NCBI GenBank assembly: GCA_003252455.1
Contig: QKED01000079.1
Location: 1 to 58,880, forward strand
From: Gammaproteobacteria bacterium
GTDB taxonomy: Bacteria; Pseudomonadota; Gammaproteobacteria; Thiohalomonadales; Thiohalomonadaceae
Direction: 5' to 3'
DNA length: 58,880 bases
In this document: positions 1-58,880 of the stretch, in pieces
Numbering within the stretch: position 1 is the stretch's first letter
How the letters are laid out: each line of letters opens with the position of its first letter
Notes under the pieces: generated by a model
Seen by the model: the letters and a program-made list of their open reading frames with translations, nothing else
Told to the model about the DNA's origin: nothing
Database searches by the model: none
Position numbers and translations under genes: made by a program

Positions 1-1
1 C

Positions 2-901
2 TTCCTCGACATGTGCGTCGGCCAGTGCGGTATCTGGGTGGGTGAGAACATCGAGCCGGAGAAGAAGAACTCCGAGCTGATGCCCACCGAGCCCTACCTG
101 CTCGGCTCCCACTCCGGCTGCTGCGGCATCTGGACCTCCGGTCCCGAGGACGTCGGCGCCCCCACCTCCGAGGCTCTGGACGGCGTGCCCGCCCACCTGC
201 CTTCCGGCTGGAACTGGGGCTACCGTGGTATGACCACCGTCAAGGGTCTGTTCACCGCCGGTGACGGCGTGGGCGCCTCTGGCCACAAGTTCTCCTCCGG
301 CTCCCACGCCGAGGGTCGTCTGGCTGCCAAGGCCATGGTCAAGTTCTGCATCGACAACAAGGACTGGACCCCCGAGCTCGACACCTCCGTCGAGGATCTG
401 GTGGCCGAGGTTCTGCGTCCGGTGAAGACCTTCCTTGAGCACAAGGACTACACCACCGCCATCGACGTGAACCCCAACTACATCACCCCCAAGATGCTGC
501 AGTTCCGTCTGCAGAAGATCATGGACGAGTACGTTGCCGGTGTTGCTACCTACTACACCACCAACGCCAACATGATGGAAGTTGCGGAAGAGAAGCTCGG
601 CATGCTGAAGGAAGATGCCGAGAAGATGCGCGCCAAGGACCTCCACGAGCTGCTGCGTGCGTGGGAGAACTACCACCGCATCCTCACCGCCGAGGCCCAC
701 ATGAAGCACATCCAGTTCCGCGAAGAGAGCCGTTACCCCGGCTTCTACTACCGCGCCGACAAGAACTTTGTCGACGAGGAGAACTGGCACTGCTTCGTCA
801 ACTCCATCTACGACAAGACCACCAAGACCTGGACCGTGTTCAAGCGCGCCCACGTCGACCTGGTCGACAAGTCCAAGCTGTTCAAGCCCGCTGCTCACTA
901 A
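2..901 (+). CDS. aprA: Adenylylsulfate (APS) reductase alpha subunit, C-terminal part (5' end outside window)
   Basis: Dissimilatory APS reductase interconverts sulfite plus AMP and adenylylsulfate. In sulfur oxidisers it runs in the oxidative direction on the cytoplasmic side of the membrane, with the iron-sulfur subunit AprB. About 300 C-terminal residues are visible and the frame is open to the left edge. The GLFTAGDGVGASGHKFSSGS stretch is the C-terminal FAD-contacting segment of the fumarate-reductase/AprA flavoprotein fold. It is followed by the alpha-helical and C-terminal domains typical of AprA (GFYYRADKNF, ENWHCFVNSIYD). A strong terminator follows the TAA stop. aprB and any aprM would lie upstream, outside the window. 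Seen: an intact C-terminus with no frameshift. Inferred: oxidative function, from the gammaproteobacterial context. Confidence 0.95.
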   Translation, partial: FLDMCVGQCGIWVGENIEPEKKNSELMPTEPYLLGSHSGCCGIWTSGPEDVGAPTSEALDGVPAHLPSGWNWGYRGMTTVKGLFTAGDGVGASGHKFSSGSHAEGRLAAKAMVKFCIDNKDWTPELDTSVEDLVAEVLRPVKTFLEHKDYTTAIDVNPNYITPKMLQFRLQKIMDEYVAGVATYYTTNANMMEVAEEKLGMLKEDAEKMRAKDLHELLRAWENYHRILTAEAHMKHIQFREESRYPGFYYRADKNFVDEENWHCFVNSIYDKTTKTWTVFKRAHVDLVDKSKLFKPAAH

Positions 902-922
902 GAGCGACGCGCACGACAGCCG

Positions 923-946
923 CCCGGTACCCCCTGGGGTACCGGG
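923..946 (+). other. GC-rich perfect hairpin between aprA stop and terminator
   Basis: An inverted repeat of 10-11 bp (CCCGGTACCCC / GGGGTACCGGG) lies 22 bases after the aprA stop, just upstream of the terminator hairpin. It has no T-tract of its own. It could protect the 3' end of the abundant apr mRNA or assist termination; that role is inference. Confidence 0.55.
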
Positions 947-957
947 TCGCGATGGAG

Positions 958-989
958 GGTTCGGGCACTACGGTGCCCGAACCTTTTTT
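958..989 (+). terminator. Rho-independent terminator of aprA
   Basis: A perfect 11-bp stem (GGTTCGGGCAC / GTGCCCGAACC) closes a TACG tetraloop and is followed directly by six T residues. This is a textbook intrinsic terminator on the plus strand. It separates aprA from the cysteine-cluster gene at 1128. Confidence 0.93.
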
Positions 990-1127
990 CACCGGAGCCC
1001 TTCCAGTCGCCACCACCTAGAGTCGGGTAGCGAGTGGAAGGGCCCTGTCCAGAGCGCACCCCCGCGCCACGCCCATCCCCACAATGCAGCAGGTCCGAGA
1101 CCTGCACCATCGTCGAGGTAGAGACCC

Positions 1128-2021
1128 ATGAGCGAGAGCAACGACATCCCCTACACCAGCCCCGTGATGCCCAACCAGGTGGGCCCCGAGCACCCGATCC
1201 AGTTCGAGTGCAAGCCCGGCATCGGCTGCTGGAACGCCTGCTGCAACCAGATCGACATCACCCTGACCCCCTACGATGTGATCCGCATGCGTCAGCGCCT
1301 GGGCCTCTCCTCGCGCGACTTCCTGCTCAAATACGCCGTGCCCTTCGAGTTCGCCAAGGACAGCATCGCCGGGCTCAAATTCCGCACCGCCGACGACGCC
1401 CCGCGCTGCCTCTTCGTCAGCGATGCCGGTTGCACCATCTACACCGACCGCCCCACCGCCTGCCGCTACTACCCGGTGGCGCTGCTCTCCATGCGCAAGC
1501 AGGGCGAGAATTTCGACACCCAGCACTACGCCATCGTCAACGAGGCGCACTGCCTGGGCCACAATGAGCCGAAGACCCAGACCATCGCCGAGTACCGCGC
1601 CGATCAGGGCGTCGAGGATTACGACACCCTGGCGCGTGGCTACCACCAGTTGATCCTCAAGATGCGCTCCGCCGGTCCCTCCATCGGCAAGCCCTCCAAG
1701 CGCAGCCTGCAGCTCTTCTTCATGGCCTGCTACGACCACGACGCGTTCCGTGCCTTCATCAACGGCGAGGGCTTCCAGCGTCTCTATGTCGTCGCGCCCG
1801 AGGAGATGGACAAGCTCAACACCGACGACGTGGAGCTGATGCTGTTCGGCTTCCGCTTCCTCAAGCAGGTGATGTTCGGTGAGAACACCATCGCCATGCG
1901 TGAGGAGGAGCGTCAGGCGTGGGTCGAGCGCAAGGTCGCCGAGCAGCGTCTGAGCGAGGGCAAGGAGGCGTTCAGCGAAGAGGACTACGACCCGGGCGTG
2001 GAGCCGATCGAAATGATCTGA
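1128..2021 (+). CDS. YkgJ-family cysteine-cluster protein
   Basis: The protein has 297 residues. The N-terminal half carries the cysteine pattern of the zinc/iron-chelating CxxCxxCC-like (YkgJ) family: C-x-PGIGCWNACC near residues 27-38, DAPRCLF and DAGCTIYTDRPTACRYYP near residues 85-113, and a later C near 138. The C-terminal half is acidic and helical with no motif I recognise. The family is thought to bind a metal or Fe-S cluster, but its biochemical role is not established. The gene follows aprA on the same strand after a terminator, so it probably has its own promoter. A functional tie to APS reductase is inferred from position only. The start at 1128 has a GAGGTAGAGACC ribosome-binding region before it. 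Confidence 0.8.
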   Translation: MSESNDIPYTSPVMPNQVGPEHPIQFECKPGIGCWNACCNQIDITLTPYDVIRMRQRLGLSSRDFLLKYAVPFEFAKDSIAGLKFRTADDAPRCLFVSDAGCTIYTDRPTACRYYPVALLSMRKQGENFDTQHYAIVNEAHCLGHNEPKTQTIAEYRADQGVEDYDTLARGYHQLILKMRSAGPSIGKPSKRSLQLFFMACYDHDAFRAFINGEGFQRLYVVAPEEMDKLNTDDVELMLFGFRFLKQVMFGENTIAMREEERQAWVERKVAEQRLSEGKEAFSEEDYDPGVEPIEMI

Positions 2022-2039
2022 GCCCGACGGACGCCCCAC

Positions 2040-2072
2040 GCACAAAGGCCACCCCCGAGGTGGCCTTTGTGC
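2040..2072. terminator. Bidirectional terminator hairpin
   Basis: A 13-bp inverted repeat (GCACAAAGGCCAC / GTGGCCTTTGTGC) with a 7-base loop lies 18 bases after the cysteine-cluster gene and 60 bases beyond the end of the convergent RND gene. Its position between converging genes fits a shared terminator, although the T-tract is short. Confidence 0.75.
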
Positions 2073-2131
2073 GTATAACGGGGGGCGCGCCACGCGGGCT
2101 GCGGCCCGGCGGCGCGTGTGCGGCTGGCCGC

Positions 2132-5100
2132 TTACGAGGCCGGGGCCGCGACCTCGTGCGCCGGATGCGCCGGTAGCCCCCTCTGCCTGCGCCGCCGCTC
2201 GATGAAACCCATCAGCAGGTTCCACTGCACCGGCACGATGAACAGGGTCAACAGGGTGGCGGTGGCCAGACCGGTGACGAAGGTGGAGGCCATGGAGCCC
2301 CACACCACCGAGTAGCTGGGGATGCCGATGGCCATGGGTAGCAGGCCGAGGCTGGTGGTGAGGGTGGTGAGGAGGATCGGGCGTAGGCGCACGCGGATGG
2401 CGTCGGCGATGGCGTCGGCGCGGTTCATGCCCTCGGCGTAGCGCTTGTTCATGAAGTCGATCAGCACCAGCGAGTCGTTGACCACCACGCCGGTGACGCC
2501 GACGATGGCGACGAAGCTGTTCACGGTGAAGAGCGACTGGGTCAACAGCTTGCCGAGGATCACCCCGATCACCGCGAAGACGATGGCCGAGAGGACGATG
2601 AGTGGCTGGGCGTAGGAGTGGAACTGGGTGGCGAGGATCAGGTACATCACCAGCACCGCCAGACCGAAGGCGTAGCCGAGCGAGGTGTAGGAGCGCCGGG
2701 TCGACTCGAACTCGCCGCCGTAGGTGAGGGTGGCGCCGGGGTAGTCCTGCTGGATCTGCGCGTAGTACTTCTTCGCCCAGGCCACCACGGCGGGGGCGGA
2801 GAGGGTGGTGTCGGCCTTGAGGTTGGCGGTGAGGGTGAGGCTGCGCTGCTGCTGGTAGCGGTGTAGCTCGCCCGGCTGATAACTCACCTCGGGGGTGACC
2901 AGGTCACCCAGGCGTACCGGTCCGCTGGCGTGCTCGATCACCGGGATGTCCAGCGCCGCCTCGGGGCTCGGCAGTTTGTGCGGGTCGATGCTCAGTTTGA
3001 GGTCGACCTCCTCGTCGGCGGTGCGGAATTTACCGATGAAGCTGCCGTCGAGGACCCCCGCCGCCAGCCCCGCCACGTCGGCATTGGTCAGGCCGTACTC
3101 ATGGGTACGGAGTGAGTCCACGGCGAGGCGGAAGACACGCGCCGGGTTGCCGCTGTCGTCCTGTAGCTGGGTCAGGTGTGGGGCCACCGCCGGGTCCTCG
3201 CGCAGGGCGGTGAGCATCGCCTGGGCCAGGCCCCGTACGCTCTGCTCGTCACTGCCGAGGACGCGGATGTTCACATCCTTGCCCGCGGGGGGCCCATCCT
3301 TCTCGGCACGTGTGGTGAGGGTGTAGCCGTCGCGCTCGAACTCGGCGCGCAGCCGCGCGGTCATCTGCTCCAGGTGGAGCTGGGGGTCGTCGAAGGCGCG
3401 CTGCTCGTTGTTCGGCAGGGCGACCATGACGGTGCCGAGGTTGTGCGCATAGGTCTCTTCGTAGTCCTCGTTGACACTGAAGCCAGCGAATCCGGCGGCG
3501 GAGGTGGCGTAGCCCGGACCGTCGGCCATGATGTATTTGGAGATGGCGCGCACGCGGCGGTCCGACTCCTCCATGGTGGCGTCCGGCGGCCCCTCGATGA
3601 AGGCGTAGTAGATCTTGTAGTCGTCGGGGAAGAACTTGATGCGGATGAAGGGGTAGGCGCCGCTCACCGAGGCGATGAAGAGCGCCATAGAGACGAAGAA
3701 GGCGACCACCACCACACCGATGCTGGTCCAGCGAAAGCGCATGGTGATGCGGATCACCGACTCGGTGATGCGCCGCGAGAGGGCCATGAAGGCGTTATCG
3801 TGCTCCTCGATCGCCTTGCCGCTGGCGGGCTTCGGGCCGTAGTCCTTGTAGTGGATCGGCAGGATCAGCAGACACTCCAGCAGTGAGGCAAGGATGGCGT
3901 AGGTGATCGCCTTGGGGATCAGGGCGAAGAACTCGCCGGTAGAGCCGGTCATCATCAGCATCGGTAGGAAGGCGGCGATGGTGGTGGCGGTGGCGGAGAT
4001 GACCGGGATCATCACCTCGCTGGTGCCGTTGACGATCGCCTTATCGAGCGGGTCGCCCTGCTGTACGTGGCGGTAGATGTTTTCGATCACCACGATGGCG
4101 TCGTCCACCACGATGCCCGAGACCAGTACGAAGGAGAAGAGGGTGACCTCGTTGAGCGAGTTGTCGGTCAGGTACATCAGCACCATGGTGACGAGGAACG
4201 AGAAGGGGATACCGATGGTGGTCAGTGCCGCGTTCCGAAAGCCCATGAAGTACCAGATGAGCACGCTCACCAGGGCGACGCCGAGGATCATGTTCCAGCC
4301 CAGGGTAGAGATAGACTCCTCGATATAGGTGGTGGAGTCCTGGGTCAGGGCCAGCTCGACCCCCTGCGCCTCCAGCCGTGCGCGGTGCTCCTCGACCACC
4401 CGCCGCACCTCGGAGAGGATGGTCAGGGCGTTGCCGTCTTCGGTCTTCAGCACCTTAATGGTGACGCCGTGGGTGCCGTTGACCGAGATGATCGTATTCG
4501 GCTCGCGATAGGTCATCTCGGCACGGCTGATGAGGTCGCCGACGGTGACGAAGGAGCCGTCCGCATCGCGGCGTACCACTGTCTGTACCACCTGTTCGCG
4601 GGTGCGGAACTTCTCGTCCACGCTCACCACGTATTCGCCCGAGGTGTCGCTGAAGTCGCCCGCCGGGATCGACACGTTGGCCGCCTGCAGCGCGGCGCTG
4701 ACCTGGGCGTAGGTGATGCCGTAGTGGCTCAGCTGGTCGGGGTCGAGATCGATGTGGAACTCCCGCTCGTACTCACCGAGCACGCGCGCCTCCTGCACCC
4801 CGGGGATCTCCCCGAGCGGCACCTTCAGCTCCTCGGCGAGCAGGGTGAGGGCGCGGTTACCGCGCTCGCCGAGGAGGTTGACCGCCACCACCGGCAGCCA
4901 ATCCGAGGTGCGGATCAGGGTGAAGTGGGGTGGCTCCACCAGCGCGGGGAAGCGGTCGGTGATAGAGAGCACGCGAAAGCGCAGCTCATCGAACAGGGCG
5001 TCGTAGTCGGAGTCGTCGCGGAACTTCACCACCTGAGTGGAGAACTCGCGGGCACTCACCGAGCGCACGAACTCCACATCCTCCAGCCCCTGGATGGCGT

Positions 5101-5308
5101 CCTCGATCTCACGTGTGACCATGGCCTCCACGTCGCGCGGTGACGCACTGGGGTAGAAGGTGGAGATGATCACCTTGCCGAAGTTGATCTGCGGATAGCG
5201 TTCCACCGGCACCTCCAGCAGGGAGAAGGCGCCAGCCGCCATCAACAGCACGAAGAGCAGGTTGAACAGGACCGTCTGTTTGAGCGTAAAGCGGACCACC
5301 GGACGCAT
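2132..5308 (-). CDS. RND-family efflux transporter, inner-membrane permease (AcrB/HAE-like)
   Basis: This 1058-residue protein has the full length and two-fold layout of resistance-nodulation-division pumps. There is an N-terminal membrane helix (residues about 10-30), a large periplasmic porter region, a block of helices around 330-530, then the second half with helices at about 545-570 and 870-1030. The proton-relay helix TM4 carries the aspartate pair (GIVVDDAIVVIENIYR, near residue 400). The protein exports substrates by proton antiport across the inner membrane with a membrane-fusion partner, encoded directly upstream (4-base gap). No outer-membrane TolC-like gene is adjacent. Substrate specificity cannot be read from sequence. 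The start ATG at 5308 opens with MRPVVRFTLKQTVLFN, typical of the family. Confidence 0.92.
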   Translation of the reverse strand: MRPVVRFTLKQTVLFNLLFVLLMAAGAFSLLEVPVERYPQINFGKVIISTFYPSASPRDVEAMVTREIEDAIQGLEDVEFVRSVSAREFSTQVVKFRDDSDYDALFDELRFRVLSITDRFPALVEPPHFTLIRTSDWLPVVAVNLLGERGNRALTLLAEELKVPLGEIPGVQEARVLGEYEREFHIDLDPDQLSHYGITYAQVSAALQAANVSIPAGDFSDTSGEYVVSVDEKFRTREQVVQTVVRRDADGSFVTVGDLISRAEMTYREPNTIISVNGTHGVTIKVLKTEDGNALTILSEVRRVVEEHRARLEAQGVELALTQDSTTYIEESISTLGWNMILGVALVSVLIWYFMGFRNAALTTIGIPFSFLVTMVLMYLTDNSLNEVTLFSFVLVSGIVVDDAIVVIENIYRHVQQGDPLDKAIVNGTSEVMIPVISATATTIAAFLPMLMMTGSTGEFFALIPKAITYAILASLLECLLILPIHYKDYGPKPASGKAIEEHDNAFMALSRRITESVIRITMRFRWTSIGVVVVAFFVSMALFIASVSGAYPFIRIKFFPDDYKIYYAFIEGPPDATMEESDRRVRAISKYIMADGPGYATSAAGFAGFSVNEDYEETYAHNLGTVMVALPNNEQRAFDDPQLHLEQMTARLRAEFERDGYTLTTRAEKDGPPAGKDVNIRVLGSDEQSVRGLAQAMLTALREDPAVAPHLTQLQDDSGNPARVFRLAVDSLRTHEYGLTNADVAGLAAGVLDGSFIGKFRTADEEVDLKLSIDPHKLPSPEAALDIPVIEHASGPVRLGDLVTPEVSYQPGELHRYQQQRSLTLTANLKADTTLSAPAVVAWAKKYYAQIQQDYPGATLTYGGEFESTRRSYTSLGYAFGLAVLVMYLILATQFHSYAQPLIVLSAIVFAVIGVILGKLLTQSLFTVNSFVAIVGVTGVVVNDSLVLIDFMNKRYAEGMNRADAIADAIRVRLRPILLTTLTTSLGLLPMAIGIPSYSVVWGSMASTFVTGLATATLLTLFIVPVQWNLLMGFIERRRRQRGLPAHPAHEVAAPAS

Positions 5309-5312
5309 CGGC

Positions 5313-6293
5313 CTACTCCTTCAGCTCGAACTGCTGACCGGGGGCGAGGCCGGGGGCGGTCACGCGCCACCACTCCACACCGTCACGCTGCTCCACCCCC
5401 AGGCGCACCACGCTGAAGCGCTTGCCGTCGGCGCGCGTCACCCAGTACTCCTCGTGGTCGCGCACGATGGTGTGTTGGGGCAGGAAGACCGCGCCGCTGC
5501 GCTCGGCCAGTGCCAGCACCAGCTCGGCGCGCAGCCCGCCGAGTGCCCCGGGCGGGCGCTCCAGCAGGCGCAGCTCCACCGTGCGCTTACGCGTGGTGGG
5601 GTCGAAATCGGGGTTTACCTTGGTCAGCGCCACCGGCACCTCCAGCCCCAGGTCGGGGAGGCGCAGGCGCGGCGCCGCCTGCGCCTCAAGGGCCTGCAGC
5701 TCGCTGGTGCCGAGGGCGAAGGGGACGCTCAGGCTCCGCAGGTCGGCCACCGTGCCGAGTTGCTGGCCGCTGTCCACCACCTGCCCCGGCTCCACCGTGC
5801 GCGCGGTGACGCGCCACCCCGCCGGGGCGCTCACCCGCGTGCGTGACAGCCGCTCGTCGAGCACCTTGCCCGCGACCACCAGCGCATCGAGCTGCAGGCG
5901 ATTGTCACGCAGGGTCTGCTCCAGCTCGTCGAGGGTCGCGCGCGAGGTGCTGCCCTTGCGGATCAGCTCGCGGTGGCGCTCCACCTCTTTCTCGTCGAAG
6001 GCGATACGCGAGCGCAGTTGCGCCTGCGAGACACGGTTCGCCTCGCGATCGAGCTGGATAAAGGTGGGGTCGATACGGGCGAAGGTGCCGTCCTCCGGGA
6101 TGGCGTCACCGATGTCGACAGCCACAGCCAGCACCTTGCCGTCGCTCTCGGCGATCAGCGGCAGGCTCGCCTGGGGCCGGGTGAAGCCGCTCAGGGTCAC
6201 CGGGCGATTGGCCGCCTCGGCGCTCACCCGCTCGCCCGCGTGCAGGGGGGCGCTGGCGAGTAGGAGTAGGGTGAGTAGGGTCCGTCTCAGCAT
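5313..6293 (-). CDS. RND efflux membrane-fusion protein (periplasmic adaptor)
   Basis: The protein has 326 residues counted from the ATG at 6293, which follows a good AGGAGAG ribosome-binding site. This start gives a clean signal peptide (MLRRTLLTLLLLASAPLHA). A longer open frame upstream to 6422 lies inside the TetR gene and has no such signal. The rest is the usual hairpin/lipoyl/beta-barrel adaptor pattern: SDGKVLAVAVDIGD (lipoyl half), a coiled-coil segment at about 85-135, then SAPAGWRVTARTVEPGQVV (second lipoyl half). It bridges the pump at 2132-5308 to an outer-membrane channel. The start overlaps the end of the TetR gene by 7 bases, so the three genes form one operon. Confidence 0.88.
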   Translation of the reverse strand: MLRRTLLTLLLLASAPLHAGERVSAEAANRPVTLSGFTRPQASLPLIAESDGKVLAVAVDIGDAIPEDGTFARIDPTFIQLDREANRVSQAQLRSRIAFDEKEVERHRELIRKGSTSRATLDELEQTLRDNRLQLDALVVAGKVLDERLSRTRVSAPAGWRVTARTVEPGQVVDSGQQLGTVADLRSLSVPFALGTSELQALEAQAAPRLRLPDLGLEVPVALTKVNPDFDPTTRKRTVELRLLERPPGALGGLRAELVLALAERSGAVFLPQHTIVRDHEEYWVTRADGKRFSVVRLGVEQRDGVEWWRVTAPGLAPGQQFELKE

Positions 6294-6958
6294 GGGGTCT
6301 CTCCTTTGGCTGGGGGGGGCGCGGCGGCGAGGCGGGTGAGGCCACCGAGCGAGAATTGATACACGTGCTCCGCCAATTGCGCCACCCGCCGATGGGGGGG
6401 TGGTGCGTCGGGGGCGAGGCACGCGATGATCGCCGCCGATTGCAGGTAGTAGAGCACCTGTGCCACCACGCTGGAGGCGCAGAGGGTCACCTGTGCCTCA
6501 CTGGCGCTGGGGCCGAGCAGGGCGCCGACGATGGCGGCGATCTCCTCGGCGTCGCGGCGGATGTAGTCGCGCACGATGAGCGTCAAGGCCTCGCTCGGGC
6601 GCGCCATCTCCAGCAGGTAGAGGCGCGCGGCCTGGGCCCGCCCACGCTCGTCGTAGTCGCTGGAGAGTACCTCGTCGAAGAACGCCTGGATAAAGGCCCG
6701 CAGCCGCGCCTCGGGCGGTGCGCTGGCGGGCAGCAGGGGCGCACGCTTGTTCCAGGTGTCGGCGAAGAGCTGGTTGAGCAGGGTATTGTACAGATTGCGT
6801 TTATCGCCGAAGTGGTAGTTCACTGCCGCCACGTTGGCCCCCGCCTTGGCGCAGATCTCCCGCACCGAGGCCACCTCGAAGCCCTTCTCGGCGAACACCT
6901 CGGCGGCGGCGGCGAGCAGCCGCGCACGTGTCTCCTGGTTATGCGCCTTGACCGGCAT
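6287..6958 (-). CDS. TetR/AcrR-family transcriptional regulator
   Basis: The protein has 223 residues. The N-terminal helix-turn-helix is clear: RARLLAAAAEVFAEKGF, then VREICAKAGANVAAVNYHFG at about residues 34-53, with the family's YHFGDK recognition-helix end. The C-terminal part resembles the CerR/DUF1956-type ligand-binding domain. As first gene of the operon with the adaptor and RND pump, it most likely represses that operon and is released by a pump substrate (inference). A candidate operator sits 28-46 bases upstream of its start. Confidence 0.9.
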   Translation of the reverse strand: MPVKAHNQETRARLLAAAAEVFAEKGFEVASVREICAKAGANVAAVNYHFGDKRNLYNTLLNQLFADTWNKRAPLLPASAPPEARLRAFIQAFFDEVLSSDYDERGRAQAARLYLLEMARPSEALTLIVRDYIRRDAEEIAAIVGALLGPSASEAQVTLCASSVVAQVLYYLQSAAIIACLAPDAPPPHRRVAQLAEHVYQFSLGGLTRLAAAPPPAKGETPC

Positions 6959-6985
6959 GGGGACCCCGGGGGAATAAAACGCGAG

Positions 6986-7004
6986 TTTAAAACAGTCGTT
7001 TAAA
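6986..7004. promoter_or_regulatory. Candidate TetR operator
   Basis: This is an A/T-rich imperfect palindrome, TTAAAAC-AGTC-GTTTAAA, with half-sites matching at 6 of 7 positions around a 4-base centre. It lies directly upstream of the TetR-type regulator in an otherwise GC-rich stretch. Position and symmetry fit autoregulation; no binding data are implied. Confidence 0.5.
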
Positions 7005-7177
7005 TTGTAAAGGGGCTGGGCGTGTGGGGCGACAAGGGGGAGGGTTGGGGCCTTCGCCCATGGGCGACGTCTGGCCGGGTGGCCCGTGCCCGCCCGGCTA
7101 TTAGGGGTTTCCCCGCTATACCTACTCCTCGCGTGAGGTTATTGTGGTGCGACCCAACTCACACTGTGGAGTCCATC

Positions 7178-7909
7178 ATGCCGCGCTCGATCCCCGCCCT
7201 TGCCACCCTTCCCCTCCTCCTCGCCGCCTGTGGTGCGCAGGAGCCGCCCGCCGTCGCTGAGGCACCGACGCCGGCGCCTGTGGTGCAGATGGGTGAGCCG
7301 ACCACCGTGGCCCATCCGGTGGACCTGAGCGAGCCGGTTGCCGAGATGGCCCTGGCGGAGAGCGCCAATCCGCCCCTGTTGCTCGGGCGCTTCACCTCCG
7401 ACAGCGGGCAGGTGGCGGTCTACGAGTCGGAGGGGGTGTTGGGCTTCGACCTGCTGGTGGTGAACAGCCAGGGCCACACCGGTGAGGCCTCGGGGGCGCT
7501 CAAGGCGGAGGAGGGGGTGTGGCGTTACGCGGCGCCGGCCATCGAGTGCCGCCTCGATTTCCACTTTTCCGAGGCGGCGCTGGAGCTGGTGCAGGTGGGC
7601 GAGTGCGCCATGGGCCTCGGGGTCAACGGCAGTGGTAGCTACTACCCGCAGCTGCCGCCGCCGCTGCTGGGGAGCCCGGGCGATACCCTCGGTAGCCTCT
7701 TCTACGGGGCCGACGAGGCGACCTATCGCGCCTACTGTGTGGCGGGGATGGAGGAGCTGTCGGGCAAGTTGCTGTGCAACGCCCGTCTGGCCACCGGTGA
7801 GGATACCGCCGAGTGGATGCAGCTCTTCGCCGGTGACTACGCCGGGCCGGACGGTGAGCTGCCGCCGCTGGCGGTGGCGCGGACGTTCACCCTGGTCGAG
7901 ACCCGTTGA
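7178..7909 (+). CDS. Predicted lipoprotein of unknown function
   Basis: The protein has 243 residues from the ATG at 7178, preceded by GGAG. It has a short lipoprotein signal (PLLLAACGAQ) with the lipobox cysteine at residue 18, so it is probably attached to the inner or outer membrane on the periplasmic side. A Pro/Ala-rich linker (about 20-45) leads to a globular domain with several cysteines. I do not recognise the domain. The open frame continues upstream to 7022, but that part lacks a signal peptide and a ribosome-binding site. The stop overlaps the next small gene by 3-4 bases. Confidence 0.72.
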   Translation: MPRSIPALATLPLLLAACGAQEPPAVAEAPTPAPVVQMGEPTTVAHPVDLSEPVAEMALAESANPPLLLGRFTSDSGQVAVYESEGVLGFDLLVVNSQGHTGEASGALKAEEGVWRYAAPAIECRLDFHFSEAALELVQVGECAMGLGVNGSGSYYPQLPPPLLGSPGDTLGSLFYGADEATYRAYCVAGMEELSGKLLCNARLATGEDTAEWMQLFAGDYAGPDGELPPLAVARTFTLVETR

Positions 7910-8157
7910 GGGTGGCGAGCAAATTTCTCTGCCCCTGTGGGAGCTATGTGTTCACCAACCTCTTCGAGGGGCACGGCATCGCCCGGCTGCTGACCGACGA
8001 GGTGGTGGACCAGGTGGCGCCCGACGCCCCGGCACAGCGGCTCATCGACCTCTGGTGGCAGGCCCCGGCGCTGCTCGTCTGTAAAGGGTGTGTGCGGCTC
8101 TATGTGTGGAACGCACAGACCCAGGGCTACGACGCCTATCGGCGGGTGCTGCCCTGA
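7906..8157 (+). CDS. Small protein with two cysteine pairs
   Basis: This is an 83-residue protein, possibly starting at TTG 7906 (overlapping the lipoprotein stop) or GTG 7912. It has CPC near residue 9 and CKGC near residue 59, a spacing that could form one zinc-binding site. I do not recognise the family. The tight overlap with the lipoprotein gene suggests co-transcription and translational coupling. The uncommon start codon lowers confidence. Confidence 0.5.
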   Translation: MRVASKFLCPCGSYVFTNLFEGHGIARLLTDEVVDQVAPDAPAQRLIDLWWQAPALLVCKGCVRLYVWNAQTQGYDAYRRVLP

Positions 8158-8207
8158 GGGGTGACCCGCTGGGGCCGTCGGCACACCGGTGGGCCCGGTG
8201 CGCTGGT

Positions 8208-9350
8208 TCAGCGGTTGCGTGCGTTGAGGTAGGCGCGTTCGGAGATGTCGGACCAGGCCACCACCTGGTCGCGGAAGGTGCGGAACGACGCATAGACCTT
8301 GGCCGACAGGGGGTCCTTGTCGGCGATCTCCGCCACCACCTGGTCGGAGACGCGTTGTAGCTCGGCGAGCACCTCCTCGGGGAAGGGGCGCAGGTCGACC
8401 ATGTGCTCCTCCACCAGGGTGCGTAGGGCGGTGTTGTTGCGCGCGGTGTACTCGGCGAGCATGTCTTGGTTGGCCACGCGCGAGGCGTTGAGGACGATCG
8501 CCTGCAGGTCGGCAGGCAGCGCCTCGAAGGCCGCCTTGTTGATGAAGCACTCCAGGGTGGTGCCCGGCTCGTGCCAGCCGGGGTAGTAGTAGTACTTGGC
8601 CGCCTTGTAGAGGCCGAAGGCGAGGTCGTTATAGGGGCCGACCCACTCGGTGGCGTCGATGGCGCCGGTCTGCAGGGAGGAGAAGATCTCCCCGCCGGGC
8701 AGGCTCACCGGGGTGCCGCCGAGGCGCGAGAGCACCTCGCCGCCGAGGCCGGGGATGCGCATCTTCAGCCCCTGCAGGTCATCCAGGCTGTTGATCTCCT
8801 TGTTGAACCAGCCGCCCATCTGCACGCCGGTGTTACCGGCGGCGGTGGGGATCAGGCCGAACGGGGCGTAGACCTCGGCCCACAGCGCCATGCCACCGCC
8901 GTGGTAGAGCCAGCTGTTCATCTCCTGCGCGGTGAGGCCGAAGGGCACGGCGGCGAAGAACTGTGCCGCCTCGCTCTTGCCCTTCCAGTAGTAGCTGGCG
9001 CCGTGGCCCATCTCGGCGGTGCCCTGAGATACGGCGTCGAAGATCTCGAAGGCGGGCACCAACTCCCCGGCGCCGTAGACCTTCACCTCGATACGCCCGC
9101 CGGAGAGCTGGGTGATGAGGTCGGCCAGGTTCTGCGCACCGGTGCCGAGGCCAGGGAAGTTCTTCGGCCACGTGGTCACCATGCGCCACTTGATCGGCGC
9201 GGTGTGGTTCGCGGTGGCAGGGGCCGTGCCGCTGGCGGGGGCGGCGGCGCTGGGGGCACACTCCTTTTCGCCACAGGCGGTGAGGGTACCGGCGCTGCCC
9301 ACGGCGAGGGCGCCGAGGCCGAGTTTGTGGATAAAGTCGCGGCGTTGCAT
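8208..9350 (-). CDS. TRAP transporter solute-binding protein (DctP family), Tat-exported
   Basis: The protein has 380 residues. The N-terminus MQRRDFIHKLGLGALAVG carries a twin-arginine motif (RRDF), so it is likely exported folded through Tat. A cysteine in TLTACGEKEC could give lipidation. The mature part has the DctP signature regions: WRMVTTWPKNFPGLG, IFDAVSQGTAEMGHG, GGEIFSSLQTGAIDATEWVGP and the YYYPGWHEPG segment seen in TakP-like alpha-keto-acid or lactate binding proteins. In TRAP systems this protein captures organic acids for a DctQM permease. No dctQ or dctM is nearby, so it either works with a distant permease or has another role. The ligand is inferred only at the level of organic acids. 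Confidence 0.88.
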   Translation of the reverse strand: MQRRDFIHKLGLGALAVGSAGTLTACGEKECAPSAAAPASGTAPATANHTAPIKWRMVTTWPKNFPGLGTGAQNLADLITQLSGGRIEVKVYGAGELVPAFEIFDAVSQGTAEMGHGASYYWKGKSEAAQFFAAVPFGLTAQEMNSWLYHGGGMALWAEVYAPFGLIPTAAGNTGVQMGGWFNKEINSLDDLQGLKMRIPGLGGEVLSRLGGTPVSLPGGEIFSSLQTGAIDATEWVGPYNDLAFGLYKAAKYYYYPGWHEPGTTLECFINKAAFEALPADLQAIVLNASRVANQDMLAEYTARNNTALRTLVEEHMVDLRPFPEEVLAELQRVSDQVVAEIADKDPLSAKVYASFRTFRDQVVAWSDISERAYLNARNR

Positions 9351-9420
9351 GGGGCTCTCCTCGGATTGTGGTTATCGGCCCATTTTGCCACGGGGGACAG
9401 ATTGGATACACCTTGGGCGC

Positions 9421-9437
9421 GTTACCATGTGGGTAAC
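9421..9437. promoter_or_regulatory. Palindrome between divergent genes
   Basis: GTTACC-ATGTG-GGTAAC is a perfect 6-bp inverted repeat with a 5-base centre. It lies in the 100-bp gap between the divergent TRAP-binding-protein gene and the small gene at 9451. It could be an operator; there is no supporting regulator nearby. Confidence 0.3.
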
Positions 9438-9450
9438 CGAGCGGAGGGGC

Positions 9451-9912
9451 ATGATGTCGAAACTGCAACAGCTACTGGAGGCGGCACGCGCCGATGCCTC
9501 GGTGCAGGTGCGGCTCTATGGGGGTCTGCCGCAGGGCATCGCCGCGCAGTGCGGGCCACCGGAGGTGGTCGAGCTGATCGCGCGCCTCGACGGCTTGGCC
9601 GAGGAGCGGCGTCAACTGGACGAGGCCGATGGCGACGCCTGTGACGCGATCTGGCGGGCCCAGCGCGACTTTGCCGCCCTGCTGGCCCAGCTCACTGCAC
9701 GCTTTCCCGAGGCGGTCATCGCCGGGCTCGACAGCGAGGAGGCGACGACCCGGTTTTGGGTCTGTCAGGCGCTGGCGGATGGGCCGACGGCGGCGGCGGT
9801 GCCTGCGCTTGAGCGGCTGTTAGAGGGGGTATTACCGGGGCATCACCGGGATCTCGCTGGTCAGGCGTTGGCGGCCTGTCGGCGTCGAGGGGCGTGGTGG
9901 CGCTTTTGGTGA
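9451..9912 (+). CDS. Hypothetical protein
   Basis: The protein has about 153 residues from the ATG at 9451 (or 9454), chosen because GGAGG precedes it by 4 bases. The open frame runs further upstream but would cross the divergent promoter. It is mainly alpha-helical, with a C-terminal region (TRFWVCQALADGPTAAAVPALERLLEG) that looks like a single HEAT-type repeat ending in Arg/Trp-rich residues. I do not recognise a named family. Its small size and good ribosome-binding site support a real gene. Confidence 0.55.
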   Translation: MMSKLQQLLEAARADASVQVRLYGGLPQGIAAQCGPPEVVELIARLDGLAEERRQLDEADGDACDAIWRAQRDFAALLAQLTARFPEAVIAGLDSEEATTRFWVCQALADGPTAAAVPALERLLEGVLPGHHRDLAGQALAACRRRGAWWRFW

Positions 9913-10011
9913 GTGGTAGAGAGGGGTGCGAGTCGATGTGGGGTGGGCGAGGCTCTGCCTCGCTACCGCCCTTTCGCGGCTCTGCCGCCCCCCTGCACAA
10001 AGGGCGGGCGC

Positions 10012-10764
10012 CTACGCCTCGCCCCGCCGGGCGATGATCGAGGCGAAGTTGAAGCACTGGTACCAGACCCGGCTGCTGGTAAACCCCGCCTCGCTCAGGC
10101 GCCTCTGATGCCCCTCCAGGGTGTCGGGCCGTAGCACCCGCTCCAGGGCGCTGCGCTTGCGCGCGATCTCCAGCTCGCTGTAGCCGTTGGCGCGCTTATA
10201 GGCGTGGTGCAGGTCGATGAACAGCGCATCCACCTCGGGGTCGGCGAAGTGCACCTTCTCGGAGAGGATCAGCACCCCACCCGGGCGTAGACCGGCGTGG
10301 ATGCGCGCCAGAAGTGCCAGGCGGTCTTCGGGTTCGAGGAACTGCAGGGTGAAGTTGAGTACCACCAGCGAGGCCCCCTCGATGGGCGTCTGGCGGATAT
10401 CCTCGCAGCGCAGCGTCACCGGCGTGGTGCCGGGGTCGGCGGCGATGTTCTCGCGGCACTGCGCCACCATCGCCGCGGAGTTGTCCACCGCGACCAGCCC
10501 ACAGCCGCGCCCCTCCACCGCGTGGCGTAGCGCCAGGGTGGTGGCGCCGAGGGAGCTGCCGAGGTCATAGAGGCGTGAACCCGGGGTGGCGAAGCGCTCG
10601 GCCATCAGCCCGCTCATGGCGATGATGGTGGCGTAGCCGGGCACCGAGCGGTTGATCATGTCGGCGAACACGCGCGCCACCTGGGCGTCGAAGACGAAGT
10701 CGCGCGCGTCGCCCTGCTCGGGGGCGGCGAAGAGGCGGTCGCGGGGGAGGGTCGGCTTGTCCAT
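10012..10764 (-). CDS. cmoA: Carboxy-S-adenosyl-L-methionine synthase CmoA
   Basis: CmoA converts S-adenosylmethionine and prephenate into carboxy-SAM, which CmoB uses to make the cmo5U modification of wobble uridine 34 in several tRNAs. The 250-residue protein has the class I methyltransferase fold: YDLGSSLGATTLAL (motif I), GLVAVDNSAAMV, NFTLQFLEP, and the C-terminal VWYQCFNFASIIA typical of CmoA. The ATG at 10764 (MDKPTLPRDRLFAAPEQGDARDF) matches the family start; the open frame extends upstream without support. cmoB is not in the window. Confidence 0.93.
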   Translation of the reverse strand: MDKPTLPRDRLFAAPEQGDARDFVFDAQVARVFADMINRSVPGYATIIAMSGLMAERFATPGSRLYDLGSSLGATTLALRHAVEGRGCGLVAVDNSAAMVAQCRENIAADPGTTPVTLRCEDIRQTPIEGASLVVLNFTLQFLEPEDRLALLARIHAGLRPGGVLILSEKVHFADPEVDALFIDLHHAYKRANGYSELEIARKRSALERVLRPDTLEGHQRRLSEAGFTSSRVWYQCFNFASIIARRGEA

Positions 10765-10907
10765 GGCGCGCACTATACGCCATCGGCCCGTCAGCGGGGG
10801 CGGGGGGAAAGGGTGCAGTGCCACCTTCATCACCACGCAACCTGTGCCAATCAGGCTATCCTGATGCCCCAACCCTCCTGTGTGCCGCGTGACGTCAAAG
10901 GATCTCC

Positions 10908-13586
10908 ATGGCCAGCCACTACCTCTCCAGTCTCTTCGAGCCCGCCTCCATCGCCCACTTCGGTGCCAGTGAACGCCCCGGCGCGGTGGGCACCCTGGTC
11001 TTCACCAATCTCATCGAAGGGGGCTTCAAGGGCCCGATCTACCCGATCAACCCGCAGCGTGAGACGGTGCAGGGGCAGCGTGCCTATGCCGACCTGGAGC
11101 AGCTCGGCGAGGCGGTGGAGCTGGCGGTGATCACCACCCCGGCGGCGGCGGTGCCGGGCATCATCGAGCAGTGCGGCCAGCACGGGGTGAAGGCGGCCAT
11201 CGTCATGTCCGCCGGTTTTCGCGAGGTGGGACCTGCCGGGCTCAAACTGGAGCAGGCGATGATCGAGAACGCCCGGCGCCACGGCATCCGCCTGCTCGGG
11301 CCCAACTGCCTCGGCATCCTGCGCCCGGAGCTGGGGCTCAACGCCACCTTCAGTAAGGGCAGCGCCAAGCCCGGGCGGCTGGCGGTCATCTCGCAGTCCG
11401 GCGCGCTCTGCACCGCCATCCTCGACTGGGCCGAGGCGCAGGGGATCGGCTTCTCCACTGTGGTCTCCACCGGTATCTCGGCGGACATCGACTTCGGTGA
11501 CGTGCTCGACTACCTGGTCAGCGACCCGCACACCGAGTCGATCCTGCTCTACGTCGAGGGGGTGCAGCAGGCGCGCAGCTTCATGAGCGGTCTGCGTGCG
11601 GCGGCGCGCGCCAAGCCGGTGATCTGCATGAAGGTGGGGCGCCACGAGGCGGGCTCGCGCGCGGCCATGTCGCACACCGGTGCGCTGGTGGGCGCCGACG
11701 ACGTGTTCGAGGCGGCCCTGCGCCGCGCCGGTGTGGTGCGCGGCCTGCGCATCGGCCACCTGTTCGCCGCCGCCACCATCCTCACCGCCGACTACCGCCT
11801 CGGCGGCGAGCGGCTGTGCATCATCACCAACGGCGGTGGCCCCGGGGTGATGGCCACCGACCGTGCCTCCGACCTCGGGCTGCCGCTGGCCAGCCTTACC
11901 GAGCAGACCAGCACGCGCCTCAACGAGGTGCTGCCCAACACCTGGAGCCACGCCAACCCCATCGACATCATCGGTGACGCGCCGCCCGAGCGCTACGCCG
12001 AGACCCTCAAGGCGGTGCTCGCCGACCCCGGGGTGGACGGCGTGTTGGTGATCCTCACGCCGCAGGCGATGACCGACCCCGACGGGGTCGCCGAGCGCCT
12101 CACCGAGATCGCCAGTCGGCAGAAGAAGCCGGTGATCCACTGCTGGATGGGCGATGTGCAGGTGGCCGCCGGGCGGCGGCGCATGCGTGCCGCCGGGCTG
12201 CCCGGCTTCAACACCCCAGAGGCGGCGGTAGAGGCCTTCTCCTACCTGGTCAACCACTACCGCAACCAGCAGCTGCTGGTGCAGACCCCCGGCTCGGTGA
12301 GCCGCCACGAGCCACCGGACGTGGAGGGGGCACGGTTGATCATCGAGGGGGTGTTGGCCGAGGGGCGCAAGATCCTCAGTGAGAGCGAGTCCAAGGCGCT
12401 GCTCGCCGCCTTCCGTATCCGCAGCGCGCAGAGCCTGGTGGTGCGCTCGCCCAACGAGGCACTGGTGCAGGCGGAGTCCATCGGCCTGCCGGTGGCCCTG
12501 AAGATCAACTCCCCCGACATCAGCCACAAGTCCGACGCCGGCGGCGTGCGCCTGGGCATCACCACGGCCTCTGCCGTGCGCCAGGCCTACAACGAGCTGA
12601 TCGAGGCGGTGCGCAAGAATCGCCCCAACGCGCGCCTCGATGGCGTCACCATCGAGCCGATGCTGCGCCACCCCAACGGCCGCGAGCTGCTGGTGGGGCT
12701 GATCAACGACCCGCTGTTCGGTCCGGTGGTCACCTTCGGCTCCGGCGGTCTGGCGGTCGAGGTGATGGGCGACCGCGCCGTGGCCCTGCCGCCGCTCAAC
12801 CGCAACCTGGTGCGCGACCTCATCGATGGCACCAAGATCGCCAAGGCGCTGGGCCAGTTCCGCCACATGCCGCCGGTGGACCGTGCGGCCCTGGAGTGCG
12901 TGCTGCAGCGCGTCTCGGAGATCGCCTGCGAGCTGCCCTGGGTGCGCGAGTTGGACATCAACCCGCTCATCGTCGACGAGCACGGTGCCATCGCCGTGGA
13001 TGCGCGCGTGGTGGTCGACTACTACAACCCCGGGCTTGAATCCTACGGCCATATGGCGATCCACCCCTACCCGGTGGCGCTCATCTCCAAGATGCAACTG
13101 CCCGACGGGCGCACCCTCACCATCCGCCCAATCCGCCCGGAGGACGCCGGGCTGGAACAGCGCTTCGTGCGCGCCCTCTCCGAGCGCTCGCGCTACTTCC
13201 GCTTCATGCAGGCGCTCAAGGAGCTGACCCCCTCGATGCTCGCGCGCTTCACCCAGATCGACTACTGGCGCGAGATGGCGCTGATCGCCGTGGTCGGCGC
13301 CGAGGAGCAGGAGGAGGAGATCGGCGTGGCGCGCTACATCACCAACCCCGACGGGCGCAGCTGCGAGTTCGCCGTGGTGGTGGGCGACGCCTGGCAGGGC
13401 AAGGGCATCGCCCACCGCCTCATCAGCCAGCTCATCGACCACGCCCGCAGTCGGGGCCTTGAGCGTATGGAGGCGGAGATCCTGAGCGACAACAGCGGCA
13501 TGCTGGAGCTGGTGAAGAAGCTCGGTTTCCGCATCGAGGTGACCGAAGACCCCGGCGTACGCCACGCCTGGATGCGCCTGCGCTGA
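10908..13586 (+). CDS. Bifunctional acyl-CoA synthetase (NDP-forming)-like / GNAT protein acetyltransferase (Pat/PatZ type)
   Basis: The protein has 892 residues. Domains in order are: CoA-binding Rossmann (about 10-130), succinyl-CoA-ligase-like domains (150-460), ATP-grasp (about 480-700) and a C-terminal GNAT acetyltransferase (about 720-892; VVGDAWQGKGIAHRLISQL is the acetyl-CoA site). Proteins of this layout (Salmonella Pat, E. coli PatZ/YfiQ) acetylate lysines of enzymes such as acetyl-CoA synthetase. In this copy a histidine is present in the SHTGAL motif (His256), the position of the phospho-histidine in ADP-forming acetyl-CoA synthetases, so ligase activity is not excluded. ATG 10908 has AAAGGAT upstream. 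It is a single gene facing cmoA. Confidence 0.87.
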   Translation: MASHYLSSLFEPASIAHFGASERPGAVGTLVFTNLIEGGFKGPIYPINPQRETVQGQRAYADLEQLGEAVELAVITTPAAAVPGIIEQCGQHGVKAAIVMSAGFREVGPAGLKLEQAMIENARRHGIRLLGPNCLGILRPELGLNATFSKGSAKPGRLAVISQSGALCTAILDWAEAQGIGFSTVVSTGISADIDFGDVLDYLVSDPHTESILLYVEGVQQARSFMSGLRAAARAKPVICMKVGRHEAGSRAAMSHTGALVGADDVFEAALRRAGVVRGLRIGHLFAAATILTADYRLGGERLCIITNGGGPGVMATDRASDLGLPLASLTEQTSTRLNEVLPNTWSHANPIDIIGDAPPERYAETLKAVLADPGVDGVLVILTPQAMTDPDGVAERLTEIASRQKKPVIHCWMGDVQVAAGRRRMRAAGLPGFNTPEAAVEAFSYLVNHYRNQQLLVQTPGSVSRHEPPDVEGARLIIEGVLAEGRKILSESESKALLAAFRIRSAQSLVVRSPNEALVQAESIGLPVALKINSPDISHKSDAGGVRLGITTASAVRQAYNELIEAVRKNRPNARLDGVTIEPMLRHPNGRELLVGLINDPLFGPVVTFGSGGLAVEVMGDRAVALPPLNRNLVRDLIDGTKIAKALGQFRHMPPVDRAALECVLQRVSEIACELPWVRELDINPLIVDEHGAIAVDARVVVDYYNPGLESYGHMAIHPYPVALISKMQLPDGRTLTIRPIRPEDAGLEQRFVRALSERSRYFRFMQALKELTPSMLARFTQIDYWREMALIAVVGAEEQEEEIGVARYITNPDGRSCEFAVVVGDAWQGKGIAHRLISQLIDHARSRGLERMEAEILSDNSGMLELVKKLGFRIEVTEDPGVRHAWMRLR

Positions 13587-13720
13587 ACGGGCCTCGGGTG
13601 CGCGTCCTCGACCTCTGCGCACGCGGCCAGGGCGGTGCCGTGCGCGGTGGATTTTGTACGTGTGGGGTAAAGCGGCTAGGATTCGTCATGGCCCATCTAT
13701 GACACCTTGCGTACCACCCC

Positions 13721-16666
13721 ATGAGTGAGACCCCCCCCAGGCCCCCCGCAGCGGACGATGCCCAACAGCGCTTTCAGGCCATCTTCGAGCAGGCCGCCGT
13801 CGGTCTCGGGCGTATCGCCCCCGACGGCCACTGGCTAGAGGCCAACCCGCGCCTGTGCGAGATCACCGGTTACCCCCTGGCCGAACTCCTCACCCTCACC
13901 TTCACCGCTATCACCCACCCGGAGGACCGCCCCGCCGACCAACTGGCGTTGGCCCAGCTGCTCGCCCCCGAGGGGGGGAGTATCAATCGTGAAAAGCGCT
14001 ATCTGCGCCCCGACGGCTCCTCGCTCTGGGTGCAGGTGAGCGCCTCGCTGGTGCGCCAGGCCGACGGTCGTCCCGCCTACATCATCGCCGTGGTGCAGGA
14101 CATCGACCTGCGCAAGCGCGCCCTGGAGGCGCTGGAGCTGAGCGAGCGGCGCCTGCGTGCGGTGATCGAGACCTCTCTCGACGGCTTCATGGTCGCCGAC
14201 CTGGAGGGGCGGGTGCTGGAGGTGAACGATGTCTACTGCAACCGCTCCGGCTACAGCCGCACCGAGCTGCTCGGGCGCACCATTCAAACCCTGGAGGGGC
14301 AGGAGAGCCCGGAGCAGATCGCCCTGCACCTGCAGCAGCTCTACCGGCAGGGGGGCGGGGTGTTCGAGACCCTGCACCGCCAGCAGAACGGCACCACCTG
14401 GCCGGTGGAGGTGAGTGTCACCTACTCCGATATCGAGGGTGGGCGGCTGTTCGCCTTCATCCGCGACATCACCGAGCGCTACATGCGCCAGGCGCTGATC
14501 GAGCTGGACCAGCAACTGGCCGAGCTGGGGCACAACGCCAGCGTCGAGGCGCTGATGCGCGCGGCCCTGGACCGTGCCGAGGCGCTGACCCAGAGTCGTA
14601 TCGGGTTCTTCCACTTCGTCGACCCCGACCAAGAGAGCCTCAGCCTGCAGGTGTGGTCGAGCAACACCCTGAGCACCTTCTGCTTCGCCGAGGGGCACGG
14701 GCGCCACTACCCCATCGCCGAGGCTGGGGTCTGGGTCGACTGTATCCACCAGCGCCGCCCGGTGATCCACAACGACTATGCCAGTCTGCCGCACCGCAAG
14801 GGGCTGCCCGAGGGGCACGCCCAGGTGCTGCGCGAGCTCACCGTGCCGCTCTTTCGCCACGGCCTCATCGTCGGCGTCCTGGGGGTGGGCAACAAGCCGG
14901 TGGCCTACAGCCAGGCGGATATCGAACGGGTGCAGCAGATCGGCGACCTCGTCTTCGACCGTATCGAGCACAAACGCACCGCAGACCAGGTGCAGTACCT
15001 CGCCTTCTACGACCCCCTCACCGGACTGCCCAACCGCAGCCTGCTGTTCGACCGTTTGGGCCAAGCGCTGGCGCAGACCCGACGCCTCGGTGGCCAGTTG
15101 GCGGTGGCCTACCTCGACCTGGACGGCTTCAAGCCGATCAACGACCGCCACGGCCACGCCAACGGCGACCGCCTGTTGCAGATGGTCGCCGACCGGCTCA
15201 AGGGTTCGGTGCGCGAGATGGACACGGTGGCACGCCTGGGGGGCGACGAGTTCGTCCTGGTGCTGCTCGGGCAGGCCCAGTCGCGCCACTGCGAGGGGGT
15301 GATCGCGCGCATCCAGCAGGCGCTACGCCAGCCCTTCTTCCTCGGTCGATTGGAGGTGCGCATCAGCGCCAGTATCGGCTACACCCTCTTTCCCCTGGAC
15401 GAGGCCGACCCCGACCTGCTGCTGCGCCACGCCGACCAGGCCATGTACCAGGCGAAGAGCAGTGGCAAGGACGCCTACCGCCTCTACAGCGGCGCCGAGC
15501 ACCAGCGCGTGGCGCAGCGCCAGTTGACCCTGGAGCAGGTCGACCTGGGGCTGGCCCAGGCACAGTTCCAGCTCCACTTCCAACCCCAGGTGAACCTGCT
15601 CAATGGTGAACTGGTGGGGGTGGAGGCGCTGCTGCGCTGGCACCACCCGCACTATGGCCGCCTGCTGCCCGAGGCCTTCCTCTCCCTCATCGAGGGGAGC
15701 GAGCAGGAGCGGCGCCTCGACGACTGGGTGATGCGCAACGCCCTGGCGCAGATCGCCCAGTGGCAGGCCCAGGGGCGGCACATCCCCATCGGCGTCAATC
15801 TGGGCGCCGCGCACCTGCGCCACCCCGGTTTTCTCGACAGCGTGCGCGCCCTCTCCGCCGACTTCCCGCGCCCGGTCACCTCCCAGTTGCAGTTGGAGCT
15901 GCGCGAGGCGACCCTGCATCAGGACGCCGCGCGCCTCACCCCGAGCCTGGAGGGGGCGGCCGAGCTGGGGATTCAGTTGGTACTCGACGGCTTCGGCACC
16001 GACCCCACGCAGATGACCTACCTGCAGCACCTGCCGGTCGACCAGGTGAAGGTCGATCGTCAGCTGCTCCACAGCCTGCCCGAGCACCCCGAGCAGCTCA
16101 CCACCCTGGAGGGGTTGGTGGCCCTGGCGCGGCAGAATCGCGCACCCCTGGTGGCGGTGGGGGTCGACTCCCTCGACCTCGCCGCCCTACTGCTCGACCT
16201 CGGCTGTCACCTGGCCCAGGGCCATGCCATCGCCCACGCCATGAGTGGCGAGGGGCTGCTCGCCTGGTACCAGAGCTGGCCGCAAGAGGGCTTTCGTACC
16301 CTGCTGAGCAGTGAGGCGGAGGGGCCGGGCGATGCCCTACTGCGCGTGGCGCGGCGTCAGCACCAGAGCTGGGCCGACGGCGTCGAGCACTATCTGCGCA
16401 GCGAGCCGCTGGGGCGGAGCCCCAACCTGAGTCCCGAGCAGAGTCACTTCCACCACTGGTACAACGGCCTCGGCGCGCTGCGCTACGCGCGCCGCCCCGG
16501 TTTCGCCTTTCTCGCCGGCCACCACCAGGTGCTCTACCAGCAGGCGCGTGAGCTGGTGGGGCTGCGGACCACTCGTACCACCGCCGAGCTGGTCGAGCCA
16601 CTGGCCGCGTTCGCCCAGCAGCGCGACGAGTTCCTCACCCGTCTCGACCGCCTCGCCAGCGAGTGA
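13721..16666 (+). CDS. PAS-PAS-GAF-GGDEF-EAL protein with degenerate C-terminal CZB-like domain
   Basis: A 981-residue cytosolic c-di-GMP signalling protein. Domains are PAS (about 20-135), PAS (145-255), GAF (270-425), GGDEF (430-595), EAL (610-860) and a CZB-like tail (870-981). The cyclase motif LGGDEF (near 507) is intact and an inhibitory I-site (REMD) precedes it, so cyclase activity is likely. The EAL domain keeps EALLRW (near 637) but has DGFGTD where active enzymes have DDFGTG, and VGVDS in place of EGVE[TS]. It is therefore probably not a phosphodiesterase. The tail has HQSW and a HH pair as in CZB zinc sites, but serine replaces the usual cysteine (SHFHHW). No membrane segment is seen. 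Confidence 0.9.
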   Translation: MSETPPRPPAADDAQQRFQAIFEQAAVGLGRIAPDGHWLEANPRLCEITGYPLAELLTLTFTAITHPEDRPADQLALAQLLAPEGGSINREKRYLRPDGSSLWVQVSASLVRQADGRPAYIIAVVQDIDLRKRALEALELSERRLRAVIETSLDGFMVADLEGRVLEVNDVYCNRSGYSRTELLGRTIQTLEGQESPEQIALHLQQLYRQGGGVFETLHRQQNGTTWPVEVSVTYSDIEGGRLFAFIRDITERYMRQALIELDQQLAELGHNASVEALMRAALDRAEALTQSRIGFFHFVDPDQESLSLQVWSSNTLSTFCFAEGHGRHYPIAEAGVWVDCIHQRRPVIHNDYASLPHRKGLPEGHAQVLRELTVPLFRHGLIVGVLGVGNKPVAYSQADIERVQQIGDLVFDRIEHKRTADQVQYLAFYDPLTGLPNRSLLFDRLGQALAQTRRLGGQLAVAYLDLDGFKPINDRHGHANGDRLLQMVADRLKGSVREMDTVARLGGDEFVLVLLGQAQSRHCEGVIARIQQALRQPFFLGRLEVRISASIGYTLFPLDEADPDLLLRHADQAMYQAKSSGKDAYRLYSGAEHQRVAQRQLTLEQVDLGLAQAQFQLHFQPQVNLLNGELVGVEALLRWHHPHYGRLLPEAFLSLIEGSEQERRLDDWVMRNALAQIAQWQAQGRHIPIGVNLGAAHLRHPGFLDSVRALSADFPRPVTSQLQLELREATLHQDAARLTPSLEGAAELGIQLVLDGFGTDPTQMTYLQHLPVDQVKVDRQLLHSLPEHPEQLTTLEGLVALARQNRAPLVAVGVDSLDLAALLLDLGCHLAQGHAIAHAMSGEGLLAWYQSWPQEGFRTLLSSEAEGPGDALLRVARRQHQSWADGVEHYLRSEPLGRSPNLSPEQSHFHHWYNGLGALRYARRPGFAFLAGHHQVLYQQARELVGLRTTRTTAELVEPLAAFAQQRDEFLTRLDRLASE

Positions 16667-16677
16667 GGGCGTCCGGT

Positions 16678-18555
16678 TCACCCGGCGGCGCGCCCCTCGA
16701 AGCGCTCCAGCAGGCGCTCGCTGCGCTCCAGCTCCAGGCGCCAGGCGAGGCGCGGGCGCAGGGGCGCAAGGGGGAGGGAGGCGGGCACCTGCTCGCCGTG
16801 GGTCAGCGGCTCCTCTTGTTGTAGCCGCGCCAGCACCGCGAGCAGCTCGGGGTCGGCCCGGTAGTGCTCGACCAGGAAGTCGATGGCGCCCTGGTCGAGG
16901 TTGACCGCGTAGTGGCGCACCAGATCGGCGGCCAGGCGCTCGGCGGTGTGGCCCAGGGGCTGGTGCAGCTCGCGCACCATGGCGCTGCCGTGGGCGATCT
17001 TGGTGGCCGGGCTCTGGCCCGGTTCGAGCAGGCCGAAGTGGGCGCCGTTGGCGGTGTCGATGGCGCGCTGTACCTCGGGCCGGGCGATGTGCAGCGCCTG
17101 GTCGAGGGTCTGACAGAGGTCGATGGCCAGGCGCCGGGCGCGCTCCACGTCGAGGGGCTGGCGGTCGAGGTCGGTGAGTTGGCGCTGTAGCGCCTCGGCC
17201 AGCTCGATGCGCGCCTCCTCGTCGAGGCCGAGGCGCTTCTCGCTGATGCGCAGACCGCGCCGCCCGTGGCCGGTGCGTAGGGTCGGCGCCTCCTTGAGCA
17301 GGTCGTCCCAGCGGGTGCGGGCGCGGGTCAGGGCGCGGGCGGCACGCTGGAACTGCTCCTGACTGTGCTGTAGATCGCGCAGAAGTAGCAGGGCGCCGCG
17401 CATCACCCGCACGCTCTCGGCCAGTGGCTCGACGCGACTCTGGCGCCCGAGCAGCAGGGCGGAGCGTAGCCGTGCCATCTGCCGCGCGAGGCGGTCGAGG
17501 GCCGTGCGGATCTCCTGTTTGAGGCGCTGGTTGGCGCGCCCGCCCGGCGGGTCCTGCAGCTCGGCGCCCTCGCTCTCCACCAGCCACGAGACCAGCCCCT
17601 CAATGCGCCCCTGGGTGACGGCGCGGGCGATGGCGTAGCGGTGGCGCGTCTTCTCCAGCGCCTCACCGGCGTGGGCCTGGTGCCAGGCGCCGCGGTAGGT
17701 GACGCCGAGCAGGGTGAAGTGGCGACCGAACAGCAGCTCCAGGCAGAGCTGTACCAGCGCCTCGACGTCGGCCAGGGTGATCAGCGCGCGGTTGTCGCGC
17801 GCCATGGCGGTGAGGCAGTGCTCGATGAACTGGCCCTGGCGCGGTGCCCCTTCGCGCAGGGTCGGTGCCTGCCCCGCCAGGCGTGCGCGCAGTTGGCTGG
17901 CCAGCTCCGGGCTCTGCTCGCCGAGGCGCGCCAGCGCCTCGCGCAGCGGCACCTCGGCCTCGGCGCGCAGGTCGTCACTGCGGCTGTTGAGGCCGTTGCG
18001 CCGGTAGAGCTCCAGGCGATGGGCGCTCTCGGCCAGCGCCTTGTCGTCGCTCAGCTCCTCGACCACCAGGGCCAGGGCGGCGGGGCTCAACTCGCCCTGG
18101 GCCAGTAGCTTGCCCGCGGCGGCGGTGCGCCGCTGGGCCGGTTCGAGCTGTGCCAGCTCCAGGTCGCGCAGGCGAAACAGCAGCTCGCCGAGCTGGTCGA
18201 CGGTGGTCGCATAGGTGCGCTGACGGGCCCGTTGGCGCCGCTCGCTGCCGAGTTTGTGGCCGAGGTTGGCGAGCAGGCCGACCACACCGGCGAGCACGGT
18301 GTAGCCGATGAAGAAGACCAGGGTCTCGTTGGGCAGGCTCTTGCCGTAGCCGATGTAGTAGCCACCGGCAGCGGCGATGTAGGTGACCGGCCCGGCGGTC
18401 CAGGCCAGTTGCAGCAGGCCGATGCCCCAGGGGATCTGCTCGGCGGCCTCGCTCAGCTCGCCGAGTAGGCGGTGCCCTTCGCGCTCCAGATGGATATCCG
18501 TGGCGCGGGCGCTGCTGGGTGCGGCGTGTTGTTCATCGAGGGGCGTTGGGGTCAT
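16678..18555 (-). CDS. Unrecognised two-helix membrane protein with long helical cytoplasmic region
   Basis: The protein has 625 residues. Two hydrophobic segments lie near the N-terminus (about 43-70 and 78-100), separated by a short loop. About 500 residues follow, rich in Leu, Arg, Glu and Ala, predicted by composition to be helical or coiled-coil. No catalytic motif, Walker box or known domain was recognised. It converges on the GGDEF/EAL gene (11 bases between stops) and lies 53 bases upstream of ectC on the same strand, so it is not obviously part of the ect operon. The ATG at 18555 is the first in frame. Confidence 0.75.
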   Translation of the reverse strand: MTPTPLDEQHAAPSSARATDIHLEREGHRLLGELSEAAEQIPWGIGLLQLAWTAGPVTYIAAAGGYYIGYGKSLPNETLVFFIGYTVLAGVVGLLANLGHKLGSERRQRARQRTYATTVDQLGELLFRLRDLELAQLEPAQRRTAAAGKLLAQGELSPAALALVVEELSDDKALAESAHRLELYRRNGLNSRSDDLRAEAEVPLREALARLGEQSPELASQLRARLAGQAPTLREGAPRQGQFIEHCLTAMARDNRALITLADVEALVQLCLELLFGRHFTLLGVTYRGAWHQAHAGEALEKTRHRYAIARAVTQGRIEGLVSWLVESEGAELQDPPGGRANQRLKQEIRTALDRLARQMARLRSALLLGRQSRVEPLAESVRVMRGALLLLRDLQHSQEQFQRAARALTRARTRWDDLLKEAPTLRTGHGRRGLRISEKRLGLDEEARIELAEALQRQLTDLDRQPLDVERARRLAIDLCQTLDQALHIARPEVQRAIDTANGAHFGLLEPGQSPATKIAHGSAMVRELHQPLGHTAERLAADLVRHYAVNLDQGAIDFLVEHYRADPELLAVLARLQQEEPLTHGEQVPASLPLAPLRPRLAWRLELERSERLLERFEGRAAG

Positions 18556-18608
18556 CGTGCAGAGAGCGGGCCGGGCAGGCGGCGGCTGCCACTGCCCGGT
18601 GCAGGGGG

Positions 18609-19034
18609 TTAGCCGTTACGTAGGCGGGCGTAGGCATCGTGCTCGGGGTGCGGGGTGTAGGCGCCGTCGGCGTCGTGGTGCTCGCGCCCGGTGAGCGGCG
18701 GGTTGAAGGCGCAGATGAGGCGCATGTCCTCACTGCCGCCGCGCAGCAGGTGCTCGTCGTGGGCGTTGAGCAGGTAGAGGGTGCCGTCCTTGATCGGGTG
18801 GATCTCGCCGGTTTTGAGCTCCTCGATCTCGCCGTCACCGGCGACGCAGTAGACCGCCTCGATGTGGTGCTTGTACCAGATGTGGGTCTCCGTGCCCGCC
18901 TTGATGATGGTCTCGTGGAACGAGAAGCCCGCCTGGTCGCTGTCGAGCACGAAGCGGCGGCTGACCCACTGGCCCCCCTCTGCGTGCACGTCGCGCTCGG
19001 TGCCGATGAGCTGGTCGAGGGTACGGACGATCAT
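18609..19034 (-). CDS. ectC: L-ectoine synthase
   Basis: EctC closes N-gamma-acetyl-diaminobutyrate to the compatible solute ectoine. The 141-residue length is close to the usual EctC size of about 130. The cupin-fold features are present: MIVRTLDQLIGTERDV at the start, FSFHETIIKAGTETHIWYKHH in the middle and RLICAFNPPLTGREHHD near the end. The start overlaps the ectB stop by 4 bases (ATGA), indicating translational coupling as third gene of ectABC. Ectoine synthesis implies a saline habitat. Confidence 0.96.
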   Translation of the reverse strand: MIVRTLDQLIGTERDVHAEGGQWVSRRFVLDSDQAGFSFHETIIKAGTETHIWYKHHIEAVYCVAGDGEIEELKTGEIHPIKDGTLYLLNAHDEHLLRGGSEDMRLICAFNPPLTGREHHDADGAYTPHPEHDAYARLRNG

Positions 19035-20311
19035 GCCACCACCCCCCGGCGCGCCTCTTCGCTACGCGCCAGCAGGTTGCCGATGGCGGCATCGACGATC
19101 GCCAGCCCCTCGCGCAGCACCTCCTCCTCGATGGTCAGTGCGGGGAGGAATTTGACCACGTTGTCCTCGGCTCCGGCCAGCTCGATCACCAGCTTGTTGG
19201 CGAACGCCTCGGCGGAGACCTCGGCGGCGAAGCCGGGGCGTTGGCCCATATCGAGGCCCCAGACCATGCCGATGCCGCGCAGCTCGATCGCCAGTTGCGG
19301 ATACTTGGCGACGATCCGCTCCAGCTCCTCGCGCATGATCTCGCCCTTGTACTGCACGCCGGTGGCGAAGTCGTCGTTGTCCCAGTAGCCGAGTGCCTCG
19401 GTGGCGGCGACGAAGGCGAGGTTGTTGCCACGGAAGGTGCCGGTGTGTTCGCCGGGGCGCCACTGGTCCAGCTCCGGGCGCATCAGCAGGATGGCCATCG
19501 GCAGGCCGCCGCCGATGGATTTGGAGAGGGTCACCATATCCGGCTTGAGCCCGGCGCGCTCGAAGCTGAAGAAGGTGCCGGTGCGCCCGTTGCCCATCTG
19601 GATGTCGTCGATGATGAGCAGGATATCGAACTCACGGCAGAGCGCTTCGAGCTGCTGTAGCCACTCGATGGAGGCGACGTTGATGCCCCCCTCGCCCTGC
19701 ACCGTCTCGACGATGATCGCGGCGGGTAGGTCGATGCCGGAGGAGCCGTCGGCGAGGAACTTGCGCAGATAGGCGATGGTGTCGGTATCGGGCCCGAGGT
19801 AGCCGTCGTAGGGGACCGAGTCGGCGTTGTTGCGCGCGCCGTAGGACTCGTCGCGGTAGAAGTCGTTGCCGGTCACCGCCAGCGAGCCCATGGTCAGGCC
19901 GTGGTAGCCGTTGGTGAAGGCGATGACGTTGGAGCGCTTCTTGACCATGCGCGCCAGCTTCAGCGCGGTCTCCACCGCGTTGGTGCCGGTGGGGCCGGTG
20001 AACTGGACCTTGTAGTTGAGATTGCGCCGCGCGAGGATGGTGTCTTGGAACTTCTGCAGGAAGTTCTTCTTCGCCACAGTCGCCTTGTCCAGGGCGTGGA
20101 CGATGCCGTCGCGCTGCAGATACGCGATCAGCGCCTGGCTGATGGCCGGGTTGTTGTGGCCGTAGTTGAGGGTACCGGCACCGGCGAAGAAGTCGATATA
20201 GCGGTTGTCGTGCTCGTCATACAGGTGCGAGCCGCGGGCCACGTCGAAGACCGCCGGGAAGGCGCGCACGTAACCACGGACCTCGGACTCCAGCTGTTCG
20301 AAGATACGCAT
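19031..20311 (-). CDS. ectB: L-2,4-diaminobutyrate--2-oxoglutarate transaminase
   Basis: EctB is the PLP-dependent first enzyme of ectoine synthesis. It transfers an amino group from glutamate to aspartate semialdehyde to give diaminobutyrate. The 426 residues match the class III aminotransferase fold: FFAGAGTLNYGHNNP, GPTGTNAVETALKLAR, IIDDIQMGNGRTG and the PLP-lysine motif TLSKSIGGGLPM. ATG 20311 follows a strong AGGAGG ribosome-binding site. It is the middle gene of ectABC, with 90 bases to ectA and a 4-base overlap with ectC. Confidence 0.97.
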   Translation of the reverse strand: MRIFEQLESEVRGYVRAFPAVFDVARGSHLYDEHDNRYIDFFAGAGTLNYGHNNPAISQALIAYLQRDGIVHALDKATVAKKNFLQKFQDTILARRNLNYKVQFTGPTGTNAVETALKLARMVKKRSNVIAFTNGYHGLTMGSLAVTGNDFYRDESYGARNNADSVPYDGYLGPDTDTIAYLRKFLADGSSGIDLPAAIIVETVQGEGGINVASIEWLQQLEALCREFDILLIIDDIQMGNGRTGTFFSFERAGLKPDMVTLSKSIGGGLPMAILLMRPELDQWRPGEHTGTFRGNNLAFVAATEALGYWDNDDFATGVQYKGEIMREELERIVAKYPQLAIELRGIGMVWGLDMGQRPGFAAEVSAEAFANKLVIELAGAEDNVVKFLPALTIEEEVLREGLAIVDAAIGNLLARSEEARRGVVA

Positions 20312-20369
20312 GGCGTTGTCCTCCTGAAAAATTTTTTGAGATGAATGCGGGGGAATTCTGTTGTTGTGT

Positions 20370-20391
20370 GGGCGGGCGCAGGGGCCCGCCC
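20370..20391 (-). other. GC hairpin in the ectA-ectB gap
   Basis: An 8-bp perfect stem (GGGCGGGC / GCCCGCCC) with a 6-base loop sits in the 90-base space between the ectA stop and ectB. There is no T-tract, so it is more likely an mRNA-processing or attenuation hairpin than a terminator (inference). Confidence 0.4.
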
Positions 20392-20401
20392 GAGTCGGCC
20401 T

Positions 20402-20923
20402 TCAGGAGGCCTTGGCGAGGGGCGCGTCGAGGGGGCCGACGCGGCGCAGCATCTCGCTGGGGTGGCCAGCGCCGAGCTGCTCGCCAGCGATGAACGCCTC
20501 GCTGTCGATGTCGGCGCCGTGGTCGGCGGCGAAGCGCTCGAAGAGGCGGTTGGAGGCCCGGTTGTCCGGGGTGATGGTGGTCTCCAGGAAGCGTACGTGG
20601 CGGCACTCGGGGCGCGCCAGCAGGCTTGCGAGCATCATCGGCGCGAGGCGTTTGCCGCGCTGGCGTGCGTCGACCGCTACCTGCCAGACGAACAGCGTGT
20701 CGCGGCGGCCGGGGGGGAAGTAGGCCGAGATAAAGCCGATCACACCCTCTGCATCGAGGCACACCATGCTGGTGTCGGCGAAGTGCTCGCAGAGCAGGAA
20801 GTAGGCGTAGGCGGAGTTGAGATCGAGCGGGGGGGAGCGGCGGATGAGGTCGTGAACGGCGGCGCCATCGCTCAGAACCGGTTTGCGGAAGAGGATGTCG
20901 CCCTTGCTGTGGATAGGTTTCAT
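20402..20923 (-). CDS. ectA: L-2,4-diaminobutyrate N-gamma-acetyltransferase
   Basis: EctA acetylates diaminobutyrate with acetyl-CoA, the second step of ectoine synthesis. The 173-residue protein is a GNAT enzyme: LFRKPVLSDGAAVHDLI, LNSAYAYFLLCEHF, then VAVDARQRGKRLAPMMLASL (acetyl-CoA loop) and TTITPDNRASNRLFERFA. ATG 20923 was chosen because it gives the family's N-terminus. The open frame to 21016 runs through the AT-rich promoter region. The nearest AGGAG lies about 25 bases upstream of this ATG, so the start has a poor ribosome-binding site. ectA leads the ectABC operon. Confidence 0.94.
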   Translation of the reverse strand: MKPIHSKGDILFRKPVLSDGAAVHDLIRRSPPLDLNSAYAYFLLCEHFADTSMVCLDAEGVIGFISAYFPPGRRDTLFVWQVAVDARQRGKRLAPMMLASLLARPECRHVRFLETTITPDNRASNRLFERFAADHGADIDSEAFIAGEQLGAGHPSEMLRRVGPLDAPLAKAS

Positions 20924-20969
20924 GGCGGGTTGTCGCCCGAAGGCAGGTCTCCTTTCTGATGGTGAATAA

Positions 20970-20991
20970 ATAATTACAACACGAATTATTA
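20970..20991. promoter_or_regulatory. Candidate EctR operator 1 (upstream of ectA)
   Basis: AATAATT-N8-AATTATT is a perfect 7-bp inverted repeat with an 8-base spacer, 47 bases upstream of the ectA ATG. It lies within sequence that would hold the ectA promoter on the minus strand. The same half-sites and spacing recur at 21115-21136. Confidence 0.6.
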
Positions 20992-21114
20992 TGTGTGCAT
21001 GATGAGTGCCTGTCAATTCAACACGTTTGTCTGCGTGTATGTAACATGCTGTTAATGAATGGGTGCGTGCCTATGTTGATGTCGCTTTCAGGTGAAAACA
21101 TGTTTAGTTCAACA

Positions 21115-21136
21115 AATAATTTACAGCCTAATTATT
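21115..21136. promoter_or_regulatory. Candidate EctR operator 2 (upstream of ectR)
   Basis: This is a second copy of AATAATT-N8-AATTATT, 80 bases upstream of the ectR start. The symmetry extends to 8 bp (AAATAATT/AATTATTT), and it overlaps a direct repeat of ATTTACAG (21119 and 21134). The spacer sequence differs from operator 1 while the half-sites are identical, which points to a protein-binding site. MarR-family EctR is the obvious candidate. Confidence 0.6.
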
Positions 21137-21216
21137 TACAGTTCTAACTGTTTTCTACCTTGCATAGAGGGACTTTGGACTGGCAAAGTAGGCCGCCATC
21201 CAGCGAACCTCAGCCC

Positions 21217-21810
21217 ATGCAGAACCACGACCAAGTGCTTATTGCCATCCGTCGCATCATCCGCGCCGTCGACCTCCACTCCCGTCGTCTCGCCCAGCGC
21301 TCCGGCCTCACCGGGCCGCAACTGTTGGTGATGCAGGCGATCGCCGCCCACGCGCTGCCCACCAGCGGTGAGGTGTCGCGTGAGGTGAGTCTCAGCCAGG
21401 CCACCGTCACCACCATCCTCGATCGCCTGGAGCGCAACGGGTACATCCAACGTATCCGTAGCGAGAGCGACAAGCGCAAGGTGCATCTGCGTCTCACCGA
21501 GGGCGGGCAGCGTCTGCTCGATGCCGCCCCCACTCCGCTGCAGGAGAGCTTCATCGACAGCTTCGACAAGCTCAAGGATTGGGAGCAGCACCTGATCATC
21601 TCCTCTCTGGAGCGGGTGGTGGAGATGATGGACGCGCAAGACCTCGACGCCGCGCCGCTGCTCACCACGCAGGCGCCGAACGGTGAACTCAACCCCTCCT
21701 CGGTGCGCGTCGAGGGGGTGGGGCCACCGACGGCGGCGGCCAACGGTGAGGGGCGCAAGGTGCGGCGACGCGCTACTGAGGAGAGCGCAGGGGAGAAGGC
21801 CAAGGCCTAG
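21217..21810 (+). CDS. ectR: MarR-family regulator of ectoine genes (EctR-like)
   Basis: The protein has 197 residues from the ATG at 21217, divergent from ectABC. The winged helix-turn-helix of MarR proteins is clear: RSGLTGPQLLVMQAI, VSLSQATVTTILDRLERNG (recognition helix) and RSESDKRKVHLRLTEGG (wing). EctR regulators next to ect genes are known in halophilic methylotrophs, where they repress ectABC at low salinity; the same role is inferred here. The C-terminal 45 residues are a charged low-complexity tail beyond the MarR fold. Two matching palindromes in the shared intergenic region fit control of both transcripts. Confidence 0.9.
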   Translation: MQNHDQVLIAIRRIIRAVDLHSRRLAQRSGLTGPQLLVMQAIAAHALPTSGEVSREVSLSQATVTTILDRLERNGYIQRIRSESDKRKVHLRLTEGGQRLLDAAPTPLQESFIDSFDKLKDWEQHLIISSLERVVEMMDAQDLDAAPLLTTQAPNGELNPSSVRVEGVGPPTAAANGEGRKVRRRATEESAGEKAKA

Positions 21811-21834
21811 CGTCTGTAATGCGGCGAAAAAAAA

Positions 21835-21870
21835 AAGAGCCCCCGTCGATCTGCATCGACGGGGGCTCTT
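21835..21870. terminator. Strong bidirectional terminator
   Basis: A 16-bp perfect stem (left arm 21835-21850, right arm 21855-21870, CTGC loop) lies between convergent ectR and the gene ending at 21907. A run of ten A residues at 21827-21836 supplies the T-tract for minus-strand transcripts. Confidence 0.92.
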
Positions 21871-21906
21871 GCGTTGTGCACGACTGAGCCGTGCGCAGGC
21901 CGGTGG

Positions 21907-22749
21907 TTATTCGACCCGATAGTCGCTCAACTCGCCGCGCCAGTAGGGCTGGGGCTTGCCGTCGATGAGCCACTGCGCCTCACCCCGGGTCGGCACCAGT
22001 AGCCCGTCGTGTCGCGCGTAATCCGACCAGACCCCGATCCAGGGGGTCGCTACCTGTGTCTCGCCCACGCTGCGACCGCGCGCCTGCGCCTCCACCCGCG
22101 TCACCAGCCCGTCCTCGCCGAAGCGGAACAGCAGCGCCACGCGCTGCTGGCCGTCGTCGAGGCGCGCCAGGGCGCTCTGCCCGTCCACCGCCTCCCAGCT
22201 CACCGCGCCACCCGGCAGCAGCACCGTCGGGTACCAGGGGCTCTCCGCCAACCAGCGCAGCAGCTCACCCTCGGCCAGCATCGGGGTCGGCTCGGCCTCG
22301 GCCAGGGTGACCAGCCCCATCAGCGAGGCGTGCAGGTGGCCGCGCCCGGTCAGATAGGCGTCCACCACCCGCACCTTCAGCCCCATGCTGAGCGGCAGCA
22401 CCGCCTCCCAGATGAAGCCGGGGTGTGCGGTGCGCACCTGCTGCGCCGCCTGAAATGGGCTCCACTGCGCCTCGTTGTCGCCCTCGCTCAGATTGAGCAC
22501 CCCGCGTTGCGCCAGGCGCACGCCCTGCAGCGGCGCCTGGCCCTCGGGCAGCACCAGGGCCAGGTAGCGTGCCACCGGCTCGGGTAGCCCCGACAGGCTA
22601 TCGGCATGGAAGGGAGGCTGTGAGACGTGGACAGCTTGCGCCTCCAGCGCCGCGCCCAGCCCCTCCACCTCCGTCGACCAGCGCCACTTACCGACCCAGA
22701 GCAGCAGCACCAGCGCCAAGGCGCCGCCCAAGAGAACCCATTTCGCCAT
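21907..22749 (-). CDS. DUF6544/DUF6920-like membrane-anchored protein
   Basis: The protein has 280 residues. One N-terminal membrane helix (about 4-20) is followed by a conserved globular domain. It has the pattern I associate with DUF6544/DUF6920: PVARYLALVLPEGQ, WSPFQAAQQV, HPGFIWEAVL, VDAYLTGRGHL, LAESPWYPTVLLP and a closing VPTRGEAQWLIDG. The function of the family is unknown. The gene is monocistronic and ends at the shared terminator. Confidence 0.68.
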   Translation of the reverse strand: MAKWVLLGGALALVLLLWVGKWRWSTEVEGLGAALEAQAVHVSQPPFHADSLSGLPEPVARYLALVLPEGQAPLQGVRLAQRGVLNLSEGDNEAQWSPFQAAQQVRTAHPGFIWEAVLPLSMGLKVRVVDAYLTGRGHLHASLMGLVTLAEAEPTPMLAEGELLRWLAESPWYPTVLLPGGAVSWEAVDGQSALARLDDGQQRVALLFRFGEDGLVTRVEAQARGRSVGETQVATPWIGVWSDYARHDGLLVPTRGEAQWLIDGKPQPYWRGELSDYRVE

Positions 22750-22933
22750 CTCGATACCTCATCGCGGCCTGCTAGGGATGGGCCGTACGTGCCGACAGTG
22801 TGCCATGCCACAGGGGGGATGGCTGCCCCTCACGCGGGCGTGGCGGGAGGTTGTAGCCGCCTTGCTCGGTCTGCTCTCCTTACCGCAGCGCTGAGGTAAG
22901 GGTGCCGAGCTACCGTCCGGCCTGGGTGGCGAA

Positions 22934-23191
22934 CAAGTCGTTGGCTTGAGGTTTCGTGAGGCGCTGTTCGGTTTCTCGCATTGGAGCGCAAGCCAACGGC
23001 TTGCCACAGCTTGACCAGACAGAGGTATGACGCCGCCCTGGACAAGTGTCGGGTTACGCTGTGCTAACCCGACCTACCGACGGTTCGGTTTTCCGATCTG
23101 GAGCGCAAGCCAACGGCTTGCCACCCCGCATGCGAACACAGCCTTATTGCCGGGTGGTCTGGATGCCCAACACACAAGCCGTTGGCTTGAG
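22934..23191. repeat. Cluster of dispersed palindromic (REP-like) elements
   Basis: Four copies of a palindrome with core CAAGCCGTTGGCTTG lie at 22934-22950, 22989-23007, 23106-23124 and 23175-23191, in alternating orientation. Some are flanked by CTGTTCGG and TGGAGCG. Between copies two and three lies an unrelated palindrome, TCGGGTTA-N8-TAACCCGA (23049-23072), a type common in proteobacterial intergenic DNA. The 500-base gap 22750-23252 holds no convincing gene. Confidence 0.75.
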
Positions 23192-23252
23192 GCTCCGAGA
23201 TGAACTGTTCGGCATCCTGAGTGCCGCTACCCACCGCGCCCATGGGGCGCTC

Positions 23253-23669
23253 CTACACCACCCGCCCACGCAGCGCCTTGTGCTGCCCGCGCTTCTTCTT
23301 TTCATCCACGCGGCGCCTCTGCGAGGCGCGGCTGGGTTTGGTGGCGATGCGCCTCTTCGGCGTGCTGGCCACTGAGCGAATCAGCGTGGCGAGGCGGGCG
23401 AGGGCGGCCTCGCGGTTGGCCTCTTGGGTGCGTGCCTCCTGCGCCTTGAGCACCACCACCCCCTCTTGGGTGATGCGCTGGTCGCTGAGGGCGAGTAGGC
23501 GCTCTTTATAGAGCTCCGGCAGGGAGGAGGTGCGGATATCGAAACGCAGATGGATGGCCGAGGCGAGTTTGTTGACGTTCTGCCCGCCGGGGCCGGAGGC
23601 GCGGATCGGGTTCATCTCCACCTCACTCAGGGGGAGTTGGACGCGTTGGGAGATGTGCAGTGTCTCCAT
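23253..23669 (-). CDS. arfB: Alternative ribosome-rescue factor / peptidyl-tRNA hydrolase ArfB
   Basis: ArfB (YaeJ) enters stalled ribosomes lacking a stop codon and hydrolyses the peptidyl-tRNA. The 138-residue protein has the catalytic GGQ motif in ASGPGGQNVNK (about residues 24-34). Its basic C-terminal tail (RRRVDEKKKRGQHKALRGR) inserts into the empty mRNA channel. The length is typical of ArfB and too short for RF1/RF2. It follows a 60-codon gene by 3 bases. Confidence 0.94.
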   Translation of the reverse strand: METLHISQRVQLPLSEVEMNPIRASGPGGQNVNKLASAIHLRFDIRTSSLPELYKERLLALSDQRITQEGVVVLKAQEARTQEANREAALARLATLIRSVASTPKRRIATKPSRASQRRRVDEKKKRGQHKALRGRVV

Positions 23670-23672
23670 GCG

Positions 23673-23855
23673 CTAGTCCTCCCTGTCGATGGTGAGCGGC
23701 TCGCTGAGGTCATAAGGCGCGTGGCAGCGGGTGACGCTCGGGCCGCAGTCGGGCTGGGCGCGCAGGCACTGCTCCTGCGCCTGCGCCTGCGCCTGTTTGG
23801 GGGGAGCGATAGCGGCCTCGGCGGCCTGATCGAGGTGGCGGCGGGTGTTCTGCAT
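23673..23855 (-). CDS. Small hypothetical protein upstream of arfB
   Basis: A 60-residue frame from the ATG at 23855 ends 3 bases before arfB. The N-terminal half is Ala/Gln-rich (a short coding repeat of Ala-Gln). The C-terminal half has two cysteines in a CGPSVTRCHAPYDL segment. I do not recognise it. The tight spacing to arfB suggests it is translated; confidence is modest because of low complexity. Confidence 0.45.
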   Translation of the reverse strand: MQNTRRHLDQAAEAAIAPPKQAQAQAQEQCLRAQPDCGPSVTRCHAPYDLSEPLTIDRED

Positions 23856-24010
23856 GGTTGGCGTCCTGCGGTGGGGGGACCGGGCAGAGTCTACGTCAGG
23901 TGGCGGGTGCTTGTCGGACCTCAGGTGTCGCGCAGCCGAGGGCACGAGCGCGGGTGCGGCGTAGGGGAGTGGTCGCCCCCCACGCCGGCGTGGCAAATCG
24001 TCCCGAGCGA

Positions 24011-27000
24011 TTACGCCTGCGCTGGGCCGCGATGCCGACGCAGGCGCGCGGCAGCGAGCAGGGCGGCGAGGGCGAGCAGCGGGTTGGTGCCGGGCTCGGG
24101 GGCGGCGACAGCGCTGCTGCTGCCGACCCAGAGCGAGAGGCTGTGGCTGCCCTGCTCGAAGTGCCAGCTGAGGCCATCACTGAGGGTAGGCAGGAGCATC
24201 TGGCTGAAGGCGCCGCTGATGCCGCCGTCGGCGCTGAGAAAGTCGAAGCGGTTGCCGTCGCTCAGGACGAAGCCGCCGATGGTGCTCACCTGCAGTAGGC
24301 CGTCGAGCTGGGCCATGCCGGTGATACTCAAGGTGTCGTACTCGATGCCGGGCAGCAGGCCACCGAGTTCGATGAGCAGGTCACCCTCGGCCAGCTGGGT
24401 GTAGTCGCCGTCGATGAGGGTGGCGGCGGGGGAGTGGCCGGGGGCGAAGATGCCGCCGTTGACCAGGTCGCCGGTGACGGCGGCGGTTTCGAGGTAGGCG
24501 TCGGTGGTGAAGCTGAAGTGGTCGTCGTCGCCGATGATCAGCGCACCGTCGATGGTCAGGCGCGCGCCGTTGCTCAGGGTGAGGCTGTTGCTGCCCACCT
24601 CGTCGAGGTCGAGGTCGCCGCTGATGGCGATGTCGCTCAAGCTGCCGCTGAAGCTGGCGGAGGAGCCTTCGGCGATGCGTAGGTCGCTGGCGTGGGTGTC
24701 GTTGCCGACCGAGAGTTGGCCGTTCGCCACCGTCAGTGTGGCATGACCGCCGTTGTCGCCGAGCCTTAGCTCTTCGGCGACGCTCACTGTGGCACCGTTT
24801 TCGATCCGCACCTCGCCCGTTGCACCGGCGCCACGGGCGACAGTCAGGTCGGTGAGCGTGCCCATGGCATGGTCGCTGAAGGTCAAGCTGGCGCTACCGC
24901 CGTTGCCGAGTACGGTTTCACCGCGCAGTTCGTCGCCTGTGGCGGCGTCTCGATAGACGCCTTCAAGCATGAGATAGCTGAAATCGCCGCTGACGAGGAG
25001 GTCGACCTGATGCCCTGCTTCGGCGATAGAGAGGGAGGCGTAACCATTGATCCAGAGGAAGGAGGCGGAGAGTACCTCCACGTCGACGTCGCCACCGCTG
25101 CCGATGCTGTGATGGTAGGGGCTTGGAAGGGTGCTCTCGCCACCGAAGAGTGTTAGGTCGTATATGCCGAAATCTGTGTAGTCACGTAGTGACAGCCGAC
25201 TCTCACCATTGAGCCCGAGTTGGAGTTCTCCGGCATGGTTCCAAGTCGCCCCCGCGTCGAGGTCGAGGGTGGAGCGGCTGCCAGTCTGTGTGCTGGTCTG
25301 GAGGACTCCCTGAGAGTCGAACAATCCTCCACTCATGTGCAGGTTGCCGCCTTGAGCCAGGCTGCTGCCGACGGTGATCGTGGTGATGCCGTCGACTGTG
25401 CCGATGGGGCTGTTGTCACCCACCTGGAGGCTGGCACCTGGGGCCAGGTGGATCTCACTGGCGTGACTGATCAGGTCGCCGTTGACCGAGAGTGAGGCGT
25501 TGCTCCCGAGTGACAGGTTCGTGGCCGAGAGCTGGAGTTCGGGGGTGCCGGGGATGGGGTTGGGGTAGAAGAGGCCGGAACCGATATGCACCGTACCGGC
25601 ATCGATCTGCATCTGTATCGGTACCGAGGCATCGGTGTCGTAGCCCAGATTCAGTGCGGACTGGTTGTGCCAGTAGCTCTCGCTGCCATCGACTCTGATG
25701 TGAACGGGGCCGGATGAGAGGGGGTATGCGGCGACCCTCAGTTCGTTGGTGCTCAGAGTGGCGCCATCGAGTATCTCCAGCGTGCCGTGTTCCAGGGAGA
25801 ACCAATAGTGTGTGTTCAGTTCGGCCTGTGTACCGCTGCCCGTGAGGCGTAGTGTGCTGTCGGATACCAGGTAGACGGCCTGAGCAATGGACAGATGTGC
25901 GCCCGCGCTCACCTCCAACAGGCCCGCTGCCGCTGGGATGTAGTCGGGGTCGTCGGGGGTGCGACCGCTATGGAAGCCCATGTCGAGGTTGCTCATTTCG
26001 ATGCTGGAGCCGCTATCGGCGAGGGTGAGTCGTCCAGAGACGGTGAGCTGCCCACCCATGTCGCCTGGGGTGACCGTAGTGCCCTCGGAGAGCTGCATGC
26101 TACCGCCGACGCCGACCGCTAAATAGTCCACACCCAGGATCTGGCTATTGCGCACGAGGATCTCGGCCTCGGCCTCGGGCAGGCGGTCGTAGGTCGAATT
26201 GTCATTGCCGACGCTGAGTTGGCTTATCTCGGCCACCGAGCCCTGCTCGATGGTGGCGTGACCCTCGGCGACGAAGAGCCCGATGAGCGAGAGATAACTC
26301 GCGTCGGCGACGCTCACTTGGCTCTGCTCCGAGAGTACGAAAATGCCACCCCCAAGAAGCTGACTGCCGTGGCTCAGGTGCACCTCCCCGGTGCCACCGC
26401 TGGCGTAGTCGTCGGGGTAGTCGGTGTTGTAGCCAGAGCCACCGAGCAACATGGTCCCCTGCAGGGTGATGCTGCTGGCGTCGGCGCTGAGGATGCCGCT
26501 CTCACCGGTGTAAGCCCCGAGGCGCAGCAATCCATTGTTCATCGCGTCGGTGGCCAGAGAGAGGCTGGCGCCGTTGATGAGATCGATGCGTCCGGCACTG
26601 TCGGTTTCGAGGCCGGTTACGGGGAGGAGAGTGCCGGGATAGTGGGAGCCGATATTCATCTGCACCGCTTGGAGCGTAGCGGAGGCGCCATCCAGGGTCA
26701 GGTTGGCACTACCCCCGTCACCCCAGCTGAGCAGGTTGAGATGGGTCAGGCTCAACAGGGTGGTCTCGCCAGAGAGGGTCACGTCCACCTGACCGCCACC
26801 GGCCCCCGCGAACAGTGAGCCATATCGGTACCAGATGTCGTTCTCGGGGGCAGCGTTGATGCGCCCATCGAGGATGAACTGCGCGCCGTCGTGTAGCTGC
26901 ATCTGAGCCACACCACTGTAGCCGAGCGCGAGGTTGCCGCGGAGCTCCATGGCGGCAGCTGTGCCGATATCGATGTCGATATCGCCATGGTTGCCGAGAT

Positions 27001-27658
27001 AGTTGAACTCGTCGAGGGTGCTGTTGCTGTGCTGCCACCTGGAGGCGCTGTTGAGCTGCAAGGTGGTGGGAGTGCTACCCCCCTGGAGATTGAACCACCC
27101 CTGTGTGCCGAGCAGCGACCCGCCGCTCAAGTCGATCGAGACGGCCCCGCTGTTCGGGGCGCTGTGCAAGGCCGTGCTTATGTAGTAGGGGTTGCGCTCG
27201 CCGCTGAGCAGCAGTCCACTGCCGTTGCTCAGTTGGAGCGACACGGAAGCCCCCTCGAAGCCGAACGCCAGGGCCTTGCTCTCCCAGGTGGCGCCGTTGT
27301 CGAGGGTGACGCTGCCACCACCGAGCTCGCCGGAGCCGATAAGGCCGAAATCGGTGACCAAGTGGCCGGCGTCGATGACCACGTGGCCAGGGATGGCGTG
27401 CGTGAGGCTATAGGTATCACCGATGATCAACCTGGCGGCCGAGGCGTCCGGTGTGGTCACCCGGACGGTCCCACCGCTGTCCATCTGCACCTCGTCACCG
27501 TTATCGATGCTCGGCAGTTCGGTGCTGTTCCAGTTGGCGCTGTCGGCCCAGTTACCGTCGCTGCCGTTCCACCAGAAGGTGGCGGCGTCGGCCTGCGGGG
27601 TCGCCGCGAGCAGGATAGCGAGGGTGAGGGGGGCGAGTCGAAGTCGTGGTTGGCACAT
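24011..27658 (-). CDS. Large PEP-CTERM-anchored beta-helix surface protein
   Basis: The protein has 1215 residues from the ATG at 27658, chosen because it gives a signal peptide (MCQPRLRLAPLTLAILLAAT..ADA). The body opens with FWWNGSDGNWADSANW, as in autotransporter-type passengers. It consists of many imperfect repeats rich in Gly, Ser, Asn and Leu (LTLDGASATLQ.. types), expected to form a beta-helix. It ends with APEPG, a hydrophobic segment and an Arg-rich tail (RLRRHRG), the tripartite PEP-CTERM sorting signal cleaved by an exosortase. It is probably an extracellular matrix or adhesin-like protein. No exosortase gene is in the window. GC is lower than its neighbours, as is usual for such proteins. 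Confidence 0.82.
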   Translation of the reverse strand: MCQPRLRLAPLTLAILLAATPQADAATFWWNGSDGNWADSANWNSTELPSIDNGDEVQMDSGGTVRVTTPDASAARLIIGDTYSLTHAIPGHVVIDAGHLVTDFGLIGSGELGGGSVTLDNGATWESKALAFGFEGASVSLQLSNGSGLLLSGERNPYYISTALHSAPNSGAVSIDLSGGSLLGTQGWFNLQGGSTPTTLQLNSASRWQHSNSTLDEFNYLGNHGDIDIDIGTAAAMELRGNLALGYSGVAQMQLHDGAQFILDGRINAAPENDIWYRYGSLFAGAGGGQVDVTLSGETTLLSLTHLNLLSWGDGGSANLTLDGASATLQAVQMNIGSHYPGTLLPVTGLETDSAGRIDLINGASLSLATDAMNNGLLRLGAYTGESGILSADASSITLQGTMLLGGSGYNTDYPDDYASGGTGEVHLSHGSQLLGGGIFVLSEQSQVSVADASYLSLIGLFVAEGHATIEQGSVAEISQLSVGNDNSTYDRLPEAEAEILVRNSQILGVDYLAVGVGGSMQLSEGTTVTPGDMGGQLTVSGRLTLADSGSSIEMSNLDMGFHSGRTPDDPDYIPAAAGLLEVSAGAHLSIAQAVYLVSDSTLRLTGSGTQAELNTHYWFSLEHGTLEILDGATLSTNELRVAAYPLSSGPVHIRVDGSESYWHNQSALNLGYDTDASVPIQMQIDAGTVHIGSGLFYPNPIPGTPELQLSATNLSLGSNASLSVNGDLISHASEIHLAPGASLQVGDNSPIGTVDGITTITVGSSLAQGGNLHMSGGLFDSQGVLQTSTQTGSRSTLDLDAGATWNHAGELQLGLNGESRLSLRDYTDFGIYDLTLFGGESTLPSPYHHSIGSGGDVDVEVLSASFLWINGYASLSIAEAGHQVDLLVSGDFSYLMLEGVYRDAATGDELRGETVLGNGGSASLTFSDHAMGTLTDLTVARGAGATGEVRIENGATVSVAEELRLGDNGGHATLTVANGQLSVGNDTHASDLRIAEGSSASFSGSLSDIAISGDLDLDEVGSNSLTLSNGARLTIDGALIIGDDDHFSFTTDAYLETAAVTGDLVNGGIFAPGHSPAATLIDGDYTQLAEGDLLIELGGLLPGIEYDTLSITGMAQLDGLLQVSTIGGFVLSDGNRFDFLSADGGISGAFSQMLLPTLSDGLSWHFEQGSHSLSLWVGSSSAVAAPEPGTNPLLALAALLAAARLRRHRGPAQA

Positions 27659-28237
27659 GTTGCAGCTCTTTCGTCCAGGTGAAACGCCCGCTGCGAAGGT
27701 GCCGCATGAACGTCCTTGTGAGGGAAAAACGTCACGTGATCCTATCCTGTCGTCTATTTGAGGCAACGGATATGTCGGTTTTTTTATGTAGGAATTTTGC
27801 CCGTTTTCTGTCGGGAGCCGGGTAGGATGGGACGGCTTTGCCGGTAATGTGTAGGGGGGCGACGTGTAGCTGCGGGTCGTGGAGGGCGAGAAGGGGGCGT
27901 TTTGCCGCTGTTACACGGTGGTGTGTTGGCTCGCAGCGGGCCGTGTCGATCGGGAGGTGGAGTGGATGAGGTCTCTGCGTATCGCGATAACGCGTTGCAT
28001 CGGGGAGTGAGCAGACCGTGTGCTGCGCGCCATCACGCGCGAGTGTTCTACCCAATGCTCGTGGAATCAATGAGTTGGCATGCCAAGCCGAGGTTGTTGC
28101 GGGCCCCCTCGGATAGGGTGTCACTACGTATAGCAATATTCCTTAATTCTAATTAAACTCAGGCGGTTATTCCGTTTAACCTGCCCCCTTGTCGAGGGGC
28201 GTCTCCAGCCATCATAGCCTGATGAGGATATACCTTA
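27659..28237. other. 579-bp divergent intergenic region
   Basis: This is the gap between the PEP-CTERM gene and cytochrome c5. It holds AT-rich patches at about 27765-27800 and 28110-28160, likely promoters for the two divergent genes. A TGTAGGAATTTT motif lies at 27787-27798. Short open frames on both strands lack a ribosome-binding site and family resemblance, so I see no gene here. Confidence 0.5.
27787..27800. promoter_or_regulatory. Half-palindrome TGTAGGAATTTT, site A
   Basis: TGTAGGAATTTTGC lies about 130 bases upstream of the PEP-CTERM gene. The core GGAATTTT and a half-site TGTAGGAA (reverse TTCCTACA) recur at 35620-35633, upstream of a GGDEF/EAL gene. The two sites together suggest a palindrome of the form TGTAGGAA-TT-TTCCTACA. 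Regulatory function is inference. Confidence 0.35.
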
Positions 28238-28546
28238 ATGAAAAAGTCCATCGCCCTGACCCTGGCCGCCGCTGCCCTGGCCGTCTCCGCTGTCGCTCAG
28301 GCCGAGCGCACCGGTGAGGAGCTGTACAGCACCAAGTGCTTCGTCTGCCACGCCGCTGGCGTCGCCGGTGCCCCCAAGCTGGGTGACAAGGAGGCCTGGG
28401 GCCCGCGTATGGCCGCCGGTACCGAGGCCCTGCTGGCCTCCGCCAAGAGCGGTAAGAACGCCATGCCCCCCATGGGTACCTGCATGGATTGCACCGATGC
28501 CGAGCTGACCGGTGCCATCGAGTACATGCTCTCCAAGGTCCAGTAA
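28238..28546 (+). CDS. Cytochrome c5-type periplasmic c-type cytochrome
   Basis: The protein has 102 residues with a Sec signal peptide (MKKSIALTLAAAALAVSAVAQA). There is one haem-binding CFVCH motif (about residues 34-38) and the Met-ligand region NAMPPMGTCMDC. The cysteine pair in GTCMDC is the disulfide characteristic of cytochrome c5. It carries electrons in the periplasm, possibly between sulfur-oxidising enzymes and a terminal oxidase (inference). It is a single gene closed by a terminator. Confidence 0.93.
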   Translation: MKKSIALTLAAAALAVSAVAQAERTGEELYSTKCFVCHAAGVAGAPKLGDKEAWGPRMAAGTEALLASAKSGKNAMPPMGTCMDCTDAELTGAIEYMLSKVQ

Positions 28547-28573
28547 GCGCCCTGCGCCTTACGTGCCTGCATG

Positions 28574-28604
28574 AAGGCCCCGCCCCGGCGGGGCCTTCTG
28601 CGTT
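28574..28604 (+). terminator. Terminator of cytochrome c5
   Basis: An 11-bp GC-rich stem (AAGGCCCCGCC / GGCGGGGCCTT) is followed by CTGCGTTTT, 27 bases after the cytochrome stop. Confidence 0.85.
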
Positions 28605-28788
28605 TTGGGGCCCGGGGTAGGCACCTTGTTCTGCCCCAGAGAGACGGGGCACAGGGAGCAACCTTATCGGCGTCGGGGGTCGGGTCTACTCCGGTTGGCC
28701 CGTGTAGGCGGACGCCCCGAGCCCTGCCCGCGGACCCCACCCGAGGCTGGGGTACAATCCCGGCTTTACGTCCGTCCGGAGAGAGAGC

Positions 28789-30252
28789 ATGCAATACCGT
28801 GACCTACGCGACTTCATCGCGCAGCTGGAGGCGATGGGGGAGCTCAAGCGTATCCCTACCGAGGTGGACCCCTACCTGGAGATGACGGTGATCGCCGACC
28901 GCGTACTGCGTGCCGGTGGCCCCGCGCTGCTCTTCGAGCACCCCAAGGGGCACTCGGTGCCGGTGTTGGCCAACCTCTTCGGCACCCCCAAGCGGGTGGC
29001 GCTGGGGATGGGCGAGGAGGAGGTGAGCGCCCTGCGCGAGGTGGGCAAGCTGCTCGCCTTCTTGAAGGAGCCGGAGCCGCCCAAGGGGATGAAGGACGCC
29101 TTCGCCAAGCTGCCGATCTTCAAGAAGGTGCTCGACATGGCCCCCAAGGTGGTGAAGAACGCACCCTGCCAGGCGGTGGTGCTGGAGGGCGCGGCGGTGG
29201 ACCTCGGCGCGCTGCCGGTGCAGACCTGCTGGCCCGAAGACGCCGCCCCGCTCATCACCTGGGGCCTGGTGGTGACCCGCGGGCCGGAGAAGGAGCGGCA
29301 GAACCTCGGCATCTATCGCCAGCAGGTGATCGGGCGCAACCGCGTCATCATGCGCTGGCTCTCCCATCGCGGCGGGGCGCTCGATTTTCGCGATTGGCAG
29401 CGCGCCCACCCGGGCCAGCCCTTCCCCATCGCCGTGGCCCTGGGGGCCGACCCGGCGACCATCCTCGGCGCCGTCACCCCGGTGCCCGACAGCCTCTCCG
29501 AGTACGCCTTCGCCGGGCTGCTGCGTGGCGCCAAGACCGAGTTGACGAAGTGTATCGGCTCCGACCTGCAGGTGCCTGCCGGGGCGGAGTACGTGCTGGA
29601 GGGGTTTATCTACCCAGACGATATGGCCCCCGAGGGGCCCTACGGCGACCACACCGGCTACTACAACGAGGTGGACGACTTCCCCGTCTTCACCATCGAG
29701 CGCATCACCCATCGCCACGACCCCATCTACCACTCCACCTACACCGGGCGCCCGCCGGACGAGCCCGCGATCCTCGGCGTGGCCCTCAACGAGGTGTTCG
29801 TACCGCTGCTACAGAAGCAGTTCCCGGAGATCGTCGACTTCTACCTGCCGCCCGAGGGGTGCTCCTACCGCATGGCGGTGGTGAGCATGAAGAAGCAGTA
29901 CCCCGGCCACGCCAAGCGGGTGATGCTCGGTGTCTGGTCGTTCCTGCGCCAGTTCATGTACACCAAGTTCGTCATCGTGGTGGACGACGACATCGACACG
30001 CGCAACTGGCAAGACGTGATCTGGGCCATGACCACGCGCATGGACCCGGCGCGCGACACCACGCTGATCGAGAACACCCCCATCGACTACCTCGACTTCG
30101 CCTCGCCGGTCTCGGGGCTCGGCTCCAAGATGGGGCTCGACGCCACCCACAAGTGGCCGGGGGAGACCGACCGCGAGTGGGGGCGACCGATCGTCATGGA
30201 CCCCGAGGTGCAGGCGCGCGTCGACGCCCTCTGGCCCGAGCTGGGGCTGTGA
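28789..30252 (+). CDS. ubiD: 4-hydroxy-3-polyprenylbenzoate decarboxylase UbiD
   Basis: UbiD removes the carboxyl group from polyprenyl-hydroxybenzoate in ubiquinone synthesis, using prenylated FMN made by UbiX. The 487 residues match the full E. coli-type length. Diagnostic segments are [27 protein letters not shown] (prFMN and metal site with the conserved Glu/Asp) and [20 protein letters not shown]. The ATG at 28789 follows GGAGAGAG. ubiX is not in the window. Ubiquinone fits an aerobic or denitrifying respirer. Confidence 0.96.
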
Positions 30253-30386
30253 GGGGCGCGGCCCTACGCGGCCAAAACGTGCGCCTCGTCCGGCGCTGAG
30301 TGACGTGTCACCGGTTTACTGGTGCAATCTGTTGTATCGTAGGCGTTTGACTGAACGCACCATCGCCCACGTGCAAGGTTAGGCCG

Positions 30387-31352
30387 ATGCGCCTCGTATA
30401 CTGGACCGTCCCACTCCTGCTGGTCGCGCTGAGCCTGCTCCTGCTGCGCGGTACCCCCCTCGAACCGGCCGCACCCGAGGCGCCGCTGGTGCGCATCGGC
30501 GTGGTCAGCCTCGGTGCCACCGACCACGCCGTCTTCGCCCACCTCAAGGAGGAGCTGGCGGCGCAGGGGATCACCCGGGTCAGCGTCATCGACCCCGGCC
30601 CGGCGGGGAGCCGCGAGCGGCTCCCCGCGTTGGTCAAGGGGCTGCTCGCCCAGCAGCTCGACCTGATCGTCGTCTCTACCACCCCCGCCACCCTGGCGGT
30701 GCGCGAGGCGACCCTGCGCAACCCCATACCGGTGGTCTTCGCCCCGGTCAACGACCCGGTGGGCAGCGGCATCGTCGACAATCTGCGCCACCCCGGCGGC
30801 CACTTCACCGGCGTTTCCACGCGCAACGACGACCCGGTGCGCCTCGCCTGGCTGATCCAGGTGGCGCCCCACGTCAAACGTGTCTACATCCCCTACAGCC
30901 CGGCCGATGCCAGCTCTATGCACAGCCTGTTGCGTGCCCGTGAGGCGGCCGCGCTGCTCGGCCTGGAGCTGCTGGAGCAGGCGGTGGAGGGCGTCGATAC
31001 GCCGCTGCGCATCCCCTCCGAGGCGCAAGCGGTGTTCGTGCCACGCGACGGCATGCTGGAGACGCGCATCGGTCGCATGCTGCACGACCAACCGCTGAGT
31101 GGCCTGCCGGTGGTCGCGCCCAACCTCACCCTGGTTGAGCAGGGGGCCCTGCTCACATATGGTTTCACCCACCAGCGTATCGGTGCCCTGGTCGCGCACC
31201 TGGTGGCGCAGATCTTGCGGGGCGTCTCCCCGGCGGACCTGCCGGTCGAACAGGTGGAGAGTAACCTGGCCATCAATCTGGAGAGTGCGCGGCGGGTCGG
31301 CCTCGTGCTCAACGAGGAACTGTTGCGTCAAGCGCACATCATCTTGCCCTGA
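30387..31352 (+). CDS. ABC_sub_bind (TrpX-type) periplasmic binding protein paired with a GGDEF/EAL receptor
   Basis: The protein has 321 residues. An N-terminal signal anchor (LVYWTVPLLLVALSLLLL) leads to the two-lobed substrate-binding fold of PF04392-type proteins: VRIGVVSLGATDHAVF, LDLIVVSTTPATLAV, IPVVFAPVNDPVGSGIV and YGFTHQRIGALVAHLV. Normally such proteins feed ABC importers for aromatic or other small molecules. Here no permease or ATPase is adjacent. The next gene, 39 bases downstream on the same strand, is a membrane GGDEF/EAL sensor. I infer that ligand occupancy of this protein is reported to that sensor rather than to a transporter. Confidence 0.85.
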   Translation: MRLVYWTVPLLLVALSLLLLRGTPLEPAAPEAPLVRIGVVSLGATDHAVFAHLKEELAAQGITRVSVIDPGPAGSRERLPALVKGLLAQQLDLIVVSTTPATLAVREATLRNPIPVVFAPVNDPVGSGIVDNLRHPGGHFTGVSTRNDDPVRLAWLIQVAPHVKRVYIPYSPADASSMHSLLRAREAAALLGLELLEQAVEGVDTPLRIPSEAQAVFVPRDGMLETRIGRMLHDQPLSGLPVVAPNLTLVEQGALLTYGFTHQRIGALVAHLVAQILRGVSPADLPVEQVESNLAINLESARRVGLVLNEELLRQAHIILP

Positions 31353-31391
31353 ACCCGCCCCCCGGGGCCTTGGCTCTGTATTGGAAAATCC

Positions 31392-35596
<4,205 letters not shown>

Positions 35597-35619
35597 CCTA
35601 TTACGGCCCTTTAAAGGTC

Positions 35620-35633
35620 GGAATTTTCCTACA
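35620..35633. promoter_or_regulatory. Half-palindrome GGAATTTTCCTACA, site B
   Basis: GGAATTTTCCTACA lies about 86 bases upstream of the GTG start at 35719, in the short gap after gmk. It shares the GGAATTTT core and the TTCCTACA half-site with 27787-27800. It is a candidate operator for the GGDEF/EAL gene (inference). Confidence 0.35.
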
Positions 35634-35718
35634 TTTTCGCCTTGCCGCTGGCCGATCCGGCCAGCTAGCATTAGCCCATGACCCGAGCCATTCCTCCCCT
35701 TCAGGTGAGGCGTGCGGC

Positions 35719-38775
<3,057 letters not shown>

Positions 38776-38865
38776 GAGGCGTCGTAGCCGTGGCCGCGAT
38801 TGAGATACACTTGCCCGCGCGATGGGTGTCTACCCATGGCTGAGTCGTTAATGCCCGGAGTGCCC

Positions 38866-39702
38866 ATGTCGTTCCACCTCACCCGCCGTGCCCCTCTCTG
38901 GCTGCTGGCCTGCGTCATGTGTGGTTGGAGCGCCCTGCTCGGGGCCGAGGTGCTCACCGTGGGGGTGGTGCCGCAGCACAACCCGACCCGTCTGGCCGAG
39001 GAGTGGGGTCCGCTGCTGCAGCGGGTGGCGGCAGTGAGCGGCATCCAGCTGCGCTTTCGCACCGCGCCGGATATCCCCATGTTCGAGGAGCGGCTCGCCG
39101 CCGGTGAGTACGACCTGGCCTACATGAACCCCTACCACTACCGCCTGTTCAGCGAGAACCCCGGCTACCGTGCCCTGCTCCACGCGCGCAATCAGGCGCT
39201 GCGCGGCATCCTGGTCGTGCGGCGCGACAGCCCGATCGAGTCGTTGGCGGCGCTGGAGGGGGCGGAGATCGCCTTCCCCAGCCCCGCGGCCTTCGCCGCC
39301 ACCCTGCTGGTGCGTGCCGAGTTCGCCGCCCAGGGCCACCACATCACCCCGCGCTACGTCGCCTCCCACGACTCGGTCTACCACGCGGTGATCAAGGGGC
39401 TCTACCCCGCTGGCGGCGGGGTGGTGCGCACCCTGTTGAGCATGGCGCCGGAGGTGCGCGACCAGCTGCGGGTGATCTGGACCAGCCAACCCTATACCCC
39501 ACACCCCATCGCCACCCACCCGCGCCTGAGCGAGGCGCAGCGCAGTCGGCTGCGCGACGCCTTCGTCGCCCTCGCCGACGACCCGCTGGGGCGCTCGCTG
39601 CTCGACAGCCTGCACATCGACGGCTGGCAGGCGGCGGAGGATAGCGACTGGGCCGATGTGCGCGCCCTGCAGCTCGACCCGGAGGAGGGCGCGAAGCGGT
39701 GA
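38866..39702 (+). CDS. PhnD-type periplasmic binding protein paired with a GGDEF/EAL receptor
   Basis: The protein has 278 residues from the ATG at 38866 (GGAG upstream); earlier ATGs in frame lack a ribosome-binding site. A signal peptide (APLWLLACVMCGWSALLGAEV) precedes a PF12974-type phosphate/phosphonate-binding fold: LTVGVVPQHNPTRLAEEWGPLL, YDLAYMNPYHY, RGILVVRRDSPI, AFPSPAAFAATLL and VYHAVIKGLYPAGGGV. No phn or pst transporter genes are near. Its stop overlaps the start of the following GGDEF/EAL sensor by 4 bases (ATGA), so the two are translationally coupled. This makes a co-receptor role very plausible. Confidence 0.88.
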   Translation: MSFHLTRRAPLWLLACVMCGWSALLGAEVLTVGVVPQHNPTRLAEEWGPLLQRVAAVSGIQLRFRTAPDIPMFEERLAAGEYDLAYMNPYHYRLFSENPGYRALLHARNQALRGILVVRRDSPIESLAALEGAEIAFPSPAAFAATLLVRAEFAAQGHHITPRYVASHDSVYHAVIKGLYPAGGGVVRTLLSMAPEVRDQLRVIWTSQPYTPHPIATHPRLSEAQRSRLRDAFVALADDPLGRSLLDSLHIDGWQAAEDSDWADVRALQLDPEEGAKR

Positions 39703-42700
39703 TGGGGTTGCGTTCGCTCTCGTTTCGCGCCAAGACCATCCTCGGCATCGCGTTGATCGAGGCGCTGCTGCTCGCCCTGCTCATCAGCCAGGTGCTCTAC
39801 TACCTGCACGACAGCACCGAGACCCAGCTACAACAGCGCGCCGCCAGCGTCAGCTCGTTGGTGGCCGGGGCGGCCAAGGAGGCGGTGCTCTCGCACGACC
39901 TGGCGCGGCTGCTCAACCTGGTCGACGAGACCATGCGCAATCAGGACATCGTCTACGTCAGCATCCTCGACGAGGAGGGCAAGGAGCTGGCCCGACGCGG
40001 CCACTCGGCACGCGCCGCCGGGGAGGCCTTCAGCAGCGACTTCCATGTGGAGCAGACCGACGATCAGGTGTTCGACGTGCAGGTGCCGATCCGCGTCGCC
40101 GGCATCGACTACGGGCGCGTCGAGCTGGGCCTCGATGTGCGTCGCGTGCAGGAGATCGCCCGCGACGCGCGCGACCTGAGCCTGGCCATCGCCGCGTTGG
40201 AGATGTTCCTGGTGGCGCTCTTCTCCTACATCCTCGGCGCCTATCTGACCCGTCAGCTGCGCGTGCTGGAGGCGGGGGCGCGCGCCGTGGCCGACGGTCA
40301 ACTCGGCTACCAGGTGGCGGTGCACGGCGAGGACGAACTGGGCCACACCGCCGCGGCCTTCAACCTCATGTCGCGCCATCTGGAGGAGGACCGCGGGCGG
40401 CGTGACTGCATCATGCGCTCGGCCCTCGACGCCATCATCATGGCCGACCACACCGGCACCATCCTCGAATTCAACCCCGCCGCCGAGCGCATGACCGGGC
40501 TCCCCGGTGTGCGTATGGTGGGCCAGCCACGCCTGTTGGAGCTGGTGCCGATGCGCTATCGCGAGGCCTTTTCGGAGGAGTTGGCGCGGGTCGCCAAGGG
40601 GCAGGTGCCGCAGCTCGCCGGGCAGCGGCTGGAGACCTACCTGCGCCGTGCCGATGGCCACGAACTGCCGGTGGAGCTGGCGTTGGCCAGTTCGCAGGTC
40701 GCCGGGCGGCTGCTCATCACCGGCTATCTGCGCGACCTCACCGAGGAGCGTCGCACCCAGGCGCAGTTGCAGGTCTTCTCCCGTGCAGTGGAGCAGAGCC
40801 CCGCCTCGGTGGTGATCACCGACCTGGCCGGTACCATCGAGTACGTCAATCACAAGTTCGTCGAGGTGACCGGTTATCGCGTGGAGGAGGCGATCGGGCG
40901 CAACCCGCGCATCCTCAAGTCGGGTCTCACCCCGCTGGCGCGCTACCGCGAGATGTGGGGGGCCATCAGCTCGGGCAAGGAGTGGCGTGGCGAGCTGGTC
41001 AATCGCAAGTGCGGCGGTGAACTCTACTGGGAGCAGGTGAGCATCTCACCGCTGCGCGGTCCCGACGGCCACACCACCCACTATCTGGCGGTGAAGGAGG
41101 ATGTGACCGAGCACAAGCGCTCGGTGGAGCGGCTGATGCTCGCCGCCAGCGTCTTCACCCACGCCCGCGAGGGGATCATGATCACCGACGCGGAGGGGCG
41201 CATCATCGAGGTCAACGCCGCCTTCAGCCACATCACCGGCTACCCGCGCGCCGAGGTGCTCGGACAGAACCCGCGCATGCTCAAGTCCGGGCGCCATGGG
41301 GCGGAGTTCTACCACGCCATGTGGCACGACCTGCACAGCAAGGGCCACTGGTACGGCGAGGTGTGGAACAAGGATCGCGAGGGGCGCACCTTCGCCGAGC
41401 TGCTGACCATCAGCGCGGTGCGCGACGACGAGGGGCAGATCCTGCACTACGTGGCGCTCTTCTCCGACATCACCCTGCAGAAGGAGCAGCAGCACCAACT
41501 GGAGCACATCGCCCACTTCGACGCCCTTACCGGCCTGCCCAACCGCGTGCTGCTCTCCGACCGTCTGCACCAGGCGATGGTGCAGGCACGGCGCCGGGGA
41601 CAGGTGCTGGCGGTGGCCTATCTCGACCTGGATGGTTTCAAGCAGGTGAACGACGCCCATGGGCACGAGCTGGGCGACCAGCTGTTGGTGCAGGTGGCGC
41701 GGCGCATGCGCGAGGCGCTGCGCGAGGGGGATACCATCGCCCGCCTCGGCGGTGACGAGTTCGTCGCCGTGCTCATCGACCTGCACCATGGCCAGGAGAG
41801 CGTGCCCATCGTCGAACGGCTGCTCTCCGCCGCCGCCTTGCCGGCGCACTTCCCCGAGGGGATCGTGCAGGTCTCGGCCAGTATCGGTGTCACCTTCTAC
41901 CCGCAGGCGCCGGAGGAGGTGGGGGCCGAGCAGCTGCTGCGCCAGGCCGATCAGGCCATGTATCAGGCCAAGCTCGCGGGCCACAACCGCTACCACCTCT
42001 TCGACGCCGAACAGGACCGCCACGTGCGCGGCCACCAGGAGAGCCTGGAGCGCATCGGGCAGGCCCTGCGTGACGAGGAGTTCGTGCTCCACTACCAGCC
42101 CAAGGTGAACATGCGCAGCGGCGAGGTGGTGGGGGTAGAGGCGCTGATCCGCTGGCAACACCCCGAGAAGGGGACCCTCGCACCCTCCGAGTTCCTGCCG
42201 GTGGTGGAGGGGTTGCCGCTGGGGGTGGCCATCGGCGAGTGGGTCATCGACCGCGCCCTGGGCGAGATGGAGCAGTGGCAGGCGCAGGGGTTGGCACTGC
42301 CGGTGAGCGTCAATGTCGCCGCCCGCCAGCTGCAGCAGGGCGACTTCATGGAGCGGCTGCACGCCCTGCTCGCCAGCCACCCCCGGGTCGAACCGCACCA
42401 ACTGGAGCTGGAGGTGCTGGAGACCAGCGCACTGGAGGACCTGGGCATGGTCGCCTCGGTGATCCGCGCCTGCGACAACCTCGGTGTGCGCTTCGCCCTG
42501 GATGATTTCGGGACGGGCTACTCCTCGCTCACCTATCTCAAGCGGCTACAGGCGGCGCAGCTGAAGATCGACCAGAGCTTCGTGCGCGATATGCTCGACG
42601 ACCCGGAGGACCTGGCGATCCTCGACGGTGTGCTCGGGCTTGCCACCGCCTTCCGCCGTGAGGCGGTGGCCGAGGGGGTGGAGACGGTGGAGCACGGGCG

Positions 42701-43169
42701 CATCCTGCTGCAGCTCGGCTGTGAACTGGCCCAGGGCTTTGGCATCGCCCGGCCCATGCCGGCCCAGCAGTTGCCCGAGTGGGTGGCGCAGTGGCGCCCC
42801 GACCCCGTGTGGCGCGAGCAGCGCGCCCTGAGCCGAGACGACCTGCCGCTGCTCTACGCCGGGGTGGAGCACCGCGCCTGGATCCGCGCCATCGAGCAGT
42901 TGCTGGGCGGGGCGCACGCCACCCCGCCGCCACTCGACCACCGCCAGTGTCGCTTCGGCCACTGGCTGCAGACCAACGGTCGGCGGCGCTACGCCAACCA
43001 CCCGGCGATCCAGGAGATCGAGCGTCTGCACCTGGAGGTGCACGAGTTGGCCCATGTCCTCCTCGGCCTGCACCGTAGTGGGCGCGGCAGTGAGGCACGC
43101 ACCCGCCTGCACGGCCTGTTCAAGCTGCGCGACGCCCTGCTCGACCAGCTCAAGCGGCTGACCGTCTGA
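39699..43169 (+). CDS. Membrane HAMP-PAS3-GGDEF-EAL-CZB bifunctional c-di-GMP sensor
   Basis: The protein has 1156 residues. TM1 (12-36), a periplasmic domain of about 120 residues, TM2 (163-187) and HAMP (185-232) lead to three PAS domains (232-345, 360-475, 480-600), GGDEF (605-770), EAL (790-1035) and CZB (1050-1156). The I-site REGD and RLGGDEF (near 684) are intact. The EAL domain has all catalytic positions (VEALIRW, SVNVA, DDFGTGYSS, LKIDQ, AEGVET). The CZB zinc site is HRAW (near 1057), CRFGHW (near 1084) and HLEVHE (near 1111). The start overlaps the PhnD-type gene by 4 bases. From PAS3 onward it is closely similar to the protein at 35719-38775. Confidence 0.92.
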   Translation: MMGLRSLSFRAKTILGIALIEALLLALLISQVLYYLHDSTETQLQQRAASVSSLVAGAAKEAVLSHDLARLLNLVDETMRNQDIVYVSILDEEGKELARRGHSARAAGEAFSSDFHVEQTDDQVFDVQVPIRVAGIDYGRVELGLDVRRVQEIARDARDLSLAIAALEMFLVALFSYILGAYLTRQLRVLEAGARAVADGQLGYQVAVHGEDELGHTAAAFNLMSRHLEEDRGRRDCIMRSALDAIIMADHTGTILEFNPAAERMTGLPGVRMVGQPRLLELVPMRYREAFSEELARVAKGQVPQLAGQRLETYLRRADGHELPVELALASSQVAGRLLITGYLRDLTEERRTQAQLQVFSRAVEQSPASVVITDLAGTIEYVNHKFVEVTGYRVEEAIGRNPRILKSGLTPLARYREMWGAISSGKEWRGELVNRKCGGELYWEQVSISPLRGPDGHTTHYLAVKEDVTEHKRSVERLMLAASVFTHAREGIMITDAEGRIIEVNAAFSHITGYPRAEVLGQNPRMLKSGRHGAEFYHAMWHDLHSKGHWYGEVWNKDREGRTFAELLTISAVRDDEGQILHYVALFSDITLQKEQQHQLEHIAHFDALTGLPNRVLLSDRLHQAMVQARRRGQVLAVAYLDLDGFKQVNDAHGHELGDQLLVQVARRMREALREGDTIARLGGDEFVAVLIDLHHGQESVPIVERLLSAAALPAHFPEGIVQVSASIGVTFYPQAPEEVGAEQLLRQADQAMYQAKLAGHNRYHLFDAEQDRHVRGHQESLERIGQALRDEEFVLHYQPKVNMRSGEVVGVEALIRWQHPEKGTLAPSEFLPVVEGLPLGVAIGEWVIDRALGEMEQWQAQGLALPVSVNVAARQLQQGDFMERLHALLASHPRVEPHQLELEVLETSALEDLGMVASVIRACDNLGVRFALDDFGTGYSSLTYLKRLQAAQLKIDQSFVRDMLDDPEDLAILDGVLGLATAFRREAVAEGVETVEHGRILLQLGCELAQGFGIARPMPAQQLPEWVAQWRPDPVWREQRALSRDDLPLLYAGVEHRAWIRAIEQLLGGAHATPPPLDHRQCRFGHWLQTNGRRRYANHPAIQEIERLHLEVHELAHVLLGLHRSGRGSEARTRLHGLFKLRDALLDQLKRLTV

Positions 43170-43392
43170 GTGGGCCCGCTCGGGGCCTCTCCACCGCGCG
43201 GGCCGAGGCGTGGCCATTGCCCGCTGGCGCGTCGAATGAGAGCTATTCTCCTAGGACCTGGGTCACCACCGCCCCGAACCTTGCCGTGGCGATGGCGTTT
43301 GCCCCTGGCCGCGTGGTCGATGCGCTGGCGTTGTCACCCCGCGCTGGTTTAAGATCAAACGTTCCCCGATTTCTACCTGGAGTGTTTACCCC

Positions 43393-43647
43393 ATGGCCCG
43401 CGTCACCGTTGAGGATTGCCTCGCCTTCGTCGATAACCGCTTTGAACTCGTGCTGGCCGCCACCAAGCGCGCCCGTCAGCTGGCCAACGGTGCCGAGGCC
43501 AAGCTGGAGTGGGATGGCGACAAGCCCACCGTGGTCGCCCTGCGCGAGATCGCCGAGCAGAAGATCAACCCCAAGGACCTCGACAAGTACAACCCCGAGC
43601 GTCCCGCCCCCACCCCCGTCATGCCGATCCTGGACGACGCCGAGTAA
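43393..43647 (+). CDS. rpoZ: RNA polymerase omega subunit
   Basis: The omega subunit aids RNA polymerase assembly and forms part of a ppGpp-binding site in proteobacteria. The 84 residues show the family pattern: [35 protein letters not shown] and [18 protein letters not shown] 43393 follows CTGGAG. spoT begins 30 bases after its stop. The 223-bp upstream gap presumably holds its promoter because the gmk link is broken here. Confidence 0.97.
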
Positions 43648-43677
43648 AAAACCTCACACGCGCCTTTGGAGGCCACC

Positions 43678-45789
43678 GTGTTCCTGATCAGCGACCTGTG
43701 CACCATGCTCGAGAGCTACCTCGACAAGGAGCAGGTCGCGGAGATCTACCGCGCCTACCTGTTCGGCGCCGAGGCGCACGAAGGGCAGACCCGCATGAGC
43801 GGCGAGCCCTACATCTACCACCCGATCCAGGTGGCCAAGATCCTCACCGAGATGCGCATGGACAGCCGCAGCATCATCGCGGCGATCCTGCACGACGTCA
43901 TCGAGGACACCCCCTTCGCCAAGGAGCAGCTCGCCGCCCTGTTCGGTGACGACGTCGCCGAGCTGGTCGACGGCGTCAGCAAGCTGACCCACATCCAGTT
44001 CGAGTCCAAGGCCCAGGCGCAGGCGGAGAACCTGCGTAAGCTGGTGCTCTCCATGGTGCGCGATATCCGCGTCATCCTGATCAAGCTCGCCGACCGCCTG
44101 CACAACATGCGCACCCTGGGCGTGATGCGCCCGGACAAGAAGCGCCGTATCGCCCGCGAGACGCTGGAGATCTACGCCCCCATCGCCAACCGCCTCGGCA
44201 TCAACGCCATGCGCCACGAGCTGGAGGAGCTGGGCTTCGCCGCCTACTACCCGATGCGCTACAAGGTGCTCAGCGAGCAGGTGCGCAAGCTCTGTGGCCA
44301 CCGCCGTGAGGTGGTGCAGAAGGTGCTCGGTGCGCTGGAGCAGCGTCTGGCCCAGGAGGGGGTCGCCGGGCGCGTCTTCGGTCGCGAGAAGCACCTCTAC
44401 AGCATCTATAAGAAGATGCGCAGCAAGCACCTCTCCTTCGCCGAGGTGAGCGACGTCTACGCCTTCCGCATCGTGGTGCAGAACGTCGACGCCTGCTACC
44501 GCACCCTCGGCGTGGTGCACAACCTCTACAAGCCGGTGCCGGGCAAGTTCAAGGACTACATCGCCATCCCCAAGACCAACGGCTACCAGTCCCTGCACAC
44601 CACCCTGCAGACCCCCTTCGGCTTCACCATCGAGGTGCAGATCCGCACCGAGGAGATGGACCGCGTGGCCGAGGCGGGCATCGCCGCCCACTGGCTCTAC
44701 AAGAGCGGCGACGGCAACGGCAACATGGCCCAGGCGCGCGCCCGCGAGTGGCTGCGCAGCCTGTTGGAGATGCAGAAGAGCGCCGGTGATTCACTGGAGT
44801 TCCTGGAGCATGTGAAGGTCGACCTGTTCCCTGACGAGGTCTACGTCTTTACCCCCGAGGGGGACATCATGGAGCTGCCCAAGCGCGCCACGGCGGTGGA
44901 CTTCGCCTATGCCGTGCACACGGATGTGGGCAACAGCGCGGTGGCGGTGAAGATCAACCACCGCCTCGCCCCCCTGAGCAGCCGCCTCTACAGCGGCGCG
45001 CGGGTGCAGGTGATCACCTCGCCCGGCGCCCGGCCCAACCCCGCCTGGCTCAACTTCGTCACCACCGCCAAGGCGCGCGCCAACATCCGCCACTACCTGA
45101 AGAACATGCAGCGCCACGAGTCCGAGGTGCTCGGACGCCGCCTGCTCAACCAGGCCCTCGCGGTGCACGCCCTGACCCTCGACAGCCTGCCCCTGGAGCG
45201 CCTCGACCGCCTGCTGCAAGAGCTGCGCCTCGATACGGTGGAGAGCCTGTTGGCCGAGGTGGGGCTGGGTAACCGCATGGCCGCGGTGCTCGCCGAACGG
45301 CTCGCCCGCAGCGAGGAGGAGACGGCGGCGCAGGAGCGGGTGCAGAGCAGCGGCCCGCTGCTCATCAAGGGTACCGAGGGGTCGGTGGTGAGCTTCGCCA
45401 AGTGTTGCCGTCCCATCCCCGGTGACCCGGTGATCGGCTACCTCTCCGCCGGGCGCGGGGTGGTGGTGCATCTGCAGAGCTGCAAGAACAGCGCAGACTT
45501 TCGCAAGCACCCGGAGAAGTGGATCGAGGTGGCCTGGGAGGAGGACGCCGCCGGCGACTTCTCCGTCGACCTGCGCGTGGACGTGAACAACCAGCGTGGC
45601 GTACTCGCCACCGTGGCGGCGGCCATCGCCGAGACCGACGCGAACATCGAGAACGTCACCCTGGAGCAGCGTGACGGTATCAGCACCTCCATCCACCTTA
45701 CCGTGGGGGTGCGTAATCGCAGCCACCTCGCGCGCATCCTGCGTCGCGTGCGTGCGCTGGACCGGGTGCTGCGCATCCACCGAGGCTGA
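43678..45789 (+). CDS. spoT: Bifunctional (p)ppGpp synthetase/hydrolase SpoT
   Basis: SpoT degrades and, weakly, makes the alarmone (p)ppGpp. The protein has 703 residues from the GTG at 43678, which is 5 bases after GGAGG and aligns with the E. coli start; a TTG 12 bases earlier is less likely. The HD hydrolase domain has HDVIEDTPFAKEQ and LIKLADRLHNMRT (residues 40-150). The synthetase domain has GREKHLYSIYKKM, YAFRIVV, DYIAIPKTNGYQSLHTT and VEVQIRTEEM (about 230-340). TGS (VYVFTPEGDIMELPKRATAVDFAYAVH split over two motifs, near 385-440) and ACT (near 625-700) follow. All key motifs are present. Confidence 0.96.
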   Translation: MFLISDLCTMLESYLDKEQVAEIYRAYLFGAEAHEGQTRMSGEPYIYHPIQVAKILTEMRMDSRSIIAAILHDVIEDTPFAKEQLAALFGDDVAELVDGVSKLTHIQFESKAQAQAENLRKLVLSMVRDIRVILIKLADRLHNMRTLGVMRPDKKRRIARETLEIYAPIANRLGINAMRHELEELGFAAYYPMRYKVLSEQVRKLCGHRREVVQKVLGALEQRLAQEGVAGRVFGREKHLYSIYKKMRSKHLSFAEVSDVYAFRIVVQNVDACYRTLGVVHNLYKPVPGKFKDYIAIPKTNGYQSLHTTLQTPFGFTIEVQIRTEEMDRVAEAGIAAHWLYKSGDGNGNMAQARAREWLRSLLEMQKSAGDSLEFLEHVKVDLFPDEVYVFTPEGDIMELPKRATAVDFAYAVHTDVGNSAVAVKINHRLAPLSSRLYSGARVQVITSPGARPNPAWLNFVTTAKARANIRHYLKNMQRHESEVLGRRLLNQALAVHALTLDSLPLERLDRLLQELRLDTVESLLAEVGLGNRMAAVLAERLARSEEETAAQERVQSSGPLLIKGTEGSVVSFAKCCRPIPGDPVIGYLSAGRGVVVHLQSCKNSADFRKHPEKWIEVAWEEDAAGDFSVDLRVDVNNQRGVLATVAAAIAETDANIENVTLEQRDGISTSIHLTVGVRNRSHLARILRRVRALDRVLRIHRG

Positions 45790-45888
45790 CGCCCCTCCCC
45801 CTGAGGTGCTGCGCATCCACTGGGGCTGACGCCCCACCCCCCCCTGAGGTGCTGCGCATCCACTGGGGTGACGCCCCACCCCCTGAGA
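45765..45888 (+). repeat. Tandem repeat derived from the 3' end of spoT
   Basis: Three imperfect copies start at 45765, 45805 and 45848 (periods 40 and 43). Each begins GGTGCTGCGCATCCAC, contains a TGA and continues with a C-rich run. The first copy is the last codons and stop of spoT itself. Copies two and three contain TGGGGC-TGAC-GCCCCA-type hairpins. The array lies wholly at or beyond the stop, so the SpoT C-terminus is unaffected. Confidence 0.85.
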
Positions 45889-45953
45889 GGTGTGCTGGCG
45901 CCACCCGTTCGGTGGTGTGGTCGCACGCACGATGGATCTCGCAGACAAAAAAA

Positions 45954-45977
45954 GAGGAAGGTGGGGGCACCTTCCTC
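45954..45977. terminator. Terminator hairpin after spoT
   Basis: A perfect 10-bp stem (GAGGAAGGTG / CACCTTCCTC) with a GGGG loop is preceded by a run of seven A residues, so it would terminate minus-strand transcription from the convergent gene at 46092. It may also act on spoT read-through. The 302-bp gap between spoT and 46092 otherwise contains only the repeat array and an AT-rich stretch. Confidence 0.75.
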
Positions 45978-46091
45978 AACATGGGTCTTGGGGGATGTAA
46001 GCAGTGTCTGCTTGGCAATGACTATATGAATCCGTATAAAAATAGTCAAGTATTAAGTTGAGAAAATCTCTCGGGTACAGCTCGGGGAGCG

Positions 46092-46784
46092 TCAGCGTAG
46101 GTAGGGGTGAAAGAGCCCCTGGAAGGTCTCCAGGGACTCCTCGATGGCCACCGGCATGCTCTTGGCGAACATGTCGAGCAGCACGATGGCGTTGACGCCA
46201 CTGTCGTTGTGCGCCTTGCGCAGGCGCATGGCCATGGCCTTGTTTACCGTCTCCACCTCGGCGTAGATGTCGAGCAGCCCCTCGAAGTCGAGTTCGGCCT
46301 CGATACCGACACGTTCGCGGAAGTACTGTGCAAGAAGGTACATGGTGGCGGCACGATAGATGGTCTCGTCGGTGCTCGCGAAGGGCAGGTGGAAGCGCGC
46401 CATGGGGCGGAAATAGGCGGTATGCGGGCAGCCGCTGGAGGCCACCAGCAGCCCCATCAGCGAACTCATCCCCTCCTGCGCCGAGGTGGTACGGCTCATG
46501 GTGCGTTCGCCGGTGCGTACCTCGACGCTCACCGGCACGAAGGAGGTCACCTCGCCCATGCGCTCGACCAGATTGACCAGACTCACGGCCAGCGGGCAGC
46601 GCTCGTCATAGGCCACATCGAGGGGGCAGTTGAAGCACTGATGAAACCCCAGGCGCGTCCACTCCGGCAGGTCGTCGGGGGGGAGATCGAGCAGATCGAA
46701 GCTCTCGGGGTCGAGATGGACCACGAACTCCTCGGTCCGGCCATCGTCGAATCGGTAGCTGTATTCGAACTTGAGCGACTGCAT
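46092..46784 (-). CDS. Uncharacterised protein with CxxC...C motif (DUF6901-like)
   Basis: The protein has 230 residues from the ATG at 46784. It opens with an antiparallel-strand pattern (LKFEYSYRFDDGRTEEFVVHLD). It has a cysteine cluster HQCFNCPLDVAYDERCPLA near residues 48-66 and a helical C-terminal half with SSGCPHTAYFRPMARFHLPFA. The cysteines could hold a metal. I associate it tentatively with DUF6901, of unknown function. There is no signal peptide, so it is probably cytoplasmic. It is divergent from gor. Confidence 0.6.
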   Translation of the reverse strand: MQSLKFEYSYRFDDGRTEEFVVHLDPESFDLLDLPPDDLPEWTRLGFHQCFNCPLDVAYDERCPLAVSLVNLVERMGEVTSFVPVSVEVRTGERTMSRTTSAQEGMSSLMGLLVASSGCPHTAYFRPMARFHLPFASTDETIYRAATMYLLAQYFRERVGIEAELDFEGLLDIYAEVETVNKAMAMRLRKAHNDSGVNAIVLLDMFAKSMPVAIEESLETFQGLFHPYLR

Positions 46785-46992
46785 GCGGGGCACTCTTGCT
46801 GCATTGGCAGCGTAACTTTGGCCAAAGGGGTGATAATGTCTCAATCTGTGAACCACTTCAAACCCAATCGATGAATCGGCGACCAGCGGCCCCCAATTCA
46901 GCCCCCTCGCCCCAGCGGGGTGGTGTGGCCGCCTCTGCTATCATCCGCCTTGCCCCAGCGTTGGGCGCGACCAACCAGGAGAACCAGACAAG

Positions 46993-48342
46993 ATGAGCAA
47001 ACACTACGACCTGATCGCCATCGGTGCCGGCAGCGGCGGCCTCTCCGCCGCCGAGCGTGGGGCCATGTACGGCAAGAAGTGCGCGGTGGTGGAGATGGCC
47101 AAGGTGGGCGGCACCTGCGTCAACATCGGTTGTGTGCCCAAGAAGGTGATGTGGAACGGTGCGCACATCGCCCACGCCGTGCGCGATGCGCTGGATTACG
47201 GCTTCGATCTGCAGGTGAATGGCTTCGATTGGGGCAAGCTGGTCGCGGCGCGCGAGGGCTATATCAACGGCATCACCGGCTGGTACGGCAACTACCTGAA
47301 GGACTCCAACATCGACTTCATCCAGGGTAAGGCACGCTTCCATGACGCCAAGACCCTGGAGGTGAACGGCGAGCTCTACACCGCCGACCACATCGTCATC
47401 GCCCCCGGCGGCGCCCCCATCACCCCGGCGATCCCAGGGGCCGAGCACGGCCTCACCTCGGACGGCTTCTTCGCCCTCACCGAGCAGCCGGGACGCGTGG
47501 CCGTGGTTGGCGGCGGCTATATCGCCGTGGAGTTGGCCGGGCTGCTCAATGCGCTCGGTAGCGAGGTCGATCTGTTGCTGCGCGGCCAGCACTTTCTCGC
47601 CGGGTTCGACGACATGCTGCGCGACACCCTGATGGAGGAGATGGTCGAGGCCGGGGTCAACATCCTGCCCAACATCGCCCTGGAGCGGGTCGAGAAGGGG
47701 GCCGACGGTCTACTCACCCTGCACGGCTCTGGCGGCCACACCCTGAGCGGCTTCGACACCCTCATCTGGGCCGTCGGGCGTGCCCCACTCACCGCCGACC
47801 TCAACCTCGAAGCCGCTGGCCTGCGCGCCGACTCGCGGGGCTTCATCCCCACCGACGAGTTCCAGAACACCCAGGTGCCCGGCATCTACTGTGTCGGCGA
47901 TGCCACCGGCCGTGCCCAGCTCACCCCGGTGGCCATCGCCGCCGCACGCCGTCTCGGTGATCGGCTGTTCAATCACCAGAGTGAGCGTAAGCTCGACTAC
48001 ACCAACATCCCCACGGTGATGTTCAGCCACCCGCCCATCGGCACCGTCGGCCTCACCGAGGAGGAGGCGCGCAAGCTGCATGGTGACGCGGTGAAGGTCT
48101 ATCAGACCCGTTTCACCCCCATGTATCACGCCTTCACCCAGCACGGTTCCAAGACCGCCATGAAGCTGGTCTGCGTCGGCGCCCAGGAGAAGGTGGTGGG
48201 TGTACACATCATCGGTCTGGGCGCCGACGAGATGCTGCAGGGCTTCGCCGTGGCGGTGAAGATGGGCGCCACCAAGGCGGACTTCGACAACACCGTCGCC
48301 CTGCACCCTACCAGTGCCGAAGAGTTGGTGACGATGCGCTGA
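46993..48342 (+). CDS. gor: Glutathione-disulfide reductase
   Basis: Gor reduces oxidised glutathione with NADPH. The 449 residues show the class I flavin disulfide reductase layout: FAD motif [15 protein letters not shown], redox-active CVNIGC (Cys42/Cys47), NADPH motif [19 protein letters not shown], second FAD motif [15 protein letters not shown] and the C-terminal active-site base in [14 protein letters not shown]. The length and HPTSAEE end are typical of proteobacterial Gor. ATG 46993 is preceded by AGGAGAACCAGACAAG. Confidence 0.95.
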
Positions 48343-48576
48343 GGCGAGGCGCTGGTTCCCGCTCGCTCTGGCGGGCATTGACCCTAGCGGGCCGCTGCCA
48401 AACTCAACTCTGGCACTGCGCAGTCCAAGCTTGCGCTTGGGCATGACAGAGCGCGGTGCGTTTGGCGTGCAGAGCCGCTGCCACGCCTGAGGGTCACAGC
48501 CACGCAACGTGTTGGCTTCCCCGGAGCCCGGGCTCTAGCCTGGAGATCCGGTCACTTTCATACAGAAGGTCTCAGC

Positions 48577-49137
48577 ATGACCCTGCGCCCCTTTCTTGAC
48601 CAGACCCCGCGTGTCGCCGACTCGGCACTGATCGACCCCAGTGCCGTGCTCATCGGCGACGTGGAGGTGGGCCCCGATAGCTCATTCTGGCCCTTCGCGG
48701 TGGCGCGTGGCGACGTCAACACCATCCGCGTCGGTGCCCGCTCCAACGTGCAGGATGGCACGGTGCTGCATGTCACCCACGACAATCCGCAGAGCCCAGG
48801 CGGCCATCCGCTGGTGATCGGCGATGACGTCACCGTCGGCCACAACTGTACCCTGCACGGCTGCACCATCCACGGTCCGAGCCTCATCGGCATGGGCAGC
48901 ATCGTGCTCGATGGTGCGGTAGTGGAGCCGGGGGTGATGGTCGGCGCGGGGTCCCTGGTGCCGCCTGGCAAGGTGCTCACCGGCAACAGCCTCTGGCTGG
49001 GGAGCCCGGTGCGCCGGGTGCGGGCGTTGACGGAGGAGGAGATCGCGCGGCTACGCTACTCGGCGGCGCACTATGTGCGGCTGGTCGGGCAGTATCGGCA
49101 GACGGCGGCGGCCGTGGCAGGGAGTGGCGCGACGTGA
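48577..49137 (+). CDS. Gamma-class carbonic anhydrase-like protein (YrdA type)
   Basis: The protein has 186 residues with a left-handed beta-helix hexapeptide-repeat fold (SALIDPSAVLIGDVEVG, IRVGARSNVQDGTVLHVTHD, VTVGHNCTLHGCTI). The metal-binding histidines of gamma carbonic anhydrases are visible (the H in VLHVTH, then GHNCTLH). Such proteins hydrate CO2 or bind metals; activity of the YrdA branch is uncertain. It is a single gene, followed by a short terminator. Confidence 0.88.
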   Translation: MTLRPFLDQTPRVADSALIDPSAVLIGDVEVGPDSSFWPFAVARGDVNTIRVGARSNVQDGTVLHVTHDNPQSPGGHPLVIGDDVTVGHNCTLHGCTIHGPSLIGMGSIVLDGAVVEPGVMVGAGSLVPPGKVLTGNSLWLGSPVRRVRALTEEEIARLRYSAAHYVRLVGQYRQTAAAVAGSGAT

Positions 49138-49146
49138 CCTAGACAG

Positions 49147-49166
49147 GGCCCCGTCAGGGGCCTTTA
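49147..49166 (+). terminator. Short terminator after the gamma-carbonic anhydrase
   Basis: GGCCCC-GTCA-GGGGCC is followed by TTTATCC, 9 bases after the stop. The 6-bp stem is short but GC-only. Confidence 0.6.
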
Positions 49167-49192
49167 TCCGATTCGTGCGCGCTCGGTTCGGC

Positions 49193-50902
49193 TCAAGCGG
49201 GATAGAGAGGCTTGAGCGCCGACCCTCGGCGCCCCTTCTCGGCGGGTCGACAACCCTCTACCGCACTCCACAACCTCGCCCCTCCCCACGCCTGTTCGGC
49301 GCCGGCGTAGAGCGCCGCGTCCAGCGCCTCGGTGCAGTCGCGCATGGCCGGGCCACAGCGCTCGGCCAGCTCACGCAGGGTGGTCGGTGGGGCATCGGGC
49401 CAGAGCGCCTCGCCCAGCTCCAGGAGTAGGGCGCGGGCGCGGCGCGCATCGCCCGAGGTGCAGGCCTGCTGCAGCTGTTGACGCAGGGCGCGGGTGTCGC
49501 TCGGGCGCGCGGGTTGGCCGCTACCGGGTGCGGCACCCCGGCGTGCGCGCCACCAGCAGAGCAATAGGGTGGCGAGCCAGAGCAGCGCAAAGAGGCCGCT
49601 CAGCCCCTGCCAGAGACGCCGCTCGCCATCGTTCACGCGCGTACCTACCTCGCCCGCCGTGCCGGTCGGGAGGGGTGAGGCGTCACCCGCGTTGACCGGA
49701 TTGGTGCTCGGGGGGCCCTGTAGGCCGTCGACGGCGGGTAGGACGGTCACGGTGCGCGCCGGTAGTTGCGCCGTCTCCTCGTGCCCTGCGGCGGCGTTCC
49801 ACCACTTCAGCTGCATCGCCGGAAGGGTGAAGCTGCCCGCATGGGCGGGGATGATCGCCACCTTCTCTTGGCGTGTGGCGATGAGCCCTTTGTCGGTCGC
49901 CTGCTGGCTCAGGGCCGGTTGGTCCGGGTAGGCCTTGAGACCGTCCGGCAGGGGCTGCTCCAGCGGTGGCAGTTGGGCGCTGGTGAGACCGTCGGCGATG
50001 ATCGCCAAGGTGCGCGTGATGGGCTCACCGGCGTGCCACTGCGTGGCCTCCTGCTCGGGCCACTGCTCCACCAACTGCAGGCTCTGCGCCGGCAGCCAGG
50101 CGCCACCGCTGAAACCGCTCGGCGCGGCCAGCACCTCCACCTTCTGTTCATCGCCGAGGAGGCGGCGTTGGGTGGTGTTGCGCGCAAAGGGGTCGAAGGC
50201 GCGGCGCGGCGACAGGCTCACCTCGGCATCGAAGCGGATCGGCTTGAGCGTCAGGGTGCCGCTGTGCTGGGGGAAGATGGCGTAGCGTCGCTCGATGATG
50301 GCGAAGGGCTTGTTGCCGAGGCGGGTCTCGTAGGTGCGGTCGTCGCCCAGGCGCTCGATGATCGCGTCGGGGTCGGAGAGTTCAGGCTCCGAGAGGCTGC
50401 CCCCGGCCAGCGGCACGGCGTGCTTGATGCGCAGCGTGAGCAGCAGCTGGCCCTGCACATAGACCTGCCCCTGGTCGAAGCTCACCTCCAGCATTAGATC
50501 ATCGTCCGTCTTGCTGGTGCCACCATGGCGTGGGGGCAGGATGGTGATCTTCGCCGGGTCGTTGCGGATGCCGCCGAAGTCGATGGAGGGGATGATGAAC
50601 TCGCCGTGCCCCTTGGGCATCAGGTTGAGGGTCCAGCTCTGGGTGAAGCTCTTGCGCCCGTTGATGAACTGATAGTTGCTGCCGGAACTCTGGTTGAGCA
50701 CATCGAACAGCCGCGTCAGCGGGGTGAAGTCGGGGTTGGTCTGTAGCTCCTCGCTGGTGGAGAAGACCAGCTGGAACGATTCGTCGGCGTGGATCTCGTT
50801 ACGGTCCGCATGCACCTTTACCTCTGCCGCCTGGACTGTGGCCGTGAGGGTCCACAGGAGTAACAGGAAGTAGAAGAGAGGGCGAACGGCTGGGTTGTGC
50901 AT
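49193..50902 (-). CDS. batD: BatD-like oxygen-tolerance protein
   Basis: The protein has 569 residues with a signal peptide (LFYFLLLLWTLTATVQAAEV), a long periplasmic region with BatD features (VKVHADRNEIHADESFQLVF, NPDFTPLTRLFDVLNQSSGS, GHGEFIIPSIDFGG), and one membrane helix near 440-465 (GLFALLWLATLLLCWW) before a helical cytoplasmic tail. BatD belongs to Bacteroides-aerotolerance clusters with MoxR ATPases and VWA proteins, thought to aid envelope protein assembly or stress survival. In this window it is separated from batB by about 0.9 kb holding two small unknown genes. Confidence 0.88.
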   Translation of the reverse strand: MHNPAVRPLFYFLLLLWTLTATVQAAEVKVHADRNEIHADESFQLVFSTSEELQTNPDFTPLTRLFDVLNQSSGSNYQFINGRKSFTQSWTLNLMPKGHGEFIIPSIDFGGIRNDPAKITILPPRHGGTSKTDDDLMLEVSFDQGQVYVQGQLLLTLRIKHAVPLAGGSLSEPELSDPDAIIERLGDDRTYETRLGNKPFAIIERRYAIFPQHSGTLTLKPIRFDAEVSLSPRRAFDPFARNTTQRRLLGDEQKVEVLAAPSGFSGGAWLPAQSLQLVEQWPEQEATQWHAGEPITRTLAIIADGLTSAQLPPLEQPLPDGLKAYPDQPALSQQATDKGLIATRQEKVAIIPAHAGSFTLPAMQLKWWNAAAGHEETAQLPARTVTVLPAVDGLQGPPSTNPVNAGDASPLPTGTAGEVGTRVNDGERRLWQGLSGLFALLWLATLLLCWWRARRGAAPGSGQPARPSDTRALRQQLQQACTSGDARRARALLLELGEALWPDAPPTTLRELAERCGPAMRDCTEALDAALYAGAEQAWGGARLWSAVEGCRPAEKGRRGSALKPLYPA

Positions 50903-50927
50903 GGTGCTGTTCCACGACGGTTGTGTG

Positions 50928-51236
50928 TTATGCCAATAGCTCTTGCTGGATGGCGATGAGACTCTCGTTATCCTTGGGATCTTGAACGGAGAGTTCTAAT
51001 GTTTGTTCCAGACCCTCAAATCCAATTGAATACAATACCCCGGCGATCTTGACCTGCCAGAGACCTTCAACGGTTGTGATGATCGGCTCGCCGACTACTT
51101 CGGCCTTTAATTGTCTGATCCATTTGTCGGCCAACCTAGGGTAGGTCTCCCAGGCGACTCGCTCTTCGAGAATGAGCGAGAGGCCTCCAGAGGCCACCTT
51201 ATTGATGGTGAGGGATGGCTTTCGATGGAAAAACAC
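50928..51236 (-). CDS. Small hypothetical protein, low GC
   Basis: The protein has 102 residues and lies 25 bases upstream of batD on the same strand. It is a soluble mixed alpha/beta sequence (LSLILEERVAWETYPRLADK, TTVEGLWQVKIAGVLYSIG). I do not recognise the family; its size and composition would suit an immunity-type or DUF3630-like protein, but that is a guess. Base composition is visibly more AT-rich than the bat genes, suggesting a later insertion. Confidence 0.55.
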   Translation of the reverse strand: MFFHRKPSLTINKVASGGLSLILEERVAWETYPRLADKWIRQLKAEVVGEPIITTVEGLWQVKIAGVLYSIGFEGLEQTLELSVQDPKDNESLIAIQQELLA

Positions 51237-51331
51237 CTTTGTGATCGCCTAATCCGGTTCATCTAATCGTTCTTACTGGCTGATGTCTCAAACCGTTCCA
51301 TTTGTGTCGACTTAGCAGGATTGTATGGTCG

Positions 51332-51583
51332 TTAGCCCCTGCCCACCCGATCGACGGCTGCATGAATCAAAGCCACTAAGACATCGAATTCGTCATCGAG
51401 AAGAGACTCGTGGTACCTGGCTCGAATCGTCTGGAGTTCTGTTAAAAAGTCATACCATCCATCGGATAAACCATTCAGAGATGCCTGCGCATTTAGGATG
51501 CATCTCAGTGGTTTTAGCTCCCTTCGCTCACACCAACGATCGCTTAAGAAAACTAGTTTGCTGCTGAATTCTTCGCTTTCCAT
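51332..51583 (-). CDS. Small hypothetical protein, low GC
   Basis: The protein has 83 residues, acidic and helical (SEEFSSKLVFLSDRWCERRE, FLTELQTIRARYHESLLDDE). There is no signal or membrane segment and the family was not recognised. It lies 95 bases upstream of the other low-GC gene on the same strand, inside the gap that splits batB from batD. The ribosome-binding site is weak. Confidence 0.5.
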   Translation of the reverse strand: MESEEFSSKLVFLSDRWCERRELKPLRCILNAQASLNGLSDGWYDFLTELQTIRARYHESLLDDEFDVLVALIHAAVDRVGRG

Positions 51584-51732
51584 GTCAGGTTTTTGTCCGG
51601 TTGCTCAGCGTTCATAAACGGCAGCAAGCGGCGAGTGTGAGAGTGCTGCACTTCGCCCCTAAGTTTGGTTGGGGTGAGGGGGAAAGCTGGGGGCGCCCCG
51701 CCACTCGATAATCTAACCGCCCCAACATTTAC

Positions 51733-51813
51733 CTTCGTGCTCTTCGTGCTCTTCGTGCTCTTCGTGCTCTTCGTGCTCTTCGTGCTCTTCGTGCCCTTCG
51801 TGCCCTTCGTGGT
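51733..51813. repeat. 9-bp minisatellite (CTTCGTGCT)n
   Basis: Nine head-to-tail 9-bp units lie between batBC and the low-GC genes: six are CTTCGTGCT, two CTTCGTGCC and the last CTTCGTGGT. A short open frame runs through it on the minus strand (Ser-Thr-Lys repeats) but has no other gene features. A related degenerate element occurs at 57319-57368, beyond moxR. Confidence 0.93.
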
Positions 51814-51823
51814 TAATCCTCTC

Positions 51824-53686
51824 CTACCAAGGCTGTGCCTCATCCGCGCCGCTGTTAAAGCGCTGATAGAGGTACTGGAATTTGCGTCGCAGCAGGCCAC
51901 CGGGGTCGTCGGGGATGGCGCGTAGCTGCTGTTGGCGCAGTTGCTCGGCCTCGTCCATCTCGCTGAGGGCCTGGTCGCCCTCGGGCTTGTCGCTCTTGTC
52001 GCCCTCTTGCGGCTGGTCGGGCTGCACCTGTTGTGCCCCCTCCTCCTCGGCCTGCTGCTCGTCCTCACCCGGCTGGGCGGCGTCGGCCTGTTGCTGGTCG
52101 GACTGTTCGGCCTCGTTGGCCTGGCTCTGCTGTCCATCGCTGCCGGACTCATCGCCCTGCTCGCCGGGCTGCGGCTGCTCCTGCTGGCTGTCGTCGCCCT
52201 GGCCCTGCTGACCGTTGCCGTTCTGTTGTTGGTAGCTCTGTTGCTGCTCGCCCTCGTCGCCGGGCTGTTGATCCTGCGGCTGCTGCTGTTGCGCCTGTTC
52301 CGCCAGCTCTTTGAGTTTGGCCTCGATCATCTCTTTGTTGATCTGCGCCTCGCGGTGGTCGGGGTTCAGCTCCAGGGCGCGGTCGAGCGCCTCCAGCGCC
52401 TCTTTGTACTGGCCCATCAGGCCGAGCACGGTGCCGCGGTTGTAGTGCCCCTCGGCGCTGTCGACCTGGGCCCACGCCTTGGCCGCCCCGGCGAGGTCGC
52501 CCTGGCGATAGGCGGACATGGCGCGCCAGGCGGGGTTTTCGAACTCGGCTGCCGCGCGCGGGTAATCCTCGGCGGCGAAGGCGGCGGCGCCGCGCTGGTC
52601 GGGGGTCTGCCACAGTTCGTCCCAGCCCCAGGCGTCGGCGCGCTGGGGCTGCTGGATCAGTAGTAGCGGGATCACCACCCAGAGCACGCCACGGCGGAAC
52701 AAGAGCAGCGCAGCGGGGAGCAGCAGCGGCACGAGCAGGAAGCCCGCGTCGAACCACTCGTCGCTGTTCTGCATCTGGTCGCTCTCGTCGAGGGCGCGGG
52801 TCAGCTCCTCGCCGCCGCTGAGGAGGTAGTCGATGTCGGAGTCGTCCGCCGCCAGGGTGGTGAAGCGGCCAGCGCCTTTTTGCGCCAGCCCCATGAGGGC
52901 GTCGCGGTCGAGGCGCGGGATGACGATCTGGCCGCTGACGTCCTTGAGGAAGCCGCCGCCGCCGAGGCCGATGGGGCCGCCGTCCGGCGTACCGACGCCG
53001 AGCACCGAGAGGCGGTAACCGGCCTTGCGCAGCTTGTCGATGGCGGCGTCGATGCGCGCGTCATCTTCGGCCACGCCGTCGCCGATGTAGAGCAGCTCGC
53101 CCACCGGGGCGTTGCCGCGCTGGAGCAGCTCCATGGCAGAGCTGATCGCCAGGTCGAGGCGGCTGCCCTGACTCGGCATCAGTCCGCTCTCCAGCACCGG
53201 CACCTGCGCGGCGATGGTCTCGGCGTCGCTGGTGAGTGGGCTGACGGTGTAGGGCTGGGCGGCGAAGGCGATGAGCGCGGTGAGCCCCTCGTCGCGGCGC
53301 TTTAAGATGTCGAGCAGCTTGAGGCGGGCGCGGGTGAGGCGGGTCGGCTTGAGGTCGGTGGCGTCCATCGAGCGTGAGAGGTCGAGCAGCACCACCATGG
53401 CCGCCTCGTTGCGCAGCACCGGGCGCTCCATGCGCTCCCAGGAAGGACCTGCCAGGGCGATGACGGCGAGCAGGCCGGTGAGCGCGGCGAGGACGTAGGG
53501 CCACTTGGGGCGCGCCTGTTCGGTGCCTTGCAGCAGGAAGGGGAGCAGGCGCGGGTCGCACACCGCCTGCCAGCTGCGGCTGGTGCGCTCCAGCCCCCAC
53601 CAACGGCGTAGCAGCCAGGCGAGCGGCAGCAGGGCGAGCAGCCACGCGGGGCGGATGAAGTGAAAGTCGTGCAGCAGCGCCTCCAT
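51824..53686 (-). CDS. BatB-BatC fusion: VWA domain plus TPR and Gln/Asp-rich tail
   Basis: The protein has 620 residues from the ATG at 53686, which overlaps the batA stop (TGATG). Two N-terminal helices (about 12-28 and 55-75) are followed by a von Willebrand A domain with MIDAS motif LLDLSRSMDAT (near 90), a helix near 320-350, TPR repeats (GHYNRGTVLGLMGQYKEALE, near 425) and a long Gln/Glu/Asp-rich low-complexity tail (470-590). It ends in a conserved-looking RRKFQYLYQRF. In many bacteria BatB and BatC are separate; here they are one chain. It is probably membrane-bound with the VWA domain on one side, acting with MoxR. Confidence 0.88.
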   Translation of the reverse strand: MEALLHDFHFIRPAWLLALLPLAWLLRRWWGLERTSRSWQAVCDPRLLPFLLQGTEQARPKWPYVLAALTGLLAVIALAGPSWERMERPVLRNEAAMVVLLDLSRSMDATDLKPTRLTRARLKLLDILKRRDEGLTALIAFAAQPYTVSPLTSDAETIAAQVPVLESGLMPSQGSRLDLAISSAMELLQRGNAPVGELLYIGDGVAEDDARIDAAIDKLRKAGYRLSVLGVGTPDGGPIGLGGGGFLKDVSGQIVIPRLDRDALMGLAQKGAGRFTTLAADDSDIDYLLSGGEELTRALDESDQMQNSDEWFDAGFLLVPLLLPAALLLFRRGVLWVVIPLLLIQQPQRADAWGWDELWQTPDQRGAAAFAAEDYPRAAAEFENPAWRAMSAYRQGDLAGAAKAWAQVDSAEGHYNRGTVLGLMGQYKEALEALDRALELNPDHREAQINKEMIEAKLKELAEQAQQQQPQDQQPGDEGEQQQSYQQQNGNGQQGQGDDSQQEQPQPGEQGDESGSDGQQSQANEAEQSDQQQADAAQPGEDEQQAEEEGAQQVQPDQPQEGDKSDKPEGDQALSEMDEAEQLRQQQLRAIPDDPGGLLRRKFQYLYQRFNSGADEAQPW

Positions 53687-54702
53687 CAGCGGGCCTCCTC
53701 GTCGGGATGGGCGGCGACGGGCAGCGGGCGGTTCTGCCACCAGAGCAGCAGCAGGGCGAGGCCGAAGGCGCCGCCGAGGGGCCAGTGGAACAGGCTGCGC
53801 TGCGGGCGGAAGCTCTGCGTCTCGCGCACCACAGGTTCGAGCTGATCGAGCAACTCGTAAATCTGCCCCAGCTCCTCGGTGTCGCGGGCGCGGAAGTAGC
53901 GTCCGCCGGTCTTCTCGGCGATGCCTTTGAGGGTGGTCTCGTCCAGGTCGCGCGCCGGGTTGACCTTACGCACGCCGAACAGGGTGCGCACGATCATCTC
54001 GTCGGCGCCGATGCCGATGGTGTAGATCTTCAGCCCCGCCTCGGCGGCCAGCTCGGCGGCCTTGAGCGGCTCCAGGGTGCCGGTGGTGTTGGCGCCGTCG
54101 GTGAGCAGGATGAGCACCTGCTGCTCCTCGGCAGGCTGGCCTTCGAGGCGCTTCACCGCCAGGCCGATGGCGTCGCCGATGGCGGTCTCCTTGCCGGCGA
54201 GGCCGATGAGCGCCTCGTCGAGCAGGGTGCGCACGCTCTCGCGGTCGAAGGTGAGCGGCACCTGTACGTACGGCTGGGAGCCGAAGAGGATGAGGCCGAG
54301 GCGGTCGCCGACGCGCCGCTCGATGAACTCACCGGCCACCTGCTTGACTGCTTGGAGACGGTTGACCACCTTGCCGCCGAGGTCGAAGTCCTGCTCGACC
54401 ATGGAGCCGGAGAGGTCCACCGCGAGCATCAGGTCGCGCCCGCTCACCGGCAGCTCCACCGGCTCGCCGTACCAGACCGGGCGCGCCGCCGCGCCCACCA
54501 GCAGCAGCCAGAGGAGGGTGGCGAGGATCAGCGCGAAGCGGCTCGCGCCCTGGGGGCGACCGGCGCCGTGCTGGGCGAAGTCGTCGATAAAGGGGATGCG
54601 CAGGGCCGCCTCCTCCACCCGCTGCGCGGCGCGCAGGCGCCACGCCACCAACAGCGGTAGCGGCAGGGCGAGAAAGAGCCAGGGCCAGGCGAACTCGATC
54701 AT
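53686..54702 (-). CDS. batA: BatA-like VWA-domain membrane protein
   Basis: The protein has 338 residues from the ATG at 54702, which overlaps the upstream stop by 4 bases. A hydrophobic N-terminus (FAWPWLFLALPLPLLVAWRL), a second helix (about 52-72), a von Willebrand A domain with complete MIDAS (AVDLSGSM near 91, then T and D in LILLTDGANTTG) and a C-terminal helix (310-330) match BatA. It is the metal-dependent adhesion partner of the Bat complex. Confidence 0.9.
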   Translation of the reverse strand: MIEFAWPWLFLALPLPLLVAWRLRAAQRVEEAALRIPFIDDFAQHGAGRPQGASRFALILATLLWLLLVGAAARPVWYGEPVELPVSGRDLMLAVDLSGSMVEQDFDLGGKVVNRLQAVKQVAGEFIERRVGDRLGLILFGSQPYVQVPLTFDRESVRTLLDEALIGLAGKETAIGDAIGLAVKRLEGQPAEEQQVLILLTDGANTTGTLEPLKAAELAAEAGLKIYTIGIGADEMIVRTLFGVRKVNPARDLDETTLKGIAEKTGGRYFRARDTEELGQIYELLDQLEPVVRETQSFRPQRSLFHWPLGGAFGLALLLLWWQNRPLPVAAHPDEEAR

Positions 54703-55202
54703 AGGCCCACCTTGGGTTGGGTCGCGCGCATCAGCCAAACCCGCGTCAGGCGCAGGAGCGGTTTGGGCTCACAGCTCAGCTCGGGCTGCCACTGGGCATC
54801 ACCGAGCACGCGCCCTGGCCCCTCGGAGAAGCCGCCGCGTCTGCGCTCTGGCAGGCCCTGGTCGAGCCAGGCGAGCCAGGCCGCGCCGTGCAGCGCGGCG
54901 ACCGCCTCGCGCGGCTGGGTGGCGAGGGCGACGCGGCGCAGCAGAGCGGAGAGGTCGCGCAGTAGGGCGCGCTCGTCACGCTGCTGCTGCCAGGCGCTGC
55001 GGATAGCGTGGAACTCGGCGCGCGCGGCACGCCGCAACGCCCCGGCACGCCAGTTGCGCCGCAGGCGGATGGCCAGCCAGAGCAGCAGCAGGAGCAGCAC
55101 GGCGAGCAGCAGCCAGCCGGGGGCGAGCGGCCACCAGCCGATGGGCTCGGGCAGGTGCGGCGAGCGCAGCACCAGGGGCTCGCTGGGGATAGTCCACTTC
55201 AC
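54699..55202 (-). CDS. DUF4381-family membrane protein of the MoxR/Bat cluster
   Basis: The protein has 167 residues from the GTG at 55202, which overlaps the DUF58 stop by 4 bases (GTGA). An open frame further upstream belongs to the shadow of the DUF58 gene. It has one membrane helix (WWPLAPGWLLLAVLLLLLLW, near 23-42), then a helical domain typical of DUF4381 (LLRDLSALLRRVALATQPRE, GAAWLAWLDQ). Such proteins always accompany moxR, DUF58 and batA genes; the molecular role is unknown. Confidence 0.85.
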   Translation of the reverse strand: MKWTIPSEPLVLRSPHLPEPIGWWPLAPGWLLLAVLLLLLLWLAIRLRRNWRAGALRRAARAEFHAIRSAWQQQRDERALLRDLSALLRRVALATQPREAVAALHGAAWLAWLDQGLPERRRGGFSEGPGRVLGDAQWQPELSCEPKPLLRLTRVWLMRATQPKVGL

Positions 55203-56176
55203 CGCCGACCCTCCAGCGCCTCGCGCACGGTGGCGGGCACGTCGGCGTCGGTGGCCAGGTCGAAGAGGTAGAGGCGGCGGCGCAGGCAGAGCTGCGCCAG
55301 GCGCTGGCGGTGGTGGGCGAAGCGCGCTTGATAGTCGCGCCGCCACTGGCCGTCGGCGGTGTCGATGGCCAGGGCGCGCTCGCCGTCGGTCAGGCGGTAG
55401 CGCCCCGGCGGCGGCAGGTGGCCTTCGAGGGGGTCGTGGACGAAGCCGAGCACCAGGTCGCTGTGGCGCGCGAGCAGCGCGAGTTGGGTCTCGCACGCCT
55501 CGTCGAGGCCGCGAAAGTCGCTGAGGATGAAGATCAGCGAGCCGGGGCGGGCGACGCGGCGCAGGCGTGCGAGGTTGACACCGAGCTGCGCAGGGTCGCC
55601 ATGGTCGGCGAGGCGCGCCGGGTCCCAGGCGCCCTGCTGGGCCAGCGAGTGCAGGTAGTGCAGCACGGCACGACGGCCACGTCGGGGGCGCAGCTCCAGC
55701 TCATCTTGCTCGGAGAAGATGAGGCCGCCGACGCGGTCGCCGTGCGCCTCGCTGGCCCAGGCGATGAGCGCCGCTGCCTCGCTCGCCACCACCGATTTGA
55801 AGCGGCCTCGGCTGGCGAAGAGCATGGTCGGACGCAGGTCGGTGCAGATGAGCACGGAGCGCTCGCGCTCCTCGCGAAAGAGCTTGGTGTGGGGCTTGCC
55901 GGTGCGTGCGGTGACGCGCCAATCCATGGCGCGGATGTCGTCGCCGGGCTGGTAAGGGCGCGCCTCGTCGAACTCCATGCCGCGCCCCTTGAACGGCGAG
56001 AGGTGGCCACCGGCGTGCAGCGCGCGCACCTTGCGCGCGCCGAGGTTGAGCCCAGTGGCGCCCTGGCGTAGGCCGATCAACCGCTCGACGTCGAGCGCCA
56101 CCAGCCCGGCGCCATCGGCGTCGGTGGGGGCCTTTTCCAGGCCGAGCTGACGCAGGCGGTTGAGGCCGGGGATCAT
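55199..56176 (-). CDS. DUF58-family protein of the MoxR/Bat cluster
   Basis: The protein has 325 residues from the ATG at 56176, which overlaps the moxR stop by 4 bases. The open frame continues upstream to 57295 only as a shadow of moxR. The DUF58 hallmark is present: GGHLSPFKGRGMEFDEARPY, QPGDDIRAMDWRVTARTG and KLFREERERSVLICTDLRP, with a VWA-like C-terminal half (LIFILSDFRGLDEA). It is a cytoplasmic partner of MoxR ATPases, exact activity unknown. Confidence 0.9.
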   Translation of the reverse strand: MIPGLNRLRQLGLEKAPTDADGAGLVALDVERLIGLRQGATGLNLGARKVRALHAGGHLSPFKGRGMEFDEARPYQPGDDIRAMDWRVTARTGKPHTKLFREERERSVLICTDLRPTMLFASRGRFKSVVASEAAALIAWASEAHGDRVGGLIFSEQDELELRPRRGRRAVLHYLHSLAQQGAWDPARLADHGDPAQLGVNLARLRRVARPGSLIFILSDFRGLDEACETQLALLARHSDLVLGFVHDPLEGHLPPPGRYRLTDGERALAIDTADGQWRRDYQARFAHHRQRLAQLCLRRRLYLFDLATDADVPATVREALEGRR

Positions 56177-57135
56177 GGCACGGCGACGCGGGCGATGAGC
56201 GACTCGATGAAGCTGTCCGGCGTGACCCCCTCGGCCTCCGCCTCGTAGCTGAGCAGGATGCGGTGGCGCAGCACGTCGTAGGCCATGGTCTGGATGTCGT
56301 CGGGGGTGACGTAGTCGCGCCCGTCGAGCCAGGCGAGGGCGCGCGCGGTGCGGTCGAGGGCGATGGTGGCGCGCGGGCTGGCGCCATATTGCAGCCACTC
56401 GCCGAGGTCGTCGCCGTAGTACTGCGGGTCGCGGGTGGCGAGCACCAGCTGCACCAGGTACTCCTCCAGCGGCTCGGCCAGGTGCACGTCGAGCACCGCG
56501 TTGCGCGCCTCGAAGAGGGACTCCTGGTCGAGCAGTTCGGGGGCCTCCTCCTCCTCGCCACCATGGCGCGCCTCGCCACGGGTGAGGCGCAGGATCTCGC
56601 GCTCGGCGGCGGCGTCCGGGTAGTCGATGAAGACGTGCAGCAGGAAGCGGTCGAGCTGCGCCTCGGGCAGCGGGTAGGTCCCCTCCTGCTCGATGGGGTT
56701 CTGCGTGGCCATCACCAGGAACAGCTCGGGCAGCTCGTAGGTGACCGAGCCGACGGTGATCTGCCGCTCGGCCATCGCCTCTAAGAGCGCCGACTGCACC
56801 TTGGCCGGGGCGCGGTTGATCTCGTCCGCCAGCACCAGGTTGTGGAACAGCGGGCCGGACTGGAACTCGAAGGAGCCGTCCTGCGGGCGGAACACGTCGG
56901 TGCCGGTAAGGTCGGCGGGGAGCAGGTCGGGGGTGAACTGGACGCGGTGAAAGTCGCCGTCGATACACTCGCTCAGGGCCTTGATGGCTCGGGTCTTGGC
57001 CAGCCCCGGCGCCCCCTCCACCAGCAGGTGGCCGTCGGCGAGCAGGGCGATGAGCAGGCGCTCGATCAACACCTCCTGGCCGATGATGCGGCGACGCACG
57101 TGGTCGCGCACCCGTTGGATCTTCTCTCGGATCAT
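56173..57135 (-). CDS. MoxR-family AAA+ ATPase
   Basis: The protein has 320 residues from the ATG at 57135 (MIREKIQRVRDHVRRRIIGQ). Walker A is GAPGLAKT (about 42-49), Walker B LVLADEINRA (near 107-116) and sensor 1 is in VMATQNPIEQEGTYPLPEAQ, followed by the lid domain with SPRATIALDRTARA. MoxR ATPases are thought to act as chaperones for VWA-domain or metalloprotein partners. It leads a tightly overlapped operon of five genes (moxR, DUF58, DUF4381, batA, batBC). Confidence 0.93.
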   Translation of the reverse strand: MIREKIQRVRDHVRRRIIGQEVLIERLLIALLADGHLLVEGAPGLAKTRAIKALSECIDGDFHRVQFTPDLLPADLTGTDVFRPQDGSFEFQSGPLFHNLVLADEINRAPAKVQSALLEAMAERQITVGSVTYELPELFLVMATQNPIEQEGTYPLPEAQLDRFLLHVFIDYPDAAAEREILRLTRGEARHGGEEEEAPELLDQESLFEARNAVLDVHLAEPLEEYLVQLVLATRDPQYYGDDLGEWLQYGASPRATIALDRTARALAWLDGRDYVTPDDIQTMAYDVLRHRILLSYEAEAEGVTPDSFIESLIARVAVP

Positions 57136-57483
57136 CGTCTGCCTCGACAAATAGATGCGCCCCGCATAGGGGCGAGGCGATAGAAAAACACCCGATAGAC
57201 AGGGTGTGCCAGCGAGAGTTCCCAGGGAACCTAAGGACATGGGCCACAGAGGCACGGCGGTGAGAGCAGAGAGGCATAGACAGAGAGGGTGGCATCGCAA
57301 TGCGGAGTCACTCTCACGCCCTTCGTGCTCTTCTCCGTGTCCTCCGTCTCCTCCGTGCCTCCGTGGCAAATGGCGGTTGCCGTGGAGAGTCCCCAGCGGG
57401 CATCCTCCCGCTGATGGGATTGCGCTATTCTATCAGCGTCAAGGGGTTACCACACCCGCAGCTATCGAACGAGGACGGAAGAG
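57136..57483. repeat. Gene-free gap with degenerate 9-bp CTCCGTG element
   Basis: The 348-bp gap between divergent moxR and the HNH gene contains CTTCGTGCT followed by CTCCGTG-type units (57319-57368). A complementary tract (GCCACAGAGGCACGGCGG, 57242-57259) could pair with them as a long imperfect hairpin. The units resemble those at 51733-51813. No gene is seen. Confidence 0.6.
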
Positions 57484-57861
57484 ATGAGCTCGATCAACCA
57501 CTCGAAACTGGACCAGATCGTCGCCAATGCGCACAAAGAACGCGAGAGCCGCGAACAGGGCTACCGCGAGCGGGCACTCAAGATGTACCCCTGGATCTGT
57601 GGCCGCTGTACCCGCGAGTTCACCCACACCAACCTGCGTGAACTGACCGTGCACCACCGCGACCACAACCACGACAACAACCCCGCCGACGGCAGCAACT
57701 GGGAGCTGCTCTGCGTCTACTGCCACGACAACGAGCACCAGCGCCACGAGGAGTATCTGCGCAGCCAGGGGATCTCCGTGGGCGAGGAGAAGCAGAATGC
57801 CGCCGCCACGCACAACCCGTTTGCGGACCTGAAGGCGATGCTGGAGAAGGGGAAGAAATAA
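57484..57861 (+). CDS. YajD-type HNH nuclease-family protein
   Basis: The protein has 125 residues. The HNH zinc-finger core is clear: CGRCTREF (near 40-47), LTVHHRDHNHDNNPADGSNWELLCVYCHDNEH split over residues 56-87, with two CxxC pairs and the catalytic His-Asn-His arrangement. The N-terminus (INHSKLDQIVANAHKERES) matches YajD. These proteins resemble small nucleases; the cellular substrate is unknown. Confidence 0.88.
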   Translation: MSSINHSKLDQIVANAHKERESREQGYRERALKMYPWICGRCTREFTHTNLRELTVHHRDHNHDNNPADGSNWELLCVYCHDNEHQRHEEYLRSQGISVGEEKQNAAATHNPFADLKAMLEKGKK

Positions 57862-57880
57862 CGTCCATGTGACGAATGTT

Positions 57881-58093
57881 GTAGGAGCTGGCCATGCCCT
57901 CGATGTGGGGGGGGCACGGCCATCGCGCCCATGGGGCGCTCCTACGGGGGGTATTGTGGGAGCGGGCCATGCCCGCGATGGGGTGGTGCGGCCATCGCGC
58001 CCATGGGGCGTTCCTACGGGGGCAATTGACGGTAGGGGCGGGCCACGCCCGCGATGGGGTGGCGAGGCCATCGCGCCCATGGTGCGCTCCTAC
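57881..58093. repeat. REPIN-like palindromic array, left flank of the RAYT gene
   Basis: Three tandem units of about 62 bp start at 57881, 57956 and 58032 (period 75-76). Each begins with a GTAGGAGCG-like end and closes with the inverse GCGCTCCTAC-like end. Inside are GGGCCATGCCCGCGAT and GCCATCGCGCCCATGG, each itself nearly palindromic. The same unit recurs on the other side of the transposase gene. Confidence 0.9.
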
Positions 58094-58123
58094 GGAGTTG
58101 GCAGAACTCAGGATGAGTCGACT

Positions 58124-58627
58124 ATGAAACAAAACACCGTAGGAGCAGGGCCCCCTGTACCCCCCATCCGCAAACCCGGACAGGCATCCCTCCGCAGAGG
58201 GCGTGTTTCCCTCCCCGGCCACGCCTACTTCGTGACCGCTTCCACTCACAAACGCCAACCGTTATTCGCGAACTTTGATGCCGCCTGCGCTGCATCTCAA
58301 GTCTTCGCAGATCAGGTTGTGCTCGCCGACGCACGATTCATGGCCTGGGTGCTGATGCCCGACCATTTTCACGGCTTATTGAAATTGGGTAACGAGAATG
58401 ATCTGCCATCGATAATGAACCGCCTCAAATCCGCCAGTGCGCGACATGCCAATAAGGTACTTGGGCGGCAAGGTCCTTTGTGGGAGAGGGCATACTATGA
58501 TCACGCCCTACGGGATGAGGATGATCTTATCGCCACAGCGCGCTATATCGTTGTCAACCCGTTGCGGGCGGGGTTGGTGCGAACGGTCGGGGATTATCCG
58601 TTCTGGAACGCGATATGGTTGCCGTAG
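58124..58627 (+). CDS. REP-associated tyrosine transposase (RAYT, Y1_Tnp/TnpA_REP)
   Basis: The protein has 167 residues from the ATG at 58124. The Y1-type single-strand transposase signature is present: GHAYFVTASTHKRQPLF near the start, the HUH metal motif in MPDHFHGLLKL (HFH) and the C-terminal ATARYIVVNPLRAGLV with the likely nucleophilic tyrosine. It is flanked on both sides by palindromic units of one family, the usual arrangement for RAYTs and the REP/REPIN elements they are thought to mobilise. Codons near the N-terminus run through a decayed unit end (GTAGGAGCAGG, 58139). GC is lower than its neighbours. Confidence 0.9.
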   Translation: MKQNTVGAGPPVPPIRKPGQASLRRGRVSLPGHAYFVTASTHKRQPLFANFDAACAASQVFADQVVLADARFMAWVLMPDHFHGLLKLGNENDLPSIMNRLKSASARHANKVLGRQGPLWERAYYDHALRDEDDLIATARYIVVNPLRAGLVRTVGDYPFWNAIWLP

Positions 58628-58880
58628 TGGTCATCGCGCCCATGGGGACGCTCCTGCGGGGGTAGGCGCGGGCCACGCCCGCGATGTGGGGGCACGGCCA
58701 TCGCGCCCATGGGGCGCTCCTACGAGGGGCAATCGGGGGTAGGAGCGGGCCATGCCCGCGATGTGGGGGCACGGCCATCGCGCCCATGGGGCGCTCCTAC
58801 GGGGGGCAATCGAGGGTAGGAGCGGGCCATGCCCGCGATGGGCTGGCGAGGCCATCGCGCCCATGGGGCGCTCCTACGAG
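58625..58880. repeat. REPIN-like palindromic array, right flank of the RAYT gene
   Basis: One right-half unit (58625-58656) and three full units (58662-58723, 58739-58800, 58816-58877) repeat with a period of about 77 bp and share the sequence of the left-flank units. The array continues to, and perhaps past, the window edge. Short open frames through it are repeat artefacts. Confidence 0.9.

Follow-up and report, generated by a model that had tools for sequence, protein, structure and literature searches.

Results

Each of two gene pairs in the window (the whole stretch of DNA analysed, 58,880 nucleotides) very probably encodes a two-part receptor, in which an exported substrate-binding protein (SBP) would act together with a membrane-bound c-di-GMP enzyme. 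Relatives of one of these SBPs, a PhnD-like protein of family PF12974, adjoin genes for proteins that carry the same TM–Cache–TM module on different outputs, so that the SBP plus the sensor module is the conserved unit and the output is swappable. The outputs have been exchanged several times, among histidine kinase, GGDEF, GGDEF-EAL, and SpoIIE domains.

In the mechanism that we propose from adjacency and homology, the exported SBP would capture a solute in the periplasm and, most probably once it has closed around this ligand, would dock on the partner's Cache domain. From there the signal would cross TM2, the HAMP domain, and the PAS linkers, and thereby change the GGDEF/EAL output. What the sequences show directly is the gene pairing, the shared sensor module, the exchange of output, and, for the best 80 of at least 564 PF12974 relatives, the lack of an ABC gene immediately downstream. 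Binding between SBP and receptor, the direction of the response, the ligand, and a role in biofilm formation are elements that we infer. Many c-di-GMP enzymes with periplasmic domains are without an assigned signal, and a conserved pocket in a soluble SBP would be an easy target for ligand screening. Moreover, a fixed SBP–sensor unit with exchanged outputs would constitute a natural series in which one periplasmic signal is read by different enzymes.

The genes concerned are as follows, with proteins named by the first position of their genes.

30387..31352, + strand: ABC_sub_bind-family binding protein, 321 amino acids (Pfam PF04392, E 4.5e-36)
31392..34913, + strand: receptor, TM–dCache–TM–HAMP–PAS (three)–GGDEF–EAL (Pfam dCache_1, HAMP, PAS, GGDEF, EAL)
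35719..38775, + strand: PAS (three)–GGDEF–EAL–CZB protein, with hydrophobic segments at 24–42 and 54–72 near the N terminus (Pfam, hydropathy)
38866..39702, + strand: PhnD-like PF12974 (Phosphonate-bd) binding protein with an N-terminal signal (Pfam E 5.9e-62)
39699..43169, + strand: receptor, TM–single Cache–TM–HAMP–PAS (three)–GGDEF–EAL–CZB (Pfam)

Both pairs had been described in an earlier note on this DNA, and the Pfam assignments and ORF coordinates agree with that description: the ABC_sub_bind gene ends 39 bp upstream of the dCache receptor gene 31392, and the PhnD-like gene overlaps the CZB-containing receptor gene 39699 by 4 bases. Each receptor has two hydrophobic segments around its Cache domain and an SBP gene directly adjoining. 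The note had also stated that no ABC permease or ATPase is near either pair, and indeed none appears in the gene lists of the window, seven proteins of which were scanned with Pfam.

Relatives of the PhnD-like protein adjoin membrane receptors

The PhnD-like SBP was matched in 22 of 39 genomes, its own included, and 86 places were examined in this survey, with one (L083) skipped for poor overlap. A same-strand gene begins within 120 bp in 54 of the 86 places; these neighbors comprise 22 kinases, 19 GGDEF/EAL proteins, 2 ABC proteins, and 11 others, as labels that carry Pfam confirmation for L059 and the partners of the window's own genome only. Among the 11 others, the neighbor at L099 is PhnE by position, and L083 likewise adjoins PhnE.

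A named collection yielded at least 564 confirmed stretches encoding a relative of the SBP, in Vibrio, Marinomonas, Neptuniibacter, Psychromonas, Thiocapsa, Duganella, Gallionella, and others, and the best 80 were kept. A close downstream gene is present in 75 of these 80. By script and phmmer, the downstream position was labeled as histidine kinase in 68 loci, GGDEF/EAL in 3, other in 4, none in 5, and ABC in 0. Pfam found HATPase_c in 67, HisKA in 53, and HAMP in 66 of the 68 kinase-labeled partners from these best 80 loci. Of the four other genes, one (L187) encodes a HAMP-PAS-SpoIIE protein by Pfam, two (L165 and L181) are truncated, and the last (L158) looks by eye like a kinase. The five labels of none include frames misread by the gene caller, as seen by eye for L169, L176, and L206. 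A candidate c-di-GMP relative, L151, was rejected when its neighbor proved to be a CBS-GGDEF-EAL protein (CBS named by eye) without the sensor module. All of these labels rest on phmmer searches with own-genome domains; loose motif tags (‘EAL’, ‘ABC_ATPase’, and ‘EAA’) were left out of the counts. In the window, a loose LSGG-type motif tag lies at 51824–53686.

The N-terminal 185 residues of receptor 39699 (TM, periplasmic domain, and TM) match the N terminus of 74 of the 75 named partners from the best 80 of at least 564 relatives, whatever the output (73 at E < 1e-20, and L181 at 2e-15). Within this set, 67 proteins carry the TM–Cache–TM module on a histidine kinase, 2 on GGDEF or GGDEF-EAL, and 1 on SpoIIE. 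Because the two c-di-GMP enzymes that carry the module (L170 and L186) are the only ones among the 75, GGDEF/EAL proteins form a minority of the partners. The earlier note had envisaged a general design linking SBPs to c-di-GMP levels, and this is upheld insofar as the SBPs stand with receptors rather than with transporters; the partner, however, is not specifically GGDEF/EAL, given that 67 of 75 are kinases in the best 80 of at least 564 relatives. The module is hardly marked by Pfam: sCache_3_2 was found in 2 of the 68 kinase partners of these 80 loci at E 1e-4, and in receptor 39699 it falls below the cut-off (25.1 versus 28.4 bits).

Binding protein and sensor module diverge together

A quick tree of the SBPs with 117 rows requires 12 changes of the GGDEF/EAL label, at least 6 of which are forced by starred branches; the tree contains several long branches and, like the mirror test and the neighbor counts, takes related loci as independent. 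Twelve of 129 rows were dropped (L151; L165, whose record is identical to that of L056; L085, L060, L017, L020, L022, L092, L128, L099, L104, and L112). The row beside the window SBP, with support 85, is L170 from a Halothiobacillus MAG; by Pfam, the receptor at L170 shares the HAMP-PAS-GGDEF-EAL-CZB order of 39699.

The main evidence that the SBP probably works with the sensor is their co-divergence, which bears indirectly on physical contact. Over 40 kinase pairs, SBP distances correlate with sensor distances (rho 0.76, or 0.57 when the kinase output is controlled), and the partial value of 0.57 was reached in 0 of 300 permutations. The corresponding value for SBP against kinase-output distances is 0.20 when the sensor is controlled. 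This mirror test left out 30 of 70 kinase pairs, in which the catalytic segment was unaligned.

These data bear on an alternative in which the Cache domains sense the solute directly and the SBP merely delivers or buffers it, without specific contact. Cache domains of this fold are often binders of small molecules, and the AlphaFold2 model of the 39699 sensor (mean pLDDT 93.6) is a single-Cache fold, close to the solved structures of WalK, CdgS9 (a LapD orthologue), and CitA; LuxQ was among the matches too (Z 10.1, 3.1 Å, 136 residues). The resemblance to the CitA and WalK sensor domains would suit direct sensing. Nevertheless, we regard this alternative as improbable, in view of an SBP and sensor module that remain paired across output exchange and whose divergence is coupled beyond what the kinase output explains. 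Fusions of PF12974 to PAS-GGDEF-EAL-CZB (C94) and to a kinase (C30) in the window's own genome, both without a Cache match, likewise speak against it.

The ABC_sub_bind pair

The 30387 protein has a single N-terminal hydrophobic segment (residues 2–20), which may be a signal or an anchor, and the hydrophobic segments of receptor 31392 (12–30 and 281–299) flank its dCache domain. The GGDEF motif of 31392 is intact and its RxxD I-site is absent; the EAL loop reads DNCGRL, compared with DDFGTG in the other receptors. Because this loop is degenerate, 31392 is expected to work chiefly as a diguanylate cyclase, and would probably make c-di-GMP.

The own genome contains two ABC_sub_bind genes, one followed by the window receptor and the other by a hybrid kinase with a 4-bp overlap. 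We classified 27 ABC_sub_bind loci, namely the own locus C74, 8 from 39 relatives, and 18 from 369 genomes of the class (E 1e-12). Six of the 27 lie beside ABC genes, 12 stand with kinases (10 by phmmer, and L245 and L145 by eye), 1 is truncated, and 6 are without a clear partner; these partner labels have Pfam confirmation for L255, L259, and own-genome partners only. Another of the 27, L259, has a GGDEF-EAL partner with a 4-bp overlap, and in one more the gene is followed by a DUF6272 protein, with a GGDEF protein third, an arrangement that resembles SiaBCD. The N-terminal 300 residues of 31392 found the kinases at L253 and L255 and the GGDEF-EAL partner at L259 (E 7e-16 to 2e-14), with weaker matches to the partners at L245 and L258; dCache_1 was found by Pfam in the L255 and L259 partners. 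Thus, retention of binding protein and sensor with exchange of output seems to hold for the ABC_sub_bind pair too, on fewer data.

Receptors rather than transporters in the own genome

PF12974 was matched at 13 places in the own genome. Two were set aside, C100, which was rejected as a PhnD relative because it is an SBP_bac_3 plus SLT protein, and C116, a weak match that lies with ABC genes, which leaves 11 PhnD-like proteins. Four of the 10 separate PF12974 genes (C102, which is the window gene, one at C94, C83, and C17) are directly followed by a GGDEF or GGDEF-EAL receptor. With 49 GGDEF matches above the Pfam threshold genome-wide, this adjacency exceeds chance (binomial P ~4e-6, assuming a genome of 4200 genes). 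The other C94 domain and C30 are the fusions mentioned above, the C21 gene is followed by a hybrid kinase, and at C59, which belongs to the window SBP clade, the receptor is cut by the contig end. The C48, C58, and C15 genes are without a receptor-type gene directly downstream; at C15 a kinase–regulator pair lies just upstream.

A different explanation is that the SBPs still serve transport through permeases encoded elsewhere, and that their adjacency to receptor genes reflects co-regulation only. SBPs are able to pair with unlinked permeases, the own genome does have the ABC system at C116, and the 6 of 27 ABC_sub_bind loci beside ABC genes are of the kind that the earlier note had named as telling against its reading. 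For PF12974 this kind of neighbor was found directly downstream in 0 of 80 loci, and no PhnE-like permease occurs among 626 neighboring genes, in a span from the fourth gene upstream of the SBP to the fifth downstream (both for the best 80 of at least 564 relatives). ABC-ATPase-like genes occur in 5 of these 80 loci, none directly downstream: in L222, L171, L213, and L172 on the opposite strand, and in L183 four genes upstream. PhnE over the cut-off is absent from the own genome and was found in 3 of 39 genomes, as 5 genes, beside the PF12974 genes of L083, L099, L104, and L112. In 20 genomes of the same family, the own included, 126 PF12974 matches (E ≤ 0.001, weak ones counted) compare with 5 PhnE genes in 3 genomes. 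One ABC_sub_bind-type permease gave no match in the own genome, in a search without a positive control there. Finally, the NCBIfam models for the transport proteins score well under their cut-offs, with PhnD (TIGR03431) at 67.6 versus 261.1 bits for the 38866 protein and TrpX (NF041285) at 118.1 versus 390, far below, for the 30387 protein. We therefore consider a continuing transport role highly improbable, even more so than direct sensing.

Fold and pocket of the PhnD-like protein

The PhnD-like gene likely starts at 38866 (ATG) rather than at 38800 (TTG), and its protein has a hydrophobic segment at residues 9–27. The AlphaFold2 model (mean pLDDT 93.0) resembles ArrX, PtxB, PhnD, AioX, and XAC2383 by Foldseek. 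ArrX is the best match of this SBP alone by both phmmer and Foldseek; when the subfamily profile A3 was compared with solved structures, two transport-type PtxB chains came first and ArrX third. The placement of PtxB above ArrX counts against the two-part receptor.

By alignment, the pocket has alanines where oxyanion serines stand in PhnD and AioX, and the histidine is kept. The phmmer alignment places A-F-A where ArrX has S-F-S, and the PAAFAA segment is conserved in the subfamily, with A141, A142, F143, A144, and A145 each present in at least 90% of A3 rows (of the 66 rows printed for each of alignments A2 and A3, 51 are named). A Ser-Thr-Ser oxyanion motif is seen in PtxB; the 38866 protein does not have it, nor, in the alignment, does any of the 11 PhnD-like proteins of the own genome. 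The motif is also assigned to PhnD (PMC5908839), and the same source describes a conserved AioX pocket with oxyanion contacts that include Ser161 and Ser163. Phosphonate, arsenate, and tryptophan, as ligands suggested by family names, were rejected on the grounds of the replaced serines and the scores below the NCBIfam PhnD and TrpX cut-offs. Annotation as ‘phosphonate ABC transporter substrate-binding protein’ is misleading for PhnD-like SBP genes of this type.

Two related CZB proteins in the window

Directly upstream of the PhnD-like gene lies 35719–38775, a gene absent from the earlier note. Its product and 39699 both score above the Pfam CZB cut-off of 29.4 bits (40.6 and 44.1 bits, respectively), and the CZB domain has the H, C, HxxxH pattern of presumed zinc ligands. 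Identity between the two proteins, in stretches of 60 residues, is 19–26% before approximately residue 480, 58–85% after it, and 40–47% in the CZB region; at the DNA level, the two genes share 80.7% identity across 1804 bp from approximately residue 480 on. The simplest reading is that the common PAS-GGDEF-EAL-CZB part arose through tandem duplication or conversion, in either direction, given that L170 has this architecture as well. The GGDEF motif of 39699, with RxxD, and its EAL motifs are intact, and from these motifs the protein is predicted either to be bifunctional or to act chiefly as a phosphodiesterase, and CZB would provide it with a second, cytoplasmic input.

Relation to known systems

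SBP-driven receptors are an accepted class (PMC9602780), and a 2022 review gives SBP_bac_3 as the only member of the periplasmic-binding clan studied in c-di-GMP networks (PMC8846402). The earlier note had held that no precedent involves the present binding-protein families, which is incorrect for PF12974; for ABC_sub_bind, no such pair was encountered in literature searches that did not name this family. XAC2383–XAC2382 of Xanthomonas citri (Teixeira et al.) is a published receptor–diguanylate cyclase pair, as cited in PMC10380989, and XAC2383 is given as PF12974 in a table of PMC10942540. The likeness to the window is that a PF12974 binding protein is paired with a diguanylate cyclase; the difference is that receptor 39699 adds EAL and CZB domains. 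The XAC2383 structure, 5ub3, matches the fold of the window SBP (rank 30, TM 0.76) but is not listed for profile A3 at E ≤ 0.001, and its absence suggests that the window SBP may belong to another subfamily. The C17 SBP of the own genome is closer to XAC2383, with 5ub3 as its best solved match (E 9e-6). In the literature searched, we found no description of this SBP–Cache subfamily or its output exchange, part of which the 2018 XAC2383–XAC2382 paper may cover.

The AioX, ArxX, and ArrX proteins are similar in that SBPs of the PF12974 fold serve signaling rather than transport, together with a sensor kinase S and a regulator R, as described in PMC5908839, and a kinase is also the partner of most relatives of the window SBP. 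Unlike in AioX, the positions of Ser161 and Ser163 are alanines in the window SBP, as judged through the ArrX alignment, and the window output is GGDEF/EAL. PhnD and TrpX of ABC importers share Pfam family and fold with the window SBPs, which differ in being without an adjoining permease or ATPase.

NspS, which acts with MbaA, is a PotD-like protein and differs in family from the window's binding proteins. This system resembles the window pairs in that a periplasmic binding protein acts through a membrane c-di-GMP receptor, and differs in its polyamine ligands (PMC8967002, PMC8079147, and PMC5646818).

Genomic context of the PF12974 relatives

Two clusters of neighboring genes, c0 (GGDEF/EAL proteins, most of which have a receiver domain) and c1 (REC-HD or REC-HDOD proteins), are more common close to the SBP than far from it. 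In the best 80 of at least 564 loci, they account for 50 of 293 genes at offsets -2, -1, +2, and +3 versus 12 of 217 at -5, -4, +5, and +6 (Fisher P 6e-5, with related loci taken as independent and with offsets -3 and +4, at 7 of 135, left out). Among these 80 loci, 45 have c0, c1, or export genes, a count that includes HDOD regulators, for which a c-di-GMP link is not given. The neighborhood points to biofilm control, by association only.

We tentatively propose, at slightly less than even confidence for the proposal as a whole, that the large group of PhnD-like SBPs plus their Cache module might be a portable receptor for one conserved extracellular solute, wired to biofilm control in three ways. 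The first would be a kinase beside REC-EAL, REC-HD, and REC-HDOD regulators, sometimes with H-NOX; the second, a kinase beside a sigma-54 regulator and polysaccharide-export genes; and the third, the direct GGDEF-EAL fusion seen in the window. If the ligand is indeed shared, the input of many kinases and cyclases would be explained in one step.

The H-NOX cluster is present in 9 and polysaccharide-export clusters in 10 of the best 80 loci, each cluster being named from one scanned member. Designation of cluster c1 as REC-HD-GYP was rejected as too strong: the 8 members scanned are 5 REC-HD_5 and 3 REC-HDOD proteins, and the HD-G and GYP motifs occur together in only 3 of 44.

Fusion proteins and binding protein-receptor loci

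PF12974 domains, the type found in the exported binding protein encoded at 38866-39702 of the window, also occur in fusion proteins, and the window's genome holds further loci for such binding proteins.

L013:4746-8594, window's own genome: single protein, PF12974 domain plus PAS-GGDEF-EAL-CZB
L017:5898-8060: PF12974-PAS-histidine kinase fusion
L011:1-6317, window's genome: second member of the window binding protein's subfamily
L016:7057-9951, contig C17 of the window's genome: binding protein resembling Xanthomonas citri XAC2383, then a HAMP-PAS-GGDEF receptor

One TM segment separates the two parts of the L013 fusion. The histidine kinase fusion is followed by a FixJ-like regulator and adjoined by genes that by eye look like sox genes. 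At L011, the binding protein adjoins genes similar to a polysaccharide-export cluster, and its receptor is cut off by the contig end. The C17 receptor has a LapD_MoxY_N match.

Sensor module and gene order in other loci

L187:8757-10676: TM-Cache-TM module of the type in receptor 39699, joined to a HAMP-PAS-SpoIIE phosphatase
L139:5105-7801: ABC_sub_bind gene, then three genes, the first for a DUF6272 protein, the second for a short one and the third for a GGDEF protein

The L139 gene order is similar to that of the Sia module. In L170, a Halothiobacillus MAG locus, the receptor reading frame seems broken at its start (6711-6852); seemingly, either its first TM segment is out of frame or the assembly is in error.

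Window neighborhood

13721-16666: another GGDEF-EAL protein, 981 aa, with no adjoining binding protein

Genes 35719-43169 are flanked (region 34910-45789) by a guanylate kinase-like gene on one side and by rpoZ-like (43393) and spoT-like (43666) genes on the other, names that we assigned by eye. So named, these neighbors place the genes within a nucleotide-signaling cluster of guanylate kinase, rpoZ and spoT, which is compact as a rule.
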